Assembly: GCF_014695715.1 (NCBI RefSeq)
Contig: NZ_JACJOT010000008.1
Span: 124,001-188,000, forward strand
DNA: 64,000 bases
Direction of reading: 5' to 3'
From: Microcoleus sp. FACHB-68
Lineage (GTDB): Bacteria; Cyanobacteriota; Cyanobacteriia; Cyanobacteriales; Oscillatoriaceae
Shown here: positions 1 to 64,000 of the stretch, in pieces
Layout: each line of letters begins with the position of its first letter
Numbering within the stretch: the first letter of the stretch is position 1
Position numbers and translations under genes: made by a program
The notes under the pieces: model-generated
Databases searched by the model: none
What the model was told of the DNA's origin: nothing
What the model saw: only the letters and a program-made list of their open reading frames with translations

Positions 1-2
1 AA

Positions 3-131
3 TTCCTTGGCGATCCTTCGTGCCGGTTTAATGCCAAATCGGCTTATATTCGCTGTGCGGTTAATCCCATAGGGCCATGCCAGGATTGTCCTCAGTATCA
101 ACCACGGGAGGATATCAATTTTGGACTTTGA
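3..131 (+). CDS. DUF6464-type protein, C-terminal end (partial)
   Basis: The reading frame enters from the left edge and stops with TGA at 129-131. The 42 visible residues carry a cysteine-rich tail: a C-R-F-N-A-K-S motif, then an R-C-A-V-N-P stretch, then C-Q-D-C. This pattern matches, from memory, the conserved C-terminus of the cyanobacterial DUF6464 family, whose function is unknown; the cysteines suggest metal binding. The start and the rest of the protein lie outside the window. Confidence 0.6.
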   Translation, partial: FLGDPSCRFNAKSAYIRCAVNPIGPCQDCPQYQPREDINFGL

Positions 132-456
132 TTTTTAACCGGCCAGTCTACTTAAACTCATTAATTAACCGGAATTTTTACCCAAATTAGCAGTTCCGTG
201 TTTGCGTCGATTTGTCCACCGGCATCACTTTCTACAAGATAATTGTCACAGGCAAAACTGGCCACCTTCAATTAATCCAGCCAATTTCTTGACACAATCG
301 GTAAAAATTTATAACAATTGTAGGTTGGCTGTCTATTCAGGCTCGGATCAGGTATGGCCTACGGTCAGGCTGCGCCAATTGGCAAAGCAAAAGCTGGCCC
401 TCGCCCCATGAGCGGGATCGCTCAGCTACCTGTACGGCAATTTACTCAACAAATCC
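132..456. other. Gene-free leader before rplU
   Basis: This 325-base gap holds the probable rplU promoter (289-317) and no convincing gene. A 69-codon frame at 202-411 has no recognisable content. Near 369 lies a short motif (ggctgcgccaa) that recurs in other gaps of this window. Confidence 0.5.
289..317 (+). promoter_or_regulatory. Putative sigma-70 promoter of rplU-rpmA
   Basis: A perfect -35 hexamer TTGACA lies at 289-294. Possible -10 boxes are TATAAC at 310-315 (15-base spacer) or TAACAA at 312-317 (17-base spacer). It lies about 140 bases upstream of the rplU start, leaving room for a long 5' leader. This is a sequence match only. Confidence 0.4.
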
Positions 457-855
457 ATGACTTACGCAATTATCGAAACCGGCGGCAAACAATTACGGGT
501 AGAACCGGGCCGCTTCTATGATATCGAGCTGCTTCCTGTAGAACCAGACGTAGACCTCACCATCGACAGAGTCTTGTTCGTTCAGCACGACGGCGGTGTT
601 AGTATCGGTCAGCCCTTCGTCGAAGGCGCAACCGTCGAAGCCACAGTGCTACAACACCGGCGGGGCCGGAAAGTGCTCGTCTACAAGATGAAGCCCAAAA
701 AGAAAACCCGTAATAAGCGGGGACACCGGCAAGAAATCACTCGCCTGATGATTAACTCCATCAGTCTGAATGGCTCAGTGTTCAGCGCCGACGAGTCGGC
801 ATCTACCGCGCCAGCGTCTCAGCCAGAAGACGCCTATGAAACTGCGGCAGAATAA
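457..855 (+). CDS. rplU: 50S ribosomal protein L21
   Basis: L21 is a large-subunit protein that binds 23S rRNA. The product is 132 residues. The N-terminus reads [12 protein letters not shown], and the signature basic stretch with K-M-K-P-K-K-K-T and G-H-R-Q lies around residues 77-95. The core family is near 103 residues, so there is an acidic, Ser/Ala-rich tail of about 25 residues, which is common in cyanobacteria. It is followed by rpmA on the same strand, the usual L21-L27 pair, but a 133-base spacer with tandem heptamers separates them. Confidence 0.97.
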
Positions 856-858
856 GTA

Positions 859-908
859 AAGGGAATGGGGCATAGGGCATAGGGCATGGCTGCGCCAACC
901 TAAAGGTA
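859..908 (+). repeat. STRR1-like heptamers plus 21-base dispersed repeat
   Basis: Tandem copies of a seven-base unit related to GGGCATA/GGGGCAT run from about 866 to 887. They are followed at 888-908 by a 21-base sequence beginning ggctgcgccaacc. The exact reverse complement of the 21-mer lies at 2484-2504, also beside CCCCATG heptamers. Heptameric tandem repeats with consensus close to CCCCAAT are the STRR1 class described in filamentous cyanobacteria. Confidence 0.7.
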
Positions 909-988
909 CGGTTATTGAGAAGTCTTTCTTTCCCTCTTCCCATACCCCTAGCCCCAAAAACAAATTGTAAAGAGACTCGGAGGAAACT

Positions 989-1279
989 ATGGCTCATAAG
1001 AAAGGAACCGGCAGTACACGCAACGGACGCGACTCTAATGCCCAGCGCCTAGGCGTCAAGCGCTTCGGTGGCCAAACCGTCCGAGCCGGCAATATTTTGG
1101 TACGCCAGCGCGGCACCAAGTTTCACCCAGGCAACAACGTCGGCATTGGTTGTGACGATACCTTGTTTGCCCTGATTGATGGCGTTGTCACCTTTGAACG
1201 CAAAGGAAAAACCCGCAAGAAAGTAAGTGTTTACGCCAACCCAGTTGCTGAGACTGAACCCGTTGCGGCTCAAGTCTAA
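989..1279 (+). CDS. rpmA: 50S ribosomal protein L27
   Basis: L27 reaches toward the peptidyl-transferase centre of the large subunit. The 96-residue product starts [16 protein letters not shown], the typical N-terminus. No leader that would need proteolytic trimming is present. A ribosome binding site (GGAGGAAA) sits just before the ATG. It lies downstream of rplU and ends before a strong terminator. Confidence 0.97.
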
Positions 1280-1307
1280 GCATCATTGGCTAGTTAAGAT
1301 AAATCGT

Positions 1308-1338
1308 GAGGGGTGCATGGCTGTGCACCCCTCTTTTT
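1308..1338 (+). terminator. Rho-independent terminator after rpmA
   Basis: A perfect 10-base-pair stem (gaggggtgca with tgcacccctc), a six-base loop and a run of five T residues lie 29 bases after the rpmA stop. It closes the rplU-rpmA unit before hemB. Confidence 0.9.
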
Positions 1339-1435
1339 ATGGAAATGTTACAGAACGTTACCTAAATACGCTTTGTTAGGGCAGCGACAAGTTTTAGACT
1401 GGATCTTTGATATTTTTTGACCGTTAACAAACGCC

Positions 1436-2416
1436 ATGTTTCCAATCCATCGCCCTCGCCGCCTTCGCAGCCATCCTCAGGTGCGTCGGATGGTACGTGA
1501 AAATGTAGTGACCACAAGCGATCTGATTTACCCTCTATTTGCCGTGCCAGGAGAGGGGATTGCTAAAGAGGTCAAATCCATGCCGGGAGTTTACCAACTC
1601 TCGGTAGACAAAATCGTACAAGAAGCCAAGGAAGTCTACGACCTCGGCATCCCCGCTATTATTTTATTTGGCATTCCCGAAGATAAGGATATTGACGCCA
1701 CCGGCGCTTGGCACGATTGCGGAATTGTGCAAAAAGCCACGACAGCCGTTAAAGAAGCGGTGCCGGATCTGGTTGTGGTTGTGGATACTTGCTTGTGTGA
1801 ATATACCAGTCACGGGCACTGTGGCTTTCTGGAAGTCGGCGACTTGACGGGTCGAGTTTTGAACGATCCCACCCTGGAGTTGTTGAAAAAGACAGCCGTG
1901 GCGCAAGCAAAAGCCGGTGCTGATATTATTGCGCCTTCTGGGATGATGGATGGGTTTGTGCAAGCCATTCGGGAAGGATTGGATGCTGCCGGCTACCAGG
2001 ACACGCCGATTATGTCCTACGCGGCTAAGTATGCCTCGGCTTATTATGGGCCGTTCCGCGATGCTGCTGACTCGGCACCGCAGTTTGGCGATCGCCGGAC
2101 TTACCAAATGGACCCTGGCAATGGACGGGAAGCGCTGAAGGAAATTGCCCTAGATATCGCAGAAGGGGCGGATATGCTGATGGTGAAACCGGCATTGGCT
2201 TATATGGATATCATCTGGCGCGTTAAGGAAGCAACAAACCTGCCGGTGGCTGCTTACAACGTTTCTGGCGAATATTCGATGGTTAAGGCGGCTGCCCTTA
2301 ATGGTTGGATTGATGAAGAGCGAGTGGTGATGGAAACCTTAACCGGCTTCAAACGTGCCGGTGCTGACTTAATTCTCACCTACCACGCCAAAGACGCCGC
2401 CCGCTGGATACGTTAG
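1436..2416 (+). CDS. hemB: Porphobilinogen synthase (5-aminolevulinate dehydratase)
   Basis: The enzyme condenses two 5-aminolevulinate molecules to porphobilinogen, the second committed step toward heme, chlorophyll and bilins. The 326-residue length is normal. The Schiff-base lysines appear as K198 in S-Y-A-A-K-Y-A-S and K251 in M-V-K-P-A-L-A-Y. The metal-site cysteines C119, C121 and C129 (D-T-C-L-C-E-Y...H-C-G) are all present, so this looks like the cysteine/zinc-type site. It sits alone after the rpmA terminator; a ferrochelatase-family gene occurs 40 kb away. Confidence 0.97.
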
Positions 2417-2456
2417 AGTCCTGAGTGGGAGAGGGGAAGAGTGGGAACACAAGAAA

Positions 2457-2530
2457 ATGCCCCATGCCCCATGCCCAATGCCCATACCTTTAGGTTGGCG
2501 CAGCCTTGCCCCATTCCCCATATCCCATTT
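2457..2530 (-). repeat. Inverted copy of the heptamer/21-base composite repeat
   Basis: Three or four CCCCATG-type heptamers at about 2458-2483 are followed at 2484-2504 by the exact reverse complement of the 21-mer at 888-908. The heptamer plus 21-mer arrangement is therefore conserved in mirror image on both sides of rpmA-hemB. Confidence 0.75.
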
Positions 2531-2535
2531 AGTAA

Positions 2536-2566
2536 AGGCGCGATCAACCGCGTCTTTATTTTTATC
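2536..2566 (+). terminator. Probable terminator of hemB
   Basis: A seven-pair stem (aggcgcg with cgcgtct, one G-T pair) is followed by a T-rich tract. It lies 120 bases after the hemB stop, beyond the repeat element. Confidence 0.6.
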
Positions 2567-3095
2567 TTTGAACACATTAAAAAAACTTCTCTAATCTATA
2601 AGCTAATATTTACAGTTACTAACTCAAGTGCTTGATTAAATGTCAGCAAATCTCAACAAAAATCTCCTGCTAAATCTTCCTAAAGGTTGAAAGTTTCTGT
2701 AAAAAGCAATACTATTTTGGATAGAGAATCAAAATTTATCTATGTCAATTTAAAGTTTTAAAGGCGGCTTAAACAGCGCAATCATCGCGACTAGACCGTT
2801 GAAAAGCTTGCCGAGACTAAATGAGTAAAAATAGCTAATGATAACTCTTGGTTCTCCAAACCGCGCTAAGCATTCTACAGTGAGACAGCAGGGCAATCAT
2901 AAACTTAAACATTCCTGACCGTACATTTATGAGCATCTTCTAACATTCATGACCGCACGCTTGCTAGTTTTCCTGTGAAATACAGAAAATATTTCTATTG
3001 AAAGATTTATTCTACAGGGGTAGGTGCGGAAAAATGAGTTTGTGCAAGGTATAGTCAGTATCAAAGCAAATCCAGGTAACAGGGAATTAAAAACA

Positions 3096-3566
3096 ATGGA
3101 TTGCAGTCATATTCAATTTTGCGACCGTAAGTCAAAAATCGATCTCAAGCAACTTCAAGAGCTGTTTAAGTTAGCGGCTTTTTGGGCACAGGAGCGGCAA
3201 ATCGAAGATTTAGCGATTGCAATTGCCAATAGCGAACCCGCCATTAGTGTTTGGGATGGGGATCGCATGATTGGATTTGCTCGCGCTACATCCGACGGAA
3301 TCTATCGAGGGACGATCTGGGACGTGGTGATTCATCCAGACTATCAAGGTGCCGGCTTGGGACGCAAGTTAGTGCAAACTGTTTTAAGCCATCCCCGACT
3401 GAGTCGCGTTGAGCGGGTTTACCTGATGACAACCCACCAGCAAAAGTTTTACGAACGCATTGGTTTCGAGGAAAACCAAAGTACAACAATGGTACTGCAC
3501 AATCCTCTGCTCGTTAGTCAGATTCCGGCTCAGGAATTACCAGTGGAAGTGAGCATTGAATTCTGA
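3096..3566 (+). CDS. GNAT family N-acetyltransferase
   Basis: This is a small acyl-CoA-dependent acetyltransferase of about 156 residues; the substrate is unknown. The acetyl-CoA binding motif A reads V-I-H-P-D-Y-Q-G-A-G-L-G-R-K-L, and a C-terminal F-Y-E-R-I-G-F motif is typical of the fold. A GTG at 3024 would add 24 residues of unlikely sequence; I prefer the ATG at 3096, preceded by AGGGAA. Its last 53 bases overlap the 3' end of the convergent gene at 3514-4464, so the two transcripts would be antisense there. Confidence 0.85.
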   Translation: MDCSHIQFCDRKSKIDLKQLQELFKLAAFWAQERQIEDLAIAIANSEPAISVWDGDRMIGFARATSDGIYRGTIWDVVIHPDYQGAGLGRKLVQTVLSHPRLSRVERVYLMTTHQQKFYERIGFEENQSTTMVLHNPLLVSQIPAQELPVEVSIEF

Positions 3567-4464
3567 TCTGGTTGGAGGCTTCTGAGGAAGATGTTGGTGG
3601 CGCTACAACTTCTAAGCGCCCATTCATCATTTCTAGGAGATTCTGATTCATCAGCAGTTTCATGCCGGTTGATAGATCAAAGTTGGCGCTAAATTCACCG
3701 TCTGTCACCGGCACTAATGGTACTGAGTCTAAAGGTTCGTTCCAACCCAAGCAAACAGCTTTATCCCAAACTGCCGGCACGGGGGTATCAATCCAAATGT
3801 AGGCGACTCCTGATGCCGGTGACGAATCGGCAGAAATAGCAATGCTGCCGTGTTGCATCTGGGTAATGGCGCTGTCTACCAGATAAACTAACACTTGGGT
3901 GAGGCGGCGAGCATCTGCTAAAACGTAAATATCTGGATCAGGCAGTGTGACTGGCAGACGCAAATTGCGATTCTCTGCCGGCAAATGAGTCAAATCTTTA
4001 ACTGAATTTAAAATCGCAGCTAACTGTAGTGGCTGAATTTGCATCCTATCTGAGCCATGCTCAGTTTTAGCAACAACGAGGATGCTATCTAAAAGTTCTA
4101 ACAGTTTTAAGGCTGATTCATGAGCTTGTGCTAAAAATTCTCGTTCTTCATTTATGTCGTCACACAGATCAGCCAAAATTAATTGATAGGCACCGATCAT
4201 GCCATTAAGTGGCGAGCGCAGTTCATGAGAAGTTCTTGCTAAAAAACCCCCTTTAAACCGGCTCATCTCTGATGCCATCTCATACGCTAATGTTGTTTGT
4301 TTTAACTTTTCCAAGAGCGCCGGCACGTCTTGATTGGGCGCTGCAGCCTCTAGGCTAACCGGCTCGTTAGATTTTCGCATCGAGCTTTGTGAGCGCAATA
4401 GCCAACTCCCGCCAACCCCAAGCCCCAGCCCAAAAAGTAGATATACCCAGTTACTCCAGTCCAT
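3514..4464 (-). CDS. Membrane-anchored histidine-kinase-like protein with degenerate ATP domain
   Basis: The 316-residue product has one N-terminal membrane segment (about residues 5-23) and a clear HisKA dimerisation helix with H80 in T-S-H-E-L-R-S-P-L-N-G. The region expected to be the HATPase domain is poor. The N-box asparagine is replaced (Y-L-V-D-S-A instead of N-L-x-x-N-A), and the G1 box reads D-T-P-V-P-A instead of D-x-G-x-G. No receiver domain or partner regulator is nearby. It could be a non-catalytic partner that dimerises with a true kinase. Its 3' end overlaps the convergent GNAT gene. Confidence 0.75.
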   Translation of the reverse strand: MDWSNWVYLLFGLGLGVGGSWLLRSQSSMRKSNEPVSLEAAAPNQDVPALLEKLKQTTLAYEMASEMSRFKGGFLARTSHELRSPLNGMIGAYQLILADLCDDINEEREFLAQAHESALKLLELLDSILVVAKTEHGSDRMQIQPLQLAAILNSVKDLTHLPAENRNLRLPVTLPDPDIYVLADARRLTQVLVYLVDSAITQMQHGSIAISADSSPASGVAYIWIDTPVPAVWDKAVCLGWNEPLDSVPLVPVTDGEFSANFDLSTGMKLLMNQNLLEMMNGRLEVVAPPTSSSEASNQIRIQCSLPLVIPEPESD

Positions 4465-4479
4465 AGTTTTGAGTTAAAG

Positions 4480-4545
4480 CGATTAGCAATTAATAACTAG
4501 CATTAACAATTAGCAATTAGCGAATCGCTGGCCGCTAACTCATAA
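4480..4545. repeat. ATTAGCA-type short repeats
   Basis: Imperfect repeats of a heptamer near attagca/attaaca occur in the gap between the kinase-like gene and the Sua5-family gene. They resemble the short tandem repeats of other gaps in this window. Confidence 0.4.
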
Positions 4546-4561
4546 CTGATCTTCATTACGC

Positions 4562-5149
4562 TTAGATTAACTTTAGCGCTCCCTGACGCAAGATTTCCCA
4601 ACTGCGGCCAGTCCACTTGGCGACGGTGGAAGGAATGCCGGCGTTTGGTGAGATTAACTGGGCTTTATCTAACCGCAGCGTGAAAACTTCAGGGAAGTGC
4701 GCTTCAATTTCTGCCATTGTTTGCAATGCCGGCTCACCGCTGCGGTTGGCGCTAGTCGTGGCGAGTGGGCCGGTTTGCGCTAGGATTTGCCTTGCTAGGG
4801 CGTAATTTGGCACTCTCACGCCAATAGTCGTGGGTTCTAGGGGGTTCATTACTGCGGGGACGCGTTCGCTTGCCGGCAGCACCAATGTCAGGGCACCGGG
4901 CCAGTATTGATCCGCCACTTGTTGCCAAATTTGCAATTCTTCAGGGGTGCCGGTGACATAAGGCCACAGATCGGCTGAGCTTGCCCCCATTAAAATCAAA
5001 GGTTTATCGGGTGTGCGCTGCTTGGCAGCAAAAATCAATTCCGCACAGTCAGGCCGGCTAGCCAATGCCGGCACCGTATCCGTTGGAAAACTCACTAATT
5101 TGCCAGATTTTGCGCCGATTACGAGCGCGTCGAGTGAAACTTGTGTCAT
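4562..5149 (-). CDS. Sua5/YciO/YrdC family threonylcarbamoyl-AMP synthase
   Basis: Family members make threonylcarbamoyl-AMP from threonine, bicarbonate and ATP for the t6A37 modification of ANN-decoding tRNAs. The 195-residue form carries S-F-P-T-D-T-V-P-A-L, K-Q-R-T-P-D-K-P-L, P-G-A-L-T-L-V-L, G-V-R-V-P and T-T-S-A-N-R-S-G, the expected sequence of motifs. The frame opens earlier, at 5215, but the first 22 residues look unrelated; ATG at 5149 gives the usual M-T-Q-V-S-L start. It follows prmC on the same strand, so the pair links tRNA modification with release-factor methylation. An exact split between Sua5 and YciO function cannot be made by eye. Confidence 0.88.
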   Translation of the reverse strand: MTQVSLDALVIGAKSGKLVSFPTDTVPALASRPDCAELIFAAKQRTPDKPLILMGASSADLWPYVTGTPEELQIWQQVADQYWPGALTLVLPASERVPAVMNPLEPTTIGVRVPNYALARQILAQTGPLATTSANRSGEPALQTMAEIEAHFPEVFTLRLDKAQLISPNAGIPSTVAKWTGRSWEILRQGALKLI

Positions 5150-5221
5150 GACTGTTGCACCTTCACCTATCTTGCACTCGCTGATTAACGGGTTGATGCC
5201 TGCATCACTAATCACTAAAAA

Positions 5222-6106
5222 TTAAGCGCGAATGTAAGCCATTGCAAAGCGCTCAACACCGGCTAAATCGGGGAATATTTGAATTCTCTCATAACTTTCT
5301 TGCCGGCTGAGTAATTCCACCACAGCCTCGGCTTGTCCCGCCATCATTTCAATCAGCCAAATACCACCGGGACGCAAATATGCCGGCGCGGTTTCTACCA
5401 AATGCCGGATGCAATCTAAACCATCCTCACCACCGGCAAGCGCCAGATGTGGTTCGTGTTTGGCGACTTCGGGTTGCAACTGCGCTATGATGCCGGCGGG
5501 AATATACGGCGGGTTAGAAACCATGCCACTGAGTCGGTTTTTTAGGGCGTCCAAAGGCTCAAACCAAGAACCTTGATAAAACTGAATTCTGTCTGCAAAC
5601 CCTAACTGCTGGGCGTTTTGTTGCGCGATGGCCAAGGCAGCAGGGCTGAAATCGACTGCATGAATTCGTGATTTTGTCAATGCTTCAGCTAGGCCGATTG
5701 CTATCGCACCGCTGCCGGTACCTAAATCTACCCAATGTCCTTGCTGCATCTCCGTTGTAGAACCGGCAACCGCCAAATCGATAATACACTCGGTTTCCGG
5801 ACGTGGGATTAGGACTGCCGATGAAACAGTGAGGGAAAAATTCCGCCAAGGTGCTCGTCCTACTAAATATTGAACCGGCACTCGTTCTGATAAGCGCCGG
5901 TTCCATAGTTGGGTGAGTTCAGGCAAAGGCAGTTGCAGGGGAATTTGCGAACGTTCTTTAAAAGATTCCAGCCGCAGCGCTAAACGGTCAAGACCGGCTA
6001 CTTCTTGCAGTAGCCAGTCCACTTCTGCCGGTGGGATATCTGCCGCTACCGCACCCGCCTTCGCCTCAACTCGCCACTGCCAAAGCTCTAACCCTGAGAC
6101 AACCAT
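5222..6106 (-). CDS. prmC: Peptide chain release factor N5-glutamine methyltransferase
   Basis: PrmC methylates the glutamine of the GGQ motif in RF1 and RF2. The 294-residue protein has an N-terminal helical substrate domain, then an SAM-binding loop D-L-G-T-G-S-G-A (about 128-135) and the catalytic N-P-P-Y motif at 198-201. Its substrate gene prfB lies 48 kb away in this window. It reads in the same direction as the downstream Sua5-family gene with a short gap, so co-transcription is likely. Length and motifs are normal. Confidence 0.95.
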   Translation of the reverse strand: MVVSGLELWQWRVEAKAGAVAADIPPAEVDWLLQEVAGLDRLALRLESFKERSQIPLQLPLPELTQLWNRRLSERVPVQYLVGRAPWRNFSLTVSSAVLIPRPETECIIDLAVAGSTTEMQQGHWVDLGTGSGAIAIGLAEALTKSRIHAVDFSPAALAIAQQNAQQLGFADRIQFYQGSWFEPLDALKNRLSGMVSNPPYIPAGIIAQLQPEVAKHEPHLALAGGEDGLDCIRHLVETAPAYLRPGGIWLIEMMAGQAEAVVELLSRQESYERIQIFPDLAGVERFAMAYIRA

Positions 6107-6112
6107 GCAATT

Positions 6113-6160
6113 TTAGATTTTAGATTTTAGATGATTCTAAAACCCAAAATCCAAAATTCC
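6113..6160. repeat. TTTTAGA heptamer tandem repeat
   Basis: Three tandem copies of the seven-base unit ttttaga stand at about 6113-6133, followed by a partly complementary stretch (ctaaaacccaaaatcc). A very similar block stands at 21084-21139, and a short piece at about 60982. Confidence 0.6.
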
Positions 6161-6942
6161 TATCGTTGAGGAGCCGGCGCAGGTGCGTTTTGACCTGCTG
6201 GAGTTGCCGGTTGGTTGGCGCGTAAATAGTCAATCGTTTCGCGGGGTGGGATCAGCACCAGTTGGTTCAGTTGCGGATCATCACTTTTTTGCAGCGTCTC
6301 AATTACGCCTTCGAGATCCACAACCTTAATTTGCACTTTGCCGGCTAAATCAGGCTGTTGTTGCTCAAAGCGGGCAACCATCGTCTGCAAGTCATCTTTG
6401 TTAAAGAAGATAGGGATCACGCTTTGCTCACCCTGCTGAATCGTCAGGTAGCCTTTATCTGGCCCACCTGTCGCCACAAACATTGGCACCCCGTTAAATT
6501 GGCTAACTTGTTGTCCCTGTTGCTTTAGCAATGCCACGGCTGCATCCACCTGCTGCTTCATCGGCACATAAGCAATTTCCAGCTCATCTGGTTTGTCTTG
6601 GCTGGCTTGATCCATCTGGTAAACTTCAGCCAGGGACACCGGCACGACTTTCACGGTTCCTGCCAGTTGAGGATCTTTGGCTTTTAGCTTATCAATGAAT
6701 GCTTGAGCGTCTAGCTGACTAATAAAAATGCCGGCAACTGAAGTCTGCTTGTCTCCATTGGGAACCGTCGCTGTTAAGGGTGCTCCCTGTGCATCAGTAA
6801 TGGTGAAGACCGGCACCAGTTTCAGCTTTTCCATAATTTGATCTTCGGGCAATGCCAGCGCTTTGATGCTGCCGGTTAGCGGTGCTAGCAAAACAGTGCC
6901 AATTAAACCCAGCGTAGCGCTCCACCGAATCAGTGATTTCAT
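6160..6942 (-). CDS. Tic22-like periplasmic protein
   Basis: The 260-residue protein has a cleavable-type signal peptide (basic start, hydrophobic core at about residues 8-30). It then has repeated V-P-V-F-like strands typical of the Tic22 fold: K-L-V-P-V-F-T-I near the start and V-P-M-F-V-A in the middle. It ends in a Pro/Ala-rich tail. Chloroplast Tic22 acts in the intermembrane space; cyanobacterial homologues are periplasmic and linked to outer-membrane biogenesis. The neighbour prmC is on the same strand but a repeat-filled gap separates them. Confidence 0.85.
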   Translation of the reverse strand: MKSLIRWSATLGLIGTVLLAPLTGSIKALALPEDQIMEKLKLVPVFTITDAQGAPLTATVPNGDKQTSVAGIFISQLDAQAFIDKLKAKDPQLAGTVKVVPVSLAEVYQMDQASQDKPDELEIAYVPMKQQVDAAVALLKQQGQQVSQFNGVPMFVATGGPDKGYLTIQQGEQSVIPIFFNKDDLQTMVARFEQQQPDLAGKVQIKVVDLEGVIETLQKSDDPQLNQLVLIPPRETIDYLRANQPATPAGQNAPAPAPQR

Positions 6943-7834
6943 AATTTCTCCGAGTCTTGATATTGCAACAGTGTTAGAAAAAACGGAACTTTTGTGCGCT
7001 CAAAACATCTTTATTTTTTTCTCAGATTTATCTGGCTGAACGACTGAGCGGCTAATTTTCCTTAATATATTTTCAGGTTGCTCACTCATCGTCAAGCGTT
7101 TAATTTCTTCAATACTCCTACTACTGGTTTATAACCTCTGCCGGCTGCTGTAACTGATCTGAGCGTTAATCGTGCCACCCTTGGCCTGATAAAACAACTT
7201 GATCAGGCTAACACAAAATTGTTCTCCACTACAGAATCGTTTAGATCCGTTAATTGTTCCCGAATCTATAGAGTGCTGCCGGCTTTGAGGACTCAACCGT
7301 ACTTGACTCAGCCTTTTAGGAAAGAGTTCCACTTATAAGTTGAACCCAATTGCCTTTCAATGCATAGGAATTATGTTTATCCCTCGGTAACTGGCTGAGT
7401 CTTGCTGGTAGGATGTTAACACAAACGCCGCCCTTTGATTGCTGGAAATCATACTCCTTTCAGGTGATTGCCTCTATTTGGTTTTTCTGAAAGGAAAAAT
7501 TTACCGGATCGTTCTACTTTCTTTGTGAATGTTTAAACTTATGGTTAATCAATCATGCCTTATGGCTATCACTTTATTTAAAGTATGCTGATAAGTATGC
7601 TTTTTATCCTGTTCTTAGCAGAATAAACAGATGCTTGCCATTTACTAATAAAACACTACTTAAACGGAATTATTAATAAATTGTCCTCTCCCTGTTTGGG
7701 ATAGCCGGCACTTTTCCTAACCGATGATAGGAAAATATCTATCTTTAGGATGAAGCAGTTGCTAAGTTGTTAGACCAATAGCATTCAAGCCGGCAACAGA
7801 AGTGCAGTGACGGCTAGTCGGTGTAAAAATTAAA
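6943..7834. other. Gene-free stretch with one hairpin
   Basis: No convincing coding frame occurs here. A hairpin (ttttccta with taggaaaa, eight pairs) lies at 7712-7735 without a T-run. A frame at 7129-7332 on the minus strand shows no recognisable protein. The rest is AT-rich sequence with scattered GCCGGC sites. Confidence 0.5.
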
Positions 7835-7908
7835 TCGGGATGACAGGATTTGAACCTGCGGCATCCTGCTCCCAAAGCAGGCGCGCTACCAAGCTGCGCT
7901 ACATCCCG
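7835..7908 (-). tRNA. tRNA-Pro (anticodon UGG)
   Basis: Read on the minus strand, 74 bases fold as a cloverleaf. The acceptor stem is CGGGATG/CATCCCG, the D arm GCGC...GCGC, and the anticodon stem CCTGC/GCAGG around TTTGGGA. The T arm is GCAGG-TTCAAAT-CCTGT. The discriminator base is A, and CCA is not encoded. The TGG anticodon decodes proline CCN codons. Confidence 0.97.
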
Positions 7909-8774
7909 TTCTTCTCTCGTTCTATTCTATGGCAGTTAGCACACAGAATGATACACGTTTTTATCTTTCTTCTGATCTTAGCTAACGACGCACCTCTTCC
8001 CTAGGGTCAAGGCGACCAAACTCCAAGGCGCGATAATCAGCAAACCCGCATCTCACACAATACAAGGTTTTTTTAAACTTAGCAACCCAAGCAGATGTTT
8101 CTTGTCTTCGCTTGTTTTACCGTGCTTGTTTGCAACACCGGCACTGATGACGCCTGTAAGTTTTGCCTTAACGGTAGCACCGGCACCAAAGTTTCCTTCA
8201 GATTGCTCGGTTTTACAGGATTTGCAAAGTTTTATTGAACTTGCCAAGCCAGTTACCAAGCCGCGCTTTATTCCAGCAGTTTTAGATTATAGTACACTTT
8301 GCCTCCAAATGATCAGATGCCGGCAAAATTTTGTGCTGCGGTGCCGGCTGCTCTATTGGGCAAAACCGGCCTAACCGATAGGATCGAAGGATGTTTTCCG
8401 GGACAAATAGCTGTTTGGCCCTCTAAAATGCTCCCTGATCCAGTTGGATAATTAATAAAGAATCCCAGTTGCTTGGGACAGGGGAAACTGCTTTGCCGCT
8501 TTTGAGTCGATACAATAGTTGCACCGTTTCTTTTCCCCCGGCTGTTTTGTGAGTGGCCCTCTCTTTTTGAGTTCTTCTGCACTTTCAGTTATTTCTAGCT
8601 TGTATACTGCTGAAATTGGCTATCCTCCCTCTCTATTTTCATTTGACGCACCCTAGTCCATTTTTAGAGAATGAATATAATCCCTGCACTGCATGGTTCA
8701 GGGGACAGTGAAGAGATTTTCCGGTGAGGCTGATCCTTCATCAAATAAGTGAAAACGAAAGATAAATTTGCTCC
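7909..8774. other. Gene-free stretch before the first restriction system
   Basis: Overlapping frames on both strands (8053-8259, 8102-8374, 8313-8582) have no motif, no ribosome binding site and no plausible composition, so I do not call genes. GCCGGC-type sites continue to about 8370 and then cease. This may mark the left edge of the transferred block. Confidence 0.5.
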
Positions 8775-10826
8775 ATGACAACTCCAAACATTCTCCAATA
8801 CGAATCTAAAATCTGGGCAACCGCCGATCTGCTGCGAGGCTGTGGCATCAAAGAGTCGGAATGGCCATCATATATGATGCCGTTTTTTGCCCTGGTGATG
8901 ATTGAAAGCCGTTTGGTCAGGATGTTTGATCTACTAAAGGCAGAAATTGGTGAAGAGGCGTTAGAGGATATTCCTCAAGAAGATTTAATCGAGCTAATTC
9001 AGGACAGGGGACAGGGCTATAACGTTTATATTTTTGAGAAGAATCAAACTCTAAAGGATATTTGCCACAACGATAAATCCTTTGATATTGATTTTGAGGC
9101 ATACCTACACGGCTTTGATGCGGAAACGAAAGATTTGTTGGGAGTGGATGCTGCCGAGGGGGAGAAGTTTCTTGATATTAAAGGCATCATTGCCAAGCTC
9201 AAAGCGAAAAAGGTGCTGTTGGGCTATACGAAGGAATGGAGTGGCATTGACCTCAAACCCTTTGATAACTCGGCAATTACGACGCTAGAAGAACACATTA
9301 AACGTCGTTGGGCAGACATTTCGGCAGAGACGGCAGGGGAACAGTTCACACCTGACGATGTAATTGGGCTGATTGCTGAGATTATCGCTTCTAAGATTGA
9401 GGACTCGGATCGCCTGTTGAAAATCTATGACTGCACCTGTGGCGGCGGTAATTTGCTCTTTGGGGTGGAAGACCGGATTAAGGCCAAGGTAAAGCGGCTA
9501 ACTCAAACCTTTGGGCAAGACTGGAATGATGCGCTTTACGCCTTAGCCAAGATTGAAAGTCGGTTTCGACTAGATTCTAAGATTGAGCACGGTAACACGC
9601 TCACAGATGACAAGTTTTATAACGATGAATTTGATGTGGTGATTGCCAATCCGCCTTATGGGGTGGACTGGAAAGGCTTTAAGAAAGACATTGAGAATGA
9701 CAAAACTGGGCGGTTTGAGTATCTGCCGTCTATTTCAGATGGCCAATTGCTGTTTATGCAGCATTTGATCTCGAAACTCAATGCCCTAGGTATGGGAGTT
9801 GTGGTTCATAATGGCTCGACGCTGTTTAGTGGTGATGCAGGTTCGGCAGAAAGCAATATTCGGAAATGGATGCTGGATTCGGACATTGTGGAAGCGGTGA
9901 TCCAGTTGCCGACGGATGAGTTTTTTAATACGGGCATTTACACCTATCTCTGGGTACTGAACAAGAATAAACCCGTCAATCGCCGTGATCGCGTGATGTT
10001 GATTAATGCCAGTGAGAAATTTAAGCCGCTGAAAAAGAGCAAGGGATCTAAGCGGAAAGAGGTGGATGAAGCTAGCCGATTGGAGATTGTGGAAACTCTA
10101 GCTCGATTCGTGGATAACGATTATGCACGAGTGTTTGATAAAGAGTTTTTCTATTTCAATAAGCAGGCGATTAGGCTCACGAATGTGGATGAGCAGGGCA
10201 GGACTTTTGCCAGTCGTCTCAAGGAGGGCAAAACCAGTCAGAAGCTGTCGCCGCTGAAGTTGGAAAACGGGGAACGGACGTTAACGGAATTTACGATTAC
10301 GGAGTATGATTCGGAGCGGTTTGGCTCTTTGGCTGAGGTGTATGAGCAAGATATTAAGCCCTTTGTGAGTTCGCTGGACTACAAAGAGCAGCCATTGGTT
10401 GTGACGACGGAAAAGGCGCTGTATAGCTTTGATGCTGACCAGGAAACGCTGATTAAAGAAGGGTTAGGTAAGCGGGAGGCGTTGGGTTGTGGTCAGATTG
10501 TTGTGAAAGCAGCGTTTAAGAAGGGGACGAAAACCCAGCCTGAACGAATAGAAATTACGGTGGAATTAACGCCGGATTATCAGAAGGATTATGAGATTAT
10601 TCCGTTTCATCGAGATGAGGCAGCGAACTGGGCAGAGATCCAGGCGTTTATGGCGAAGTATATTACTAAGCCGTTTGAGTATTTGGAAAATGTGGTGGGA
10701 GTGGAAATTAATTTTAATAAGGCGTTTTATAAGCCTGAGAAATTAAGAAGTGTAGAGGAGATTTTAGGAGAAGTTACCGCTCTTGATGAGGAGTTAAATA
10801 AGGTTGAAAAGGGGCTGGCATTATGA
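8775..10826 (+). CDS. hsdM: Type I restriction-modification system, DNA methyltransferase subunit
   Basis: HsdM transfers a methyl group from SAM to adenine N6 in the sequence chosen by HsdS. The 683-residue protein has motif I as D-C-T-C-G-G-G-N-L-L (from about residue 218) and catalytic motif IV as N-P-P-Y-G (about 293). Its N-terminus, with E-S-K-I-W-A-T-A-D-L-L-R-G, is the helical domain common to N6 methylases. It overlaps the hsdS gene by four bases (ATGA), so translation is coupled. The gene contains no RCCGGY palindrome by my reading, unlike flanking genes, which suggests horizontal acquisition. Confidence 0.95.
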   Translation: MTTPNILQYESKIWATADLLRGCGIKESEWPSYMMPFFALVMIESRLVRMFDLLKAEIGEEALEDIPQEDLIELIQDRGQGYNVYIFEKNQTLKDICHNDKSFDIDFEAYLHGFDAETKDLLGVDAAEGEKFLDIKGIIAKLKAKKVLLGYTKEWSGIDLKPFDNSAITTLEEHIKRRWADISAETAGEQFTPDDVIGLIAEIIASKIEDSDRLLKIYDCTCGGGNLLFGVEDRIKAKVKRLTQTFGQDWNDALYALAKIESRFRLDSKIEHGNTLTDDKFYNDEFDVVIANPPYGVDWKGFKKDIENDKTGRFEYLPSISDGQLLFMQHLISKLNALGMGVVVHNGSTLFSGDAGSAESNIRKWMLDSDIVEAVIQLPTDEFFNTGIYTYLWVLNKNKPVNRRDRVMLINASEKFKPLKKSKGSKRKEVDEASRLEIVETLARFVDNDYARVFDKEFFYFNKQAIRLTNVDEQGRTFASRLKEGKTSQKLSPLKLENGERTLTEFTITEYDSERFGSLAEVYEQDIKPFVSSLDYKEQPLVVTTEKALYSFDADQETLIKEGLGKREALGCGQIVVKAAFKKGTKTQPERIEITVELTPDYQKDYEIIPFHRDEAANWAEIQAFMAKYITKPFEYLENVVGVEINFNKAFYKPEKLRSVEEILGEVTALDEELNKVEKGLAL

Positions 10827-12073
10827 AAATTGAACGTTATCAAGCCTATAAGGATAGTGGGATTGAGTGGATCGGCGAAGTACCTCATCAGTGGAAAATA
10901 ACTCATATAAAGCGAATTTGCAAAAAAGTTACTGACGGCGCACATACCTCACCTGACACATCATCAGAAGATTACCCCTTCTTAACTGTAGTAAATCTAA
11001 AAAATGGAAGTTTGGATTTCGAGAACTGCTTATATACATCTAATTTGGACTATCAAAAATTAGTTCGCAATGGCTGCAATCCAAAATTGTTTGATGTTCT
11101 TTACAGCAAAGATGGAACAATATCTGAATCAGTTGCAATATATGAAGAAAAAGATTTTGTTGTTGGCTCATCGTTTATTATTTTGAGACCAAACAAGAAA
11201 GATATTAATTCAAAATATTTCAGTTACTTGCTCACATCTTCTATCATGAGATTTCAAGCCAGTATTTATATTAAAGGTGCTACTTTACCCAGAATCTCTA
11301 TTTTCAATGTAGCCAAACTATTTTGTATGGTTCCATCTCTCACCGAGCAAAAAACAATTGCCCAATACCTCGACACCAAAACCGGCCAAATAGATCGCAA
11401 AATTGACTTACTCACCCAGAAGGCAGCGCTATACGGCGATCTCAAGCAGTCTCTCATCAATGAAACTGTGACACGGGGGCTTGATAAATCTGTGCCGGTG
11501 AAGGATAGCGGAATTGAGTGGATCGGTGAAGTGCCTGAGCATTGGGTTATTAAGCGTATCAAAGATTTGTCGTTCCTTCAGAGTGGAGACAACATTGTTT
11601 CAGAACAAATAGAAGACACAGGTCAATATCCAGTTTATGGCGGCAATGGTTTGCGAGGCTACTGTTCACAATATACAAACGATGGCGATCATATTCTTAT
11701 AGGTCGCCAAGGAGCCTTGTGCGGCAATATTAATTATGCCTCTGGAAAGTTTTGGGCATCTGAACATGCAGTAGTTGCATACTTAAAGCCTTTCGTCCAC
11801 ATCAAATGGTATGGAGAAATACTTAGGATTATGAATCTTAATCAGTATTCCCTATCTGCTGCTCAACCTGGCTTGGCGGTAGATAGAGTAAAGCGGCTAT
11901 TGCTACCTGTTCCACCTCTTACCGAACAAAAAGCGATCGCCGACTACCTCGACACCAAAACCGCCCAAATTGACCAAATTATTCAAACCATCAACACCCA
12001 AATCGAAAAACTCAAAGAACTGCGTAAAACCCTGATTAACGATGTTGTCACAGGCAAAATAAAGGTAGTCTGA
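10823..12073 (+). CDS. hsdS: Type I restriction-modification system, specificity subunit
   Basis: HsdS recognises a two-part DNA target and joins HsdM and HsdR. The 416-residue protein is an internal duplication: D-S-G-I-E-W-I-G-E-V-P occurs near residues 11 and 229. After each target-recognition domain comes a conserved helix beginning L-T-E-Q-K, then D-T-K-T-x-Q-I-D. Both half-domains look complete, so this is a full bipartite subunit. The TRDs are AT-rich and diverged. It starts inside the hsdM stop and ends 3 bases before hsdR. Confidence 0.95.
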   Translation: MKIERYQAYKDSGIEWIGEVPHQWKITHIKRICKKVTDGAHTSPDTSSEDYPFLTVVNLKNGSLDFENCLYTSNLDYQKLVRNGCNPKLFDVLYSKDGTISESVAIYEEKDFVVGSSFIILRPNKKDINSKYFSYLLTSSIMRFQASIYIKGATLPRISIFNVAKLFCMVPSLTEQKTIAQYLDTKTGQIDRKIDLLTQKAALYGDLKQSLINETVTRGLDKSVPVKDSGIEWIGEVPEHWVIKRIKDLSFLQSGDNIVSEQIEDTGQYPVYGGNGLRGYCSQYTNDGDHILIGRQGALCGNINYASGKFWASEHAVVAYLKPFVHIKWYGEILRIMNLNQYSLSAAQPGLAVDRVKRLLLPVPPLTEQKAIADYLDTKTAQIDQIIQTINTQIEKLKELRKTLINDVVTGKIKVV

Positions 12074-12076
12074 CCT

Positions 12077-15000
12077 ATGAGTGAACTGCACCTGCAAGAC
12101 AAATTCCTCATCCCCTTTTTTCGAGAAAGTTTAGGCTACCAAGAAGTTAAAGCCAACACAATCACCAATTCCCTGATCATCGAGGAAGACTTACAAACCT
12201 TCATCTCCACCACCGAACTCAACGAAAAGCCCTACGAAGCCCTACTCAAAAAATATAGCGGCAACGCCCAACAACTGCTAGCAGATCTAATCGAACTGAT
12301 CCAAGAGCGCATCGCCAGCAGCCGCAACATGGCCCTCTTCATCAATGCCAACAAATCCGTTACCCTGCAAGGCATCAAACTCCACCTATTCTACACCGAC
12401 GACAGCGTAATTCACGACAGCAGCCTCTTTGCCCAAAATATCTTCTCTGTTGTTCAAGAACTGCCCTATAAATACCACTATCAAAGCAAACAAATCTTTT
12501 CCTTCCGTCCTGATCTCTGCCTCTTTGTTAATGGCATTTACCTCGGCTATAGCGAACTAAAATCTAACCTCAGCAACCAAACCGCCCGTAAGAATGGACG
12601 GGGTAAAGTCATCAAAGACTACTTTGATGCTGTCCGAATCTATCACGACACCTTTGATCAAAATCCTCACCTCAGCGACAAAGAAAAAGACTCCTACCGC
12701 AAAGACTTTCTCAAAATCTTTGAAAAAGCCATTCACATCACCACCACCGACATAGCCGAAACCTACGTCATTCGGACGCTCTCTGACTATTTCGACGACA
12801 TCCTCACCACCTGCCGCGAAGGGAAGTTTGATCGCGAAGAGTACGAAAAGAAAGTTGTCAAAGCCTTCAAACCCTATCCACTGCTTAATTCCACCGCTGA
12901 ACAAAAGGAAAAACTCAAAGAACTCTTCATTGCCCACTACGGCAAAAGCTTCATTGAAAAAGAAATCCTCTACTACAACTTTATTGAGCGGGATGTTTAC
13001 GTTGTCAACGGTAAAAAGGAACTCAAAAACGAAATTGGGCAACTAATCTCACCCCGTCCCAAACAAAAATTCGGCACCGATAAAATTCTGGCTAAAATTG
13101 ACGAATTCTTAGAACATGAAGCCGAAGACGACTACTTCATTCACCAGCTAGAACAGCAGCTAGCCCACGTCTCCACCGCCAAACGTCAGGAACTTATCGA
13201 AAAGCGCAAAGCCTACGCTAACAACAAAAACGTCTATTCTCTCCTATTGCAATATGCTGCCGGGTTCGGCAAATCCAACATTATTGGCTGGACAGCTCTA
13301 CAACTCAAAGATCTACGCCGCAACGGTGAATACATTTACGACAAAATTATGATTGTGGTTGATCGCCTGCAACTCCGCAGCCAGATCGACTCGAAAATGC
13401 TGAATATGAACATCGATAACCGGATGTACATTGAGGCACATAACAAAAAAACCTTCCAAGAAGCCCTCCGATCCGACACCCGTTTAGTCATCGTCAACCT
13501 GCAAAAATTTGGGGCTGTGCGAGAAATGCTCGACTCCGACACCCTACAAAAACTCGCCCAACTCCGCATCGTCTTTTTGATCGACGAGATTCACCGCTCC
13601 AACAGTGGCGATCAACACGAAGAAATGGTCAATATCTTTGACGAACTGCAAACCCCCTTTGACTCACAGCAGCAATACAACCAAACCCGCACAAAGAAAA
13701 ACCTGATAGTCGGCTTCACTGCCACCCCCGACGATCACACCCTCGCCCGCTTTGGTGAATTTAGCGGCTATGCCGAAAGCGAAAAACTCTGGGTTCCCTT
13801 CGACTCCTACACCATGAAAGAAGCCATTGAGGACGGCTTTATTCTCAACCCCCTGAAAAATATTGTCCCCGTCGCCTCTAAGATGCTGTTTGACATCCCC
13901 AGCAATGAACTGGAGGGCTTCACCGAGCCAAATTACAAAGATGCCGATAAAAAGCAAATTTATGAAAACCGCGAGCGCATCAACGCCATTGCCCAATATG
14001 TTGCCGATTTGCTGGTGAAAGATGTCTATCGGCAAATCCGAGGCACCGGCAAAGCAATGCTGGCGGTGTATTCGATTAAAGCAGCAATCGCTTACAAACA
14101 AGCTGTAACCCAACATTTCAACGAACTCATCAAACAGCCCAAATACGCCAAATATGCCGGCGCTCCTATCCATATTGTCTACTCCAGCAACCAAGACGAA
14201 CAAAGCGCCACAGGACTAAACGAAGGACTCACCGAAGAAAAAGTCTTAGAAAGCTTTGCCCTCAAGAAAAATGGCTTAATCATCGTGGTAGCCAAATTAC
14301 AAACTGGCTTTGACGAGAAAAAACTGCACACCCTATTTTTAGATAAAGAAATTAAAGGCATTGCCGCGATTCAAGCTATCTCACGGGTAAACCGCACTGC
14401 CAAATACAAAAATGATTGTAAAATCGTTGATTTTTCCTATAACAATGTCAACGTCCAAAATATCAAAGATGCCTTCGAGCATTTTTCGGATGTCGTTGTT
14501 AGTGACTTCGATCCTCACAGTGACAAACGAGTTTTAGAAATTCTGTTTACAGAGCTTAAAAAATCCGATGTTTACGAGCAATTCTTTGAGGTCTTTCTCG
14601 CAATTTTCAACAATAACGCTAAACGCAATCATCCTGAAAGTTGCCTCGACTTAGAAAGCAGCATCGAAAAGTATATTGATGCCAACCCCAAGCGCACTGC
14701 CGGCACCAAAGCTAAAGCTGCTCAGTATTTCACCATCCTCAACCGCATTGAGTATGTGATTAGCCTAGATGAGAAGTACAGCGAACCTAGCTTGCTAGAA
14801 TTCCTGCGTCTGTTCAATACCATTTACAATAGACTACACCGGACTGATGATATTAAAGACGCAATCGAAGTCTATTTTGATAACCAAATCGGCATCATTG
14901 AAGTTGAAACCCAAGAACCAGAGCCAAAGAAAAAGAAACCCACTAAGGTTGCTGAAGGCAAAGAACCTAGCAATACAGCATATCAATTTGATATTCTTGC

Positions 15001-15310
15001 TATCCTCGATGCGCGTAATGAACAAGAAGCTTTAAAAGGAGAACGTATTCAAGAATTTGCCTTAAAAATTAGCGATCTCTTTGAATATGTGCGGAATGCT
15101 GAGGACGGCAAACGTTTGATTATTAAGATTAAATCAAATGTTACAGAAGAGGAAATCTATGAAGACTTTGCCAAAATCTATCGCAAATATAAAGTATTAA
15201 ATCGAAAACAAGTGGGAGATTATTTTTTTAGAGAAATGGAAGATCTGGTTAATAAACTTTGCGATGATTTTGAAGTGACGGTTCGTAATGCTGATCAGCA
15301 AAGTATTTAA
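12077..15310 (+). CDS. hsdR: Type I restriction-modification system, restriction and translocase subunit
   Basis: HsdR is the ATP-driven DNA translocase and nuclease that cuts unmodified DNA. The 1077-residue protein has a PD-(D/E)xK nuclease: D146 (R-P-D-L), then E160-L-K162. The helicase core has a Walker A variant A-A-G-F-G-K-S (about 394), D-E-I-H (about 501) and T-A-T-P. Motif V reads K-L-Q-T-G-F-D-E, and motif VI A-I-S-R-V-N-R. All expected active residues are visible. It is the third gene of a tight M-S-R operon, and its sequence differs from the other HsdR at 27868. Confidence 0.95.
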   Translation: MSELHLQDKFLIPFFRESLGYQEVKANTITNSLIIEEDLQTFISTTELNEKPYEALLKKYSGNAQQLLADLIELIQERIASSRNMALFINANKSVTLQGIKLHLFYTDDSVIHDSSLFAQNIFSVVQELPYKYHYQSKQIFSFRPDLCLFVNGIYLGYSELKSNLSNQTARKNGRGKVIKDYFDAVRIYHDTFDQNPHLSDKEKDSYRKDFLKIFEKAIHITTTDIAETYVIRTLSDYFDDILTTCREGKFDREEYEKKVVKAFKPYPLLNSTAEQKEKLKELFIAHYGKSFIEKEILYYNFIERDVYVVNGKKELKNEIGQLISPRPKQKFGTDKILAKIDEFLEHEAEDDYFIHQLEQQLAHVSTAKRQELIEKRKAYANNKNVYSLLLQYAAGFGKSNIIGWTALQLKDLRRNGEYIYDKIMIVVDRLQLRSQIDSKMLNMNIDNRMYIEAHNKKTFQEALRSDTRLVIVNLQKFGAVREMLDSDTLQKLAQLRIVFLIDEIHRSNSGDQHEEMVNIFDELQTPFDSQQQYNQTRTKKNLIVGFTATPDDHTLARFGEFSGYAESEKLWVPFDSYTMKEAIEDGFILNPLKNIVPVASKMLFDIPSNELEGFTEPNYKDADKKQIYENRERINAIAQYVADLLVKDVYRQIRGTGKAMLAVYSIKAAIAYKQAVTQHFNELIKQPKYAKYAGAPIHIVYSSNQDEQSATGLNEGLTEEKVLESFALKKNGLIIVVAKLQTGFDEKKLHTLFLDKEIKGIAAIQAISRVNRTAKYKNDCKIVDFSYNNVNVQNIKDAFEHFSDVVVSDFDPHSDKRVLEILFTELKKSDVYEQFFEVFLAIFNNNAKRNHPESCLDLESSIEKYIDANPKRTAGTKAKAAQYFTILNRIEYVISLDEKYSEPSLLEFLRLFNTIYNRLHRTDDIKDAIEVYFDNQIGIIEVETQEPEPKKKKPTKVAEGKEPSNTAYQFDILAILDARNEQEALKGERIQEFALKISDLFEYVRNAEDGKRLIIKIKSNVTEEEIYEDFAKIYRKYKVLNRKQVGDYFFREMEDLVNKLCDDFEVTVRNADQQSI

Positions 15311-15541
15311 GCACTGAGTGGGTTCTGAGTTGGGCTAGGGTATGTTTTGCTAACCCACCCTACGACACTACTGTCGGCTTGAATGTCTAGATGAATCGAC
15401 ACTTGAAGAATTTCTGCCGGCACCCACTTCAATTAAAAAATCACTGAAAAAACTGCATCGAAAAGTTAGCTCAATTTTAAAATTGAACTGTTAAATTGAG
15501 TATTTATATTCAGGGAAGATCGCAATTTCTCTCGTTAAAAT

Positions 15542-16582
15542 CTATTGATAGATTTTGCCATTGGGTAAGGTGGCTCCCTTCAGCTTGATTCCCTGACGAT
15601 TTGCGTCTGCTACATTGGCATTTCGCAAGTTTGCTCTCGTCAAATCTGCCTCAGACAAATTGGTGCCAATTAGATGTGCGCCACTCAAATTCGCGCCGGC
15701 AAGATTAGCACCGCTCAAGTTCGCTTGAATCAAGTAAGCGCCACTGAGATTTGCTAAGCTCAAGCCGGCACCACTCAAGTTCGCGCCGGTTAGCAGTTTT
15801 CCGCTTAAATCAGCACCACTCAATTCTGCCCCACTCAGATTAACCCCACTCAAATTAGCCTGCTTTAAACAAGTATTTCTTAAGTCTGTCTTGCTCAAGT
15901 TTGTCTTGCTCAAATTAGCACGTCCTAAGGTTGCTTCACTTAAATCGGCTTCACTCAGATTCGCCCCATTTAAGTGCGCGTTGTTTAGATTCGCTGAGCT
16001 TAGGTTCGCGCCTGCCAAGTTTGCCTGAGATAAATCAGCCTCGCTCAGGTTCGTTTGCCTTAGCTTCGCCCCCCGGAGGTTTGCCTTGCTTAGGTTAGCC
16101 CCACTCAAGTCTGCCTTGCTCAAACTAGCTTGGGTGAGATTGGCTTCCCTCAAATCGGCTTTGCTCAGATTGGTGCCAATCAAGTAGGTGAGACTGAGCT
16201 GACTTCCGCTGAGATTGGCTCCGCTGAGGTTAGCGCCGCTCACATCTGCGCTTGTCAGGATCGCTCCAGTCAAGTTGGCTCCGCTCAAGTCTGCCCAATT
16301 TAAGTGTGCGCCGCTCAGATCCGCTCCGCTCAAGTCCGCTCCACTCAGATTTGCCCCACTGAGACTTGCTCCATGCAGGTTAGCTTTAATGAGTTTGGCT
16401 CCCCTCAAATCGGCTTTGCTCAAACCGGCTCCACTGAGATACGCCCCACTCAAATCTGTCTCACTGAGATCCGCTTTACTTAAGCTTGCCCGACTAAAAT
16501 CTCTCGCCCCTGATGCATAGCGTTGCAGCAGTTCATCGCGGGTAAAGCTCGGTCTAGGCCCAGTCGTCACGTTAGCTATCAT
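15542..16582 (-). CDS. Pentapeptide repeat protein
   Basis: The 346-residue product is almost wholly A(D/N)LSx pentapeptides, which form a right-handed quadrilateral beta-helix. A lead motif [13 protein letters not shown] precedes the repeats, and a short tail containing G-K-I-Y-Q closes it. There is no signal peptide or second domain. A paralogue with the same lead motif lies at 61143-61982. Function cannot be inferred; members range from DNA mimics to scaffold proteins. It lies just downstream of, and opposite to, the first restriction operon, but has the RCCGGY sites of the host genome. Confidence 0.92.
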
Positions 16583-16770
16583 AATAAGTACACTTTGTTA
16601 AATTTATTTAGGGTTCTATGAAAATTGTATTGAAAATTACAACTTAGTATAAACTGCAAATTCCCTGAACTTTCATTAAAGTTTATTTAAACGTATAGAA
16701 TTATTTATTTTTTTAATAAAAATTAACATTTCGACAAATTTTGAGGGATTTTCCACATACTTCCAGAGTT

Positions 16771-17289
16771 TTATTCTTGCCGGTCGCGGCACTCTTTTTC
16801 CTCTGGGCCATAAGGATGAATGGCGCAAATTAAGTAGTGGCCCCCATAGTGCTGACCATGATAGTAGCGGCAGCCTAAGCAAGGCTTTGGAAAAGTATTA
16901 AACCGGCTATTGCCGTGTGCTGTGTGATCGCTGCCCTCTGCCGATGCCGGCATCATTGGCCGGATACCATAGTCGATCTGAAGCCGTTGGATCATGCCAT
17001 CGGCTGAATGGATAGCGCGACGAATCACTTCCAGTGTTGAAAGCGCCGGCATTTGTAATTCCATTAAAAGTTGCCGGTTGAGTGTGTCCGTTTGCACAGT
17101 GCAGTGGGTGATGCTACCGCCGTTTTCCTCCAATGTTTGAGAAATGGCCATAAGCACCCCACTAACAGACATACAATAACCAGATAGATGAATGCGTTCT
17201 GTGTTGGTGGTGGCTTGAATAATCAAGCTAGCAGGAGTAATGAACTCATCGGGAATTGCTGAGGAGTTCGGCTTAAAAGAATTTATCAT
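16771..17289 (-). CDS. Conserved cyanobacterial protein with C-terminal Cys/His motif
   Basis: This 172-residue protein is of unknown function. The first 100 residues are a mixed alpha/beta region. The last 40 hold C-L-G-C-R-Y-Y-H-G, then L-I-C-A-I-H-P-Y-G and a final C-R-D, giving four cysteines and two histidines that could bind zinc. The same C-terminal motif occurs, from memory, in many cyanobacterial proteins with varied N-terminal halves. ATG at 17287-17289 is taken as start. Confidence 0.75.
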   Translation of the reverse strand: MINSFKPNSSAIPDEFITPASLIIQATTNTERIHLSGYCMSVSGVLMAISQTLEENGGSITHCTVQTDTLNRQLLMELQMPALSTLEVIRRAIHSADGMIQRLQIDYGIRPMMPASAEGSDHTAHGNSRFNTFPKPCLGCRYYHGQHYGGHYLICAIHPYGPEEKECRDRQE

Positions 17290-17527
17290 TGTTGCTTTTA
17301 ACTAGGAGTGCGCCCTTCTTTATTAATCAGATGCTTTACATCTAAGGGCGCGAGTGTCTTCTCTAAATCCCCCCAAAGATAGATTTGCAAGTATTTTTGA
17401 AAAGTTATTTTCAGCCGTTAAATTTATTTTTTCCTTTCAAATTGCAGCACCCCAAACTTTCACTTGTGTGTTCAGATTGCCAGCCTTTAAACTGATGGAA
17501 TAAATTAAAGATTGAGCAGCGAATAAT

Positions 17528-18103
17528 ATGGCATTAACCCCATCAACAATGTTGGCGCTAAAAACTCAAGCGCCAGATTTTCATCTGCCGGATGTCGTTT
17601 CCGGTCAAACAATTTCTCTGGCCACATTTGCCGGCAAAAAAGCCCTACTGGTAATGTTTATTTGCCGGCACTGTCCCTTCGTCAAGCACGTACAAGCAGA
17701 ACTTGCACAAATTGGCAAAGACTATAGTGGCAAAAATGTTGGCATCCTGGCGATCAGCGCCAACAATGCGGCAACCCATCCAGAAGATGCCCCCGACAAA
17801 CTTAAAACAATGGCGCAAGAACTCGGCTTCACTTTCCCCTACGGTTATGACGCCAGCCAAGAAACAGCCAAAGCTTACACAGCCGCTTGTACACCAGACT
17901 TTTTTGTATTTGACGCCAACCGGCAACTAATCTATCGCGGCCAATTGGATGATAGCCGGCCTAGTAACGGGCTGCCTGTCACAGGCAAAGATTTACGATC
18001 TGCGCTTGATGCAGTGCTAGCCGATCAGCCAGTTAACCCAGAACAAAAGCCGAGTATCGGCTGCAATATTAAGTGGAAACCAGGGAATGAACCTGGGTAT
18101 TAG
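17528..18103 (+). CDS. Thioredoxin-fold redoxin/peroxiredoxin-like protein
   Basis: This is a 191-residue AhpC/TSA-like protein. It opens with the A-P-D-F-x-L-P-D-V strand, then the redox site I-C-R-H-C-P-F-V, a C-x-x-C of thioredoxin type rather than the single Cys of classical peroxiredoxins. A cis-proline region reads C-T-P-D-F-F-V-F-D. The C-terminus contains G-C-N-I-K-W. It has no signal peptide, so it should act in the cytoplasm as a thiol-disulfide or peroxide-handling enzyme. It converges with the hydrolase-fold gene 20 bases away. Confidence 0.88.
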   Translation: MALTPSTMLALKTQAPDFHLPDVVSGQTISLATFAGKKALLVMFICRHCPFVKHVQAELAQIGKDYSGKNVGILAISANNAATHPEDAPDKLKTMAQELGFTFPYGYDASQETAKAYTAACTPDFFVFDANRQLIYRGQLDDSRPSNGLPVTGKDLRSALDAVLADQPVNPEQKPSIGCNIKWKPGNEPGY

Positions 18104-18123
18104 CAAAATAGAAAACAATCAGG

Positions 18124-18972
18124 CTAAATTTCTTGCCGGCGCAGAAATGGAATCATTGCATTACACACCTTTTCAGACCAATGTTCTTGGGGGTAATGCC
18201 GGCCTTCTTCTAGTTTGACAAATTCTGCATTTTGAAGGCTGTTAGCAAAGGTTTGTGCTTGGGAAAAAGGCAGCCAAGGATCGTTCATTCCCCAGATCAT
18301 CAAAGTGGGTTGCTGCCATGCAGGAAAGCCGGCGGCAATTTCTGCCATTGCTGGAACCATCTGCATATTTCTGACGGTGTAGAGCAAACTGCGCCCAGCG
18401 TCGGAACTCTTGAGAAACGGACGCCGGTAAACATCTAAATCTTTATCAGATATTTGGTAACCACTGCCGCCTTCGAGAGTTCGGTCAACCAGTAGCGGGT
18501 CTTGGGTCATCATATCTCCCACCAGCGGCAAACCCAATTGCTTAATCTTCCAAGGCAACTTGGAATCAGTCGTTACCGGCGTATTGAGAATCACCAAGCG
18601 CTCAATTTGCTGTGAATGACGCAGCGCATATTGCAAACCGGCAGAACCCAAAAATCCCTGAACAACTAAATAAAATCGCTCAATTTCCAAAGCTTGAATA
18701 AAGCCGGCAAGCACGTCAATAAACGCATCTGGGGTATAGGCAAAGTCGCGCCGGTCTGGTTTAGACGATAAGCCAAACCCGATCCAGTCCGGGGCAATTG
18801 CGCGAAAACCTTGCTCTGCCAAAGCCGGCAAAACTTCATTCCAGCTGTAACTCTGGGAGGGTAAACCGTGCAGCAACAGCACCGGCAGCTTATCACTTTT
18901 GCCAATGGGCTTAGCTTGCCGGTAAAACCACTTCAGCTTGCCTACCTCAATCAATTGTTCGTCAATTGCCAC
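18124..18972 (-). CDS. Alpha/beta hydrolase-fold protein without an obvious nucleophile
   Basis: The 282-residue protein has the hydrolase fold of the haloalkane dehalogenase/epoxide hydrolase type. The oxyanion motif is L-L-H-G-L-P (33-38), and W-G-M-N-D-P-W carries a possible acid. G-R-H-Y-P carries the catalytic-type histidine. At the nucleophile elbow, where G-x-(S/D/C)-x-G is expected, it reads V-Q-G-F-L-G-S (104-110), with Phe or Leu in the nucleophile position. The enzyme may be inactive, use another residue, or do a non-hydrolytic job. Confidence 0.8.
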   Translation of the reverse strand: MAIDEQLIEVGKLKWFYRQAKPIGKSDKLPVLLLHGLPSQSYSWNEVLPALAEQGFRAIAPDWIGFGLSSKPDRRDFAYTPDAFIDVLAGFIQALEIERFYLVVQGFLGSAGLQYALRHSQQIERLVILNTPVTTDSKLPWKIKQLGLPLVGDMMTQDPLLVDRTLEGGSGYQISDKDLDVYRRPFLKSSDAGRSLLYTVRNMQMVPAMAEIAAGFPAWQQPTLMIWGMNDPWLPFSQAQTFANSLQNAEFVKLEEGRHYPQEHWSEKVCNAMIPFLRRQEI

Positions 18973-19172
18973 AATGTTTCCCCATGCCCGTGCTCGCTAA
19001 CTGTTCGAGCTTACCGCCCAACGGGATTACTGAGCAAGCCGCTTGCCGATCAGATCAATTCAGGGCAGGGGAACGCAATCGCGCTAAATTGAATAAATCC
19101 CTTAGTCGTTAGCTTTTGGCAAACGCATTGCGAATTGCTAAGTGATAAAACCTTTGTTTGCTGGCTCCTACG

Positions 19173-20240
19173 ATGACTGAAACACCACAAGACACCCCAA
19201 ATCCCGAACATAAAGACTTAATATTCTCCCTGCGGCGCAAAGAAGGCACCTGGGTAGAATGGGGACAAGCCTGCCAAACCCTGCAAAAAGCCGGTTATCA
19301 ACCCCAGGAAATATTTGAAGAAACCGGCTTTGAACCGATCCAGCAAAATCAAGTAATCGTCGGTGCTCAAGTCTACAGCTCAATGGTGAGTACCGGCGTT
19401 TCAGAGGCAGCGCGAGAATACTTTGAGCGTCGCGGCAGTGAGATCCTGTATGAATTACGCATTCTGACGCAGCCAGAACGCGCCGCCGCCGCCGAATTAA
19501 TCGTTGCCCAATCGCTGGATGTCGAAGCTGCGCGTGATGTTGCTAAAGCGATCAAAGACTTCTCTCGGCTTGGGAAGTTACCAGAAGGCTTTACCAACCA
19601 TCCGGGTGATGCTACTGCTTATTACTTTTGGAAACTCGCCAAACAAAAAGCCGACTTACAAGAGCGATCACGTTTCATTGCTCAAGGCTTGAGGTTTGCA
19701 CACACTCAGACAGCCAGACAACAGGTAGAGAAACTGCTGACAGACTTTAGCGTAGTGTCATCACAACCGGCCCCTCGCTTGCCGGTTTACCGTCTGGAAA
19801 CCTCCGATGAACTGCCCCGAGTTTTGCCAATTGTCGGCAAGATGCCCCTGACATCAGCAGAATTGGAAGCCGTGATGCCGGTGCAGGAAACCGGGCCATT
19901 TAAAATCATTCATTCAGTCGCAAACCAAGCCTGGGTTCCCATCCCCGGCTGGCAAGTGCTGCGCCAAGCCGAAGATCCCATCGTCATTTTGTGTGACAGC
20001 GAACAACTGCCTAGTCCACTTCCCGGCAAACCCGAAGAAGTGTTAATCGTTGTAGACAGAACCCAGCAAGAATGGGATGCCAACAACTACTTTTTAGTAG
20101 AAACTGCCGGCCAAGCGCAATTGCAGTGGTTTCCAGAAAACCCCGACATTCCCATTATTGGGCGAGTCATCCTGATCATGCGTCCGAAAAAAGTTTTGGA
20201 TGAAGAGTTTACAAAAGATCCTTGGCAGATTGACGAATAA
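19173..20240 (+). CDS. raf1: RuBisCO accumulation factor 1
   Basis: Raf1 is a dimeric chaperone that assembles RbcL subunits after GroEL folding. The 355-residue protein has the N-terminal alpha domain, starting near K-D-L-I-F-S-L-R-R-K-E-G and including W-V-E-W-G-Q-A-C. A linker rich in Pro follows, then the C-terminal beta-sandwich dimerisation domain ending in R-P-K-K-V. The frame opens at a TTG (19158), but ATG at 19173 gives the usual M-T-E start. No RuBisCO gene is in the window. Confidence 0.93.
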   Translation: MTETPQDTPNPEHKDLIFSLRRKEGTWVEWGQACQTLQKAGYQPQEIFEETGFEPIQQNQVIVGAQVYSSMVSTGVSEAAREYFERRGSEILYELRILTQPERAAAAELIVAQSLDVEAARDVAKAIKDFSRLGKLPEGFTNHPGDATAYYFWKLAKQKADLQERSRFIAQGLRFAHTQTARQQVEKLLTDFSVVSSQPAPRLPVYRLETSDELPRVLPIVGKMPLTSAELEAVMPVQETGPFKIIHSVANQAWVPIPGWQVLRQAEDPIVILCDSEQLPSPLPGKPEEVLIVVDRTQQEWDANNYFLVETAGQAQLQWFPENPDIPIIGRVILIMRPKKVLDEEFTKDPWQIDE

Positions 20241-20420
20241 AAGCATGAGGCAAAACTGCGCCCACCGAAATGGATGGCTTTTGTTATCGTCATTCACCAT
20301 AACTGAGGAATGAGGCAAGGGATAGGGGTTTAGGAAGTAAAAAGTTTTCTTGATACTTCCCCTTTCCCTCTCTATCTTCTAAACTGTTTTTCCACAGCAT
20401 TCACCTTTAGGATCGTGCTT

Positions 20421-20451
20421 AAAAAAGCAAAGGGTGAACTGTCGCACCCTT
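20421..20451 (-). terminator. Terminator of cysC
   Basis: On the minus strand, stem aagggtg/caccctt with an eight-base loop is followed by gctttttt. It lies 75 bases past the cysC stop and also separates cysC from the convergent raf1. Confidence 0.75.
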
Positions 20452-20525
20452 CGCACTTGAACAGATAACCGGCATCATCGCTAGATAGTTACCGGCTCAA
20501 ACACCTGCCGGCCCAATTTCACACT

Positions 20526-21059
20526 TCACTTAGGAAGATAGCCGGCTGCTTCTAACTTCTGCAAAACCTTCATCGCACTTTCTTCCTCACTCTCTTGATC
20601 GGTGTGACATTCCACATCCGGGTCAGTGGGTGACTCATACGGGTCATCAATGCCGGTGAAGTTCTTAATTTGTCCCGCCCGCGCCTTTTTGTAAAGCCCT
20701 TTCACATCGCGATCTTCACACACTTGCAGAGGCGCATTCACATAAACCTGAACAAAATCCCCGATCCGTCCGCGCACCTCATCCCGAATCTCACGATAGG
20801 GCGAGATCGCAGAAACTAAGACAATCACCCCATTACGGGTCAACAGATGCGCTACAAAGCCGATGCGGCGGATATTCTCGTCCCGATCTTCCTTACTGAA
20901 ACCTAACCCTTTGGTCAAGTTCTCACGCACAATATCCCCGTCGAGAACTTCTACTAAGTACCCGCGCTCGCGCAGTTTGTTTTCCACTGCCCGACTAATC
21001 GTGGTCTTACCGGCACCACTGAGTCCTGTAAACCACACTGTCACCCCACGTTGTTCCAT
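20526..21059 (-). CDS. cysC: Adenylyl-sulfate kinase
   Basis: This enzyme phosphorylates adenosine 5'-phosphosulfate to PAPS in sulfate assimilation. The 177-residue protein has a P-loop G-L-S-G-A-G-K-T-T (about 12-20). D-G-D-x-x-R reads D-G-D-I-V-R-E-N, and the phosphoserine-loop region reads V-S-A-I-S-P-Y-R. Single-domain size is normal. An SLC13 transporter and a USP-like gene lie upstream on the same strand, so a sulfate uptake-activation group is plausible. Confidence 0.96.
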   Translation of the reverse strand: MEQRGVTVWFTGLSGAGKTTISRAVENKLRERGYLVEVLDGDIVRENLTKGLGFSKEDRDENIRRIGFVAHLLTRNGVIVLVSAISPYREIRDEVRGRIGDFVQVYVNAPLQVCEDRDVKGLYKKARAGQIKNFTGIDDPYESPTDPDVECHTDQESEEESAMKVLQKLEAAGYLPK

Positions 21060-21083
21060 CTTTGCTCAACTCTCGACTTTTTG

Positions 21084-21139
21084 CGATTTTAGATTTTAGA
21101 CTTTAGATTTTAGCCTTGCGTGCAGTCCAAAATCCAAAA
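21084..21139. repeat. TTTTAGA heptamer block
   Basis: Two to four copies of ttttaga or a near variant are followed by ccaaaatccaaaata, the same arrangement as at 6113-6160. It sits in the 200-base gap upstream of cysC. Confidence 0.55.
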
Positions 21140-21258
21140 TATACTGCAAGCCGGTACAAAAAGTGCGGATTAGGTGGCCGGTCATTTTCCGACATCGCTG
21201 AAAAGTCCACCTTTCCATCACCCCGCGTTTGGGCAATCGTACCGGCAGCCAGTGTCAA

Positions 21259-21690
21259 TTACTCTTCCTCAATCCATTCGATTTGTCCTAACATCTTCTC
21301 TAATTTGCTAGCCAGCGACGAGGAACCGCTCACCATAACCGTTGTAGGTTTCTGATTTAAAAGGTCTTGAATGTATTTTTGAGGCGACATCTCTTTAACA
21401 TTCGTTTCCACAGCAATCCCCGCTTGAAAAAACCGGCTTTGCGCTTCCTCTAGAATGTCTGTAGCCAAAGCGCGATAGCCTTCTAACATCGAAGTTTCTA
21501 GATTTCGCAACGCCCCAGAACCTAGCCAACCTTGCTGGCCCAAGCCGCGCACTATATCAGCGACAGAACCCGGATCGATTAAAAACACCACATTCATGCC
21601 GGCACCGGCAAGCTTAGCTGCCTCCAGCGCCCGATTCAGTCCTTTTTCGTAAGCATAGAGGTTCGTCAACACGAGCACCTGGGTCGCCAT
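21259..21690 (-). CDS. Small universal-stress-like protein
   Basis: The 143-residue protein has an alternating alpha/beta pattern with V-L-V-L-T-N-L-Y at the N-terminus and M-V-S-G-S-S-S-L-A near residue 120. This is like the nucleotide-binding S/T loop of UspA folds. No match to a named family was made. Its start lies 1 base from the stop of the SLC13 gene, so the two are almost surely co-transcribed, and it may be a regulatory partner of the transporter. Confidence 0.65.
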   Translation of the reverse strand: MATQVLVLTNLYAYEKGLNRALEAAKLAGAGMNVVFLIDPGSVADIVRGLGQQGWLGSGALRNLETSMLEGYRALATDILEEAQSRFFQAGIAVETNVKEMSPQKYIQDLLNQKPTTVMVSGSSSLASKLEKMLGQIEWIEEE

Positions 21691-21691
21691 C

Positions 21692-23134
21692 CTACCACCT
21701 CAAACCCACGAGAGGCCAGTACAGTTTACTCATCGCTAAAAAAACCAAAAAAGTGAGAATATCCAGCCAAATTCCTAAGCGCAAGACGGCTAGGGGGCGC
21801 ACGAACCCGCTGCCGACTGCGATCGCAATCGCCGGCGTGCTAACGGGAAACATGAAGCCCAAGCCGGCAGGCACAACAACACCTAGTGTAATCGCATGGG
21901 GATCGATGCCGTAGTTAGATGCCAAAGATAGCGCCACCGGCATCAGCATTGCCACCGTTGCCGCATTGCTCATAAACTCTGTCAGGCAAAGCGCTATGAG
22001 TACAACCGCAGCAAAAATCAATAGGGGTGATTCAATTCCCAAAGCAAGTAGTTGCTTTGTCAGCGCTTCCGCTGCGCCGGTATCTCGCAATGCTGCACTC
22101 AGGGCGATCGCACTGCCATACATCACAAAAATTCCCCAATTTACATCCTCCTCTACCTCGCGCCAATCGGCAATGCCCAGCACAAATGCCAAGGACACCC
22201 CTAAAAATCCTACTGTTGCCAGTCCTAAACGATCTCCTTGAAAGATCCATAGAACAATCGTCAGCAGCATCACACCGGCAGTATAAATTTCCCGCCGGGA
22301 AATGGAACCCAGCTTGTTATTGCGGGCTTCTAGAAACTGCTGTGCTGCCGGTAGAGAAACCTCTTCGCCTCGCCCCGCGATCACCAGCACGATGCCGGCT
22401 GCCAGCAACAGTACCAGCACCACTGGAATTGACCACAGTGTCCACTGCACGAAGCTAATCGTCTGGTTGGTAGCATTCTGCAATATTCCTAAAGCTAGCG
22501 GCCCTCTTGCGCCGCCTAGTAACGTTGTATTAGAACCAATCACCGCACCCCACGCCATCGCCAAAAAAGCCGCAAAACCAAAACTCCCTCCCGGCTTGCC
22601 ACCGGCGGCGCGGACGACCTCAAGCACGATTGGGAACAGCATCGCGGCAACTGCGTGGGCGTTAATAAAACAAGACATCACCGCCGCCAAACCCAAAATA
22701 GACAATATCAGCGCACTTTGATTGCGGCCAAACCGGCTCACCACCGCTAGGGCTAAACGAGTGCTGAGTCCGGATCGCATAATGGGGCTGGTGAGGATCA
22801 GTGCGCCCAACACGAAAAACACCGCTTGATCGCCAAAGTAAACGTAGGTACTTTTCGTAGAAATCGCGCCGCTAAAGGGTAATAAGAACAGAATCAACAA
22901 GCCGGTGACAGCGAGTGGTAGGGTATTAGTCGCCCACAAGAAAACAGCCACGCCAAAGACAGCTAATGATCGCCTAGCTTCTATTGAAAAACCTGGAAGC
23001 GGTAACACCAGAATTGTTGCGTAAATTGCCGCTGCCATAATGTACCAGAGCCAGCGGCCCTCTTCAGAGCGGCAAAAGCGCCCAAAAGAGCGCAGACCAT
23101 CCAATATCAACGAAGAAAACGGTTTGCTGTCCAT
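21692..23134 (-). CDS. SLC13/DASS family anion transporter
   Basis: This is a 480-residue inner-membrane permease with about 11-12 hydrophobic segments. The two pseudo-symmetric substrate/sodium motifs appear as S-C-F-I-N-A-H-A and F-M-S-N-A-A-T-V, followed by M-L-M-P. Family members move dicarboxylates, citrate or sulfate with sodium. Nearby cysC supports a sulfate role but does not prove it. It starts a USP-containing two-gene unit. The start M-D-S-K-P lies within a basic N-terminal tail. Confidence 0.88.
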   Translation of the reverse strand: MDSKPFSSLILDGLRSFGRFCRSEEGRWLWYIMAAAIYATILVLPLPGFSIEARRSLAVFGVAVFLWATNTLPLAVTGLLILFLLPFSGAISTKSTYVYFGDQAVFFVLGALILTSPIMRSGLSTRLALAVVSRFGRNQSALILSILGLAAVMSCFINAHAVAAMLFPIVLEVVRAAGGKPGGSFGFAAFLAMAWGAVIGSNTTLLGGARGPLALGILQNATNQTISFVQWTLWSIPVVLVLLLAAGIVLVIAGRGEEVSLPAAQQFLEARNNKLGSISRREIYTAGVMLLTIVLWIFQGDRLGLATVGFLGVSLAFVLGIADWREVEEDVNWGIFVMYGSAIALSAALRDTGAAEALTKQLLALGIESPLLIFAAVVLIALCLTEFMSNAATVAMLMPVALSLASNYGIDPHAITLGVVVPAGLGFMFPVSTPAIAIAVGSGFVRPLAVLRLGIWLDILTFLVFLAMSKLYWPLVGLRW

Positions 23135-23489
23135 GCCTCTTTTGAAAATTTACTGAGCCACAGTGATGGGCGAAGTTTGTAATGGAAATTTGGCTTTTTA
23201 CTGGCTTAGAACTCGCATTATTTACTGTCAGCATTCCAACACTTTTCTAGAATCTCGATTGAAGCTGACACGCAAACTTGGTCGGTGTAGCAGCTTGAGA
23301 ATACTAACAGACTGATGCACGACTTTAAATCGGCTCATTTTATATTAAGAAAATTTAACCGATTGGGGTAAATTGTTTAATCAGGGTTATACAGTAAAAA
23401 GCATTTCTTTAGCTCGCGCTAGATTGCTGTAGCTTAGCGGCCTTCTGGCGGGCACTCTAAAAGCAATCAATCAGTAAGGTTGTGTCGTT
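23135..23489. other. Divergent intergenic region
   Basis: The SLC13 gene and the gene at 23490 diverge here, so both promoters should lie in these 355 bases. I saw no strong hexamers or hairpin. Confidence 0.5.
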
Positions 23490-24809
23490 ATGTCTCGCCT
23501 CAATAATCGCGCTTTTGAAATTTTGCGGGTCGAAGTCTTTAAATGCTCTGGAAATGATATCGCCGGCAAAGTACAGCGGGATATTGCCCTGAAGCGGTTA
23601 GAAAAGCTGCGGATGCAAAATGGATCGCCGGCTACCTTTGCAGAATTGCGTCAGACAATGAGCGATATTTTGCCAAATTTCAATGAGAAAGTGCTGAAGG
23701 AGGCGGCGAATGCCAACAAGCCGAAGGGAATGTTCGGTTTACTCATGTTTGCAACCGTTTCCGTTGCCGGCGCGGCTGGGTTTATCTGGGTGGCAAATCT
23801 CCCATTTCCGATGATTCGTAAGCCGGTGGCTTCAGTTGCACCTCTGATCTTGCTGCCCAGCTACATTAAGATGGATAACGACTACCGGCAAGCCATCTCC
23901 TTGGTGGAACAGGCAGACCAACTGGTTAACAAAGCAAGCGGGCCGGCTGATATTAATTTAGGCGCAGAAAAAGTTACGAAAGCGCAAAAACACCTGAACG
24001 GACTGCCGGTGTGGTTTTTGGGCTATGAACCGAAGTTTTATTGCAGTTTCTTTGGCTGTAGTTGGAAGTTTACCTATGATGAATTTGAAAAAGCCCGTAA
24101 ACAGATCGGGCGCATGGAAGCAACAATCTTCCAAGAAAAGAATGCTCAAACTTTGTTATCTCAAGCAGAAGAAGGACTGAACGCCGCCAAACAGCAATAT
24201 CAGCAGGCTAAACCAGGGGCAGATCAACAAAAAGCGATTGCGGCTTGGCAAGTCAGTATTGACCAAATGGGAGAGATTCCAGAATCCACTTTAGCAAATC
24301 TCATGGCACGGAAAAAACTGCAAGCTGCTCAACGCGATTTTGCAGAAGTGGTGGGAGACACTGCCGGTCGTCAGCGCACAAATACATTAATTGAAGCTGC
24401 CAAAACATTTGCAATGGCAGCAGCAGAATCTTCCCAAAATCCGCCCCATAGTGCAGATGAGTGGGGCCAGATTGCTGATCTGTGGGAACAAGCAATTCAT
24501 CAACTCAAGCTTGTGCCATTACAAGATTCTGGCTATACCGATGCTGTTGGGAAAATTGCTCAATATCAAAAAAATCTGGGAATTGTCACCACGCGCCAGA
24601 AAGCTGAGCAAGAATCTGTGGAAGCGCTGCAACGAGCAAAACGTTCGATTCCAAATTTGCAACGTTTAGCCAGTGCTGAAACTGAAAGTGGTGCGATAGC
24701 CGGCCAACTACAGGAAATTATCACCGATTTGGAAAACGTTAAAACCGGCACAACCGCTTATTCAGAAGCCCAAGATTTATTGAAATTCGCACGAGAAAAA
24801 CTGAAGTAA
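23490..24809 (+). CDS. Single-pass membrane protein with long coiled-coil-like domain, unknown function
   Basis: The 439-residue protein is not recognised as a named family. Residues 1-75 look soluble and helical; one membrane helix follows at about 81-102 (F-G-L-L-M-F-A-T-V-S). The large remaining part is Gln/Ala/Glu-rich helix with tetratricopeptide-like or coiled-coil character. It is broken by a short conserved-looking insert with two cysteines (F-Y-C-S-F-F-G-C-S-W) at about 177-186. It ends in a clear terminator and is monocistronic. Confidence 0.75.
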   Translation: MSRLNNRAFEILRVEVFKCSGNDIAGKVQRDIALKRLEKLRMQNGSPATFAELRQTMSDILPNFNEKVLKEAANANKPKGMFGLLMFATVSVAGAAGFIWVANLPFPMIRKPVASVAPLILLPSYIKMDNDYRQAISLVEQADQLVNKASGPADINLGAEKVTKAQKHLNGLPVWFLGYEPKFYCSFFGCSWKFTYDEFEKARKQIGRMEATIFQEKNAQTLLSQAEEGLNAAKQQYQQAKPGADQQKAIAAWQVSIDQMGEIPESTLANLMARKKLQAAQRDFAEVVGDTAGRQRTNTLIEAAKTFAMAAAESSQNPPHSADEWGQIADLWEQAIHQLKLVPLQDSGYTDAVGKIAQYQKNLGIVTTRQKAEQESVEALQRAKRSIPNLQRLASAETESGAIAGQLQEIITDLENVKTGTTAYSEAQDLLKFAREKLK

Positions 24810-24843
24810 CTTGAGTTTGAAGGAATTTAGATACTTGGGATCA

Positions 24844-24882
24844 AAGCCGGCTCATTGCAATTCGGGTAAGTCGGCTTTTTTT
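24844..24882 (+). terminator. Terminator after 23490-24809
   Basis: Stem aagccggct/agtcggctt (one mismatch), a 16-base loop, and a run of seven T residues lie 35 bases after the stop. Confidence 0.8.
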
Positions 24883-25530
24883 CTTAACCTATCCCATCGG
24901 TGAAAAACCTTTAAAAGAATTTCAATTCCAATAATCAGGCATTTTATTTAAAACATTTCTCTTTTATTATAATTTTTTTAAAAGAAACGGTATGTTAGCC
25001 CTCACCCCATTTTGTAAGAAATATGCCGTAATCTTTTTTAGTAACCAAGACTTTTCCTATGAAATCGGTAATCTAAACGGTTAAACTCGACCTTGGAAGA
25101 GGATGCGACATCTGCTTATTCGCGCTACAATACCATACTTTAATCGATAACAGCATTTAGCGTGGGTGCGGTAGTGGAACAAGGAGCAGAATTTGTGGCA
25201 GAAGTTGCAACACAGCCCCACAGCAGTCGGGGCACTTTTACCTAAAATCGTAAAATCGAATATTTTTAAGCGGTTAAGTGATGAAAATATCGAGTTATTG
25301 ACGCCGGCATCAAACAGGCAAATATTTTGAAAAGATGCAGTAGGATTTAATTCTGCACTGCCAAGACCCGTGATCTGCTGCCGGCATCAAGCTGGAACAT
25401 CCCCCAACAAATAAGCATCAAGCGCTAACAACACAGCCAAAGGGCGTTACTCAAACCGCGCACCAGCGATGCCCTCGCCTGGGGTACGGGAAAACTTAAC
25501 ATAGATTCAATCTGCTGATTCCTTGCCAAT
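24883..25530. other. AT-rich gap before the WD40 kinase
   Basis: This stretch of about 650 bases shows no gene I can support. A short GTG frame at about 25160-25250 has no family resemblance. It presumably holds the promoter of the kinase gene. Confidence 0.5.
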
Positions 25531-27495
25531 ATGAGCTATTGCCTCAATCCGAGCTGCCCGCAGCCGCAGAATCCGGTTACGGTTAAGTTTTGTCTGAGCT
25601 GTGGGACAAAATTACTACTCAAAGATCGTTACCGTGCCATTCAGCCCATCGGGCAGGGGGGTATGGGGCGAACCTTTTTGGCAGTCGATGAACACCGGCT
25701 GCGTGCTCGCTGCGTGATTAAGCAATTTTTACCGGCACCGGAAATTCAAGGCAATTCTGATGCAATGGCTAAGGCTGTTGGGCTGTTTGAGCAAGAAGCG
25801 AGACGCTTACTGGAACTGGGGGAACAGCACTCGCAAATTCCGGCTTTGCTGGCGTATTTTGAACAAGATAAAAGCTTGTATTTGGTGCAGCAGCTAATTG
25901 AAGGGCAAGATTTGTGGCAGGAGTTGGAAGAACAAGGGGCGTTTAGTGAAGAACAGATCCGGCTGCTGTTAAATGATTTGCTGCCGGTGTTGCAGTTTGT
26001 CCATGAAAACCAAATCATCCACCGCGATATCAAGCCGATGAATATTATCAGACGTCGCAGAGATGGGCAGCTGGTGGTGATTGATTTTGGTGTCTCCAAA
26101 CAGTTAAGCAGTACAGGTTTTGCCAGAACGGGAACGCGAGCCGGTACAGAAGGTTACGCACCCATTGAACAGCTTCGCAGTGGCAAAGCCTATCCAGCCA
26201 GTGACCTTTACAGTTTAGGCGTGACTTGCATTCATTTGCTGACTCATACAGCGCTCGAAGAATTATTTGATCCGCTGAATGGACGGTGGCTGTGGCGTTC
26301 GGTGCTAAGGCAAAAAGGGAAAGATGTCAGCGCTCAACTCGCGCAAGTTTTAGACAAAATGCTGAAAGAGTGGGTGAATGATCGCTATCAGTCGGCATCG
26401 GAAGTGCTGAAAGATTTGAAAGCAGAACCCTTGAAGCCGGCAACTTCACCCCATGTGCCGGCCACCTTGCCGATGAGAGGCATTCAAATGCCGCAAACGC
26501 CACCCATCACGGTTAGGCCGGCATCCAAACCGCTGATTACCAGTACAGCAGATAGCTTTCTTCCTTTCAACGCACCGACGACGTGGAAACGGGTTCAGAT
26601 TCTTACGGGACACTCGCGCTTTGTTAATTCGGTTGCGATTAGTCCAGATGGTCAGATCCTTGTCAGTGGTAGTTCTGACAAAACGATTCAACTGTGGCAG
26701 CTAGCAACCGGCGAGCATCTGGGTACGTTCACAGGTCATTCAGATGATGTCACCTCGGTTTGCTTTAGTCCAGATGGGCAGACGATCGCCAGTGGCAGTT
26801 TGGATAGAACGATTAAGCTGTGGCAGCTTTACACCGGCAAACTATTATGTACGCTCACAGGTCATTCAGACTGGGTGCTGTCGGTTGCTTTCAGTCCGGA
26901 TGGCAAGACGCTGGCGAGTGGGAGTTGGGATAAGACGATTAAAGTTTTGCATCTGGCAACTGGAAAGCTGATCTACACCCTGACGGGGCATTCTGACGGC
27001 GTGAGAGCGATCGCCTTTAGCCCAGACGGGAAGATTCTTGCCAGCGGTAGCTGGGATAGAACCCTTAACTTGTGGAATTTGGCGAATGGGCAACTGCTGC
27101 ACACGTTAGCCGGTCATACCGATCCGGTGAGTTCTATTGCAATTAGTCCCCGTTCTCTCACCCTTGCTAGTGGCAGTGAGGACAAGACGATTAAACTGTG
27201 GCAGTTGGGGAATGGTGGGCAATTGCAACAAACTCCACTCCGCACCCTTGCCGGTCATTCAAATTGGGTGAATACCCTGGCAATGAGTTCCCGCGCCCAG
27301 ATCCTCGCTAGCGGTAGTCGGGATAAGACGATTAAGATTTGGCATTTGCCCACCGGCAAGCTGTTGCACACGCTTTCTGGGGAATCTTACTCAGTGAATT
27401 CGGTTGCTTTCAGTCCGGATGGTCAAACCCTGGTGAGTGGCAGTGAGGATAAGACGATTAAGATTTGGCGGATGTCGCCGGTGGTGGAAGCGTGA
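25531..27495 (+). CDS. Ser/Thr protein kinase with zinc ribbon and seven WD40 repeats
   Basis: The 654-residue protein begins with a C4 zinc ribbon (C4, C9, C21, C24). A Hanks-type kinase follows: the glycine loop I-G-Q-G-G-M-G-R, K64 in V-I-K-Q-F, H-R-D-I-K-P-M-N at about 164-171 and D-F-G near 184. A linker of about 60 residues leads to seven WD40 blades (about 350-650), each with G-H-S and S-P-D-G type signatures. All catalytic residues are present. This fusion is known in cyanobacteria as a signalling kinase with a built-in protein-binding propeller. No membrane helix is present. Confidence 0.95.
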   Translation: MSYCLNPSCPQPQNPVTVKFCLSCGTKLLLKDRYRAIQPIGQGGMGRTFLAVDEHRLRARCVIKQFLPAPEIQGNSDAMAKAVGLFEQEARRLLELGEQHSQIPALLAYFEQDKSLYLVQQLIEGQDLWQELEEQGAFSEEQIRLLLNDLLPVLQFVHENQIIHRDIKPMNIIRRRRDGQLVVIDFGVSKQLSSTGFARTGTRAGTEGYAPIEQLRSGKAYPASDLYSLGVTCIHLLTHTALEELFDPLNGRWLWRSVLRQKGKDVSAQLAQVLDKMLKEWVNDRYQSASEVLKDLKAEPLKPATSPHVPATLPMRGIQMPQTPPITVRPASKPLITSTADSFLPFNAPTTWKRVQILTGHSRFVNSVAISPDGQILVSGSSDKTIQLWQLATGEHLGTFTGHSDDVTSVCFSPDGQTIASGSLDRTIKLWQLYTGKLLCTLTGHSDWVLSVAFSPDGKTLASGSWDKTIKVLHLATGKLIYTLTGHSDGVRAIAFSPDGKILASGSWDRTLNLWNLANGQLLHTLAGHTDPVSSIAISPRSLTLASGSEDKTIKLWQLGNGGQLQQTPLRTLAGHSNWVNTLAMSSRAQILASGSRDKTIKIWHLPTGKLLHTLSGESYSVNSVAFSPDGQTLVSGSEDKTIKIWRMSPVVEA

Positions 27496-27566
27496 GGTGA
27501 AGAAAAATTTTAAGTTGTAAAGTATTGCGCCGGTGTTGAAGTGTATGTTATGTTGATAATCCGTTC

Positions 27567-27640
<74 letters not shown>

Positions 27641-27867
27641 TTATCTGAAAAGCCTTCATCGAAAGTAATTTAAGCTATTTTTGAAAATAGCGATTGCTAG
27701 CGATTTGATGTGGAGAAGGCGCTCGCATTCTTAAAATTTGGTGTGCCGGTGATGCCGGTGTGGTTAAATCAAATTCATCAGCATTTGGCATCTAGGTTAA
27801 AGAGATAGCTAAATTTCACTTGGGCGTAACCCGAGTTATTAATATCTAATCAGTAGTTATAGTTTTT

Positions 27868-30270
27868 ATGTCTCGTAACGAAGACCTGACTCGCAAGGAA
27901 CTAATTGATCCCGTTTTAGACTCTCTAGGTTGGAAAGCCAACCTGATCAGACGTGAAAAAACTCCTGGTGGAGTCGATATTATTGACGGTAAACCTCGTA
28001 AGCGTAGTGAGCGAGTTGATTATTTGTTGTGTTTGCCTGCCACGAGAGGCAATCAACCTTTGCCTGTCGCGCTGATTGAAGCCAAGGCAGAAAATAAATT
28101 ACCAAGTTTAGGGATACAGCAGGCACTAGATTACCAAAAACGATTTAATGTGCCCTTTGTTTTTTCCACTAATGGGCATTTATATGCAACATGGGGTGAA
28201 GATACGCGACAAATTGAAACGAATTTGGATATAGCTAATTTTCCAACGCCTGAAGATTTACGCAGCCGATGGGAAGCTATTAAAGGGTTTAAGTTGGATA
28301 CGAATGCTGCCCGTGCTTTATTTATATCTCCGAAGGGGGGAGCTAGAGCTTTATATTATTTCCAAGATGCAGCGATTAGGTCGGCTTTAGAAAAAATTGC
28401 CAGAAGAGGTGATAAGTGGAATAGAATTTTAATTCAACTGGCTACGGGTACAGGTAAAACTATTTTAGCTACTCAATTACTGCATAAATTGGCAGAATCA
28501 GAGCAGTTGACTAGAGCTTTATTTGTAGTAGATCGGGACGAGCTTCGCAGCCAAGCTCTAGGCAAACTAATGGCAATTTTTGAGGATAACGCTAGAGTTG
28601 TCACGACTGATAAACCTAATACAAATGCTCGGATTCTTGTAGCCAGCTACCAAACTTTATTAGGCAAAGAAGAAAATGAACCGCTGTTTTGGAATCAATA
28701 TTTTAAAGATTTACCATTGAGCCATATTATTATTGATGAGTGCCATCGCTCGGCTTGGGGTTCGTGGAGTATAATTCTTGAAGATCACTCCGAGGCAGTA
28801 CATATTGGTTTAACAGCAACACCTCGCATAATTATCGGCGGTGAAGGAGAAACAGCTAGACAGGACGATGAAGAAATTACAGCACATAATTTAGAATATT
28901 TCGGTCAACCTGTTTATGAATATGGGATTACTGAAGGTCAAGCAGACGGCTATTTAGCGGCTTGTGAAGTTATTCGCCGTGCAGTAGATTTAGATCAAAT
29001 AGAAATTACCCGCGAAGATATTGAGATGCGCTCGGTTATCGATCCATATACAGGTAAAACTGTAAATCCTGGGGATATTGCACCGAGTTATAGTGTGAAA
29101 AGTTACGATCGCTTGCTGCTTTTACCAGATAGAGTAACCGCGATGAGCGAGGATATTTTTCAACATTTACTAGATACAGGAACACCGTATCAAAAAACAA
29201 TTATTTTTTGTGCTAGTGATGCTCATGCTTCAAATGTTGCAATTGAACTGAATAATATTTACTCTCGCTGGTGTCAGCAGAGGCAAATTGAATCGTGTGA
29301 ATGGTTTGCTTTTATGTGTACTGGCAATCCAGACTTAAGACCGCCTGCAAAAAAGCTAATTCCTGAGCTTAGAGATAGTAAACAAAGCCATTATATTGCG
29401 ACAACGGTTGATTTACTGTCAACTGGGGTGGATCTTCCTAATTTAGAAAATGTAATTTTCTTTCGTTACTTGGAATCACCTATTTTGTTTTATCAAATTA
29501 TCGGAAGGGGAACCAGAATCGGCGATCCATCAGGATCGAAGGTGATGTTTAGAATTTATGATTATACAAATGCTACGCGCCTATTCGGTCAACCTTTTGA
29601 GAGTCGCAATAAACCGACAACAGGAGGGGATGAAGAAGGTGAAGGGAATCAGCCAGAAGGAGATAGCAGCAATAAGGACAGACCAACACGGCGAAAAGCT
29701 AATCTGATTCAGGTTAAAGGGTTTACGGTTAGTGTGGCAGGTGAAGGTAAATCAATTTTATGTAACGAAGATGGGACGGATGTTTTAGTACCAGTGGAAG
29801 AGTATAAGCAACGGGTAGCGGCTAGGATACTGGCTGAAGCGGAGAATTTAGATTCGTTACGGAAGGTTTGGGTTGTTACCCCCAGGCGGCGTAAGTTGTT
29901 GCAAAATCTGCCAAAAGGGGAATTATCCCTGCGATTAATTCGAGAGTTGCAGGATCAGAGGGATTGCGATTTATTTGATGTGTTGGCAGATTTAGTGTAT
30001 GGTATTGCTGCTAAGAGTCGTGCTGAAAGAACTGCGGCTTTTAGCTATAAAAATCGTAATTGGTTGCGGGAATTACCGGAACCAACTGCTAATGTTTTAA
30101 GTGCGATCACGAGACAATTTGAGAAAGGTGGTATTGAGGAACTCGAAAACACAACGATTTATGATGAATATGAGGTAAGAAATGCCGGAGGTTTTGAAGC
30201 GTTAATCGGTTTAGATACTCCGCCAGAACAGTTAATTCAAGAAGTAAAATTGAGGCTTTTGAGTGCATGA
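27868..30270 (+). CDS. hsdR: Type I restriction enzyme R subunit (EcoEI-like)
   Basis: This 800-residue translocase-nuclease is shorter than, and unlike, the HsdR at 12077. An N-terminal nuclease has D51, E71 and K73 (I-E-A-K-A-E-N). Walker A reads A-T-G-T-G-K-T at about 192-198, D-E-C-H lies near 290, and T-A-T-P follows. Motif V reads L-L-S-T-G-V-D-L-P, and motif VI I-I-G-R-G-T-R-I-G. The acidic linker near residue 590 is normal for a hinge. It overlaps hsdS by four bases. The gene is AT-rich and has no RCCGGY sites that I can see. Confidence 0.94.
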   Translation: MSRNEDLTRKELIDPVLDSLGWKANLIRREKTPGGVDIIDGKPRKRSERVDYLLCLPATRGNQPLPVALIEAKAENKLPSLGIQQALDYQKRFNVPFVFSTNGHLYATWGEDTRQIETNLDIANFPTPEDLRSRWEAIKGFKLDTNAARALFISPKGGARALYYFQDAAIRSALEKIARRGDKWNRILIQLATGTGKTILATQLLHKLAESEQLTRALFVVDRDELRSQALGKLMAIFEDNARVVTTDKPNTNARILVASYQTLLGKEENEPLFWNQYFKDLPLSHIIIDECHRSAWGSWSIILEDHSEAVHIGLTATPRIIIGGEGETARQDDEEITAHNLEYFGQPVYEYGITEGQADGYLAACEVIRRAVDLDQIEITREDIEMRSVIDPYTGKTVNPGDIAPSYSVKSYDRLLLLPDRVTAMSEDIFQHLLDTGTPYQKTIIFCASDAHASNVAIELNNIYSRWCQQRQIESCEWFAFMCTGNPDLRPPAKKLIPELRDSKQSHYIATTVDLLSTGVDLPNLENVIFFRYLESPILFYQIIGRGTRIGDPSGSKVMFRIYDYTNATRLFGQPFESRNKPTTGGDEEGEGNQPEGDSSNKDRPTRRKANLIQVKGFTVSVAGEGKSILCNEDGTDVLVPVEEYKQRVAARILAEAENLDSLRKVWVVTPRRRKLLQNLPKGELSLRLIRELQDQRDCDLFDVLADLVYGIAAKSRAERTAAFSYKNRNWLRELPEPTANVLSAITRQFEKGGIEELENTTIYDEYEVRNAGGFEALIGLDTPPEQLIQEVKLRLLSA

Positions 30271-31562
30271 TGGAATTGAAAAAACTTCACAAAAGTTGGA
30301 ACTTGGTGAAACTAGAGGCATTATGTGAAAAAGATACCGGCACTAGAGATCCTAGCTTGGAATCAGACAAATCTTTTATCTACGTTGATATATCCAGCGT
30401 TGATAATGTAACTAAACGCATTATTAATTCTCAAAGTTTACTAGGAAAAGATGCACCAAGTCGAGCTCGTAAAGTAATTCATACAAATGATGTTATTGTT
30501 TCGACTACTAGACCGAATCTAAATGCAGTTGCATTAGTGCCGCCTGATTTAAATGAGCAAATATGCAGCACAGGTTTTTGTGTACTGCGTGCTAACAGTG
30601 ATTTAGATCCCAACTATCTATTTGCTTTTGTTCAGAGTACAAGGTTTGTAGATAGTTTGACTAATCTAGTATCTGGCGCACTATATCCAGCAGTTAATGA
30701 TGAACAAGTTCGTACGCAACTGATTCCTTTACCCCCCCTCTTGTCAGAACAGAAAGCGCTCGCATCTCGTTTTAAGCGTCAAATGGAAGAAACAGAGCGA
30801 ATGCGGCGAATCGCAGAACGTCAATTAGAAGCAGCTAAGGCAATACGGGATTCTATACTTCGTGAAGCATTTACTGATTTAGAAATACAAGAAATTCCCA
30901 TAGTTACGATTGATGAAGTTACATCGTTAGTTATTGATGGCCCTCATGCTACACCTACTTATGTAAAGCAAGGAATACCTTTTGTTACTGTACAAAATAT
31001 TCGAAATAGAAAGTTATCTTTTGACAACCTCCAATATATTTCGCCTCAAGACCATGAAGAGTTTACCCGTCGTGGAAAAGCAGAAATTGGTGATATCTTA
31101 ATGACAAAAGATGGAACTTTAGGTATCCCTTGTTTAGTGGATGATGCCCGCGAGTTTAGTTTCTTTGTAAGTGTTGCTTTAATTAAGCCAATAAGAGATC
31201 GGATAGACAGCGAATATTTTTTTTACGCTCTTGATAGCCCCTTGGTTCAAAGTCGCATTGATGAACAGTCAGCAGGCGCAGGTCTTAAGCATATTGTTTT
31301 AGAAGAGATAAAAGCGCTAGAAATCCCTCTACCAGAGACTAAAGAAGATCAAATTGAATTCGCCCAAAGCCTCAGATGCCGTATAGAAAAATTAGCTCCG
31401 ATTATTGCTACTGCTGAAAAACAATTAGAAGCAATCAATGCCTTACCCAAAGCATACCTACGCGAAGTCTTTGGCATATTTGAGCCACCGGAACTAGACG
31501 AACGGCCAGATATAGATGACGAGGCTGAAGAATGGGAGGAAGAAGATAAGCAGGAAGATTAA
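30267..31562 (+). CDS. hsdS: Type I restriction enzyme specificity subunit
   Basis: The 431-residue protein has two target-recognition domains. Each is closed by a long helix, the first R-F-K-R-Q-M-E-E-T-E-R-M, the second A-T-A-E-K-Q-L-E-A-I-N. The second TRD contains D-G-P-H-A-T-P-T-Y and S-A-G-A-G-L-K-H-I, both common in HsdS. The C-terminus is strongly acidic (about 20 residues of Asp/Glu). Both halves seem intact. It overlaps the preceding hsdR and is 78 bases before hsdM. Confidence 0.93.
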   Translation: MMELKKLHKSWNLVKLEALCEKDTGTRDPSLESDKSFIYVDISSVDNVTKRIINSQSLLGKDAPSRARKVIHTNDVIVSTTRPNLNAVALVPPDLNEQICSTGFCVLRANSDLDPNYLFAFVQSTRFVDSLTNLVSGALYPAVNDEQVRTQLIPLPPLLSEQKALASRFKRQMEETERMRRIAERQLEAAKAIRDSILREAFTDLEIQEIPIVTIDEVTSLVIDGPHATPTYVKQGIPFVTVQNIRNRKLSFDNLQYISPQDHEEFTRRGKAEIGDILMTKDGTLGIPCLVDDAREFSFFVSVALIKPIRDRIDSEYFFYALDSPLVQSRIDEQSAGAGLKHIVLEEIKALEIPLPETKEDQIEFAQSLRCRIEKLAPIIATAEKQLEAINALPKAYLREVFGIFEPPELDERPDIDDEAEEWEEEDKQED

Positions 31563-31640
31563 AAGAAAAGGAGACGCGGTCAGCGCAATCGCCCTGTAAT
31601 CATAAAATTTTGACAATTTGAACTAAAAGGTGAAACAAAT

Positions 31641-33410
31641 ATGGCAAAAAATAAAAAATCAACTAATGCTAAGGGGCGTGTTATTACAACCCAGGCCCAA
31701 ATGGATAAAGCGATTTGGAGTATCTGCAATCTTTTACGCCGTGACAAGTGCAAAGGCGCTCGGCTTTATGTACCTGAACTGACCTGGATGCTATTTCTGA
31801 AAGCCCTAGATGTCGCTGAACAAAAAGAGAAAATAAAAGCAGTAACGCTCGGAACAGAATTTTCTGCCAGTATTAAAGAGCCTTACCGTTGGGGAGATTG
31901 GGTGGTTGGTGATAAACGTAAAGAATTACAAACAGGGGCAATAGGTTCAGTGCTGAAATTTGTTAACGAAGAACTATTCCCCTATTTAAAAAGCTTAGAT
32001 GACATTGATAAAAATCCCACCCCAACTGGGCAACAGCGAGTTATCGCTGAGATATTCCGCAACAAAGAAAAAACGATTATTTCTAGTGAAACAAACCTCA
32101 TGGATGTACTCGATGAGGTAGAAAAATTGTCACAAGCCGAATTGAGCGATAAACATATATTTCCGATCTCCCAAGCATTAGAGGGATTATTGCTTCGGAT
32201 GGGGGACAGAAAAAATGACGGTGGACAATTTTTTACTCCTCGCGAAATCATCCGTGTCATTATTAAGGCAGTAAATCCTCAAATCGGTAAAACAGTTTAC
32301 GATCCTGCTTGTGGTACAGGTGGATTTTTAATTGAAGCCTTCAAGTATATAATGGCTCAAAAGCCCACGGGTACGCAGATTAAAACTCTGAAAACTGAAA
32401 CATTTTGGGGAAGAGAAGATGCCCCAGAAGCTATCCCTATTTGTTTAGCAAACATGGTATTACACGGCATAGAATTACCCCGAATTTGGCACGGCAACAC
32501 TTTAACGGGAATTGCTACCTACGGAGAGTTATTTGAGGGCGCACCTGCTCAGTTTGATTATATCTTCACTAATCCCCCTTTCGGCAGTAAAGAAGGCGAA
32601 GCAGCACAGCAAAACTTTAAATATCAGTGCAATAAAGCCCAAGTTCTTTTCATGCAGCATATTATAGATGGTTTAATTGACCATCTCAAAGATGGTGGGA
32701 CTTGCGGCATGGTAATTGACGAAGGGCTATTATTTCACACCAAAACTGATGCGTTTACCCAAACCAAACGCAAACTGCTAAGTGATTGTAATTTATGGTG
32801 TATTGTCAGTTTACCTCCTGGTGTCTTTGTGAACGCAGGAGCCAATGTCAAGACAGATTTACTATTTTTTACCAAGGGTAAACAAACCGATAAAATATGG
32901 TATTACGATATAACCATGACAGCAACTTTAGAAGACCGTAAAGTTGGTAAAAAAACACCACTTTTAGCAGAACATTTCGATGATTTCTTTGCCCGATTAG
33001 CCTTAGATCCAAACGATCCAGGGCGTGAAAGTGAGCGAAGTTGGACAATAGACTTTACTAAAAGAAAGCGGGAAGCGAAAGCTAAATCTGATACCCTCAA
33101 GCAGGAAGCAGAGGAGTTTAATCAAAAAATTAAGCAACATCGGGAAACTCTTAAAGCAATGAAAAAAGCTGGACAAGAGAATACCCAGCAGTATCAAGAC
33201 CTTGACGAAACAATTAAAGAACTAGACAAAGAAGTAAGAGAATTACTAGCTAAAGCCAAAGCGATCCATGATGCAGTCTATAACATTAAGGCTACTAATC
33301 CTAATGCACCAGATCGGACGGATAAGCGAACACCGGAAGAACTTATCGCAATTATTGAGGAAAGCCAAAAGGAAATCATGGCAGGCTTAGAGGCGCTACG
33401 AATGATTTAA
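31641..33410 (+). CDS. hsdM: Type I restriction-modification system, DNA methyltransferase subunit
   Basis: The 589-residue N6-adenine methylase has a helical N-domain, a G-D-R-K-N-D-G-G-Q-F-F-T-P-R-E motif, motif I D-P-A-C-G-T-G-G-F (about 221-229) and catalytic N-P-P-F-G (about 311). A Lys/Glu-rich coiled coil at about 475-550 presumably contacts HsdS. It is last in an R-S-M operon. The four residues of motif IV differ from the first system's HsdM (N-P-P-Y), and the two proteins belong to different type I branches. Confidence 0.95.
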   Translation: MAKNKKSTNAKGRVITTQAQMDKAIWSICNLLRRDKCKGARLYVPELTWMLFLKALDVAEQKEKIKAVTLGTEFSASIKEPYRWGDWVVGDKRKELQTGAIGSVLKFVNEELFPYLKSLDDIDKNPTPTGQQRVIAEIFRNKEKTIISSETNLMDVLDEVEKLSQAELSDKHIFPISQALEGLLLRMGDRKNDGGQFFTPREIIRVIIKAVNPQIGKTVYDPACGTGGFLIEAFKYIMAQKPTGTQIKTLKTETFWGREDAPEAIPICLANMVLHGIELPRIWHGNTLTGIATYGELFEGAPAQFDYIFTNPPFGSKEGEAAQQNFKYQCNKAQVLFMQHIIDGLIDHLKDGGTCGMVIDEGLLFHTKTDAFTQTKRKLLSDCNLWCIVSLPPGVFVNAGANVKTDLLFFTKGKQTDKIWYYDITMTATLEDRKVGKKTPLLAEHFDDFFARLALDPNDPGRESERSWTIDFTKRKREAKAKSDTLKQEAEEFNQKIKQHRETLKAMKKAGQENTQQYQDLDETIKELDKEVRELLAKAKAIHDAVYNIKATNPNAPDRTDKRTPEELIAIIEESQKEIMAGLEALRMI

Positions 33411-33632
33411 AGAATATCTTTATATATCTAAATATATCTAATCAACGCCTTTTGATACTTCTCCATTTGTGCAAACCTCATAAAGCAACGCTGATACCAC
33501 CCATCCACCCACAACACCGGCATCCTATACCTTGGCCTTGCCTTACAATTGAACACTCCGACAGCTAACTTAGCTATCGCACCCCGTTGTCCTCTTCAAC
33601 CGCCACTCCATCCGATGAGCAGGCGACTGCAT

Positions 33633-33729
33633 AACAATAACGAGTTCCTTCCAAGTCAAAATTACTGGGAGTTAATTGCTTCTGTTAGCTATCTAGTCAT
33701 GCTCTCGTTCATCTGTGACTTTTCCCCTC
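33633..33729. repeat. Direct repeat, left copy (arfB 3' end and flank)
   Basis: These 97 bases match 35707-35802 in the same orientation, with about ten substitutions and one extra base. The right copy contains the last 12 codons of arfB plus 60 bases beyond its stop, so this left copy is an arfB-end fragment. The Rieske oxygenase gene lies between the two copies. Confidence 0.88.
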
Positions 33730-33745
33730 TCTTTTCTATTGCCGG

Positions 33746-33880
33746 CTATGATTTTCCTTGTTGTGGTTGTTTAGACTCCACAATGGCTTTTGTTGGTTCT
33801 AGTCTTCCAGTAGATTCAACAGCAGCAGCTACCTCGTAGAGAGCATCAAGCCGGCCAGTAAAAATTTCACAACTCACCAC
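33746..33880 (-). CDS. Possible 44-residue protein downstream of the Rieske gene
   Basis: A minus-strand frame begins at GTG 33880 (or the adjacent GTG 33877) and ends with TAG at 33746. It reads E-I-F-T-G-R-L-D-A-L-Y-E-V-A-A-A in its first half, which is amphipathic and protein-like. No clear ribosome binding site precedes it and I know no family. It may be a remnant of a longer gene. Confidence 0.25.
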   Translation of the reverse strand: MVSCEIFTGRLDALYEVAAAVESTGRLEPTKAIVESKQPQQGKS

Positions 33881-33910
33881 AAGAGATTAACTAATTGTTC
33901 GTGGTAACGC

Positions 33911-35296
33911 TCACTTCTTCTGGGGTAGATTTCGCGGTGGTACAGCACGACCCTCATAAAACCGGCGCTCTAACTTGCCTAACCCCCACCATGCCAATGC
34001 CGCAGTAACCGGCAGCAAATTTAGGAACACAGAAGCATGATTCAATAACGGCAGAATCGCCCACAAAATTATGCCTAAGAATGCCACAATCAATCGAATT
34101 CGCTTCAAGTTGGCAAGCGCACCACGGCAGCTCGAACAATTCACCGTATGAGAATGGTAGCGGTCAAGCAACACTTCAGTAGATAGCGGCGGCGACAACG
34201 ATTCACCAGGAAAAGGCTCAGCTGCAAACACGTTCACCCATTGACGTAATTGTGAGACAAAGGCATCTGCTTTCGTAGGCAAATAAAACGCCTTGTTAAA
34301 GTGTTCACTACCCCCCTTGGCTTCTAAATAACGCTCTTGGAAATGCAAAAAGATTTGGTCATCTTCTAAGATGTTATTTTGCCCAATGTGGGAATACCAG
34401 CGCGGGGTTAGTTTGATAAAAAAGGCGGGAAGTTTGGAGGAAAACTTAAAGGGAAACCGAGCAAACACCCGACACTCACCCTTACGAATCGGTGTAGCAT
34501 AAACCACGGTCATGGTTCTGCCAAACTGCTTTGAGGTCAGGTCATGCCACATTAAATTGGGAGCAATAAAGCGAGTGTGTTGCTGCCCTAATGTGCCTTT
34601 GCGTGGGCCTTCTTCCCACAAGCCGGTGAAACCTTGCTTACTTGATGAGCGCACTTCTAACTCAACCGGCGCAGCATTGGCGCGGTTGCCGACTGATTCA
34701 TGGTGCGTAAATGGCACATGACTGGCATCCAGCACATTTTCCAGTAGTGTCAGCGCATCATAGGGCAGATCCCGAAATGTGTTGAGGCAAATCCATCCGT
34801 CAGGCGATTCCTCAAGCGGTTCAATAATTGGGACTGCAACTTTTGGCGCATTGTCCGGTTGACCCGGATACACAAACAGCAATCCTTGGCGCACCGCAGT
34901 CGGCAACGATTGGACACAAGCCCGTTTTGATTGTTCTGGTGCTGTCCCAGTCAGCGCTTGCGGAATACGCTCACACGCACCATCCCCTTGAAATGCCCAG
35001 CCGTGATAGGGACATTCCAGCAATCCATCTTCAGCAATTCTCCCTTCAGAAAGCGGCGCTAACCGATGGGGACATTGATCCTCAAAAGCTCGCCAGCAGT
35101 TAGCTTGAGTGTCCCACCACAACACCAGGTCTTGACCGAGCAGGGTAAACTTATTGGGCTTAGTCTTGTCTAAATCTTCAACATAATGGACAGGATACCA
35201 GGCTTCCTTGCAGTCAAATCGAGTCGGGTCAGTGCCGCCGGCAAGAAATTCATTCGGCTGGTTGACTGAGACTTGCGCTTCGGTCAGCATATTCAA
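33911..35296 (-). CDS. Rieske 2Fe-2S oxygenase, pheophorbide a oxygenase-like
   Basis: The 461-residue protein has a Rieske site C-P-H-R (about 71) and C-P-Y-H-G-W-A-F (about 93). A mononuclear iron region follows, with D-A-S-H-V-P-F-T-H-H-E. The PaO-type C-terminal C-S-S-C motif (about 397) precedes two membrane segments (about 410-445). Plant relatives open the ring of pheophorbide a (PaO) or act in Tic55/Cao/Ptc52-like reactions; the cyanobacterial substrate is not settled. It is flanked by the arfB direct repeats, which suggests it was placed here by recombination. Confidence 0.88.
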   Translation of the reverse strand: MNMLTEAQVSVNQPNEFLAGGTDPTRFDCKEAWYPVHYVEDLDKTKPNKFTLLGQDLVLWWDTQANCWRAFEDQCPHRLAPLSEGRIAEDGLLECPYHGWAFQGDGACERIPQALTGTAPEQSKRACVQSLPTAVRQGLLFVYPGQPDNAPKVAVPIIEPLEESPDGWICLNTFRDLPYDALTLLENVLDASHVPFTHHESVGNRANAAPVELEVRSSSKQGFTGLWEEGPRKGTLGQQHTRFIAPNLMWHDLTSKQFGRTMTVVYATPIRKGECRVFARFPFKFSSKLPAFFIKLTPRWYSHIGQNNILEDDQIFLHFQERYLEAKGGSEHFNKAFYLPTKADAFVSQLRQWVNVFAAEPFPGESLSPPLSTEVLLDRYHSHTVNCSSCRGALANLKRIRLIVAFLGIILWAILPLLNHASVFLNLLPVTAALAWWGLGKLERRFYEGRAVPPRNLPQKK

Positions 35297-35456
35297 ATCT
35301 AGCTTAAGAATAAAGATACTTTACACATCTTAACAACTCACTCACCTCATGCAGGGAGTGATGATTGTGCATTGCCAATATTTAGCGATTCATCTTGAAG
35401 TCACAGGCTGCTGAGTTTCCTCGCCGGCACATCGCAGGTTATGTAATAGCAATTCT

Positions 35457-35639
35457 TTAAACGCTCACGAGAGACAGTTGATTAGTCACTTCAACCCGAC
35501 CACGACGTAGAGAGTAAAGCAGCCGGTCAATGGCGGTGAAATATTCAGAAGCAATTGATTCATCCAGCAGCGCAGCCAGCAATCCATAGCGGTCAGCCTT
35601 GGTGATAGGATGAGTGCCGGTGACGGTTGCGCTCGACAC
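35457..35639 (-). CDS. Small conserved-looking protein
   Basis: The C-terminal 45 residues (I-T-K-A-D-R-Y-G-L-L-A-A-L-L-D-E-S, then I-D-R-L-L-Y-S-L-R-R-G-R) look like a real small helical cyanobacterial protein. The frame is open up to 35732, but its upstream part crosses the arfB direct repeat and seems non-coding. I take GTG 35639 as a possible start (60 residues), with no strong ribosome binding site. A second, start-less frame (35641-35757, minus) ends just before it and also reads protein-like, so part of an older gene may be broken here. Confidence 0.5.
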   Translation of the reverse strand: MSSATVTGTHPITKADRYGLLAALLDESIASEYFTAIDRLLYSLRRGRVEVTNQLSLVSV

Positions 35640-35706
35640 TCTAGGTCTGCACCGCAAATTGTTCTGGGTCAATATCCCAGTTCGCCCAGCGGAAGCTTCT
35701 CTCTTC

Positions 35707-35802
35707 AACAATAACGAGTTCCTTCCATTCAAGGTTACTGGGGGTTAATTGCTGCTGTTAGCGATCTAGTCATGCTCTCGTTCATCCGTGACTTTTCCCC
35801 TC
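35707..35802. repeat. Direct repeat, right copy (parent arfB end)
   Basis: This is the partner of 33633-33729. It covers the last 37 bases of arfB and 59 bases downstream. Because it is continuous with the intact gene, it is probably the source and the left copy the duplicate. Confidence 0.88.
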
Positions 35803-36194
35803 ATCGTCTTCAACTGTGCTCGCTTAGTTTTGCTATCGAGACGTTTCCTTTGAGAACTGCGAGTTGGTTTGCCCTTTCTGCGGGGTTTGGGTAATGCCAC
35901 TGCTCGTTTAATCAACTCTTGCAGCCGTTGCAACGCTTCTTCTTTGTTTTGCTCTTGGCTACGGTGTTCTTGAGCTTTGATTACTATTACCCCTTCCTTG
36001 GTAATGCGCTGGTCATTTAGCTTCAACAGTCGCTCTTTGTAGGGTTCGGGCAATGAGGACGCCATGATGTCAAAGCGCAGGTGAATGGCGGTTGATACCT
36101 TGTTCACGTTTTGTCCACCGGCACCCTGAGAGCGCACTGCACTCATCTCAATCTCAGGTTCCGGGACGCTCACGGTGTTAGAAATTTGCAGCAT
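35766..36194 (-). CDS. arfB: Alternative ribosome-rescue factor ArfB (YaeJ/ICT1)
   Basis: ArfB enters the A site of ribosomes stalled without a stop codon and hydrolyses peptidyl-tRNA. The 142-residue protein has the G-G-Q motif in A-G-G-Q-N-V-N-K-V (about 26-34). A Lys/Arg-rich tail (K-P-R-R-K-G-K-P-T-R-S-S) is the part that fits the empty mRNA channel. There is no codon-recognition domain, which distinguishes it from RF1 and RF2. Its 3' end is duplicated 2.1 kb away. Confidence 0.95.
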   Translation of the reverse strand: MLQISNTVSVPEPEIEMSAVRSQGAGGQNVNKVSTAIHLRFDIMASSLPEPYKERLLKLNDQRITKEGVIVIKAQEHRSQEQNKEEALQRLQELIKRAVALPKPRRKGKPTRSSQRKRLDSKTKRAQLKTMRGKVTDEREHD

Positions 36195-36425
36195 CGTTTA
36201 TTAATAATTTTAGGAGAAAATCAAAGTGCTGTCCAACTGACAATTCCCAAGCTTCCAGAGTGCAATTGCTGCCGATTCTATATCCATTTTGCATCCAACC
36301 GGCAGATGCCTTTACAGTTAAAGAACCCACCTCGATAGGAATGCCGGCAGGTTGCGTTCGCTTAGTCGCAGGAATAATATTGAGCTACAGCCATCCTAAA
36401 TCGGTTGCCAGAAAATTAAGAATTC

Positions 36426-37103
36426 CTAATCACCCGAATCTTCTTTTTGCTCTTCAGGGAAAAGCTGAGAAGCAACATATCCTCCCAATTCTAAAAGCTG
36501 ATCGAGCAAGAAGCTGGTAATGCTGAGATAAAGAATTGCCACAATTAAATCGCTAACTTTCTTAAGCTTATAAGCCTCCCAGATTGAAAAGCCGATTCCT
36601 CTAGTGCCGGCCAGCATTTCCGCAGCAATCACGGCAAACCATGCTACCCGAATCCCCAACCTTAAACCTGTAAAAATATAAGAAACACCCAAGCTATTAG
36701 AATTTTGTTGAAACTGTCGTACCCCCATTGAAGTATGAATAATAATCTGTAAAAGAGCGCTGATAAAACTGATAAAAATAATCGCAATCTGCGTTTGTTT
36801 GAAGGCAAGGAGGGCGAGGGGCAATAAAACAATAGAAGGGATGGTGCCGGGTATTTGAAAGAGTCGCCTAAATATATGATAAGACAAGCGGTTCTTTCCA
36901 ATCAAAATGGCAATGGGAACTCCCAAAATAACAGCAGGAATATAACCCCAAAACAATAGCTGTAGGCTGGCTAAAATTGCCGAAGGTAAACGCCACTGTG
37001 TCTCTAGTTGCACGCTGGCTAAAATTGCCAAAGACATATCCTGATTTATCCTTTCATTGCGAACATTCCGCAGGAATAACCGAAAAGCAAAAGCTTCTAG
37101 CAA
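36426..37103 (-). CDS. NrtB/CmpB-like ABC permease lacking the EAA loop
   Basis: This is a 225-residue inner-membrane protein of the nitrate/sulfonate permease family; relatives are near 270-280 residues. A hydrophobic N-terminal half and the C-terminal Y-I-F-T-G-L-R-L-G-I-R-V-A-W and A-A-E-M-L-A-G motifs are clear. About 20-25 residues normally between G-V-x-Q and Y-I-F-T-G, which form the cytoplasmic EAA loop that docks on the ATPase, are missing. Instead it goes directly from S-L-G-V-S to Y-I-F-T. No ATPase or binding-protein gene is adjacent. A 20-base direct repeat sits in the 5' coding part (about 36965 and 37010). Confidence 0.75.
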   Translation of the reverse strand: MLEAFAFRLFLRNVRNERINQDMSLAILASVQLETQWRLPSAILASLQLLFWGYIPAVILGVPIAILIGKNRLSYHIFRRLFQIPGTIPSIVLLPLALLAFKQTQIAIIFISFISALLQIIIHTSMGVRQFQQNSNSLGVSYIFTGLRLGIRVAWFAVIAAEMLAGTRGIGFSIWEAYKLKKVSDLIVAILYLSITSFLLDQLLELGGYVASQLFPEEQKEDSGD

Positions 37104-37230
37104 TAACTCAAATCAAAAATGCGGGTAAATTCGCAAATATTCCAGCCAGAAATCAACTGGAAACATCCCAAGCGAATTGCTAATTGGTCATGGGCAATTG
37201 CTACCCATTTAAACCCTAAGATTTAAAAAT

Positions 37231-37611
37231 CTAAGATCGGCTATCTCGCCGCCCTAACTCATAGACTCCAGAACCAATACAGGCAATCATCCCCATACTG
37301 ATCGCCCAACTGCGCCCCAAACCAATTTCCACGCCGTAGTTGCAAAGCGCACCTACTAGGAAAAAGGGCACAATGCTAAACAGGGAAGCATAGAATGAAT
37401 TTTGCGCTTCTCGACCGGCACGAGTTCTGTCAAACTCCTCGGCAGAAGTGTAAAGAGATCGCTCAGCAAAATTAAACCAGCGGTTTAGCTGTTCTATCAC
37501 CCATTCACTAACCGGCGAGAAGCCCAAATACAGAGCCAGCGACCACAGACTCACCCCAGCGATTACTGTGGCATCGAGAGCGAACTTAAACGGAAATATT
37601 TCAGTCAGCAT
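37231..37611 (-). CDS. Small membrane protein, unknown function
   Basis: The 126-residue protein has a hydrophobic segment at about 15-32, an amphipathic middle (R-S-L-Y-T-S-A-E-E-F-D-R-T-R), and two more hydrophobic segments at about 72-88 and 97-114. It ends in R-R-D-S-R-S. Typical cyanobacterial small integral membrane protein; no family name recognised. Confidence 0.65.
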   Translation of the reverse strand: MLTEIFPFKFALDATVIAGVSLWSLALYLGFSPVSEWVIEQLNRWFNFAERSLYTSAEEFDRTRAGREAQNSFYASLFSIVPFFLVGALCNYGVEIGLGRSWAISMGMIACIGSGVYELGRRDSRS

Positions 37612-37829
37612 CGGTCAAAAAACCATTTAAAGCAAGGTATTGGTAATAGTTCTTAAAGATTTTAGCCTTTGTGAGATTTTAACCTAAAATTCCGCCTGAA
37701 TTTTTTGCACGATTGAACTCAAATCATGCTTTAATAGTCTTCCGGATCGGGTGCGTTGAACTGGAATGATGGGCTAGCTTTGAAGACTGAATTAAGTTAG
37801 TGGGCTTAATGAATTTGCAAGCATTTTGC

Positions 37830-37856
37830 TTGACAAGAATCAAAATATAGTATAAT
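37830..37856 (+). promoter_or_regulatory. Sigma-70 promoter of the M23 peptidase gene
   Basis: Perfect TTGACA at 37830-37835 and perfect TATAAT at 37851-37856, with a 15-base spacer, stand 43 bases before the ATG at 37900. The spacer is two bases short of optimum. Confidence 0.65.
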
Positions 37857-37899
37857 GCGTTGTTCTCAAACTCACCTGGCGGTTGAGGAGTGTCACATA

Positions 37900-38517
37900 A
37901 TGAAGGGAATGGGTTTAGCGCGTCTGAGACGCTTATTGTTCGTGGCCGGTTTAAGTGTGTTCGCTGTAGTTGCCTTAGGCTCTCAGCCCGATCCAATCAG
38001 AGCGCAAGCCGGTGAACCACAGCAAGTTGCCACCGGCAGCACTTGGCAAGGTGCATCCTTTCCTGTAGAAAATTTTCAAGATTATACCTCTGCCTTTGGC
38101 CCACGGGGATATGGAGATTTTCACTACGGACTTGACCTCGCTGCCCCACAAGGCAGCTATATCCGTAACTGGTGGGCCGGCGTCGTTGTAGAAGTCATTG
38201 ATGATGGTCGATGTGGCACCGGCCTTGTCATTCAATCTGGCCCCTGGGAACACGTCTACTGCCACCTGGAAGGTCAAGTCGCCAAAGCCAACGGTCGGAA
38301 TTATCTCATTGATCGCGCCGGCGGACTGCAAATTTGGCACGGCCAACAGATCCTAGCCGGTGCCCGGATAGGACGGGTTGGTATGAGCGGTCGTACGAGC
38401 GGCCCGCACTTGCACTGGGGGCTGAGATACTCCAACCAGTGGATAGACCCAGCCATTGTCCTACGGGCAATGTACGGCCAGCAAAGAGCCTCAGTTTCCA
38501 GCAGAACCCAAGAATAG
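37900..38517 (+). CDS. Secreted M23 (LytM) family peptidoglycan endopeptidase-like protein
   Basis: The 205-residue protein has an N-terminal signal peptide (G-L-A-R-L-R-R-L-L-F-V-A-G-L). The M23 fold has H-Y-G-L-D-L-A-A-P as the first zinc motif and H-L-H-W-G as the second. The frame is open from 37855, but ATG at 37900 follows GAGGAG at the right distance and removes 15 odd residues. Family members cleave cross-links in peptidoglycan or are regulators. It stands alone beside ftsH, which is on the opposite strand. Confidence 0.9.
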   Translation: MKGMGLARLRRLLFVAGLSVFAVVALGSQPDPIRAQAGEPQQVATGSTWQGASFPVENFQDYTSAFGPRGYGDFHYGLDLAAPQGSYIRNWWAGVVVEVIDDGRCGTGLVIQSGPWEHVYCHLEGQVAKANGRNYLIDRAGGLQIWHGQQILAGARIGRVGMSGRTSGPHLHWGLRYSNQWIDPAIVLRAMYGQQRASVSSRTQE

Positions 38518-38608
38518 CGAAGGACTAGGAACGCTTTGAGGGATGAGGGATGAACGCCATAGGCGCATTTCTCCTACTCTCCCACTCCAGTCCCTAGCCC
38601 CTATTCCC

Positions 38609-40681
38609 TCACGCCGAATGGCTTGAGGCCATCTGATGCTCCGGCAGTTGTGTGAATTCACTAACAATTTTGCGGAACTCATCGCCCTCAATGGTTTCCT
38701 CGTCTAACAGGAGCTCCACCAGGCGATCCATCAGGGTGCGGTTTTCGCCGATCAGCCGGCAAGCTTCGTGATAACAGCGAAGCGCAATCATCCGAACTTG
38801 CTGATCGATTTTAATCGCCACCTCCTCTGAATAATCAGAGCGTGCCATCCAGTCTCGACCCAAAAACACTTCATTATTGTTCGGACTTTCTAAAGCCAGG
38901 GGACCCAACTCAGACATCCCGTAGCGTGTGACCATTTCCCGCGCTAAATCGGCCACCACCCGGATATCATTGCTGGCACCCACCGTGATTTCCGCATCGC
39001 CAAACACGACTTCCTCAGCCGCCCGACCGCCCAAGGCAATAGTGATTCGATCTCTCAGCCAAGCCCGACTGTAAAGACCGCTATCCACCATCTCTTCATT
39101 AAAAACCTGTTGGGCAAAACCGCCAATCCCGCCTGAACGGGGAATAATGGTGACTTTATTCAACGGATCAGAGTTCTTCAGCAGTGTCATCAGCAGAGCG
39201 TGGCCCACTTCATGATAGGCAATCAAGCGCTTTTTCTTGCTGTCGAGCAACGGCGTTAGGGTGAGTCCAATGGTGATGCGATCAATGGCATCGTCAACTT
39301 CCAATGACCCAATCGCTTCTTTGCGCCGGCGGGCTGTCAAAATCGCCGCTTCGTTGAGTAAATTGGCCAAATCCGCCCCGGAAAAACCGGGTGTGCGCCG
39401 CGCGATCGCGTCGAGTGACACTTCCGGTGCCAGCTTCTTATTGCGGGCGTGAACCTCTAAAATCCCCAACCGGCCATTGTAACCGGGTAAATCAACCGTT
39501 ACCTGCCGGTCAAACCGGCCTGGACGCAGCAAGGCAGCATCAAGCACGTCAGGACGGTTGGTTGCGGCAATAATAATAATGCCGGTGTTCCCCTCAAACC
39601 CGTCCATTTCGGTGAGCAACTGATTCAGGGTTTGCTCCCGTTCATCGTTGCCGCCACCAATTCCGGCACCCCGCTGCCGGCCTACTGCGTCAATTTCATC
39701 GATGAATACTAGGCAGGGAGCGTTTTCCTTCGCTTTTTTGAATAAATCTCGTACCCGTGAGGCACCCACCCCAACGAACATCTCGACAAATTCCGAACCC
39801 GACATACTGAAGAACGGCACACCGGCTTCCCCAGCAATTGCCTTGGCTAGCATGGTTTTGCCGGTTCCGGGAGGGCCAACCAACAGCACGCCTTTGGGAA
39901 TCTTCGCACCCACGGCTGTGAAGCGTTCTGGCTTCTTCAAAAACGTGACAACTTCTTGAAGTTCTTCTTTCGCTTCTTCAATACCGGCCACGTCATTAAA
40001 CATCACGCCGGTTTTGGCTTCCATCTGGAACCGCGCGCGAGTTTTGCCAAAATTCATCGCTTGGCTGCCGGCTTGGCTCGACCGGCGCAAGATCATCATC
40101 AATCCCCCAATTAACAGCATAATCAGCAGTAAATTGGCAACCAGCCCCACTGCCGCGCTGTGATCTGTAGAGGGCTGCAGATCGAGTTGAATATCCTCGT
40201 TAAGCTTGTTTTTTTCGCGAATTGCTTGATAAATCTCTGGGTATTTCTCCAATAAATGCACTTCATACTCTTTTTGCTTCGAGTCCTTCAACTGGACTTT
40301 GGCAATTTCTTGAGCGGGATCAATCTCAACTTTTGTGACTTCACCGGCATTTATTTTCTGCAACAGCTGGCTGTAACTGAGCGTTAAACGCTCTGCCGCC
40401 GCCAGACTCGGCGTTGCCAACAATAACCCCTGCACCATCAACCAACCAGCAGCGAGAGAGCCAAGGCGGCGTGCCGGCTCACGCAGCATTGAGCCTACGC
40501 TTTTCGTTGCTAAAGGCTCTGTCGTCGCCCGATTGACCTCAGATCCGCCTGCCGGTCGCTGCCCCATGCTTGCTTTCATCCAGGAACCTTTCATCTCACT
40601 ACCGCCTGCTGACTTGTCTAACTCTTGCTTACGATCCTCAGAAGCTCGACCCACCGGCACGAGTTGAGAAAACCTTTTCAA
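38609..40681 (-). CDS. ftsH: ATP-dependent zinc metalloprotease FtsH
   Basis: FtsH is a membrane AAA+ protease that removes damaged membrane proteins, in cyanobacteria including photosystem II D1. The 690-residue frame has Walker A G-P-P-G-T-G-K-T, Walker B F-I-D-E-I-D, an R-P-G-R-F-D arginine-finger region and the zinc motif H-E-V-G-H. Two membrane segments flank a lumenal domain. The N-terminus is about 60 residues longer than most relatives and holds several possible starts (residues 1, 30, 35, 39, 64). Met64, just before the first membrane segment, would give a usual length. Which paralogue this is cannot be decided. Confidence 0.95.
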
Positions 40682-40769
40682 TCTTTAGTTTATCTTTCCC
40701 GATTCTAGCTTTAGCAGCGGTTGCCTTGCATCTGCACAGCAGTTACCCCCCTGCAACCAAGCCGGCAAG

Positions 40770-40799
40770 TTGACAGGAAATTTTTCAACTCGCTACAAT
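40770..40799 (+). promoter_or_regulatory. Sigma-70 promoter of the FMN reductase gene
   Basis: TTGACA at 40770-40775 and TACAAT at 40794-40799 with an 18-base spacer lie 80 bases before the ATG at 40879. Confidence 0.6.
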
Positions 40800-40878
40800 A
40801 AACGTAGTCATAACGACTTCGTTTTACAAAAAAACTTGACTCAATACTGTCCTTACAAAGATCGGAGAAACAGCCACT

Positions 40879-41424
40879 ATGGTGAAAATTGTTGGAATTG
40901 CTGGAAGTTTGCGCCCTCAGTCCTACAGTCACCTCGCACTGCAAGCCGCAAGCCGGCGGATAACCGCACTCGGCGCACAGATGGAAATCCTTGATTTGCG
41001 CCAGATGCAGTTGCCATTTTGCAGCGGCGAAAAAGAATATCCGGATTACCCAGATGTTGACAAACTTCGCAATGCCGTAAGCCGTGCGGACGGACTGATT
41101 TTATCGACTCCGGAATACCACGGCAGCGCCAGCGGTGTGATTAAAAACGCCCTGGATCTGATGAGCTTCGATCAGCTCTCTGATAAAGTTACAGGTTTGA
41201 TTAGCGTTTTGGGGGGTCAGTCTAACAGCAACGCCCTCAATGACTTGAGAGTAATTATGCGTTGGGTACACGCCTGGGTAATTCCCGAACAAATCGCCAT
41301 CGGTCAAGCCTGGACAGCGTTTGGCAAAGACGGCAAGATTGTGGATGAAAAACTTTCCCAGCGCTTTGATCAATTTGCTGAAAGTTTGGTAAATAATACC
41401 GCCAAACTCCGAAACGTTGCTTGA
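40879..41424 (+). CDS. NAD(P)H-dependent FMN reductase family flavoprotein
   Basis: The 181-residue flavodoxin-like protein has an FMN phosphate loop G-I-A-G-S-L-R-P-Q-S-Y-S. The second FMN loop T-P-E-Y-H-G-S-A-S-G and the following K-N-A-L-D-L are the hallmark of the FMN_red family. Members reduce quinones, azo dyes, chromate or supply FMNH2. It has its own promoter and no close partner. Confidence 0.92.
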   Translation: MVKIVGIAGSLRPQSYSHLALQAASRRITALGAQMEILDLRQMQLPFCSGEKEYPDYPDVDKLRNAVSRADGLILSTPEYHGSASGVIKNALDLMSFDQLSDKVTGLISVLGGQSNSNALNDLRVIMRWVHAWVIPEQIAIGQAWTAFGKDGKIVDEKLSQRFDQFAESLVNNTAKLRNVA

Positions 41425-41495
41425 GAATCTCCTCGTTTTTCTCCGCGTTTGGCAGGAAGCTGAAGCCGCCGCCTCGGTCTTTTCTTAAGAATGTT

Positions 41496-41597
41496 TTATG
41501 CGATGGCAATGAGTAGTAAAGCAGCGAGAGTCAGGGTTAAAGCTTGCAGCGCGATTGTTCCTGCCAGCCATCGCAGCGGTTTCCAAGTAACTTGCAT
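41496..41597 (-). CDS. 33-residue hydrophobic protein
   Basis: The minus-strand ATG at 41595-41597 is preceded by gaggaaaataaatt, a strong ribosome binding site at the right distance. The frame encodes 33 residues: a basic start M-Q-V-T-W-K-P-L-R-W followed by a single hydrophobic helix rich in Leu/Ala. It ends with TAA. The layout resembles small photosynthetic or membrane-complex subunits, but I cannot name it. It lies downstream of the ferrochelatase-like gene on the same strand, 350 bases after its terminator. Confidence 0.55.
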   Translation of the reverse strand: MQVTWKPLRWLAGTIALQALTLTLAALLLIAIA

Positions 41598-41824
41598 AAT
41601 TTATTTTCCTCAGCACCTGAGGTGGACTGACGAAAATTATCCTCTAATGCTCCAAAATATGCCAGCGATCCCCAGTTTTTAATACAAGAAATATTTCAAT
41701 GGTGAAGTTGTTCGCCTTTGCTTCTCAAACCCTCGCTCACAGGCAACTAAAGCCACTTTTAACGGTCTAAAACTCTCTAAGTAAAAACTCGCACACAAGC
41801 GCAACTAAAACTTTTCAAAAACTC

Positions 41825-41866
41825 TCTAACTCACTCAGCGCTCAGCATTCAGCACTCAAAACTTAA
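41825..41866. repeat. CAGCACT-type heptamers
   Basis: Three consecutive seven-base units (cagcgct, cagcatt, cagcact) lie in the gap between the 33-residue gene and the ferrochelatase-like gene. They are of the cyanobacterial short tandem repeat type. Confidence 0.55.
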
Positions 41867-41895
41867 ATCTGTAGAACCGGCATTAAGAAAAGATT

Positions 41896-41926
41896 AAAAA
41901 AGTAGGGCCGGCATTGCCGACCCTAC
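41896..41926 (-). terminator. Terminator of the ferrochelatase-like gene
   Basis: On the minus strand, an eleven-pair stem (gtagggtcggc/gccggccctac, one G-T pair) with a three-base loop is followed by six T residues, 18 bases past the stop. Confidence 0.88.
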
Positions 41927-41943
41927 ACAATCTATAGCAATTC

Positions 41944-43134
41944 TTAATGATGATGGTGGTGATGAGCGCCATCGTGAGCGTGGTCGTGATGGTCGTGATG
42001 CTCGTGGTGCTCGTGATGCTCGTGAGTGTGAAGCGCCGGCAACGCCATCTGGGGATTGACAGATAACGCTTGTTCTGAGAGAAGCGCTTCAATTTGGGGA
42101 ACCGCCCACTCAGCCGCCATCTTGAGAAACTCAGGACTATCGTTCACGCAAGCCATTTGCACATAAGTCACATCTGGATGCCGGCGTTGCAGCGAGTGAA
42201 TGATGTGATCCACATCTAGCAGCGTTTCGTGATTTTCCGTTGCAAAGCCAATCGGCATCATCACAATTGCTTTGGCACCCAAATCAATCAAATTGCCGGC
42301 AGCTTGATCTGCATTCGGCTGAGTCCACTCAATCAACGGCGTGTCATGGTTGAGCCAGCCCACAGAAATTAACGGATAGCGATACATCAGCTTTTCGCGC
42401 ACCAGTTCGTACATCGCCTCACTTTCAGCGATCCCAGAGGTAAATCCCTTCGCCTTGTGGGGACAGCCGTGGTTCATCAAGATGATGCCAATTTGAGAAG
42501 GCAGATATTTATCAGCCAATTCAGCGGCAATTTTCTCCTCAACCAACTGAGCGAGCAAATCGATATAAGCCGGCTCATTATAGAAAGAGGGAATATAGCG
42601 CATTCCCTTCACCCAGTGTTCATCCCCATCCGCAAGTTCAGCCAAGGCTTTGTTGACTTGCTCGACGGCAATACCGCTGGTGAAGATAGAATCCACCACT
42701 AACAGCGGGTAAATCAGCAGCTTGTCGAAACCTTCCGCCTTTATTTCTGCCAGAACTTGAGACGGCAGAAAAGGGGCGCAGAAGTTAAACGCTTTAAACA
42801 CACGTACCGACTCACCCCAGCGGTGTTGCAGTTCGTGTTCAATACCGGCACGTTGCCGCTCAAAAATCGCATTATGCGGTGAAATAAAATCGTGATGAGT
42901 GTGTCCCCACTCGTGCCGGTCAAAAATCGCCAGCAGTTTTGCTAAGGGCGGGTAGATCCAAGTCGGAACCGGCGCAAATTTAGCCGTGAGGAGATTGAGC
43001 GCCTGTTCGTTGTAGTTGGCGAAATCTTCGTAACTTTCAACCTCGCCATAGCCCATTAGCAAGACGGCAACCCGATCATTACCGGCAGCCGAGTCAGGGG
43101 GGTGTGCGTGCAGTTTTTCAGGGGTGGCAACCAC
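41944..43134 (-). CDS. Ferrochelatase-family protein with polyhistidine tail
   Basis: The 396-residue class II chelatase-like protein starts with V-A-V-L-L-M-G-Y-G-E. It keeps the two-domain fold pattern, with N-H-G-C-P-H and P-I-G-F-A-T-E-N-H-E-T near the metal site. It lacks the C-terminal chlorophyll-binding helix of canonical cyanobacterial HemH. Instead the last 29 residues contain 18 His, broken by Glu/Asp, and end in six His. Family members insert iron into porphyrin; His-rich tails in the related CbiX/CfbA chelatases store cobalt or nickel. I regard it as a paralogue of HemH with uncertain metal. An exact role is inference. Confidence 0.85.
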   Translation of the reverse strand: MVATPEKLHAHPPDSAAGNDRVAVLLMGYGEVESYEDFANYNEQALNLLTAKFAPVPTWIYPPLAKLLAIFDRHEWGHTHHDFISPHNAIFERQRAGIEHELQHRWGESVRVFKAFNFCAPFLPSQVLAEIKAEGFDKLLIYPLLVVDSIFTSGIAVEQVNKALAELADGDEHWVKGMRYIPSFYNEPAYIDLLAQLVEEKIAAELADKYLPSQIGIILMNHGCPHKAKGFTSGIAESEAMYELVREKLMYRYPLISVGWLNHDTPLIEWTQPNADQAAGNLIDLGAKAIVMMPIGFATENHETLLDVDHIIHSLQRRHPDVTYVQMACVNDSPEFLKMAAEWAVPQIEALLSEQALSVNPQMALPALHTHEHHEHHEHHDHHDHAHDGAHHHHHH

Positions 43135-43287
43135 GTCAGGTTCCTCCAGAGGATTAGTAATGAGGAGTACAGCGCTGGGGCATGGCGTTGTGGTGCTCTT
43201 CCAAATTGCCAGCGCTGCACGTCCATTCTCTTAGGTTAGCATCCCCTCCAGGGGCATAGGATAAAAGACTTCACAAATCACCTTAAC

Positions 43288-45396
43288 TTAGGACGCTGTG
43301 GCAACGCGATCCCGTCCCTCTTTCTTTGCGCGATACAGCGCCGCATCAGCAGCGCGAACCACCGTCGAAGCATTCACTCCGTGTAAAGGGGAAGTTGCCA
43401 CCCCCAATGAGAGCGTAATCATTCCCAAAGGCTGCCGGTGGTACTGAACGTGCAAGTGCTTCACACCCTCGCGTAACTGCTCGGCTCGTTGCTGCGTTAT
43501 CTGCAAAGACGCTTCAGGCAAAATCAGCGTGAACTCTTCACCTCCATAACGGCAGGCAACATCTGAACCTCGGATCGAACCTTGCAAAAATACGGCCAAT
43601 TCTTGCAGTAGAGTATCCCCGGCTTCATGGCCGAATGTATCGTTGAAGTGCTTAAAGTGGTCAATATCAAGCATGATGATGCCCACCGAGTGTTTTTGGC
43701 GTTCAGCTCGGTGTAATTCGCGTTCTAGAGATTCTTCGAGATAGCGCCGGTTAAACAAACCCGTCAGGGGATCGCGAATGCTTTGGTTTTTGAGCGTTTC
43801 CCGCAGCCTTAAGTTAGCCAATGACAAGGCAACGTGTTCGGCAACCGTCACTGCCAACTGTTGTTTAGCTTCTGTAAATTTCCCCCGTTCTGATCCACTC
43901 AAAAACAACAGCCCCAAGTTTTCTCCCTGTGCTGTCATCGGGACGCAAAAACATTCCGCCGGCAAGGGTTGGGTAAAGTGCTGGCAGGCTAAACCACTAT
44001 GGGTATTTTCAAATAGATGCGCTCGGCCACATCGAATGGCCCAGCAATCATTAGTTGAGAATACCAACTGGCTGGAAAGCTCCGATCCCCAAGTGGTTGC
44101 CGCCTCCACCATATTTCCAGAAGCGCTGATCGCATAAATGCCGCCTGAGTGGTGGGGGAACAGTTTTTGGATTAATCGCGGGATCACCGTGTACGCTTCT
44201 TCTAAGGTGAGACACGCTTGGAGTGAATCAGTGATGCGGCTGAGCGAGCGAATTTCAAAGTTAGCCTGTGAGAGTTCTTCGACAAGCTGTTCAACTCTGG
44301 ACGTGTGGCGCTGGAATCTCAGCAGATAAATCGCAAAACAGCCCGTGAGGATCAGTCCGCTGGCAAGCGCCATCCACGCAATCCAAGGTCTGTGTTTTAA
44401 GAGGTATTGAGGGGTTGGGACGATTAGAAGCGACCACTGCCGGCTGCCCACATTCAACAGGCGAGTGCAAGTGCTTGGGTTGGGACAGACCAACTTGCTG
44501 TTCATTTTGAGCCGATCTTTGCCGGTGGGTTCTGTTAGAGCGCGATTCGTGCTTGATTCATAAAAAGCAAGGAAGTTTTCTGTAGCGCCTGGAGTTTCGT
44601 CGTAAAACGCAATATTGAGATCCTCTAAGTCCAGTCCTGTGATGGAGGTTTTAACAAAATCAGCTAGCAAAAAAATACTGATGACAAACCCTTTCAAGTT
44701 CTGCCGGCGTGTCAGAAGTGTGTTGTGGGGAACGCGGTTTTGATAGATGGGCAAGGCGACTAAGAAGCCCGGTTGATTGCTCAGTAAATCGAGCCGGCTG
44801 GTGGCGATCGCGTTGCCGGTGTCCCGTGCTTGTTCCAAAGCTGATCGGCGTCTAATCTCTGAGCCATAGTCGAAACCAACTCCCAAGTTGTAGTTTCCCA
44901 CCGGCTCAATGTAAGCAGCCGGGAAATATTCTGCTCTCGCAGCCGCCCTGACCATTGTCCCCTGACTTTGCTGTTCTGTAATCTGGAAAGAGGCGTCACC
45001 TTGCGCCTTACGGACTGTCTCGAAAGCTGCTCGCTGGGCATTTGTGACACGGGGAATCCACCCCAGCGCTTCAATACTGCGATGGCGAGACAGCATCTTC
45101 GTGCTTAACTGGCTGAACTCCTGCCGTGTTACCTCTCTAGGGGAAACGGTATAGAAGTCACCAATGGCTAGCAGCGCTTCAAAATTTCTGTCGATATTTT
45201 TCTGCAATGAACTCGCTATGTTGTCGGTTCTTTTTTGGAGTTGAAGGTTCAGTCCTTCCTGTTGCCAGTGCCGCACGACAAAAAACGCTACGGCTGATAA
45301 TCCCACCCCAGCAAAGATCATGAAGCCAGCGGCGAGGTAACGACGCACAAATAAATCCCTGATGGCTACATTTAGCGATTTGCCCTTGGCACTCAT
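43288..45396 (-). CDS. CHASE-GAF-GGDEF diguanylate cyclase
   Basis: The 702-residue membrane sensor should make cyclic di-GMP. It has a membrane helix near 19-40 and a periplasmic CHASE domain (about 80-300, with A-L-G-W-I-P-R-V). A second membrane helix lies at about 336-358, a GAF domain at about 395-530, then GGDEF. The active loop is G-G-E-E-F at about 614-618, and the product-inhibition site R-G-S-D lies just upstream. Both are intact, so a regulated, active cyclase is likely. No EAL phosphodiesterase is adjacent. Confidence 0.95.
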   Translation of the reverse strand: MSAKGKSLNVAIRDLFVRRYLAAGFMIFAGVGLSAVAFFVVRHWQQEGLNLQLQKRTDNIASSLQKNIDRNFEALLAIGDFYTVSPREVTRQEFSQLSTKMLSRHRSIEALGWIPRVTNAQRAAFETVRKAQGDASFQITEQQSQGTMVRAAARAEYFPAAYIEPVGNYNLGVGFDYGSEIRRRSALEQARDTGNAIATSRLDLLSNQPGFLVALPIYQNRVPHNTLLTRRQNLKGFVISIFLLADFVKTSITGLDLEDLNIAFYDETPGATENFLAFYESSTNRALTEPTGKDRLKMNSKLVCPNPSTCTRLLNVGSRQWSLLIVPTPQYLLKHRPWIAWMALASGLILTGCFAIYLLRFQRHTSRVEQLVEELSQANFEIRSLSRITDSLQACLTLEEAYTVIPRLIQKLFPHHSGGIYAISASGNMVEAATTWGSELSSQLVFSTNDCWAIRCGRAHLFENTHSGLACQHFTQPLPAECFCVPMTAQGENLGLLFLSGSERGKFTEAKQQLAVTVAEHVALSLANLRLRETLKNQSIRDPLTGLFNRRYLEESLERELHRAERQKHSVGIIMLDIDHFKHFNDTFGHEAGDTLLQELAVFLQGSIRGSDVACRYGGEEFTLILPEASLQITQQRAEQLREGVKHLHVQYHRQPLGMITLSLGVATSPLHGVNASTVVRAADAALYRAKKEGRDRVATAS

Positions 45397-45996
45397 TTGA
45401 TGTACCTGCTGGATGTTTTATCCAGATATAAACTTTTAGTGGACAGGAAAGTGATGTGCACATCACAGCTTTCCCAGGACTAGCGGTGTCGGTTTTAATG
45501 TACCCAGTGATTTAAGGGCAGTAACCAGCGCCTTTGATAACAATATTTCACTCTTGAGTCGTACTAAATCTTGTTAAAAATTTGTTTTTAATGAATTAGA
45601 TTGAAAAGTTAATCTATGCAAAGTAAAAGTGAGTAATATAACAAGGATGAGGGCCACCGGCAAGGAATTGCCCTTAGGTTGTAGGAAAGCAGGCGTTTAA
45701 TTCACCGGCTTCGTCTCCAGCTCTAGGGTGCTGCGAGTTCCCTCCCGTGTCCGTGAGATAATCTAACAACTTTGACAGCAGAGCGCCTCATCCAACAGCA
45801 GTAATTTTTCAGGGTTCCGACTTGTCGGTAGATAGTCATAACATTTTGTTAAGCATGAGACTGGCAACTCAGCAAGTCGGTTCCCGAACACGACATTGTG
45901 CGATCCCCATAGGAGAGCAAAGACCTCAATCAGTGTCATTCCTGAAGAGGAGGCATCTAAAATTAACGAGCTTGCAATTCGCAAACGAGAAAATCT
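45397..45996. other. Gene-free stretch upstream of the GGDEF gene
   Basis: The GGDEF gene and the gene at 45997 diverge from this 600-base gap. Frames at 45763-45984 and 45822-46055 look random. A GAGGAGG motif at about 45949 is not followed by an ATG. Confidence 0.5.
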
Positions 45997-46608
45997 GTGA
46001 GTTTAATTATTTGTCCGGGCATTCATCACCCACGGTTGACAGAAACCTTTATTAAAGAGTTACTGGATCAACTTCAGGAACGGGGCTCGGCTGCTTGTCA
46101 ATCCGAGACATTACTGGTTTTCCCAACTCAGGACTACCCAGCTTATTGTGCCCCTGAAATTTTCCAGTTTTTGCAAGCGCATCTGGGCAGTGGCGCAACC
46201 CTGAGACAGCCGGAAGCGTCGTTAATCTTTATCAGCTTTAGTGCCGGCGTTGTCGGTGCAATTGGGGCGGCGTGGGCATGGCAGCAAATCGGCGGGAGGG
46301 TAAATGCGTTTATCGCCTTGGATGGTTGGGGGGTGCCGCTGTATGGGGATTTTCCCATCTACCGGCTCAGTCACGATTACTTCACCCACTGGAGTTCTGC
46401 TTTACTGGGAGGCGGGGATGAGAGTTTCTATGCCTCACCGCCGGTGGAACATTTAGACTTGTGGCGCTCACCGCAAACTGTTCAAGGATGGTGGTTTCGC
46501 AAAACCGGCTTCGGGTTTGAACCGCCGATCCCCACAAATGCCGCCCTGTTTTTAGCTACCCTTATAGAGCGTCACGGTGTACTCCTCCCACCTGTTTGTG
46601 AGGAATAA
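45997..46608 (+). CDS. Alpha/beta hydrolase-fold-like protein, unknown function
   Basis: The 203-residue protein starts at GTG 45997, which overlaps an upstream TGA. The early L-I-I-C-P-G-I-H-H-P-R-L-T strand resembles an H-x-P oxyanion turn. S-F-S-A-G (about 89-93) is a weak nucleophile elbow with Ser at the centre. A catalytic Asp/His pair cannot be assigned with confidence. It lies 39 bases before the MFS gene on the same strand, so the two may be co-expressed. Confidence 0.6.
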   Translation: MSLIICPGIHHPRLTETFIKELLDQLQERGSAACQSETLLVFPTQDYPAYCAPEIFQFLQAHLGSGATLRQPEASLIFISFSAGVVGAIGAAWAWQQIGGRVNAFIALDGWGVPLYGDFPIYRLSHDYFTHWSSALLGGGDESFYASPPVEHLDLWRSPQTVQGWWFRKTGFGFEPPIPTNAALFLATLIERHGVLLPPVCEE

Positions 46609-46647
46609 ATCGTTTTATCTTAAACCACTTATTGCTAGATTGTTTCT

Positions 46648-47901
46648 ATGCTTCCAGTCACTCCTCCCCCCTCTGGCAGCGGGTTTCGCACCTTATTCCA
46701 GAATCGACCCTTTATGGCGCTGTGGAGCGGACAAATAGTCTCCCAGGTGGCGGATAAGGTCTTTTTTGTCTTGCTGATTGCGTTACTGGTGGAGTATCAA
46801 CCACTCCCCGAATTAAGAAATTCTATGCGATCAGCACTGATGGTGGCTGTCACGCTGCCGGCAGTTTTCTTTGGTTCGGCGGCGGGGATCTTTGTGGATC
46901 GTTTTAACAAGAAGCAAATTTTGGTCGTCACCAATGCCATGAGAGGGTTATTAACGCTGGCATTGCCACTGCTGCCCAAGCAGTTTATCTTCTTGTTAGC
47001 CATTGGATTTTTAGAATCGATTTTGACGCAATTTTTTGCGCCGGCTGAGCAAGCGACAATTCCGCTGTTAGTCCCCAAGCAAGGGTTAATGTCAGCCAAC
47101 GCTTTGTTTACCACAACAATGTTGGGTTCGATGATTGTCGGTTTTGCCGTCGGGGAACCTTTGCTCAGCCTCAGCCAAAGATGGGGTGGAAATTACGGTC
47201 AAGAATTCTCAGTCACAGTGCTGTATTTGATAGCAGCAGCTCTGTTTTACTTGATTCCGCTCAAAGACAATACCAGAGACGATGCGATTGTAGCGGTTCA
47301 CCCCTGGAGCGATTTCAAAGAGGGCTTGCGCTATCTCAGGAAAAACCGCTTAGTGAGTAATGCAATGCTACAGCTGACCATTCTCTACTCGGTCTTTGCG
47401 GCGCTGATGATATTGGCGATCAATCTGGCCCAGGATATTGGCCTTAAGCCAACTCAATTTGGCTTTCTGCTGGCGGCGGCAGGCGTGGGGATGGTATTTG
47501 GGGCGGCAGTCTTAGGGCATTGGGGTGAGCGCTTCCACCAAAAGCCTTTGCCATTGATTGGATTTTTGATAATGGGCTTTGTGCTAGGCGTGTTTACCCT
47601 GGTTCACGAACTTTGGCTGGGTTTAACGCTGAGCGGGTTATTGGGCTTGGGAGCGTCGCTGATTGGGGTGCCGATGCAGACTTTAATTCAGCAACAAACG
47701 CCAGAAAGTATGCGGGGCAAGGTTTTCGGGTTTCAGAATAATGTGGTGAACATTGCTTTGAGCGTGCCCTTGGCAATTGCCGGCCCGCTTACCGATATGG
47801 TTGGGTTACGGGGGGTGATGCTGGCGATGAGTTTTGTCGTGTGCATCGTGGGGATTTGGGCTTGGCAAAATACCCGCCGGGTGTTGCAAGATGTAATTTA
47901 G
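46648..47901 (+). CDS. MFS transporter
   Basis: The 417-residue protein has about 12 hydrophobic segments. The MFS loop 2-3 motif is represented by F-V-D-R-F-N-K-K, and a second-half P-E-S-M-R-G-K-V-F-G loop is typical of the MFS_3 (EntS-like) exporter type. The substrate is unknown. The start is preceded by a 39-base gap from the hydrolase-like gene. Confidence 0.88.
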   Translation: MLPVTPPPSGSGFRTLFQNRPFMALWSGQIVSQVADKVFFVLLIALLVEYQPLPELRNSMRSALMVAVTLPAVFFGSAAGIFVDRFNKKQILVVTNAMRGLLTLALPLLPKQFIFLLAIGFLESILTQFFAPAEQATIPLLVPKQGLMSANALFTTTMLGSMIVGFAVGEPLLSLSQRWGGNYGQEFSVTVLYLIAAALFYLIPLKDNTRDDAIVAVHPWSDFKEGLRYLRKNRLVSNAMLQLTILYSVFAALMILAINLAQDIGLKPTQFGFLLAAAGVGMVFGAAVLGHWGERFHQKPLPLIGFLIMGFVLGVFTLVHELWLGLTLSGLLGLGASLIGVPMQTLIQQQTPESMRGKVFGFQNNVVNIALSVPLAIAGPLTDMVGLRGVMLAMSFVVCIVGIWAWQNTRRVLQDVI

Positions 47902-47904
47902 GGC

Positions 47905-47925
47905 AGGGGGCAAGGCTGCGCTAAC
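47905..47925 (+). repeat. Short relative of the composite repeat
   Basis: The sequence gggggcaaggctgcgcta repeats the G-rich heptamer plus ggctgcgc design of 859-908, directly after an MFS stop codon. It is shorter and less exact. Confidence 0.35.
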
Positions 47926-48163
47926 TGGAAGAAATTGGGAATTGAAAATTTTCTTAACTTTTCCTTCTTGCCCTTTGTTTTCTCTAACTCATTGCGCTTG
48001 GTGCTTTTACGCTTCCCCTCGCCCGTTCTGTTTGGCTTTAAAACGCATCAAGATGTTAAAGTCTGATCAAAATTGCGCTATAGTTATACCTTCTAAGGCA
48101 TGATTATTAAATAAAATCATCGACTATTAATCAATAAAAAAACTCATTGCGTGAGGTTTGTCT

Positions 48164-50002
48164 GTGCAACTGCAAAGAAGTGTGGCAACCAGTATTGCAA
48201 CTGGTGCCTTTGCCCTAATTGATAGTCTCAAGCGCCACGGCGTTAAGCATATTTTCGGTTATCCGGGCGGCGCAATTCTGCCGATCTACGATGAGCTGTA
48301 CCGAGCTGAAGCTGATGGCGGTATTCAGCATATTTTGGTTAGACATGAGCAGGGTGCGGCTCATGCGGCAGATGCGTACTCTCGTGCTACCGGCCAGGTG
48401 GGAGTGTGTTTTGCCACGTCTGGCCCCGGAGCGACGAATTTAGTCACCGGCATCGCTAACGCCCACATGGACTCGATCCCGATGGTGATTATCACGGGTC
48501 AGGTAAGTCGGGTGGCAATTGGCACGGATGCGTTCCAGGAAACGGATATTTGGGGCATTACGCTGCCGATTGTTAAGCATTCTTATGTGGTGCGCGATCC
48601 CAGAGATATGTCGCGGATCGTGGCGGAAGCGTTCCACATCGCCTCCACGGGGCGTCCAGGGCCAGTTTTGGTGGATGTGCCAAAAGATGTGGCGCTGGAG
48701 CAATTTGACTATGTGCCGGTGGAACCGGGATCGGTCAAGTTACCGGGATACCGGCCAACGGTAAAGGGCAATCCCCGCCAAATTAATCAAGCGATCACGC
48801 TGATTCGGCAATCGCAGCGTCCGCTGTTATACGTGGGAGGCGGTGCAATTGCTGCCGGTGCTCATGAAGAACTTCAGGAATTAGCGGAATACTTCAACAT
48901 TCCGGTGACAACGACACTGATGGGCAAAGGTTCGTTTGATGAAAATCATTCGCTAGCCTTGGGAATGTTGGGGATGCACGGCACCGCTTACGCAAATTTT
49001 GCAGTGAGTGAGTGCGATCTGTTGCTCGCAGTTGGGGCGCGTTTTGATGATCGCGTCACCGGCAAGTTGGATGAGTTTGCCTCCCGCGCTAAGGTAATTC
49101 ATATTGATATTGACCCGGCTGAGGTCGGGAAAAACCGCGCACCAGAGGTTCCCATTGTCGGGGATGTCAGGAAAGTTTTGCAGGAGTTGCTGCGCCGCAT
49201 TCGGGAACTGAAGGAGCCGGCTGATCCTAACCAAACGAAAGCATGGCGGGAACGGATTGATCGCTGGCGTGAAGATTATCCGTTGGTGGTGCCTCGGTAT
49301 GAGGATAGTTTGTCGCCGCAAGAAGTGATTGTGGAATTGGCAACTCAATCTCCCCACGCTTACTACACGACGGATGTAGGCCAACACCAAATGTGGTCGG
49401 CGCAATTCTTGAAAAATGGCCCGCGCAAGTGGATTTCTAGCGCCGGCTTGGGAACGATGGGCTTTGGGGTGCCGGCGGCGATGGGTGTCAAGGTGGCACT
49501 GCCTGATGAACAGGTGATTTGTATTGCCGGTGATGCCAGTGTCCAGATGAATATTCAGGAGCTGGGAACCCTTGCACAGTATGGCATTAATGTCAAGATT
49601 GTGATTGTCAATAACGGCTGGCAGGGGATGGTGCGCCAATGGCAGCAAACGTTCTATCAAGAGCGTTACTCGTCCTCGAATATGGAAGTGGGGATGCCGG
49701 ATTTCGTGATGCTAGCTCAGGCTTATGGCATCAAGGGAATGAGCGTTAGCAGTCGGGATGAGCTGAAGGATGCGGTTGCTGAAATGCTGGCGCATAACGG
49801 GCCGGTTTTGATGAATGTCCACGTCAAGCGCAATGAAAATTGCTACCCGATGGTTGCCCCCGGCAAGAGCAACGCGCAGATGATCGGTTTGCCAGAACGC
49901 AGCAAGTTGGAAAAAGCGGCAGAACTGCTTTACTGTAGTAGCTGCGGTGCTAAGAACATTTCTAGCAGTAATTTCTGTCCGGAATGTGGCACGAAGCTGT
50001 AA
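48164..50002 (+). CDS. ilvB: Acetolactate synthase large subunit with C-terminal zinc ribbon
   Basis: The catalytic subunit joins two pyruvates (or pyruvate with 2-oxobutyrate) in valine, leucine and isoleucine synthesis. GTG 48164, seven bases after GAGG, is preferred over TTG 48158. The 612 residues have the G-Y-P-G-G-A-I motif, catalytic Glu in [13 protein letters not shown] region, and the TPP motif G-D-A-S...N-N-G-W. After the normal end, about 30 residues carry C-x2-C-x10-C-x2-C (C591, C594, C605, C608), a zinc ribbon. The small subunit gene is not adjacent; ilvD lies 12 kb away. Confidence 0.95.
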
Positions 50003-50030
50003 CTTAATACCGGCTTGTTGATTAATTTGA

Positions 50031-50057
50031 AGAGACGCGAGAATTCGCGTCTCTTTT
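50031..50057 (+). terminator. Terminator of ilvB
   Basis: A perfect ten-pair stem (agagacgcga/tcgcgtctct) with a four-base loop is followed by TTT, 28 bases after the ilvB stop. Confidence 0.88.
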
Positions 50058-50349
50058 AGTATGAGTAAAAGTGAAGGGTGACGTCAGCTTATCTTTCTAT
50101 TTGCCGGCTGCCGGCACGAAAGTTAATAATTTTCACGCGCTGCCGGTGTTGAAAAGAAACTTAATTGATTGTTAATTATGATACCCTACACGTTAAATTT
50201 TCATGTTTTGTATTATGGCAACTTTACCAGGTTGCCTTATTTTTTTAGAATAAATACCTACTAAGTTGGTAGTCAATAATTACCAATAATTGCTATATAT
50301 AAAACATAAAGCGCAGTTTAATAAACGTCAAGCAAATTAAGGAGATATT
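50058..50349. other. AT-rich region upstream of the small AT-hook-like gene
   Basis: This gap holds two GCCGGC sites near 50105-50115 and a TATATAAAAC stretch near 50295 that could be a -10 region. No gene is seen. Confidence 0.4.
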
Positions 50350-50562
50350 ATGCCCAATCCGCGAGGCCGGCCACGACTAGAACGCACCGTCATCATGGCA
50401 CGGGTTGCCCCGGACACACCCACCGCCTTACGACGCGAAGCGATTAAACTGGGGTTTATTCACGGCAAAGGGGCAGCTTTGGGGAAACTGCTAGATGCTT
50501 GGGCAACCGGAGAGTTTGTCTTGATTCGCCGTGAGTACCTGGAAAAACTTTCGATTAAATGA
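50350..50562 (+). CDS. Small basic protein with AT-hook-like start
   Basis: The 70-residue product has a strong ribosome binding site (AAGGAGAT) before the ATG. It begins P-N-P-R-G-R-P-R-L-E-R, an AT-hook-like patch, then R-V-A-P-D-T-P-T-A-L-R-R-E-A-I-K-L-G-F and G-K-L-L-D-A-W-A. That second part resembles a ribbon-helix-helix or similar short regulator. It is probably a DNA-binding protein or an antitoxin-like regulator; no toxin gene follows. Function is inference. Confidence 0.7.
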   Translation: MPNPRGRPRLERTVIMARVAPDTPTALRREAIKLGFIHGKGAALGKLLDAWATGEFVLIRREYLEKLSIK

Positions 50563-50938
50563 TTGACATCAATAAAGCAAGAGTTCTGGATTTTTTTGCT
50601 TAAAGCCGCGTTCGCCACGCCCTCCCAATGCTGGGAAATTTTAAATGCTGAGGCCGGCTGGCGAAAATTTTTACTTCCGCTTTCGGCGATCTTAACAGGT
50701 CGTCTTTTTTGTTTTTATAGTTTAAGATATTGCTGAAGCCGGCACAGTAACATTTTCAAATCAGAGTCTCTGATAGTTCGCTGTGCTCGGATATTGATGG
50801 CTTAAGAATTCAAGTTAAATCACTTGTTAATCGATAAATAATTTACCAACCTAATCTCTCTCTATTTTGAGACAGGTTAAAAGTGAGATCAGCGCTTGTA
50901 AATCTTTATCGATTAACGATAGCAACTTGGGTTAATAT
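50563..50938. other. Intergenic region between the small basic gene and the WGR gene
   Basis: This 376-base gap lies between two convergent genes. I saw no coding frame, no strong terminator and only one GCCGGC cluster. Confidence 0.5.
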
Positions 50939-52360
50939 CTAAACCAACTTTTTAATATCGCCATAGGCACGATAGAAGCCGCCGTGTGCGGACTCCCGCA
51001 CCTCTTGAACAAGATAACGTTCGCCTTCGTTGCGAATATTCTTGGGAAACTGCACATTCCATGTCGAATTATATCCGGGAGAGACAGCGCGAACCCTGAG
51101 CTTTCCTCCCTCCCGGAAGCACTCAACAATCACCCCTTGATCGGTGTTTGATGTGGTTTCTAAAGTGTTAGAAGGTGCGGCACCTTCTGTTTTTGGTGCT
51201 TTAATCGTTACAGTTTCCGGAACTGTGCCGGCTTGTGCGGCTTTGATCGCAATTTCGCTGGCGTCAATGCAGGCTAAAGAACCATCTGTCGTGACGATGT
51301 AGATGCAATTACCAAAAAACTGCATCGATAAAGCTGATCCGCAACCACTGCCAAGCTTCCACAAACGTTCTCCAGCTTGGTTAAAACAGTAAATTGAGGA
51401 AGAGTTGTCGCCGGCAAACACATATTTGCCATCCTCAGCCGTGGCACAAGAGTAAACCGCAGCATCACACTTGTAAACTGTGCGAACTTCGCCTTGCTTG
51501 CTAAAAGAATAAACTTTTTTATCACTGGTGCCGGCATAAACAGCCGATGCTTCTTGCCAGCCAAATAGGACAACACCGGCAGTTTTTTGATGCCAAAGCA
51601 TTCGACCTTCTTTTGCATCATACATCGTCACCCCATTGCTGTGACCATGATAGACACCTGCGCCGTCACAGCGCACCATCCAGCCATCCGAACCCTGACT
51701 TAGGCGAGTCCACTGAGACTCGTCCTCATGATCAACTGTTGTCACACCTCCGTTGGCATCAGAGACTCCTAAAAACCCATCTTTGATATCCAACCAATAG
51801 ATATCAACATTTTCATCAATTTGGTAGGCGACACGCGGGATCTTGCCGTTTAAATCGTAAACATTTCCATCATCGCAGCCGGCATAAATCCAGATATCAT
51901 CGGCAACCAAACATTTGACCCCATCAGGAAGTTTAAACTGATTCAATACTTGACCATTTTGATCCAGAGCAAACACCTTCCCATTCTGATTTCCGACCCA
52001 ACAGTGTTCTGCATCAATAAAAATCCCAAAAGCAGACGAACCAGAGGCAAATTTCCAGATCACCGGCGCTTGTTTCGCTGTTGAACTTTGGCTGGCCACT
52101 TCCCGCCTGGTTACGGAACGCTTCTGCCGTACTCCCTCAATGGCCGGTTCGTAACCTTTTTTCAGCTTTTCGTTAATCTTTTTAGTTGCATCCGCCTTAG
52201 CTTTTTCAACAGAGGGGTACGTTTTGGTCTGAGTTTGTCCAGCATCGCCAATACGACCATATCGGATAGTTACTTGAGTATGATTAATCGTGACTTCATA
52301 AAATTTATGACTTCCGCCATCTGTCTCAGAAAGCTCTAGATAGGTCTTTTCTTCAGCCAT
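50939..52360 (-). CDS. WGR-domain protein with beta-propeller
   Basis: The 473-residue protein begins with a WGR domain (about 5-75: Y-L-E-L-S, T-I-R-Y-G-R-I-G, K-A-K-A-D-A-x-K-K). A Trp/Gly-rich propeller of PQQ/WD-like blades follows (about 100-385), then a C-terminal strand-rich domain ending D-I-K-K-L-V. WGR domains bind nucleic acids and occur with PARP and MolR regulators; the propeller suggests protein or ligand binding. The start has a strong GAGGAGGAT site. No partner gene is obvious. Confidence 0.82.
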   Translation of the reverse strand: MAEEKTYLELSETDGGSHKFYEVTINHTQVTIRYGRIGDAGQTQTKTYPSVEKAKADATKKINEKLKKGYEPAIEGVRQKRSVTRREVASQSSTAKQAPVIWKFASGSSAFGIFIDAEHCWVGNQNGKVFALDQNGQVLNQFKLPDGVKCLVADDIWIYAGCDDGNVYDLNGKIPRVAYQIDENVDIYWLDIKDGFLGVSDANGGVTTVDHEDESQWTRLSQGSDGWMVRCDGAGVYHGHSNGVTMYDAKEGRMLWHQKTAGVVLFGWQEASAVYAGTSDKKVYSFSKQGEVRTVYKCDAAVYSCATAEDGKYVFAGDNSSSIYCFNQAGERLWKLGSGCGSALSMQFFGNCIYIVTTDGSLACIDASEIAIKAAQAGTVPETVTIKAPKTEGAAPSNTLETTSNTDQGVIVECFREGGKLRVRAVSPGYNSTWNVQFPKNIRNEGERYLVQEVRESAHGGFYRAYGDIKKLV

Positions 52361-52560
52361 AATATCCTCCTCTCTAATAAGGATTATTGTTAATCAGCCA
52401 AAGGCTTACAAACGCAACTTTCCCGCATCACCTGTTTGGTACGAAAAGAGTCTTGTCTTATCAATAATTTTTAGAAACCTCTAAAAGCAAATAAACAAAT
52501 GAAAATCTCGCTACAATTTAAACTCTTTTCAAGTCTAAATTAGTTGCTGTAAAAACTTGT

Positions 52561-52966
52561 TCAATTCCCTGCATCAAATCTAGCGGCTAGCTCCTCACGA
52601 GATAATTGCAGGATCAATTGAGTGCGTTCTAGTGTTGAAAGTTGCATTATAGTAGGAATAACTTTAGATATGTTCGTCGATTTTCTCAAACTTTACTTGC
52701 AGCAGACTTTCGAGCATCAGTTGCATTCCTCGCTGCTCTCCTTGCTGTAAAGCATCTTCTTTCCATTGCACATAAAGTGGGGATAATTCCATCAGTAACT
52801 CCTTCTCTTCTTCATCTAAATTTTGACTGCTTTGCAAATTCGCTCGCAAGTTTGTCAGTAGCTTTAGTGCGTTTGAGCGTAACGGGTTATCTTGGGAAAG
52901 TGCGGCAAATTCAGCAATAGCTTGTTTCTGAACATTTCCCTTACCCAAAATCCAGCGAATTTGCAA
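52561..52966 (-). pseudogene. C-terminal remnant of an Rpn/DUF4351-type nuclease
   Basis: The frame starts right after the fructokinase stop codon, in the same frame, and lacks the N-terminal PD-(D/E)xK nuclease. It reads I-R-W-I-L-G-K-G-N-V-Q, then a helical tail to K-I-D-E-H-I and a stop at 52664. In the next frame the family-like tail continues as K-V-I-P-T-I-M-Q-L-S and L-I-L-Q-L-S-R-E-E-L-A-A-R-F-D, ending at 52561. So it is both truncated and frameshifted. It is a decayed gene. Confidence 0.7.
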
Positions 52967-52971
52967 AAAAG

Positions 52972-53946
52972 CTATCGGCTACTTTCTAAAAACGCATCCA
53001 CTTCTTCTGCTGTCGGCTGCGCGGCGATTGCTCCGGGTTTTGTAGCAGTTAGCGCTCCTACCGCACTCGCATACGTCACGACTTTTTTTGCAATTTCAGG
53101 ATCTTCTAAACTGTGAATTCCATGCCGGCACACTTGATGAACAAAACCGGCAACAAAACCATCCCCCGCGCCGGTTGTATCCACCACATCCACTGAAAAA
53201 GCCGGCAGCTTCCCTTCATTGCCTCCCAAACAGTAAGCACTTCCTTGGGCACCGGCAGTCACCAACACACCTTCCAAAGAGTCCAGACGATATTTAATCG
53301 CACCGGCATCCGTCGTATTAAACAGCCACTCAGCCTCTTCCTCTGCGATTTTTAAGAAATCAATTTGCTTGATTAACTCTTGAATAATCGGCTGAGCTTG
53401 ACTCGGATCTGGCCAAAACATCTCACGCCAATTCACATCCACCAAAATCTTAATATCGTACTGATTTGCCAACTTTAAAGCTTGATAAATTGCCTGCCGG
53501 GTGTCAGGATAGGCAAGTTCCAAGGTTCCCAAAACCAAAAACTCAGCAGTTTCAAATAATTGCACCGGCAGCCGATTCGCCTGCAAATAAGTATCCGCAA
53601 ATTCGGTTGTTTTTAACTCCCCAAATCCAGAAAACACCCGTTCGCCGGCTTGGGATCTCACCACATAAATTTGCCGTGTTGGTGCCGTTTCATGGCGCTG
53701 CACACCGGCACTATTTACCCCCACTTCTTCTAGCAAATTTACCAGCGTATCCCCTGGTTCATCCTGCCCTACACAGCCAATAAAACCAGTCGGTGTCCCT
53801 AACTTTGCCAAAGCGCAAGCAACATTCGCCGGCGCACCTCCCGGATAGGGTGTCCAGGATTCAACCTCTTCTAGTGCTCGCCCTGGTTGATCAGCCAGAA
53901 CATCGAACAGAATTTCACCGAGGCAGAGTACACGGGGATTAGACAT
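52972..53946 (-). CDS. PfkB family fructokinase-like carbohydrate kinase
   Basis: The 324-residue ribokinase-fold enzyme should phosphorylate a sugar, most likely fructose. It has P-G-G-A-P-A-N-V-A-C-A near the start, a substrate lid region, and the PfkB signature D-T-T-G-A-G-D-G-F with the catalytic Asp (about 259-267). The size is typical of cyanobacterial fructokinases that complete sucrose breakdown. It stands alone, and a nuclease remnant follows immediately downstream. Confidence 0.92.
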   Translation of the reverse strand: MSNPRVLCLGEILFDVLADQPGRALEEVESWTPYPGGAPANVACALAKLGTPTGFIGCVGQDEPGDTLVNLLEEVGVNSAGVQRHETAPTRQIYVVRSQAGERVFSGFGELKTTEFADTYLQANRLPVQLFETAEFLVLGTLELAYPDTRQAIYQALKLANQYDIKILVDVNWREMFWPDPSQAQPIIQELIKQIDFLKIAEEEAEWLFNTTDAGAIKYRLDSLEGVLVTAGAQGSAYCLGGNEGKLPAFSVDVVDTTGAGDGFVAGFVHQVCRHGIHSLEDPEIAKKVVTYASAVGALTATKPGAIAAQPTAEEVDAFLESSR

Positions 53947-54066
53947 ATCAATTTTGGATAGATTTGAGCTAGCAGTTTGTATGGGCAGGTTTTACGGTCA
54001 GGTTATGTGTTAAAAGTCAAATTAATTTCCAAAACCCGTCCGACTTTCCACCTTTCACAATCTAAT

Positions 54067-54097
54067 AAGGCAACCCTCTCGTCAAGAGGGTTGCCTC
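54067..54097 (-). terminator. Terminator of prfB
   Basis: A perfect twelve-pair stem (aggcaaccctct/agagggttgcct) with a five-base loop lies 30 bases after the prfB stop, followed on the minus strand by ttatta. Confidence 0.85.
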
Positions 54098-54125
54098 ATT
54101 TCAGAAATTTCCTAAAACGAACAGA

Positions 54126-55248
54126 TTATGCAGACCGGCTTTCACCTAGCTGGTTTTCTTGGCGCAGATACGCCTCAATATACGGATCAAGATTTCCGTC
54201 CATCACATCCGCAATATCAGTCGTTTCAACGCCGGTACGCAGATCCTTTACCATCTGATACGGATGGAACACATAGTTGCGGATTTGGTTACCCCAAGCT
54301 GCTTCTACCATGTCCCCCCGAATCTCAGCAATTTCCTTGGCGCGTTGCTCTTGGGCGATAATCAGCAACTTTGCCGTAAGAATAGCCATTGCTTTTTCCT
54401 TATTTTGCAGCTGGGAGCGTTCCTCCGTACAGCGTACAGCAAGGCCGGTGGGGATATGAACAATTCGCACAGCCGTTTCCACCTTGTTGACGTTCTGGCC
54501 ACCTTTACCGCCGGCACGAGACGTGGAAATATCTAAATCCTTGTCTGGAATGTCAAGCTTTACGGATTTATCCAACACCGGCATCACTTCCACGCCGGCA
54601 AAACTTGTTTGTCGCTTGCCATTGGCATTAAACGGCGAGATCCGCACCAGCCGATGCGTTCCTTTTTCAGCCTTCAAATAACCATAGGCATAACGCCCTT
54701 CAATTTCCAGCGTCACCGATTTAACGCCGGCTTCATCACCCTCAGAAATCTCCGCCAGATGCACCTGATAGCCGTGGTTTTCACCCCAGCGAGTATACAT
54801 CCGCATCAACTTTTCCGCCCAATCTTGCGCGTCAGTCCCACCAGCGCCGGCATTAATCGTCAGTACCGCACCACTTTCGTCATAAAGCCCAGAAAGCAGC
54901 TGTTGCAACTCCCACCGATCCAGTTCTTGGTTCAGCTTGGTAACATTCGTTTGCGCTTCTTGCAGCAAAGCCTCATCTGCTTCTAATTCCAGCAATTCTA
55001 AAACCGCCTTGGCGTCTTCCAAACTCGTTCGCCATCGGTCATACTGCTGCAAGTGAGATTTCAAATCGTTAAGTTCTTGCAGGATTTTTTGGGCTGTAGC
55101 TTGGTCATCCCAAAAGGCCGGTTGCCCCGCCAACTGCTCCAAATCTTGAATTTTAGCCGTCAGTGCAGGGATGTCAAAGATAGTCCTGGGTTACACCCAG
55201 GCGTTGAGACAGCGTTTCGACTTCACGTTTTATGTCTGAGACTTCCAT
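54126..55248 (-). CDS. prfB: Peptide chain release factor 2 with programmed +1 frameshift
   Basis: RF2 ends translation at UAA and UGA. A first frame begins at ATG 55246-55248 and reads [15 protein letters not shown] to L, then meets CTT-TGA-C (TGA at 55174-55176). Skipping one base joins it to the long frame, giving 373 residues. The slippery site is preceded by an AGGA Shine-Dalgarno-like element, as in E. coli. The G-G-Q motif appears in K-G-G-Q-N-V-N-K-V, and a S-P-F tripeptide in R-I-S-P-F-N, which reads the stop codon. Confidence 0.96.
55173..55190 (-). promoter_or_regulatory. RF2 autoregulatory frameshift site
   Basis: Read on the minus strand this is a CAGGACTATCTTTGAC-like sequence: an internal AGGA, three bases, then CTT TGA C. 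When RF2 is scarce, the ribosome slips +1 at the UGA and completes RF2; when abundant, it terminates. The core matches the well-known bacterial signal. Confidence 0.93.
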
Positions 55249-55415
55249 AGTCAAAGCTTTCTAGAGAATATAGTTGCTTACTTCATCAATCCTAATACCA
55301 TTTTACCGTTTAAATTTTAGATGTTCAGATTTTGAAACGCTGATGGGTAGGGAGTTTCAAAGTCCTGAGTGCTGGGTGCTGAGTAAGTTAGACCGTGCTT
55401 TCAACGAAAGCGCAC

Positions 55416-55440
55416 AAAAAAAGGCACGATCACCGTGCCC
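55416..55440 (-). terminator. Terminator of the Bax inhibitor-1 gene
   Basis: On the minus strand, ggcacg/cgtgcc with a five-base loop is followed by seven T residues, 28 bases past the stop. Confidence 0.85.
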
Positions 55441-55467
55441 TTATACTTCTAAATGTGTAAAACGGTT

Positions 55468-56196
55468 TCAATCTCTGCTATTTAAAGCAAGCAGCAAACG
55501 CAGGATGAAAACAAACAAGTTGATGTAGGTCAAGTACATTGACAAAGCCGCACTCAGGTACTGATCATCGCGGTAGGTACGCGGCAGGACGAAGAAATCA
55601 ACCACTGCAAGGCCGGCAAATATAAACACGCCAATTCCAGAAATGGCGATTTCTAACCAAGTCGGAGTGTAAACCCCAAAAAACGACAGCAATACTTGGC
55701 CAACTATCACAACCAGCAGGGCAATCAGCCCTAGCTGGACTGTTTTAGCAACAGCCATGCCGTCTTTTTCAGACAAATTCGAGCCAATTTGTCGCGCCGC
55801 AATAAAGGTAACGCCACAACCTAAAGCAGCAGACCCAATTCCAGGCAATCCAACACCGGCATTGCTCAGCGCCAAGAAAACTAACCCGCTGAGGGTATAA
55901 CCCGTCAGCAAACTGAAGGTCGCTAGCAGAGGCAGTGCAACACCGTTATTTCCTCTTTCTGCAACGCCACGCGCCACAAAAAACAGAATAAAGTACAGCA
56001 CAAATGCCCCCCACATAGTGGGCATAAATATTTCCGGGTTAACACTCATCACCCTCAAACCGCCATAGGTGCCCAAAGCCGTTAAAACCAGGCCACCTCC
56101 CACAAAGGGCAACGCGTTAGCAATGACGTTGGGACCCACCAGTGTTTGGTGTTTGGCATCCCGAATCGCTGCTCGGAAGTTACTGGTACTACTCAT
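55468..56196 (-). CDS. Bax inhibitor-1 family membrane protein
   Basis: The 242-residue protein has seven hydrophobic segments and an acidic C-terminal pair typical of the BI-1/YccA family, which conduct or regulate calcium. ATG 56196 (M-S-S-T-S-N-F-R) follows GAGGAAAG at the right spacing; the frame's earlier ATG at 56217 would add seven residues. The last segment contains F-V-F-I-L-R-L-L-L-A-L. It is on the same strand as prfB, but its own terminator separates them. Confidence 0.88.
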   Translation of the reverse strand: MSSTSNFRAAIRDAKHQTLVGPNVIANALPFVGGGLVLTALGTYGGLRVMSVNPEIFMPTMWGAFVLYFILFFVARGVAERGNNGVALPLLATFSLLTGYTLSGLVFLALSNAGVGLPGIGSAALGCGVTFIAARQIGSNLSEKDGMAVAKTVQLGLIALLVVIVGQVLLSFFGVYTPTWLEIAISGIGVFIFAGLAVVDFFVLPRTYRDDQYLSAALSMYLTYINLFVFILRLLLALNSRD

Positions 56197-56217
56197 AAAC
56201 TTTCCTCGGATGGGCAA

Positions 56218-56539
56218 GCAGAAATATCACTACTATGCTTATTTTTACTTATTTTTACTTAAATGGCCGGCACTGAGTTAGAGACAAGAAGGAAGGGTCA
56301 TAAGTATCTTTCTAAAGAAACGCTAAACCCAATCGCGCTATTGGGCCAAAACTGTACGTGTTTCTGCTGAGACTGGATTGGAGTGCCCCTGGCAATTCAG
56401 TAAATGAACGATAGTTTCTCATTGGCTTCTCACGCACAATAAGCTTAGCTTTGATTCAGATGGGATATAAAGCGTCCAGTTTGTTAACCAGCCCAATTCT
56501 CTGAACCAAAGGGTTTCTACCTTTGAGGATTTTCTAAGC
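56218..56539. other. Divergent region before sigF
   Basis: This gap lies between the BI-1 gene and sigF, which diverge. No strong promoter hexamers or hairpins seen by eye; both promoters must lie here. Confidence 0.45.
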
Positions 56540-57310
56540 ATGGCAACTCAATCCTCTGTCCGCTCTCGCGGCATGGAACTGTTGATTTCTTACAAACACA
56601 ATCCCTCTGTCGAAATTCGTAATCAGCTAGTGCGGTTGAATATTGGCTTAGTACGCAAAATCGCTCATCGCGTCAGCCATCAGTGCGCCGAACCTTACGA
56701 AGACCTCGAACAAATCGGTTATCTTGGCTTAATCCGGGCGATTGAGCGATTCGATCCGACACAAGGATGCGCCTTTAGCTCGTTTGCCGTTCCCTACATT
56801 CGCGGCGAAATGCTGCATTTTCTCCGTGACAAGGGCAGTTCTGTTAGAATTCCCCGCCGGTGGCAAGAATTGCAAAGAGAGGGGCAGAAGGTGCGCGAAG
56901 AATTTACCAACAATCAGCGCCGTTCCCCCAGTGAGGCTGAAATTGCCCAACAACTTGGAGTTTCTGTACAAGAATGGCGCGATAGCCAGTTAGCCACACA
57001 AAATTGCACTCCCCTCAGTCTGGATGCCACAGTTAGCCAGCAAGTTGAGACACCGATGACGTTGGGTGATACCTTGCTTGATGTGAATTACCAATCACTG
57101 CAACGGGCTGAAGAGGAACGTCAACAACTACACAGCGCTTTGGGCGAGTTGGAAGAAAAAACCCGCGAAGTGATTGAATTTGTATTTTTAAATGATATTT
57201 CCCGCAAGGATGTGGCCAAGCAAATTGGCGTCAGCCCGATGACCGTAACCCGGCGAATTCAAAGAGGGGTTGAAGAATTAGTCTCGCTGTTGCGACCTCA
57301 AATTGCCTGA
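56540..57310 (+). CDS. sigF: Group 3 RNA polymerase sigma factor, SigF type
   Basis: The 256-residue sigma factor has region 2 with D-L-E-Q-I-G-Y-L-G-L-I-R-A-I-E-R-F and F-S-S-F-A-V-P-Y-I-R-G-E. Region 3 follows, then region 4 with an E-E-K-T-R-E-V stretch and a C-terminal helix-turn-helix (V-A-K-Q-I-G-V-S-P-M-T-V-T-R-R). There is no region 1.1. Cyanobacterial SigF controls pilus and motility genes and responds to stress. It has no adjacent anti-sigma gene. Confidence 0.92.
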   Translation: MATQSSVRSRGMELLISYKHNPSVEIRNQLVRLNIGLVRKIAHRVSHQCAEPYEDLEQIGYLGLIRAIERFDPTQGCAFSSFAVPYIRGEMLHFLRDKGSSVRIPRRWQELQREGQKVREEFTNNQRRSPSEAEIAQQLGVSVQEWRDSQLATQNCTPLSLDATVSQQVETPMTLGDTLLDVNYQSLQRAEEERQQLHSALGELEEKTREVIEFVFLNDISRKDVAKQIGVSPMTVTRRIQRGVEELVSLLRPQIA

Positions 57311-57407
57311 AAGAAAGGTAAAAGGTAACAAGCCAGCCTAAAAAATATTCTGTTTGCCTTTTTCCTGTTTTCTCCCAGTGGAGGTCGCTTGAGTTCTCAA
57401 GATCAAA

Positions 57408-58307
57408 TTAGGGAGCTTTGTTTGGAGGGTTGGCAGACTGGGCGCTAGAATTCACGGGCGACTCAGATGGGACAACATCAGGCAAAGACCGGCCTGCTAT
57501 GTAAAGCCACGCTAAGCCGGCTAACCCCAAAAGCATCCCCCCAACACTCACCAGTTGAGCGATCCGCACCGGGCCAAGCATTAAGCTATCTGTCCGCAAG
57601 CCTTCAATCCAGACTCGACCGGCACTATAAGTTGCAAAGTAAACAAGAAACAATGTGCCCAATTTCAGATGTGGCTTGCCCTTCAGGCTTCGGAAAAATA
57701 AGGTAATTAGTAAGCCAAATACCGCCAAGTCCCACAAAGATTCGTAAAGAAAGGTGGGATGGAAGTATTCAAAATTGATGTAGCCTGCAGGACGCTGTGC
57801 TGGAGGAATATAGAGTTTCCAAGGCAGATCGGTTGGCCGGCCAAATGCTTCTGAGTTGAAAAAATTTCCCCACCGGCCTATTGCCTGACCCAAAATTACA
57901 GAGGGGGCAACAATATCTGCCAATTGCCAAAAGGAAATTTTTTTCAGTCGCGCAAAGATTAAAGCTGCGATGATGCCGCCTATAATCGCGCCGTGAATAG
58001 CAATCCCGCCTTTCCAGATCGCAATGATATCGCCTGGATCTTTGGCGTATTGCGGCCACTGAAACAGCACATAGTAAATGCGGGCGCAAGGAATGGCCGC
58101 TAAAACCAACCAGATGGCTAAGTCGCCGATTAAGTCTGGGTTGACGTTACGGTACTTGGCCAAATACTGGGAAAGTGTCAATCCTATCAATACTGCCGAG
58201 GCGATCAACAGGCCATACCAGCGCACGCTAAGCGGCCCTAGGCTGAAGATAATAGGGCCGGGAGAAGCAAATTGAAAGGCTAAGGGAAAATTGAGAATAT
58301 CCATCAT
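57408..58307 (-). CDS. lgt: Prolipoprotein diacylglyceryl transferase
   Basis: Lgt moves diacylglycerol from phosphatidylglycerol to the lipobox cysteine of prolipoproteins, in the inner membrane. The 299-residue, seven-segment protein has the signature [13 protein letters not shown] and H-G-A-I-I-G-G. The C-terminal 25 residues are Pro/Ser/Asn-rich. A lipoprotein gene lies 1.3 kb away on the same strand. The start M-M-D-I-L follows an ordinary gap. Confidence 0.95.
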
Positions 58308-58416
58308 AAGATTTCTTCAGAGGGCGCAAGCCTGTTTGTCCCAAGGCGAATTAGCGGCAACTCAGTCCACATAATGTCCTGTGGTGAGACCGGCTTTAAT
58401 TATTATCAATGTTTAA

Positions 58417-58488
58417 CTGGGGTGCAAGGATTCGAACCTCGGAATGGCTGGACCAAAACCAGCTGCCTTACCACTTGGCGACACCCCA
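58417..58488 (-). tRNA. tRNA-Gln (anticodon UUG)
   Basis: On the minus strand 72 bases fold with acceptor TGGGGTG/CACCCCA, D arm GCC...GGC and anticodon stem GCTGG/CCAGC around TTTTGGT. The T arm is CGAGG-TTCGAAT-CCTTG. The discriminator is G; CCA is not encoded. Confidence 0.97.
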
Positions 58489-59170
58489 TTGCTGTCACCT
58501 TGATTATATTAACACCCTACCACCTGAAGTTGTCAAGAACTTTTATATTTTTCTGAGAACTTTTTTTAACCCCTCCTTTCTGGCCAGCGAGAGGGCTTAG
58601 GAGCCAGGGAGCCGGTGGGGATAGCTTTGCGAGAGTGCCCACTTAATTTAAGGCGTACACTTTTTTGGGAAAGTCACCATTTCTTCAAATAACCTGCCAT
58701 CTGTAACTTTCTTATCGTAAATTTTTCTAACCTTATTTTTAAAAATAAGGCTTAAAGAAATATGGTCACTTTATAAATGCAGGATAATATCCCCTACAGA
58801 AAAGCCCTTTCACCTATCAGCCGGTGAGAGAGCAAACAAGAGTAACAATTTAAATATCATCCCGCCTAAAACCCAATTTTTCGCTCCCTGAGGGCAACAC
58901 AGGGAGCGAAATAAGATGCCTAAGCGTCAGATCACCACTCTTAACCCTCGCCTATCTCAAAATACTTAGTCTTTTATTAAGCAATTTCTAAGTGTTGTTG
59001 CAACTTGTGTGGTAGTCCGGCTGCTTTTTCTAGATTCAGGTATGGTAGTAAGGATGCTGAATAATTAAGCAAATATAAAGACAGGTTCGGCTGATCTTCC
59101 AGCCTACCAATTTAAAAACGTGTTCCTCACCATCTCCATCCGAGATGGGTAAACGATAGAAGGAGGTTGT
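58489..59170. other. Large gap with an orphan hairpin
   Basis: No coding frame is supported over 680 bases. At 58881-58909 a perfect ten-pair stem (tcgctccctg with cagggagcga) with a nine-base loop stands alone, with no T-run on either strand. The upstream part is AT-rich. Confidence 0.5.
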
Positions 59171-59416
59171 ATGACTCCCTCAATGCTTCGTCACCTATGG
59201 GTTGTGGTTGAAAAGGCCCAAGCAAACTTTCTGTTAAACCTTGATGATGCCAGCTTAGAGCAGTGGTTGCTCAAGCAGTTCAAACAAGAGCGCTCGCTCA
59301 ATCATGATGAAGTGAATATTTTAAATTCCTACATCCGATCTAAACTGTCACTGATCCGCGACCTCGCTCAGGAGCGGCAACTGACAGAACTGTTCGGACA
59401 CGGGTCTCTCTGCTGA
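59171..59416 (+). CDS. Small conserved-looking protein
   Basis: The 81-residue protein has a very strong ribosome binding site (AAGGAGGTTGT) before the ATG. It is helical, with W-V-V-V-E-K-A-Q, L-E-Q-W-L-L-K-Q-F and L-S-L-I-R-D-L-A. There is no signal peptide or membrane segment. It looks like a cyanobacterial small protein, but I cannot name the family. Confidence 0.7.
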   Translation: MTPSMLRHLWVVVEKAQANFLLNLDDASLEQWLLKQFKQERSLNHDEVNILNSYIRSKLSLIRDLAQERQLTELFGHGSLC

Positions 59417-59569
59417 AAAGCTTTGGCCCAAGGAAGCGTTTAGGCGTTTTGAGCGCGAGTTCCCCTGCCGGCCACCGGCACCCACTCGCCATAAACTTGA
59501 CATCAAACGCCTATTATTGCCTTCATTGCTAGCAACCAAGGGCAAGGCTTGTCAGCTTGTCGTTTGTTC

Positions 59570-60079
59570 CTATTGTGGCTCCGCTTTTTCTACAGATCCA
59601 TCGTTGACACCAAGGGTTAGTTCCAACGGTGTGCCAGAAGCGTGTGCCTTAATTGCCTGCCGATAGACTTGGTAGTTGGTCGGTAGTGTAACGGTTTGTA
59701 CGCCCTCTTGATAACTCAGCTTGTACTCCACAGTTTTCTGAAGCTGTGGGGAACTGGCTTTTTCCAGCGGTTTCTGTAGTCGTTTCTCAATGTCATCCAC
59801 TGTGGGGCGTGGCGGGAGTGCCGGCCACCACAAGCCTTTGTCATCAGGGCCGGTGGTTGCCCCTTCTGGCTTCTCGCCATTACGGTTCAGTAGAAAAGTT
59901 GAGCCAAAACTTTCGCGGCGGGGCATTTTATCGCCGGCAGGATTTATTGAATATTCCACTTGCCAAGTATAGGTTGTTAGAGCGGTTGCTTCATAGCGCT
60001 CTGCGGTTACAGTGTTGCAACCGGCAACGGTTAATGCCACAACAGTCCCAACCAAACACCGCAGCCTACCCATGCCCAT
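59570..60079 (-). CDS. Putative lipoprotein
   Basis: ATG 60079 follows GAGGGAAAG. The start M-G-M-G-R-L-R-C-L-V-G-T is a lipoprotein signal, with V-A-G-C at its end as lipobox (Cys near residue 21). The mature part has Trp and Pro/Arg-rich segments and no known domain. An upstream frame to 60193 is non-genic. About 169 residues. It should be lipidated by the nearby Lgt. The role is unknown. Confidence 0.75.
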   Translation of the reverse strand: MGMGRLRCLVGTVVALTVAGCNTVTAERYEATALTTYTWQVEYSINPAGDKMPRRESFGSTFLLNRNGEKPEGATTGPDDKGLWWPALPPRPTVDDIEKRLQKPLEKASSPQLQKTVEYKLSYQEGVQTVTLPTNYQVYRQAIKAHASGTPLELTLGVNDGSVEKAEPQ

Positions 60080-60298
60080 TCTTTCCCTCTGAGTCCGCAC
60101 TCTTTCGCCTCTGACCCCAGCATTCAGACAATTACTACTGTTTGTCTTAACAATCATATCAAATATATTTGTTGGATAAACACGATTAAACAAAATCCCA
60201 GTCTATAGAAGCAATAATAGGAAAAATTACATCAATATATTTCAATTCAAAATTCAAAGTTTAAAATTGATTAAGAAGTACCTACAGCAATTAAAATC

Positions 60299-60985
60299 GT
60301 GCAATTAGCGCCCCTATTTCCGATTGTCTATCAACTTCTCAAGCCGGCCTTTCCCAGCTGCCTGTGGACAGGGCCAAATACTTCCCCTGCCATTGCCCTA
60401 ACCTTTGATGATGGCCCGCATCTCGAACACACCCCTCAACTGCTAGAAGTTTTAGATCGCTACGGCATTGTCGCCAGTTTCTTTTGGTTAGGGGCGTGCG
60501 TTGATCGGGTGCCGGCAATCGCTAAACAAGTTTATCAGCGGGGTCACTGGGTTGGCTTGCATGGATACGAGCATCGTGCCTTTCCCCAGCTTAGCGAAGA
60601 AGCTCTCAAACAAAGCTTAAAACAAACCCAAATCGCGATCGCCAATGCTTGCGAACTGGATCTGCAGTATGTCCAGCAGTCTATGCGAGACGTGCGTCCT
60701 CCTAATGGGATCTTTACCCCTCAAACTTTGCAGTTGTTGCGCCAGTGGAACTACCGGCCCGTTATGTGGAGTGTAGTCCCAGAAGATTGGGTGCGTCCCG
60801 GAGTGGATCTTGTGGTGCAGCGGGTGATGCGGCAAGTTAGACCGGGTTCCGTGATAGTTTTACATGACGGATACTTTGGCGGACAAGACGTGGCGCAGAC
60901 AACCGCCCAACTAATTCCCCTGTTACTGGAGCAAGGCTATCAATTTGTTAGCATCAACCAGCTGTGGAAGGCAAATCAACTTTAG
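60299..60985 (+). CDS. Polysaccharide deacetylase (NodB/CE4 family)
   Basis: The 228-residue protein has the NodB motifs T-F-D-D-G-P (about 33-38), H-G-Y-E-H-R (metal His pair, about 84-89) and R-P-P-N-G (about 124-128). V-L-H-D-G lies near the end. It should remove acetyl groups from N-acetylated sugars of peptidoglycan or chitin-like polymers. GTG 60299 is the start, with a weak binding site. No signal peptide is seen, so it may be cytoplasmic or exported by another route. Confidence 0.9.
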   Translation: MQLAPLFPIVYQLLKPAFPSCLWTGPNTSPAIALTFDDGPHLEHTPQLLEVLDRYGIVASFFWLGACVDRVPAIAKQVYQRGHWVGLHGYEHRAFPQLSEEALKQSLKQTQIAIANACELDLQYVQQSMRDVRPPNGIFTPQTLQLLRQWNYRPVMWSVVPEDWVRPGVDLVVQRVMRQVRPGSVIVLHDGYFGGQDVAQTTAQLIPLLLEQGYQFVSINQLWKANQL

Positions 60986-61142
60986 ATTTTAAGTCTAGAT
61001 TTAGTTTGACCCAAAAAGCTCATAGGCTTTTTAAGCACAAGAACAGTGCGATTTCATAGCAAAGTCAGTTAAATCGATTTTTGATATTACGGATCGAAAC
61101 CCTCCACTGCCGGCAGCCACCCAATCTTCCCCCACAGCAACT

Positions 61143-61982
61143 CTATTCGTGGGTTGTCCCATCCGGCATAATCGCTCCTCTGAGATCGGCATCACGCAAA
61201 TTAACCCGAACCAGATTAGTGTCAATCAAGATAGCATCCCGCAAATTTGCGCCGGTGAGGTTTGACCAACTCAGTTTAGCCCGATACAGCGTCGCCCCAG
61301 TCAGATTGACTTCCCGTAAAGTTGACCAACTTACATTGGTTCCGCGCAGTTGAGCCTTACTCATATTGGCTCCCGCTAAGTTAGATCCACTCAGCTTGGC
61401 TTTGCTCAAATTTGCCCGACTCAAGTCTGCTCCTGTCAGGTTCGCCCCATTCAAAATCGCATTCGTTAAGTTGACTCCTTCTAGGATAGAGTTAATCAGA
61501 ATCGCAATTGTGAGGTTGACCCCTTCTAAGTTGGCGCGGCTCAGATCGGCTTCAGTCAGGATAGCCCGACTCAAATTGGCGTCGCTGAGATTGGCTGATT
61601 TAAGATTGGCTTTCGTCAGTTTTACCTCACTGGCAATCACCTCACTGAGTGTTGCTCCCTGGAGATTGACCTCACTCAAATTTGCCCGACTCAAGTTTGT
61701 CTCACTTAAATTTGCTTTTTCTAAATTGGCTCGGCTCAGATCGGCTCCGATTAAGTTCATCTCACTTAAAATAGCCCCACTCAAGTTCGCACCCTGAAGT
61801 TTAACTTCCCGCAAATTGGCTCGGCTGAGCTTAGCTTCTTGCAAATACGCCCCACTGAGATCTGCATCCCGTAAGTTAACTCCACTCAAATCTACTCCCT
61901 GTAGGTGGCACCCGCTCAGTTTTAGATCGCGAAAATCTCGTTCACCGGCTGCATATCGCTTTAGAAGTTCGTTGGCATCCAT
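61143..61982 (-). CDS. Pentapeptide repeat protein
   Basis: About 279 residues of almost unbroken A(N/D)L pentapeptides follow a lead motif E-L-L-K-R-Y-A-A-G-E-R-D-F. This is nearly identical to the lead of the protein at 15542-16582. The start could be ATG 61982 or GTG 62000; neither has a clear ribosome binding site. The tail ends in G-T-T-H-E. No other domain. Confidence 0.9.
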   Translation of the reverse strand: MDANELLKRYAAGERDFRDLKLSGCHLQGVDLSGVNLRDADLSGAYLQEAKLSRANLREVKLQGANLSGAILSEMNLIGADLSRANLEKANLSETNLSRANLSEVNLQGATLSEVIASEVKLTKANLKSANLSDANLSRAILTEADLSRANLEGVNLTIAILINSILEGVNLTNAILNGANLTGADLSRANLSKAKLSGSNLAGANMSKAQLRGTNVSWSTLREVNLTGATLYRAKLSWSNLTGANLRDAILIDTNLVRVNLRDADLRGAIMPDGTTHE

Positions 61983-62000
61983 GTCCTGTATCTCACACAC

Positions 62001-62334
62001 TATATAACTTACACAATCTACTGAGGCCGGGTTTTAATTTATCGTCTCAGATGACATAAGATTTTAGTTCTAACCTTTTTCAGTCTGCCCAATAAGTGTC
62101 GCTCCATAGCAACCGCCGCAAAGTTGTCTACAAATTGTCTCCTTTCACCGGCACAAACCGCGCAAACAATCATAGATTCTGAGACAATCAGAGTTGTCAT
62201 GGTCATTGGTCATTGGTCATTGGTCATCAGTCTTGGGTAATGACTGATGATTGACGGTTCATCGTTCATGCCAGCAATGAACAATGAACAATGAACAATG
62301 AACAATTAGAAATTAGCAAGCTCACAACTGACAA
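62001..62334. other. Divergent gap filled with STRR heptamers
   Basis: The pentapeptide gene and ilvD diverge here. From 62205 the gap is built of heptamer arrays (see separate entry), which run into the start codon of ilvD. No other gene is seen. Confidence 0.6.
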
Positions 62335-62349
62335 ATGACAAATGACAAT
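62205..62349 (+). repeat. STRR2-like heptamer arrays
   Basis: Four tandem ttggtca units (about 62209-62235) match the STRR2 class described in filamentous cyanobacteria. They are followed by four gaacaat units (about 62283-62305) and three tgacaaa/tgacaat units (about 62330-62350). The last array overlaps the ilvD start codon. Confidence 0.85.
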
Positions 62350-64000
62350 TTGAGAAGCAGCGTTGTGACCCAAGGTGTGCAGCGTTCGCCAAACCGGGCA
62401 ATGCTGCGTGCCGTTGGGTTTGGTGACGGAGATTTCACGAAACCGATTGTGGGAATTGCCAATGGTTACAGCACGATCACACCGTGCAATATGGGATTGA
62501 ACCAGTTGGCGCTGCGGGCTGAGGCAGGAGCGCGGGCTGCCGGTGCCATGCCCCAGTTATTTGGCACGATTACGATCAGTGATGGCATCTCGATGGGAAC
62601 AGAGGGGATGAAATATTCCCTGGTATCGCGGGAGGTGATTGCAGACTCGATAGAGACAGTTTGTAATGGCCAAAGTATGGATGGGGTGCTCGCGGTTGGT
62701 GGCTGCGATAAAAATATGCCAGGGGCGATGATTGCGATCGCTCGTTTGAATATCCCCGCAGTTTTTGTCTACGGCGGCACGATTAAACCAGGCCATCACA
62801 ACGGACGGGATCTGACAGTTGTCAGTCCTTTTGAGGCTGTGGGTGAATACAGCGCCGGCAAAATTGATGAGGCAGAACTACTGGAAGTCGAGCGTAAGGC
62901 TTGCCCCGGTGCCGGTTCTTGCGGCGGTATGTATACGGCTAATACCATGTCTTCTGCATTTGAGGCAATGGGAATGAGTTTGATGTACTCTTCCACGATG
63001 GCGGCTGAGGATGCAGAAAAAGCAGACAGTGCAGAAAAGTCGGCATTTGTTCTGGTTGAGGCAATCAAAAACCAGATTTTGCCCCGTCAAATTTTGACTC
63101 GCAAGGCGTTTGAAAATGCGATTTCGGTGATTATGGCCGTGGGTGGATCTACAAATGCAGTGCTGCATTTGCTGGCAATTGCCCATGCGGTAGGTGTCGA
63201 GTTAAAGCTTGAGGACTTTGAAACGATTCGCGCCAAGGTGCCGGTGTTGTGCGATCTCAAGCCGAGTGGTCGCTATGTTGCAACAGATTTGCATAAAGCC
63301 GGCGGGATTCCGCTGGTGATGAAAATGCTGCTAGAGCACGGCTTACTGCACGGAGATGCGCTAACTGTAACCGGCAAGACGATTGCAGAACAGTTGGCAG
63401 ATGTCCCATCTGAACCGGCAGCCGGTCAAGATGTGATCCGTCCTTGGAATAATCCGCTTTACGCTCAAGGGCACTTGGCAATTCTCAGCGGAAATCTGGC
63501 GACAGAAGGCGCAGTTGCCAAGATTAGCGGTGTCAAAACTCCTAGTATCACCGGCCCTGCACGCGTGTTTGAATCAGAAGAGGAGTGCTTGAAAGCAATT
63601 ATGGCCGGCAAAATTCAAGCCGGTGACGTGCTGATTGTTCGCTATGAAGGGCCAAAAGGTGGGCCAGGAATGCGAGAAATGCTGGCTCCTACCTCGGCGC
63701 TTATCGGTGCCGGCTTGGGAGATAAGGTGGGGTTAATTACTGATGGCCGGTTTTCTGGGGGCACTTATGGCTTGGTGGTTGGCCATGTCGCACCCGAAGC
63801 CGCCGTTGGGGGGACAATCGCCCTGGTTCAGGAAAACGATAGCATTACCATTGACGCCCGTACCCGTTCGTTACACCTTCATGTACCTGATGAAGAATTA
63901 GAGCGCCGGCGCAGTGCTTGGCAGCCGCCTAAGCCCCGCTATACAAGCGGTGTGCTGGCTAAATACGCCAAGTTGGTTTCTTCCAGCAGTGTTGGGGCGG
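62335..64000 (+). CDS. ilvD: Dihydroxy-acid dehydratase, 5' part (partial)
   Basis: This enzyme dehydrates 2,3-dihydroxy-acids to 2-keto acids, the third step for valine and isoleucine. The frame runs off the right edge with 555 codons visible. It has [23 protein letters not shown] (Fe-S Cys) and [10 protein letters not shown] near the end. ATG 62335 (M-T-N-D-N-L-R-S) is in frame and lies inside the heptamer array. There is no other good start, so the repeat supplies the first codons. ilvB is upstream in this window. Confidence 0.95.

Follow-up and report, generated by a model that had tools for sequence, protein, structure and literature searches.

A histidine-tailed ferrochelatase-family paralogue of cyanobacteria with a putative InrS-type operator

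A ferrochelatase-family gene of Microcoleus sp. FACHB-68, whose product ends in a histidine-rich tail, is a paralogue of the canonical HemH and appears to be controlled through an upstream element that resembles an InrS operator. The gene lies in a stretch of 64,000 nucleotides, which we call the window. The reading that we favour, with somewhat better than even confidence, is that of an InrS-repressed, nickel-inducible chelatase-family protein that would capture excess Ni(II), perhaps also cobalt or copper, by its tail. Judging from sequence comparisons, InrS-type control is very likely; a role in handling surplus nickel, cobalt or copper is fairly probable, and between active metal insertion and a pure sink the balance is about even. 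NrsD-like exporters look rare (4 of 386 genomes). If the protein is a usual target of InrS, this would explain the role of InrS in many cyanobacteria, and a large, probably misnamed protein family would gain a testable nickel-handling role. As a caution, a second cyanobacterial 'ferrochelatase' should not be annotated as haem biosynthesis.

The earlier note, written from the letters of the window, had described a ferrochelatase-family ORF with 18 histidines among its last 29 residues, and this was confirmed by recounting the final residues (LHTHEHHEHHEHHDHHDHAHDGAHHHHHH) and by a score of 135 bits against Pfam Ferrochelatase (PF00762; cut-off 27). Besides this score, the full fold places the protein in the ferrochelatase superfamily: the AF2 model (mean pLDDT 74.5, pTM 0.73) is fitted best by human ferrochelatase (1hrk; Z 29.6, 3.2 Å over 324 residues, VIA-align), with SirB (Z 18.8) and CbiK (Z 18.5) below the ferrochelatases. 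By score the protein falls outside the HemH equivalog (NCBIfam TIGR00109), reaching 86.6 bits where at least 124.6 are needed, but the catalytic His and Glu are both present. Against the NCBIfam sirohydrochlorin nickelochelatase profile it gives 10.5 bits versus 120. The features are listed in Table 1.

Table 1. Position of the chelatase gene, its main residues and the neighbouring elements in the window
Feature	Position	Strand	Basis or remark
His-tailed ferrochelatase-family paralogue	41944..43134	-	396 aa, GTG start; ORF and profile searches
C-terminal tail, residues 368-396	41947..42033	-	18 His in 29; pLDDT <50 for residues 363-396
Glu303 (catalytic Glu of HemH by alignment)	42226..42228	-	Alignment including CpfC
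His222 (catalytic His of ferrochelatases by alignment)	42469..42471	-	Alignment including CpfC
Internal His cluster HEWGHTHH, residues 74-81	42892..42915	-	H74, H78 and H80 fixed in 110 orthologues
Start codon	43132-43134	-	GTG
Proposed InrS-type operator TATCCTATGCCCCTGGAGGGGATGCTAACCTA	43232..43263	-	Upstream conservation, single genome site
CHASE-GAF-GGDEF gene	43288-45396		Between the chelatase gene and ORF 45997-46608

His222, which we take to be the equivalent of Bs His183 and human His263, is invariant together with Glu303 over 42 sequences, the tail-less third paralogue described below included. Also fixed among the 110 orthologues, next to the three histidines of the internal cluster, are H87, H263, C119, C224 and D148; H80 is present in the third paralogue as well. 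A His/Glu pair is what HemH employs (PMC7689651). In the alignment the HemH stretches GGGSPLRRI and SRVGPVEW correspond to DFISPHNAI and NHDTPLIEW, and the motifs of the porphyrin pocket differ from HemH while the catalytic pair is kept.

The tail is probably disordered, given the low confidence of the model there. At least six histidines occur in the last 45 residues of all 110 aligned orthologues (the window protein plus 109, some duplicate strains among them), and 108 of the 110 have HHH within the last 12 residues. Tail length and sequence drift, from a plain His run to mixtures of His, Asp, Gly and Glu. Because the His-rich end is found throughout, it is a family trait and more than chance. 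The sequence of the His-tailed protein contains no CAB (chlorophyll-binding) helix. The absence of the helix that standard HemH carries, claimed before, is therefore borne out, and the other HemH of the genome does have one. A non-ATG start is common to 108 of the 110 orthologues (GTG in 103 and TTG in 5, aligned to the start in the window); weak start codons conserved in this way may hold translation of the chelatase down.

In its own genome (6.53 Mb, 19 contigs) PF00762 matches, apart from this gene, only a canonical HemH (L001), at 408 bits; that protein scores 427.7 bits against TIGR00109 and ends in a CAB helix with EVWNGR. The second, canonical hemH that the earlier note proposed to look for is thus found elsewhere in the genome, and its absence, which would have told against the note's proposal, does not apply. 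With the canonical HemH as the enzyme of haem synthesis in the same genome, the His-tailed protein ranks as a paralogue. That part of the proposal stands; the InrS-operator-like element upstream lends independent support to its other part, in which the paralogue may serve another metal or act as a metal buffer.

A near full-length relative (at least 69% identity) is present in 99 of the 186 Cyanobacteriia genomes in our sample of 386 genomes of the phylum, and all 99 carriers have at least one further match to the same query, counted whether HemH or another relative. The remaining 87 genomes are without an intact copy; scored among the negatives are one genome with a broken copy (G066, at L123:1790-3144) and one with the third paralogue only (G091). 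Family f26, with small genomes, which we guess to be the marine picocyanobacteria, has the paralogue in none of its 57 members. G183 and G268 contain fragments, and G147 several matches (all three are genomes of 2.8-3.1 Mb); the PF02583 match of G147 is interrupted by three stops. The best 80 of at least 317 matches include orthologues in named genomes of Oscillatoria, Nostoc, Calothrix and Moorena.

In a tree of 38 rows the His-tailed clade and the third paralogue group together with 100/100 support, in a bootstrap that had not settled, and none of the 21 HemH rows (from cyanobacteria, proteobacteria, a haloarchaeon, a lactobacillus and a member of Chloroflexota) falls inside. As far as this tree can be trusted, the His-tailed proteins are a divergent clade apart from HemH, the deep placing of which is unsure because the branches are long.

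The third paralogue shows 47-51% identity and has no His tail. A ZIP-like transporter gene is found at all five of its loci (L118-L122, one on a Nostoc plasmid): adjacent in three, at about 3 kb in one and about 8 kb in one. At the two loci tested with the ZIP Pfam profile (cut-off 35.1) the scores are 51.5 bits (L119) and 32.5 bits (L120). By eye, the five neighbourhoods consist of variable stress genes, with genes resembling RND pumps and P-type ATPases in places. No InrS-type element was seen at any of the five. The third paralogue suggests that the chelatase core can function without a tail, which counts against our favoured explanation.

Upstream of the orthologues a C-tract/G-tract pseudopalindrome is shared, and in the window its 26-bp core ends 103 bp ahead of the chelatase start codon. 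The own genome of 6.5 Mb contains one such site (up to 3 mismatches). In family f6 the Nostoc form of the element likewise occurs as a single site in 14 of 14 genomes, each within about 120 bp of the paralogue, against 0 in reversed controls. At 76 of the 79 named loci with more than 150 bp upstream the element scores above the control maximum, though these loci helped to train the model. CsoR operators are described as G-tract pseudopalindromes, for example ATACCCCTGGTGGGTAT (PMC3902906), and the FrmR operator as a C6 tract between T/A-rich repeats (PMC5016687). Our element resembles these operators of the CsoR family and looks like an InrS operator. A simple scan found neither a terminator nor a plain sigma-70 promoter at the element, and Rfam gave no match in nine chelatase loci. 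Loose palindrome patterns were unhelpful for defining the element. Next to the own InrS gene one match was found versus 1.75 expected.

In the window the element stayed with the chelatase gene even though the GGDEF gene occupies the position held elsewhere by an ORF without Pfam match (direct neighbour at 53 of 112 loci); relatives of ORF 45997-46608 adjoin the chelatase gene in many other genomes. Among these 112 loci, three of which represent the own genome, the recurrent neighbours are the ORF without Pfam match (71), an MFS gene (60) and an FMN reductase gene (49), in every case on the strand opposite to the chelatase gene. FtsH (43 loci) is on the same strand, usually beyond the reductase gene. 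These arrangements gave no ground for proposing an operon. The MFS neighbour in the window was not accepted as an exporter; it has 23% identity to the NrsD-like protein over 247 columns. Elsewhere in the window, inspection of the ORF translations by eye showed two sets of genes resembling type I restriction-modification systems (8775-15310 and 27868-33410) and long proteins resembling pentapeptide-repeat proteins (15542-16582 and 61143-62000).

InrS is a model nickel sensor, and nrsD is its known export target. The own genome encodes one CsoR/RcnR-family (PF02583) protein, of InrS type: its best PDB match is InrS 5FMN (155 bits, residues 39-132), the ligand positions are kept, and it has the Cys/His/Cys set and a His-rich N-terminus. 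This set does not single out carriers of the paralogue, being present in all 32 PF02583 rows whether or not from carriers, and it suits Cu(I) too, both points against the favoured reading. Most of the 17 carrier rows have the His-rich N-terminus; three have 2-4 His. As described in PMC4235346 and PMC4182526, Ni(II) releases InrS from DNA and the response to copper and zinc is transient; InrS acts at the nik operon as well (PMC7055735), which we count as a point against. About 5 kb from the own InrS gene lies an ORF (L126:11197-11853) that resembles the nrsC-like ORF of genome G076 discussed below (shared GGDPYxRALMRTISASESN).

Regulators of this family occur in 107 of the 186 Cyanobacteriia genomes: 90 have both paralogue and PF02583, 9 the paralogue only, 17 PF02583 only and 70 neither. 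Leaving out family f26, the counts become 90, 9, 17 and 13 (Fisher p 6.5e-5). Of the 90 genomes that have both, 61 were examined upstream of the paralogue, as were ten without PF02583 (the 9 plus G066, where the copy is broken). With a strict threshold of 11.3 bits, which exceeds all controls, the element was detected in 49 of 61 genomes with the regulator versus 0 of 10 without; at the loose threshold of 5.1 bits these counts are 56 of 61 and 1 of 10. We also give counts at 11.3 because the loose threshold is below the control maximum (11.2). For genomes outside the training set the strict counts are 20 of 31 versus 0 of 10. Against the link, 12 of the 61 lack the element at the strict and 5 at the loose threshold, and the PF02583-less G354 has an element-like site of 9.4 bits. 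The rows are moreover not independent, since the regulator was lost in few lineages: of the ten PF02583-less genomes, five belong to family f2, three to genus g22 and two to g9. In g22, three genomes with intact PF02583 (G253, G312, G357) keep a TATCCC left arm and, scoring 6.1-8.9, fall under the strict threshold, the three PF02583-less ones (G095, G097, G235) have TATCGC, and the arm reads TATGCC in G237, whose regulator is split into two pieces over two contigs. The left-arm change appears to track the state of the regulator, which is suggestive only; TATGCC is found in the window's own site too.

We also searched the element consensus in the 17 genomes with PF02583 but no intact paralogue. 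The totals (seven matches in four genomes versus three in the reversed control) hardly exceed the controls, and only the position of the site in G076, a Synechocystis-like genome, is telling. There the single genome match (up to 3 mismatches) lies in the apparent nrsC-nrsD intergenic region, these names being assigned from the published order nrsBACD; the order is CzcA/CusA-type pump, nrsC-like ORF, element, transposase-like ORF and nrsD-like MFS gene, with a response-regulator-like gene, divergent, further on. The site scores 26.7 bits; the runner-up within 15 kb reaches 8.0, and the highest-scoring of 1420 shuffles 10.9. Its orientation is opposite to nrsD, which is acceptable for a pseudopalindrome, and the InrS N-terminus of this genome matches 5FMN. 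According to PMC4284471, nrsD has a promoter of its own under InrS, located between the final two ORFs of the nrsBACD cluster; likeness to the nrsD operator is judged here by the position of the site. In G076 the transposase-like ORF (L268:6278-7588) separates the element from the nrsD-like gene and has probably cut the exporter off from its promoter. Counting against the operator reading, G093, with an InrS N-terminus like 5FMN, gave no nrsD-like match at E 1e-40 and has its only element match beside no recognised metal gene, and G014 has no match to the element pattern. None of the four genomes with an NrsD-like protein (E up to 1e-40, with a shortened copy as query) has the His-tailed paralogue; with so small a number, the probability of this exclusion arising by chance is about 0.05.

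Taken together, these results support operator control well. In the mechanism that we infer, InrS would bind the C-tract/G-tract pseudopalindrome and repress the gene at normal nickel. A rise in cytosolic Ni(II), and perhaps in Co or Cu(I), would release InrS from the DNA, and the chelatase paralogue would be made. The flexible poly-His tail would then take up metal and hand it to, or hold it beside, the chelatase core, where the His/Glu pair is kept and the porphyrin pocket seems remodelled with extra His; there the metal would be retained or go into a tetrapyrrole. The His-tailed protein, in place of the NrsD exporter, would be among the main targets of InrS in most cyanobacteria that have this sensor. 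A surplus-nickel role is the most plausible on account of the InrS-type operator, the chelatase fold and the added His tail.

The fixed catalytic pair favours chemistry, whereas the variable tail favours capture. Hpn-type His-rich proteins buffer Ni(II), and a pure nickel sink or metallochaperone, with the core as a scaffold and the tail and internal His buffering Ni(II), is possible though we doubt it: a tail that varies in sequence yet remains His-rich and the operator class would fit, but the invariance of His222 and Glu303 even in the tail-less third paralogue and the preserved full fold speak against it. Rather unlikely is a nickel-induced chelatase for a tetrapyrrole other than sirohydrochlorin, which would load Ni(II) onto protoporphyrin or onto a ring derived from chlorophyll; nickel would be stored or neutralised as an inert pigment. 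Such an enzyme could account for natural nickel chlorins whose source is missing, among them tunichlorin, known from a tunicate that harbours a cyanobacterial symbiont (PMC8074062).

A stress-time backup ferrochelatase, which would insert iron when nickel or cobalt inhibits HemH, or remove wrong metals, with the tail shielding the site against the metal that induces the gene, is improbable. It would account for the HemH-type pair, and mismetalation of protoporphyrin with cobalt is documented in E. coli (PMC7689651), but the remodelled pocket motifs, the hemH score below cut-off, the long branch and the many Cyanobacteriia without an intact copy argue otherwise. We see very little chance for a CbiX-like cobalt chelatase in cobalamin or siroheme-type chelation: the match to Pfam CbiX (28.6 bits, cut-off 22) would fit, though canonical HemH passes this cut-off too (22.3), and two double-domain CbiX ORFs elsewhere in the genome make cobalamin chelation less likely; nor did Rfam indicate a cobalamin riboswitch in the nine loci searched, and no cobalamin gene was recognised by eye among 40 neighbour clusters. 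Least credible is an ordinary second HemH with a tail of neutral low-complexity drift. PMC8529089 does treat such proteins as ferrochelatases, but a tail in every aligned orthologue, the unique operator-like element and the separate clade oppose this.

The chelatase fold and the His-rich ends were already known. The legend of Figure 3B in PMC8529089 (2021) labels 'Cyanobacterial histidine rich C-termini', and that paper calls the CAB-less His-rich subset 'not previously identified or studied'. These cyanobacterial, CAB-less ferrochelatases with a His-rich end are very probably the same proteins; they are treated there as a ferrochelatase subset, with neither a regulator nor co-occurrence with HemH discussed in the parts available. 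The consulted parts of the open PMC literature likewise contain neither the pairing with a further chelatase match in all 99 carriers nor the unique element nor the InrS link.

In comparison with HemH (TIGR00109, PF00762), the His-tailed protein shares the fold over about 320 residues and the catalytic His and Glu, and differs by its sub-cut-off equivalog score, the replacement of GGGSPL and RVGPVEW, and a His tail in place of the CAB helix; it occurs in addition to HemH. The class II chelatases CbiX, SirB and CbiK have a related fold (Z 15.7-18.8, lower than ferrochelatases), and the His-tailed protein gives a weak Pfam CbiX match; they are characterised by a sirohydrochlorin substrate and a His/His pair (PMC7689651). 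NrsD, the Synechocystis nickel exporter, is proposed to share the operator type and also has a His-rich C-terminus (PMC4284471; also seen in the G091 copy), but it is a membrane MFS exporter of unrelated fold and is found only in genomes without the paralogue.
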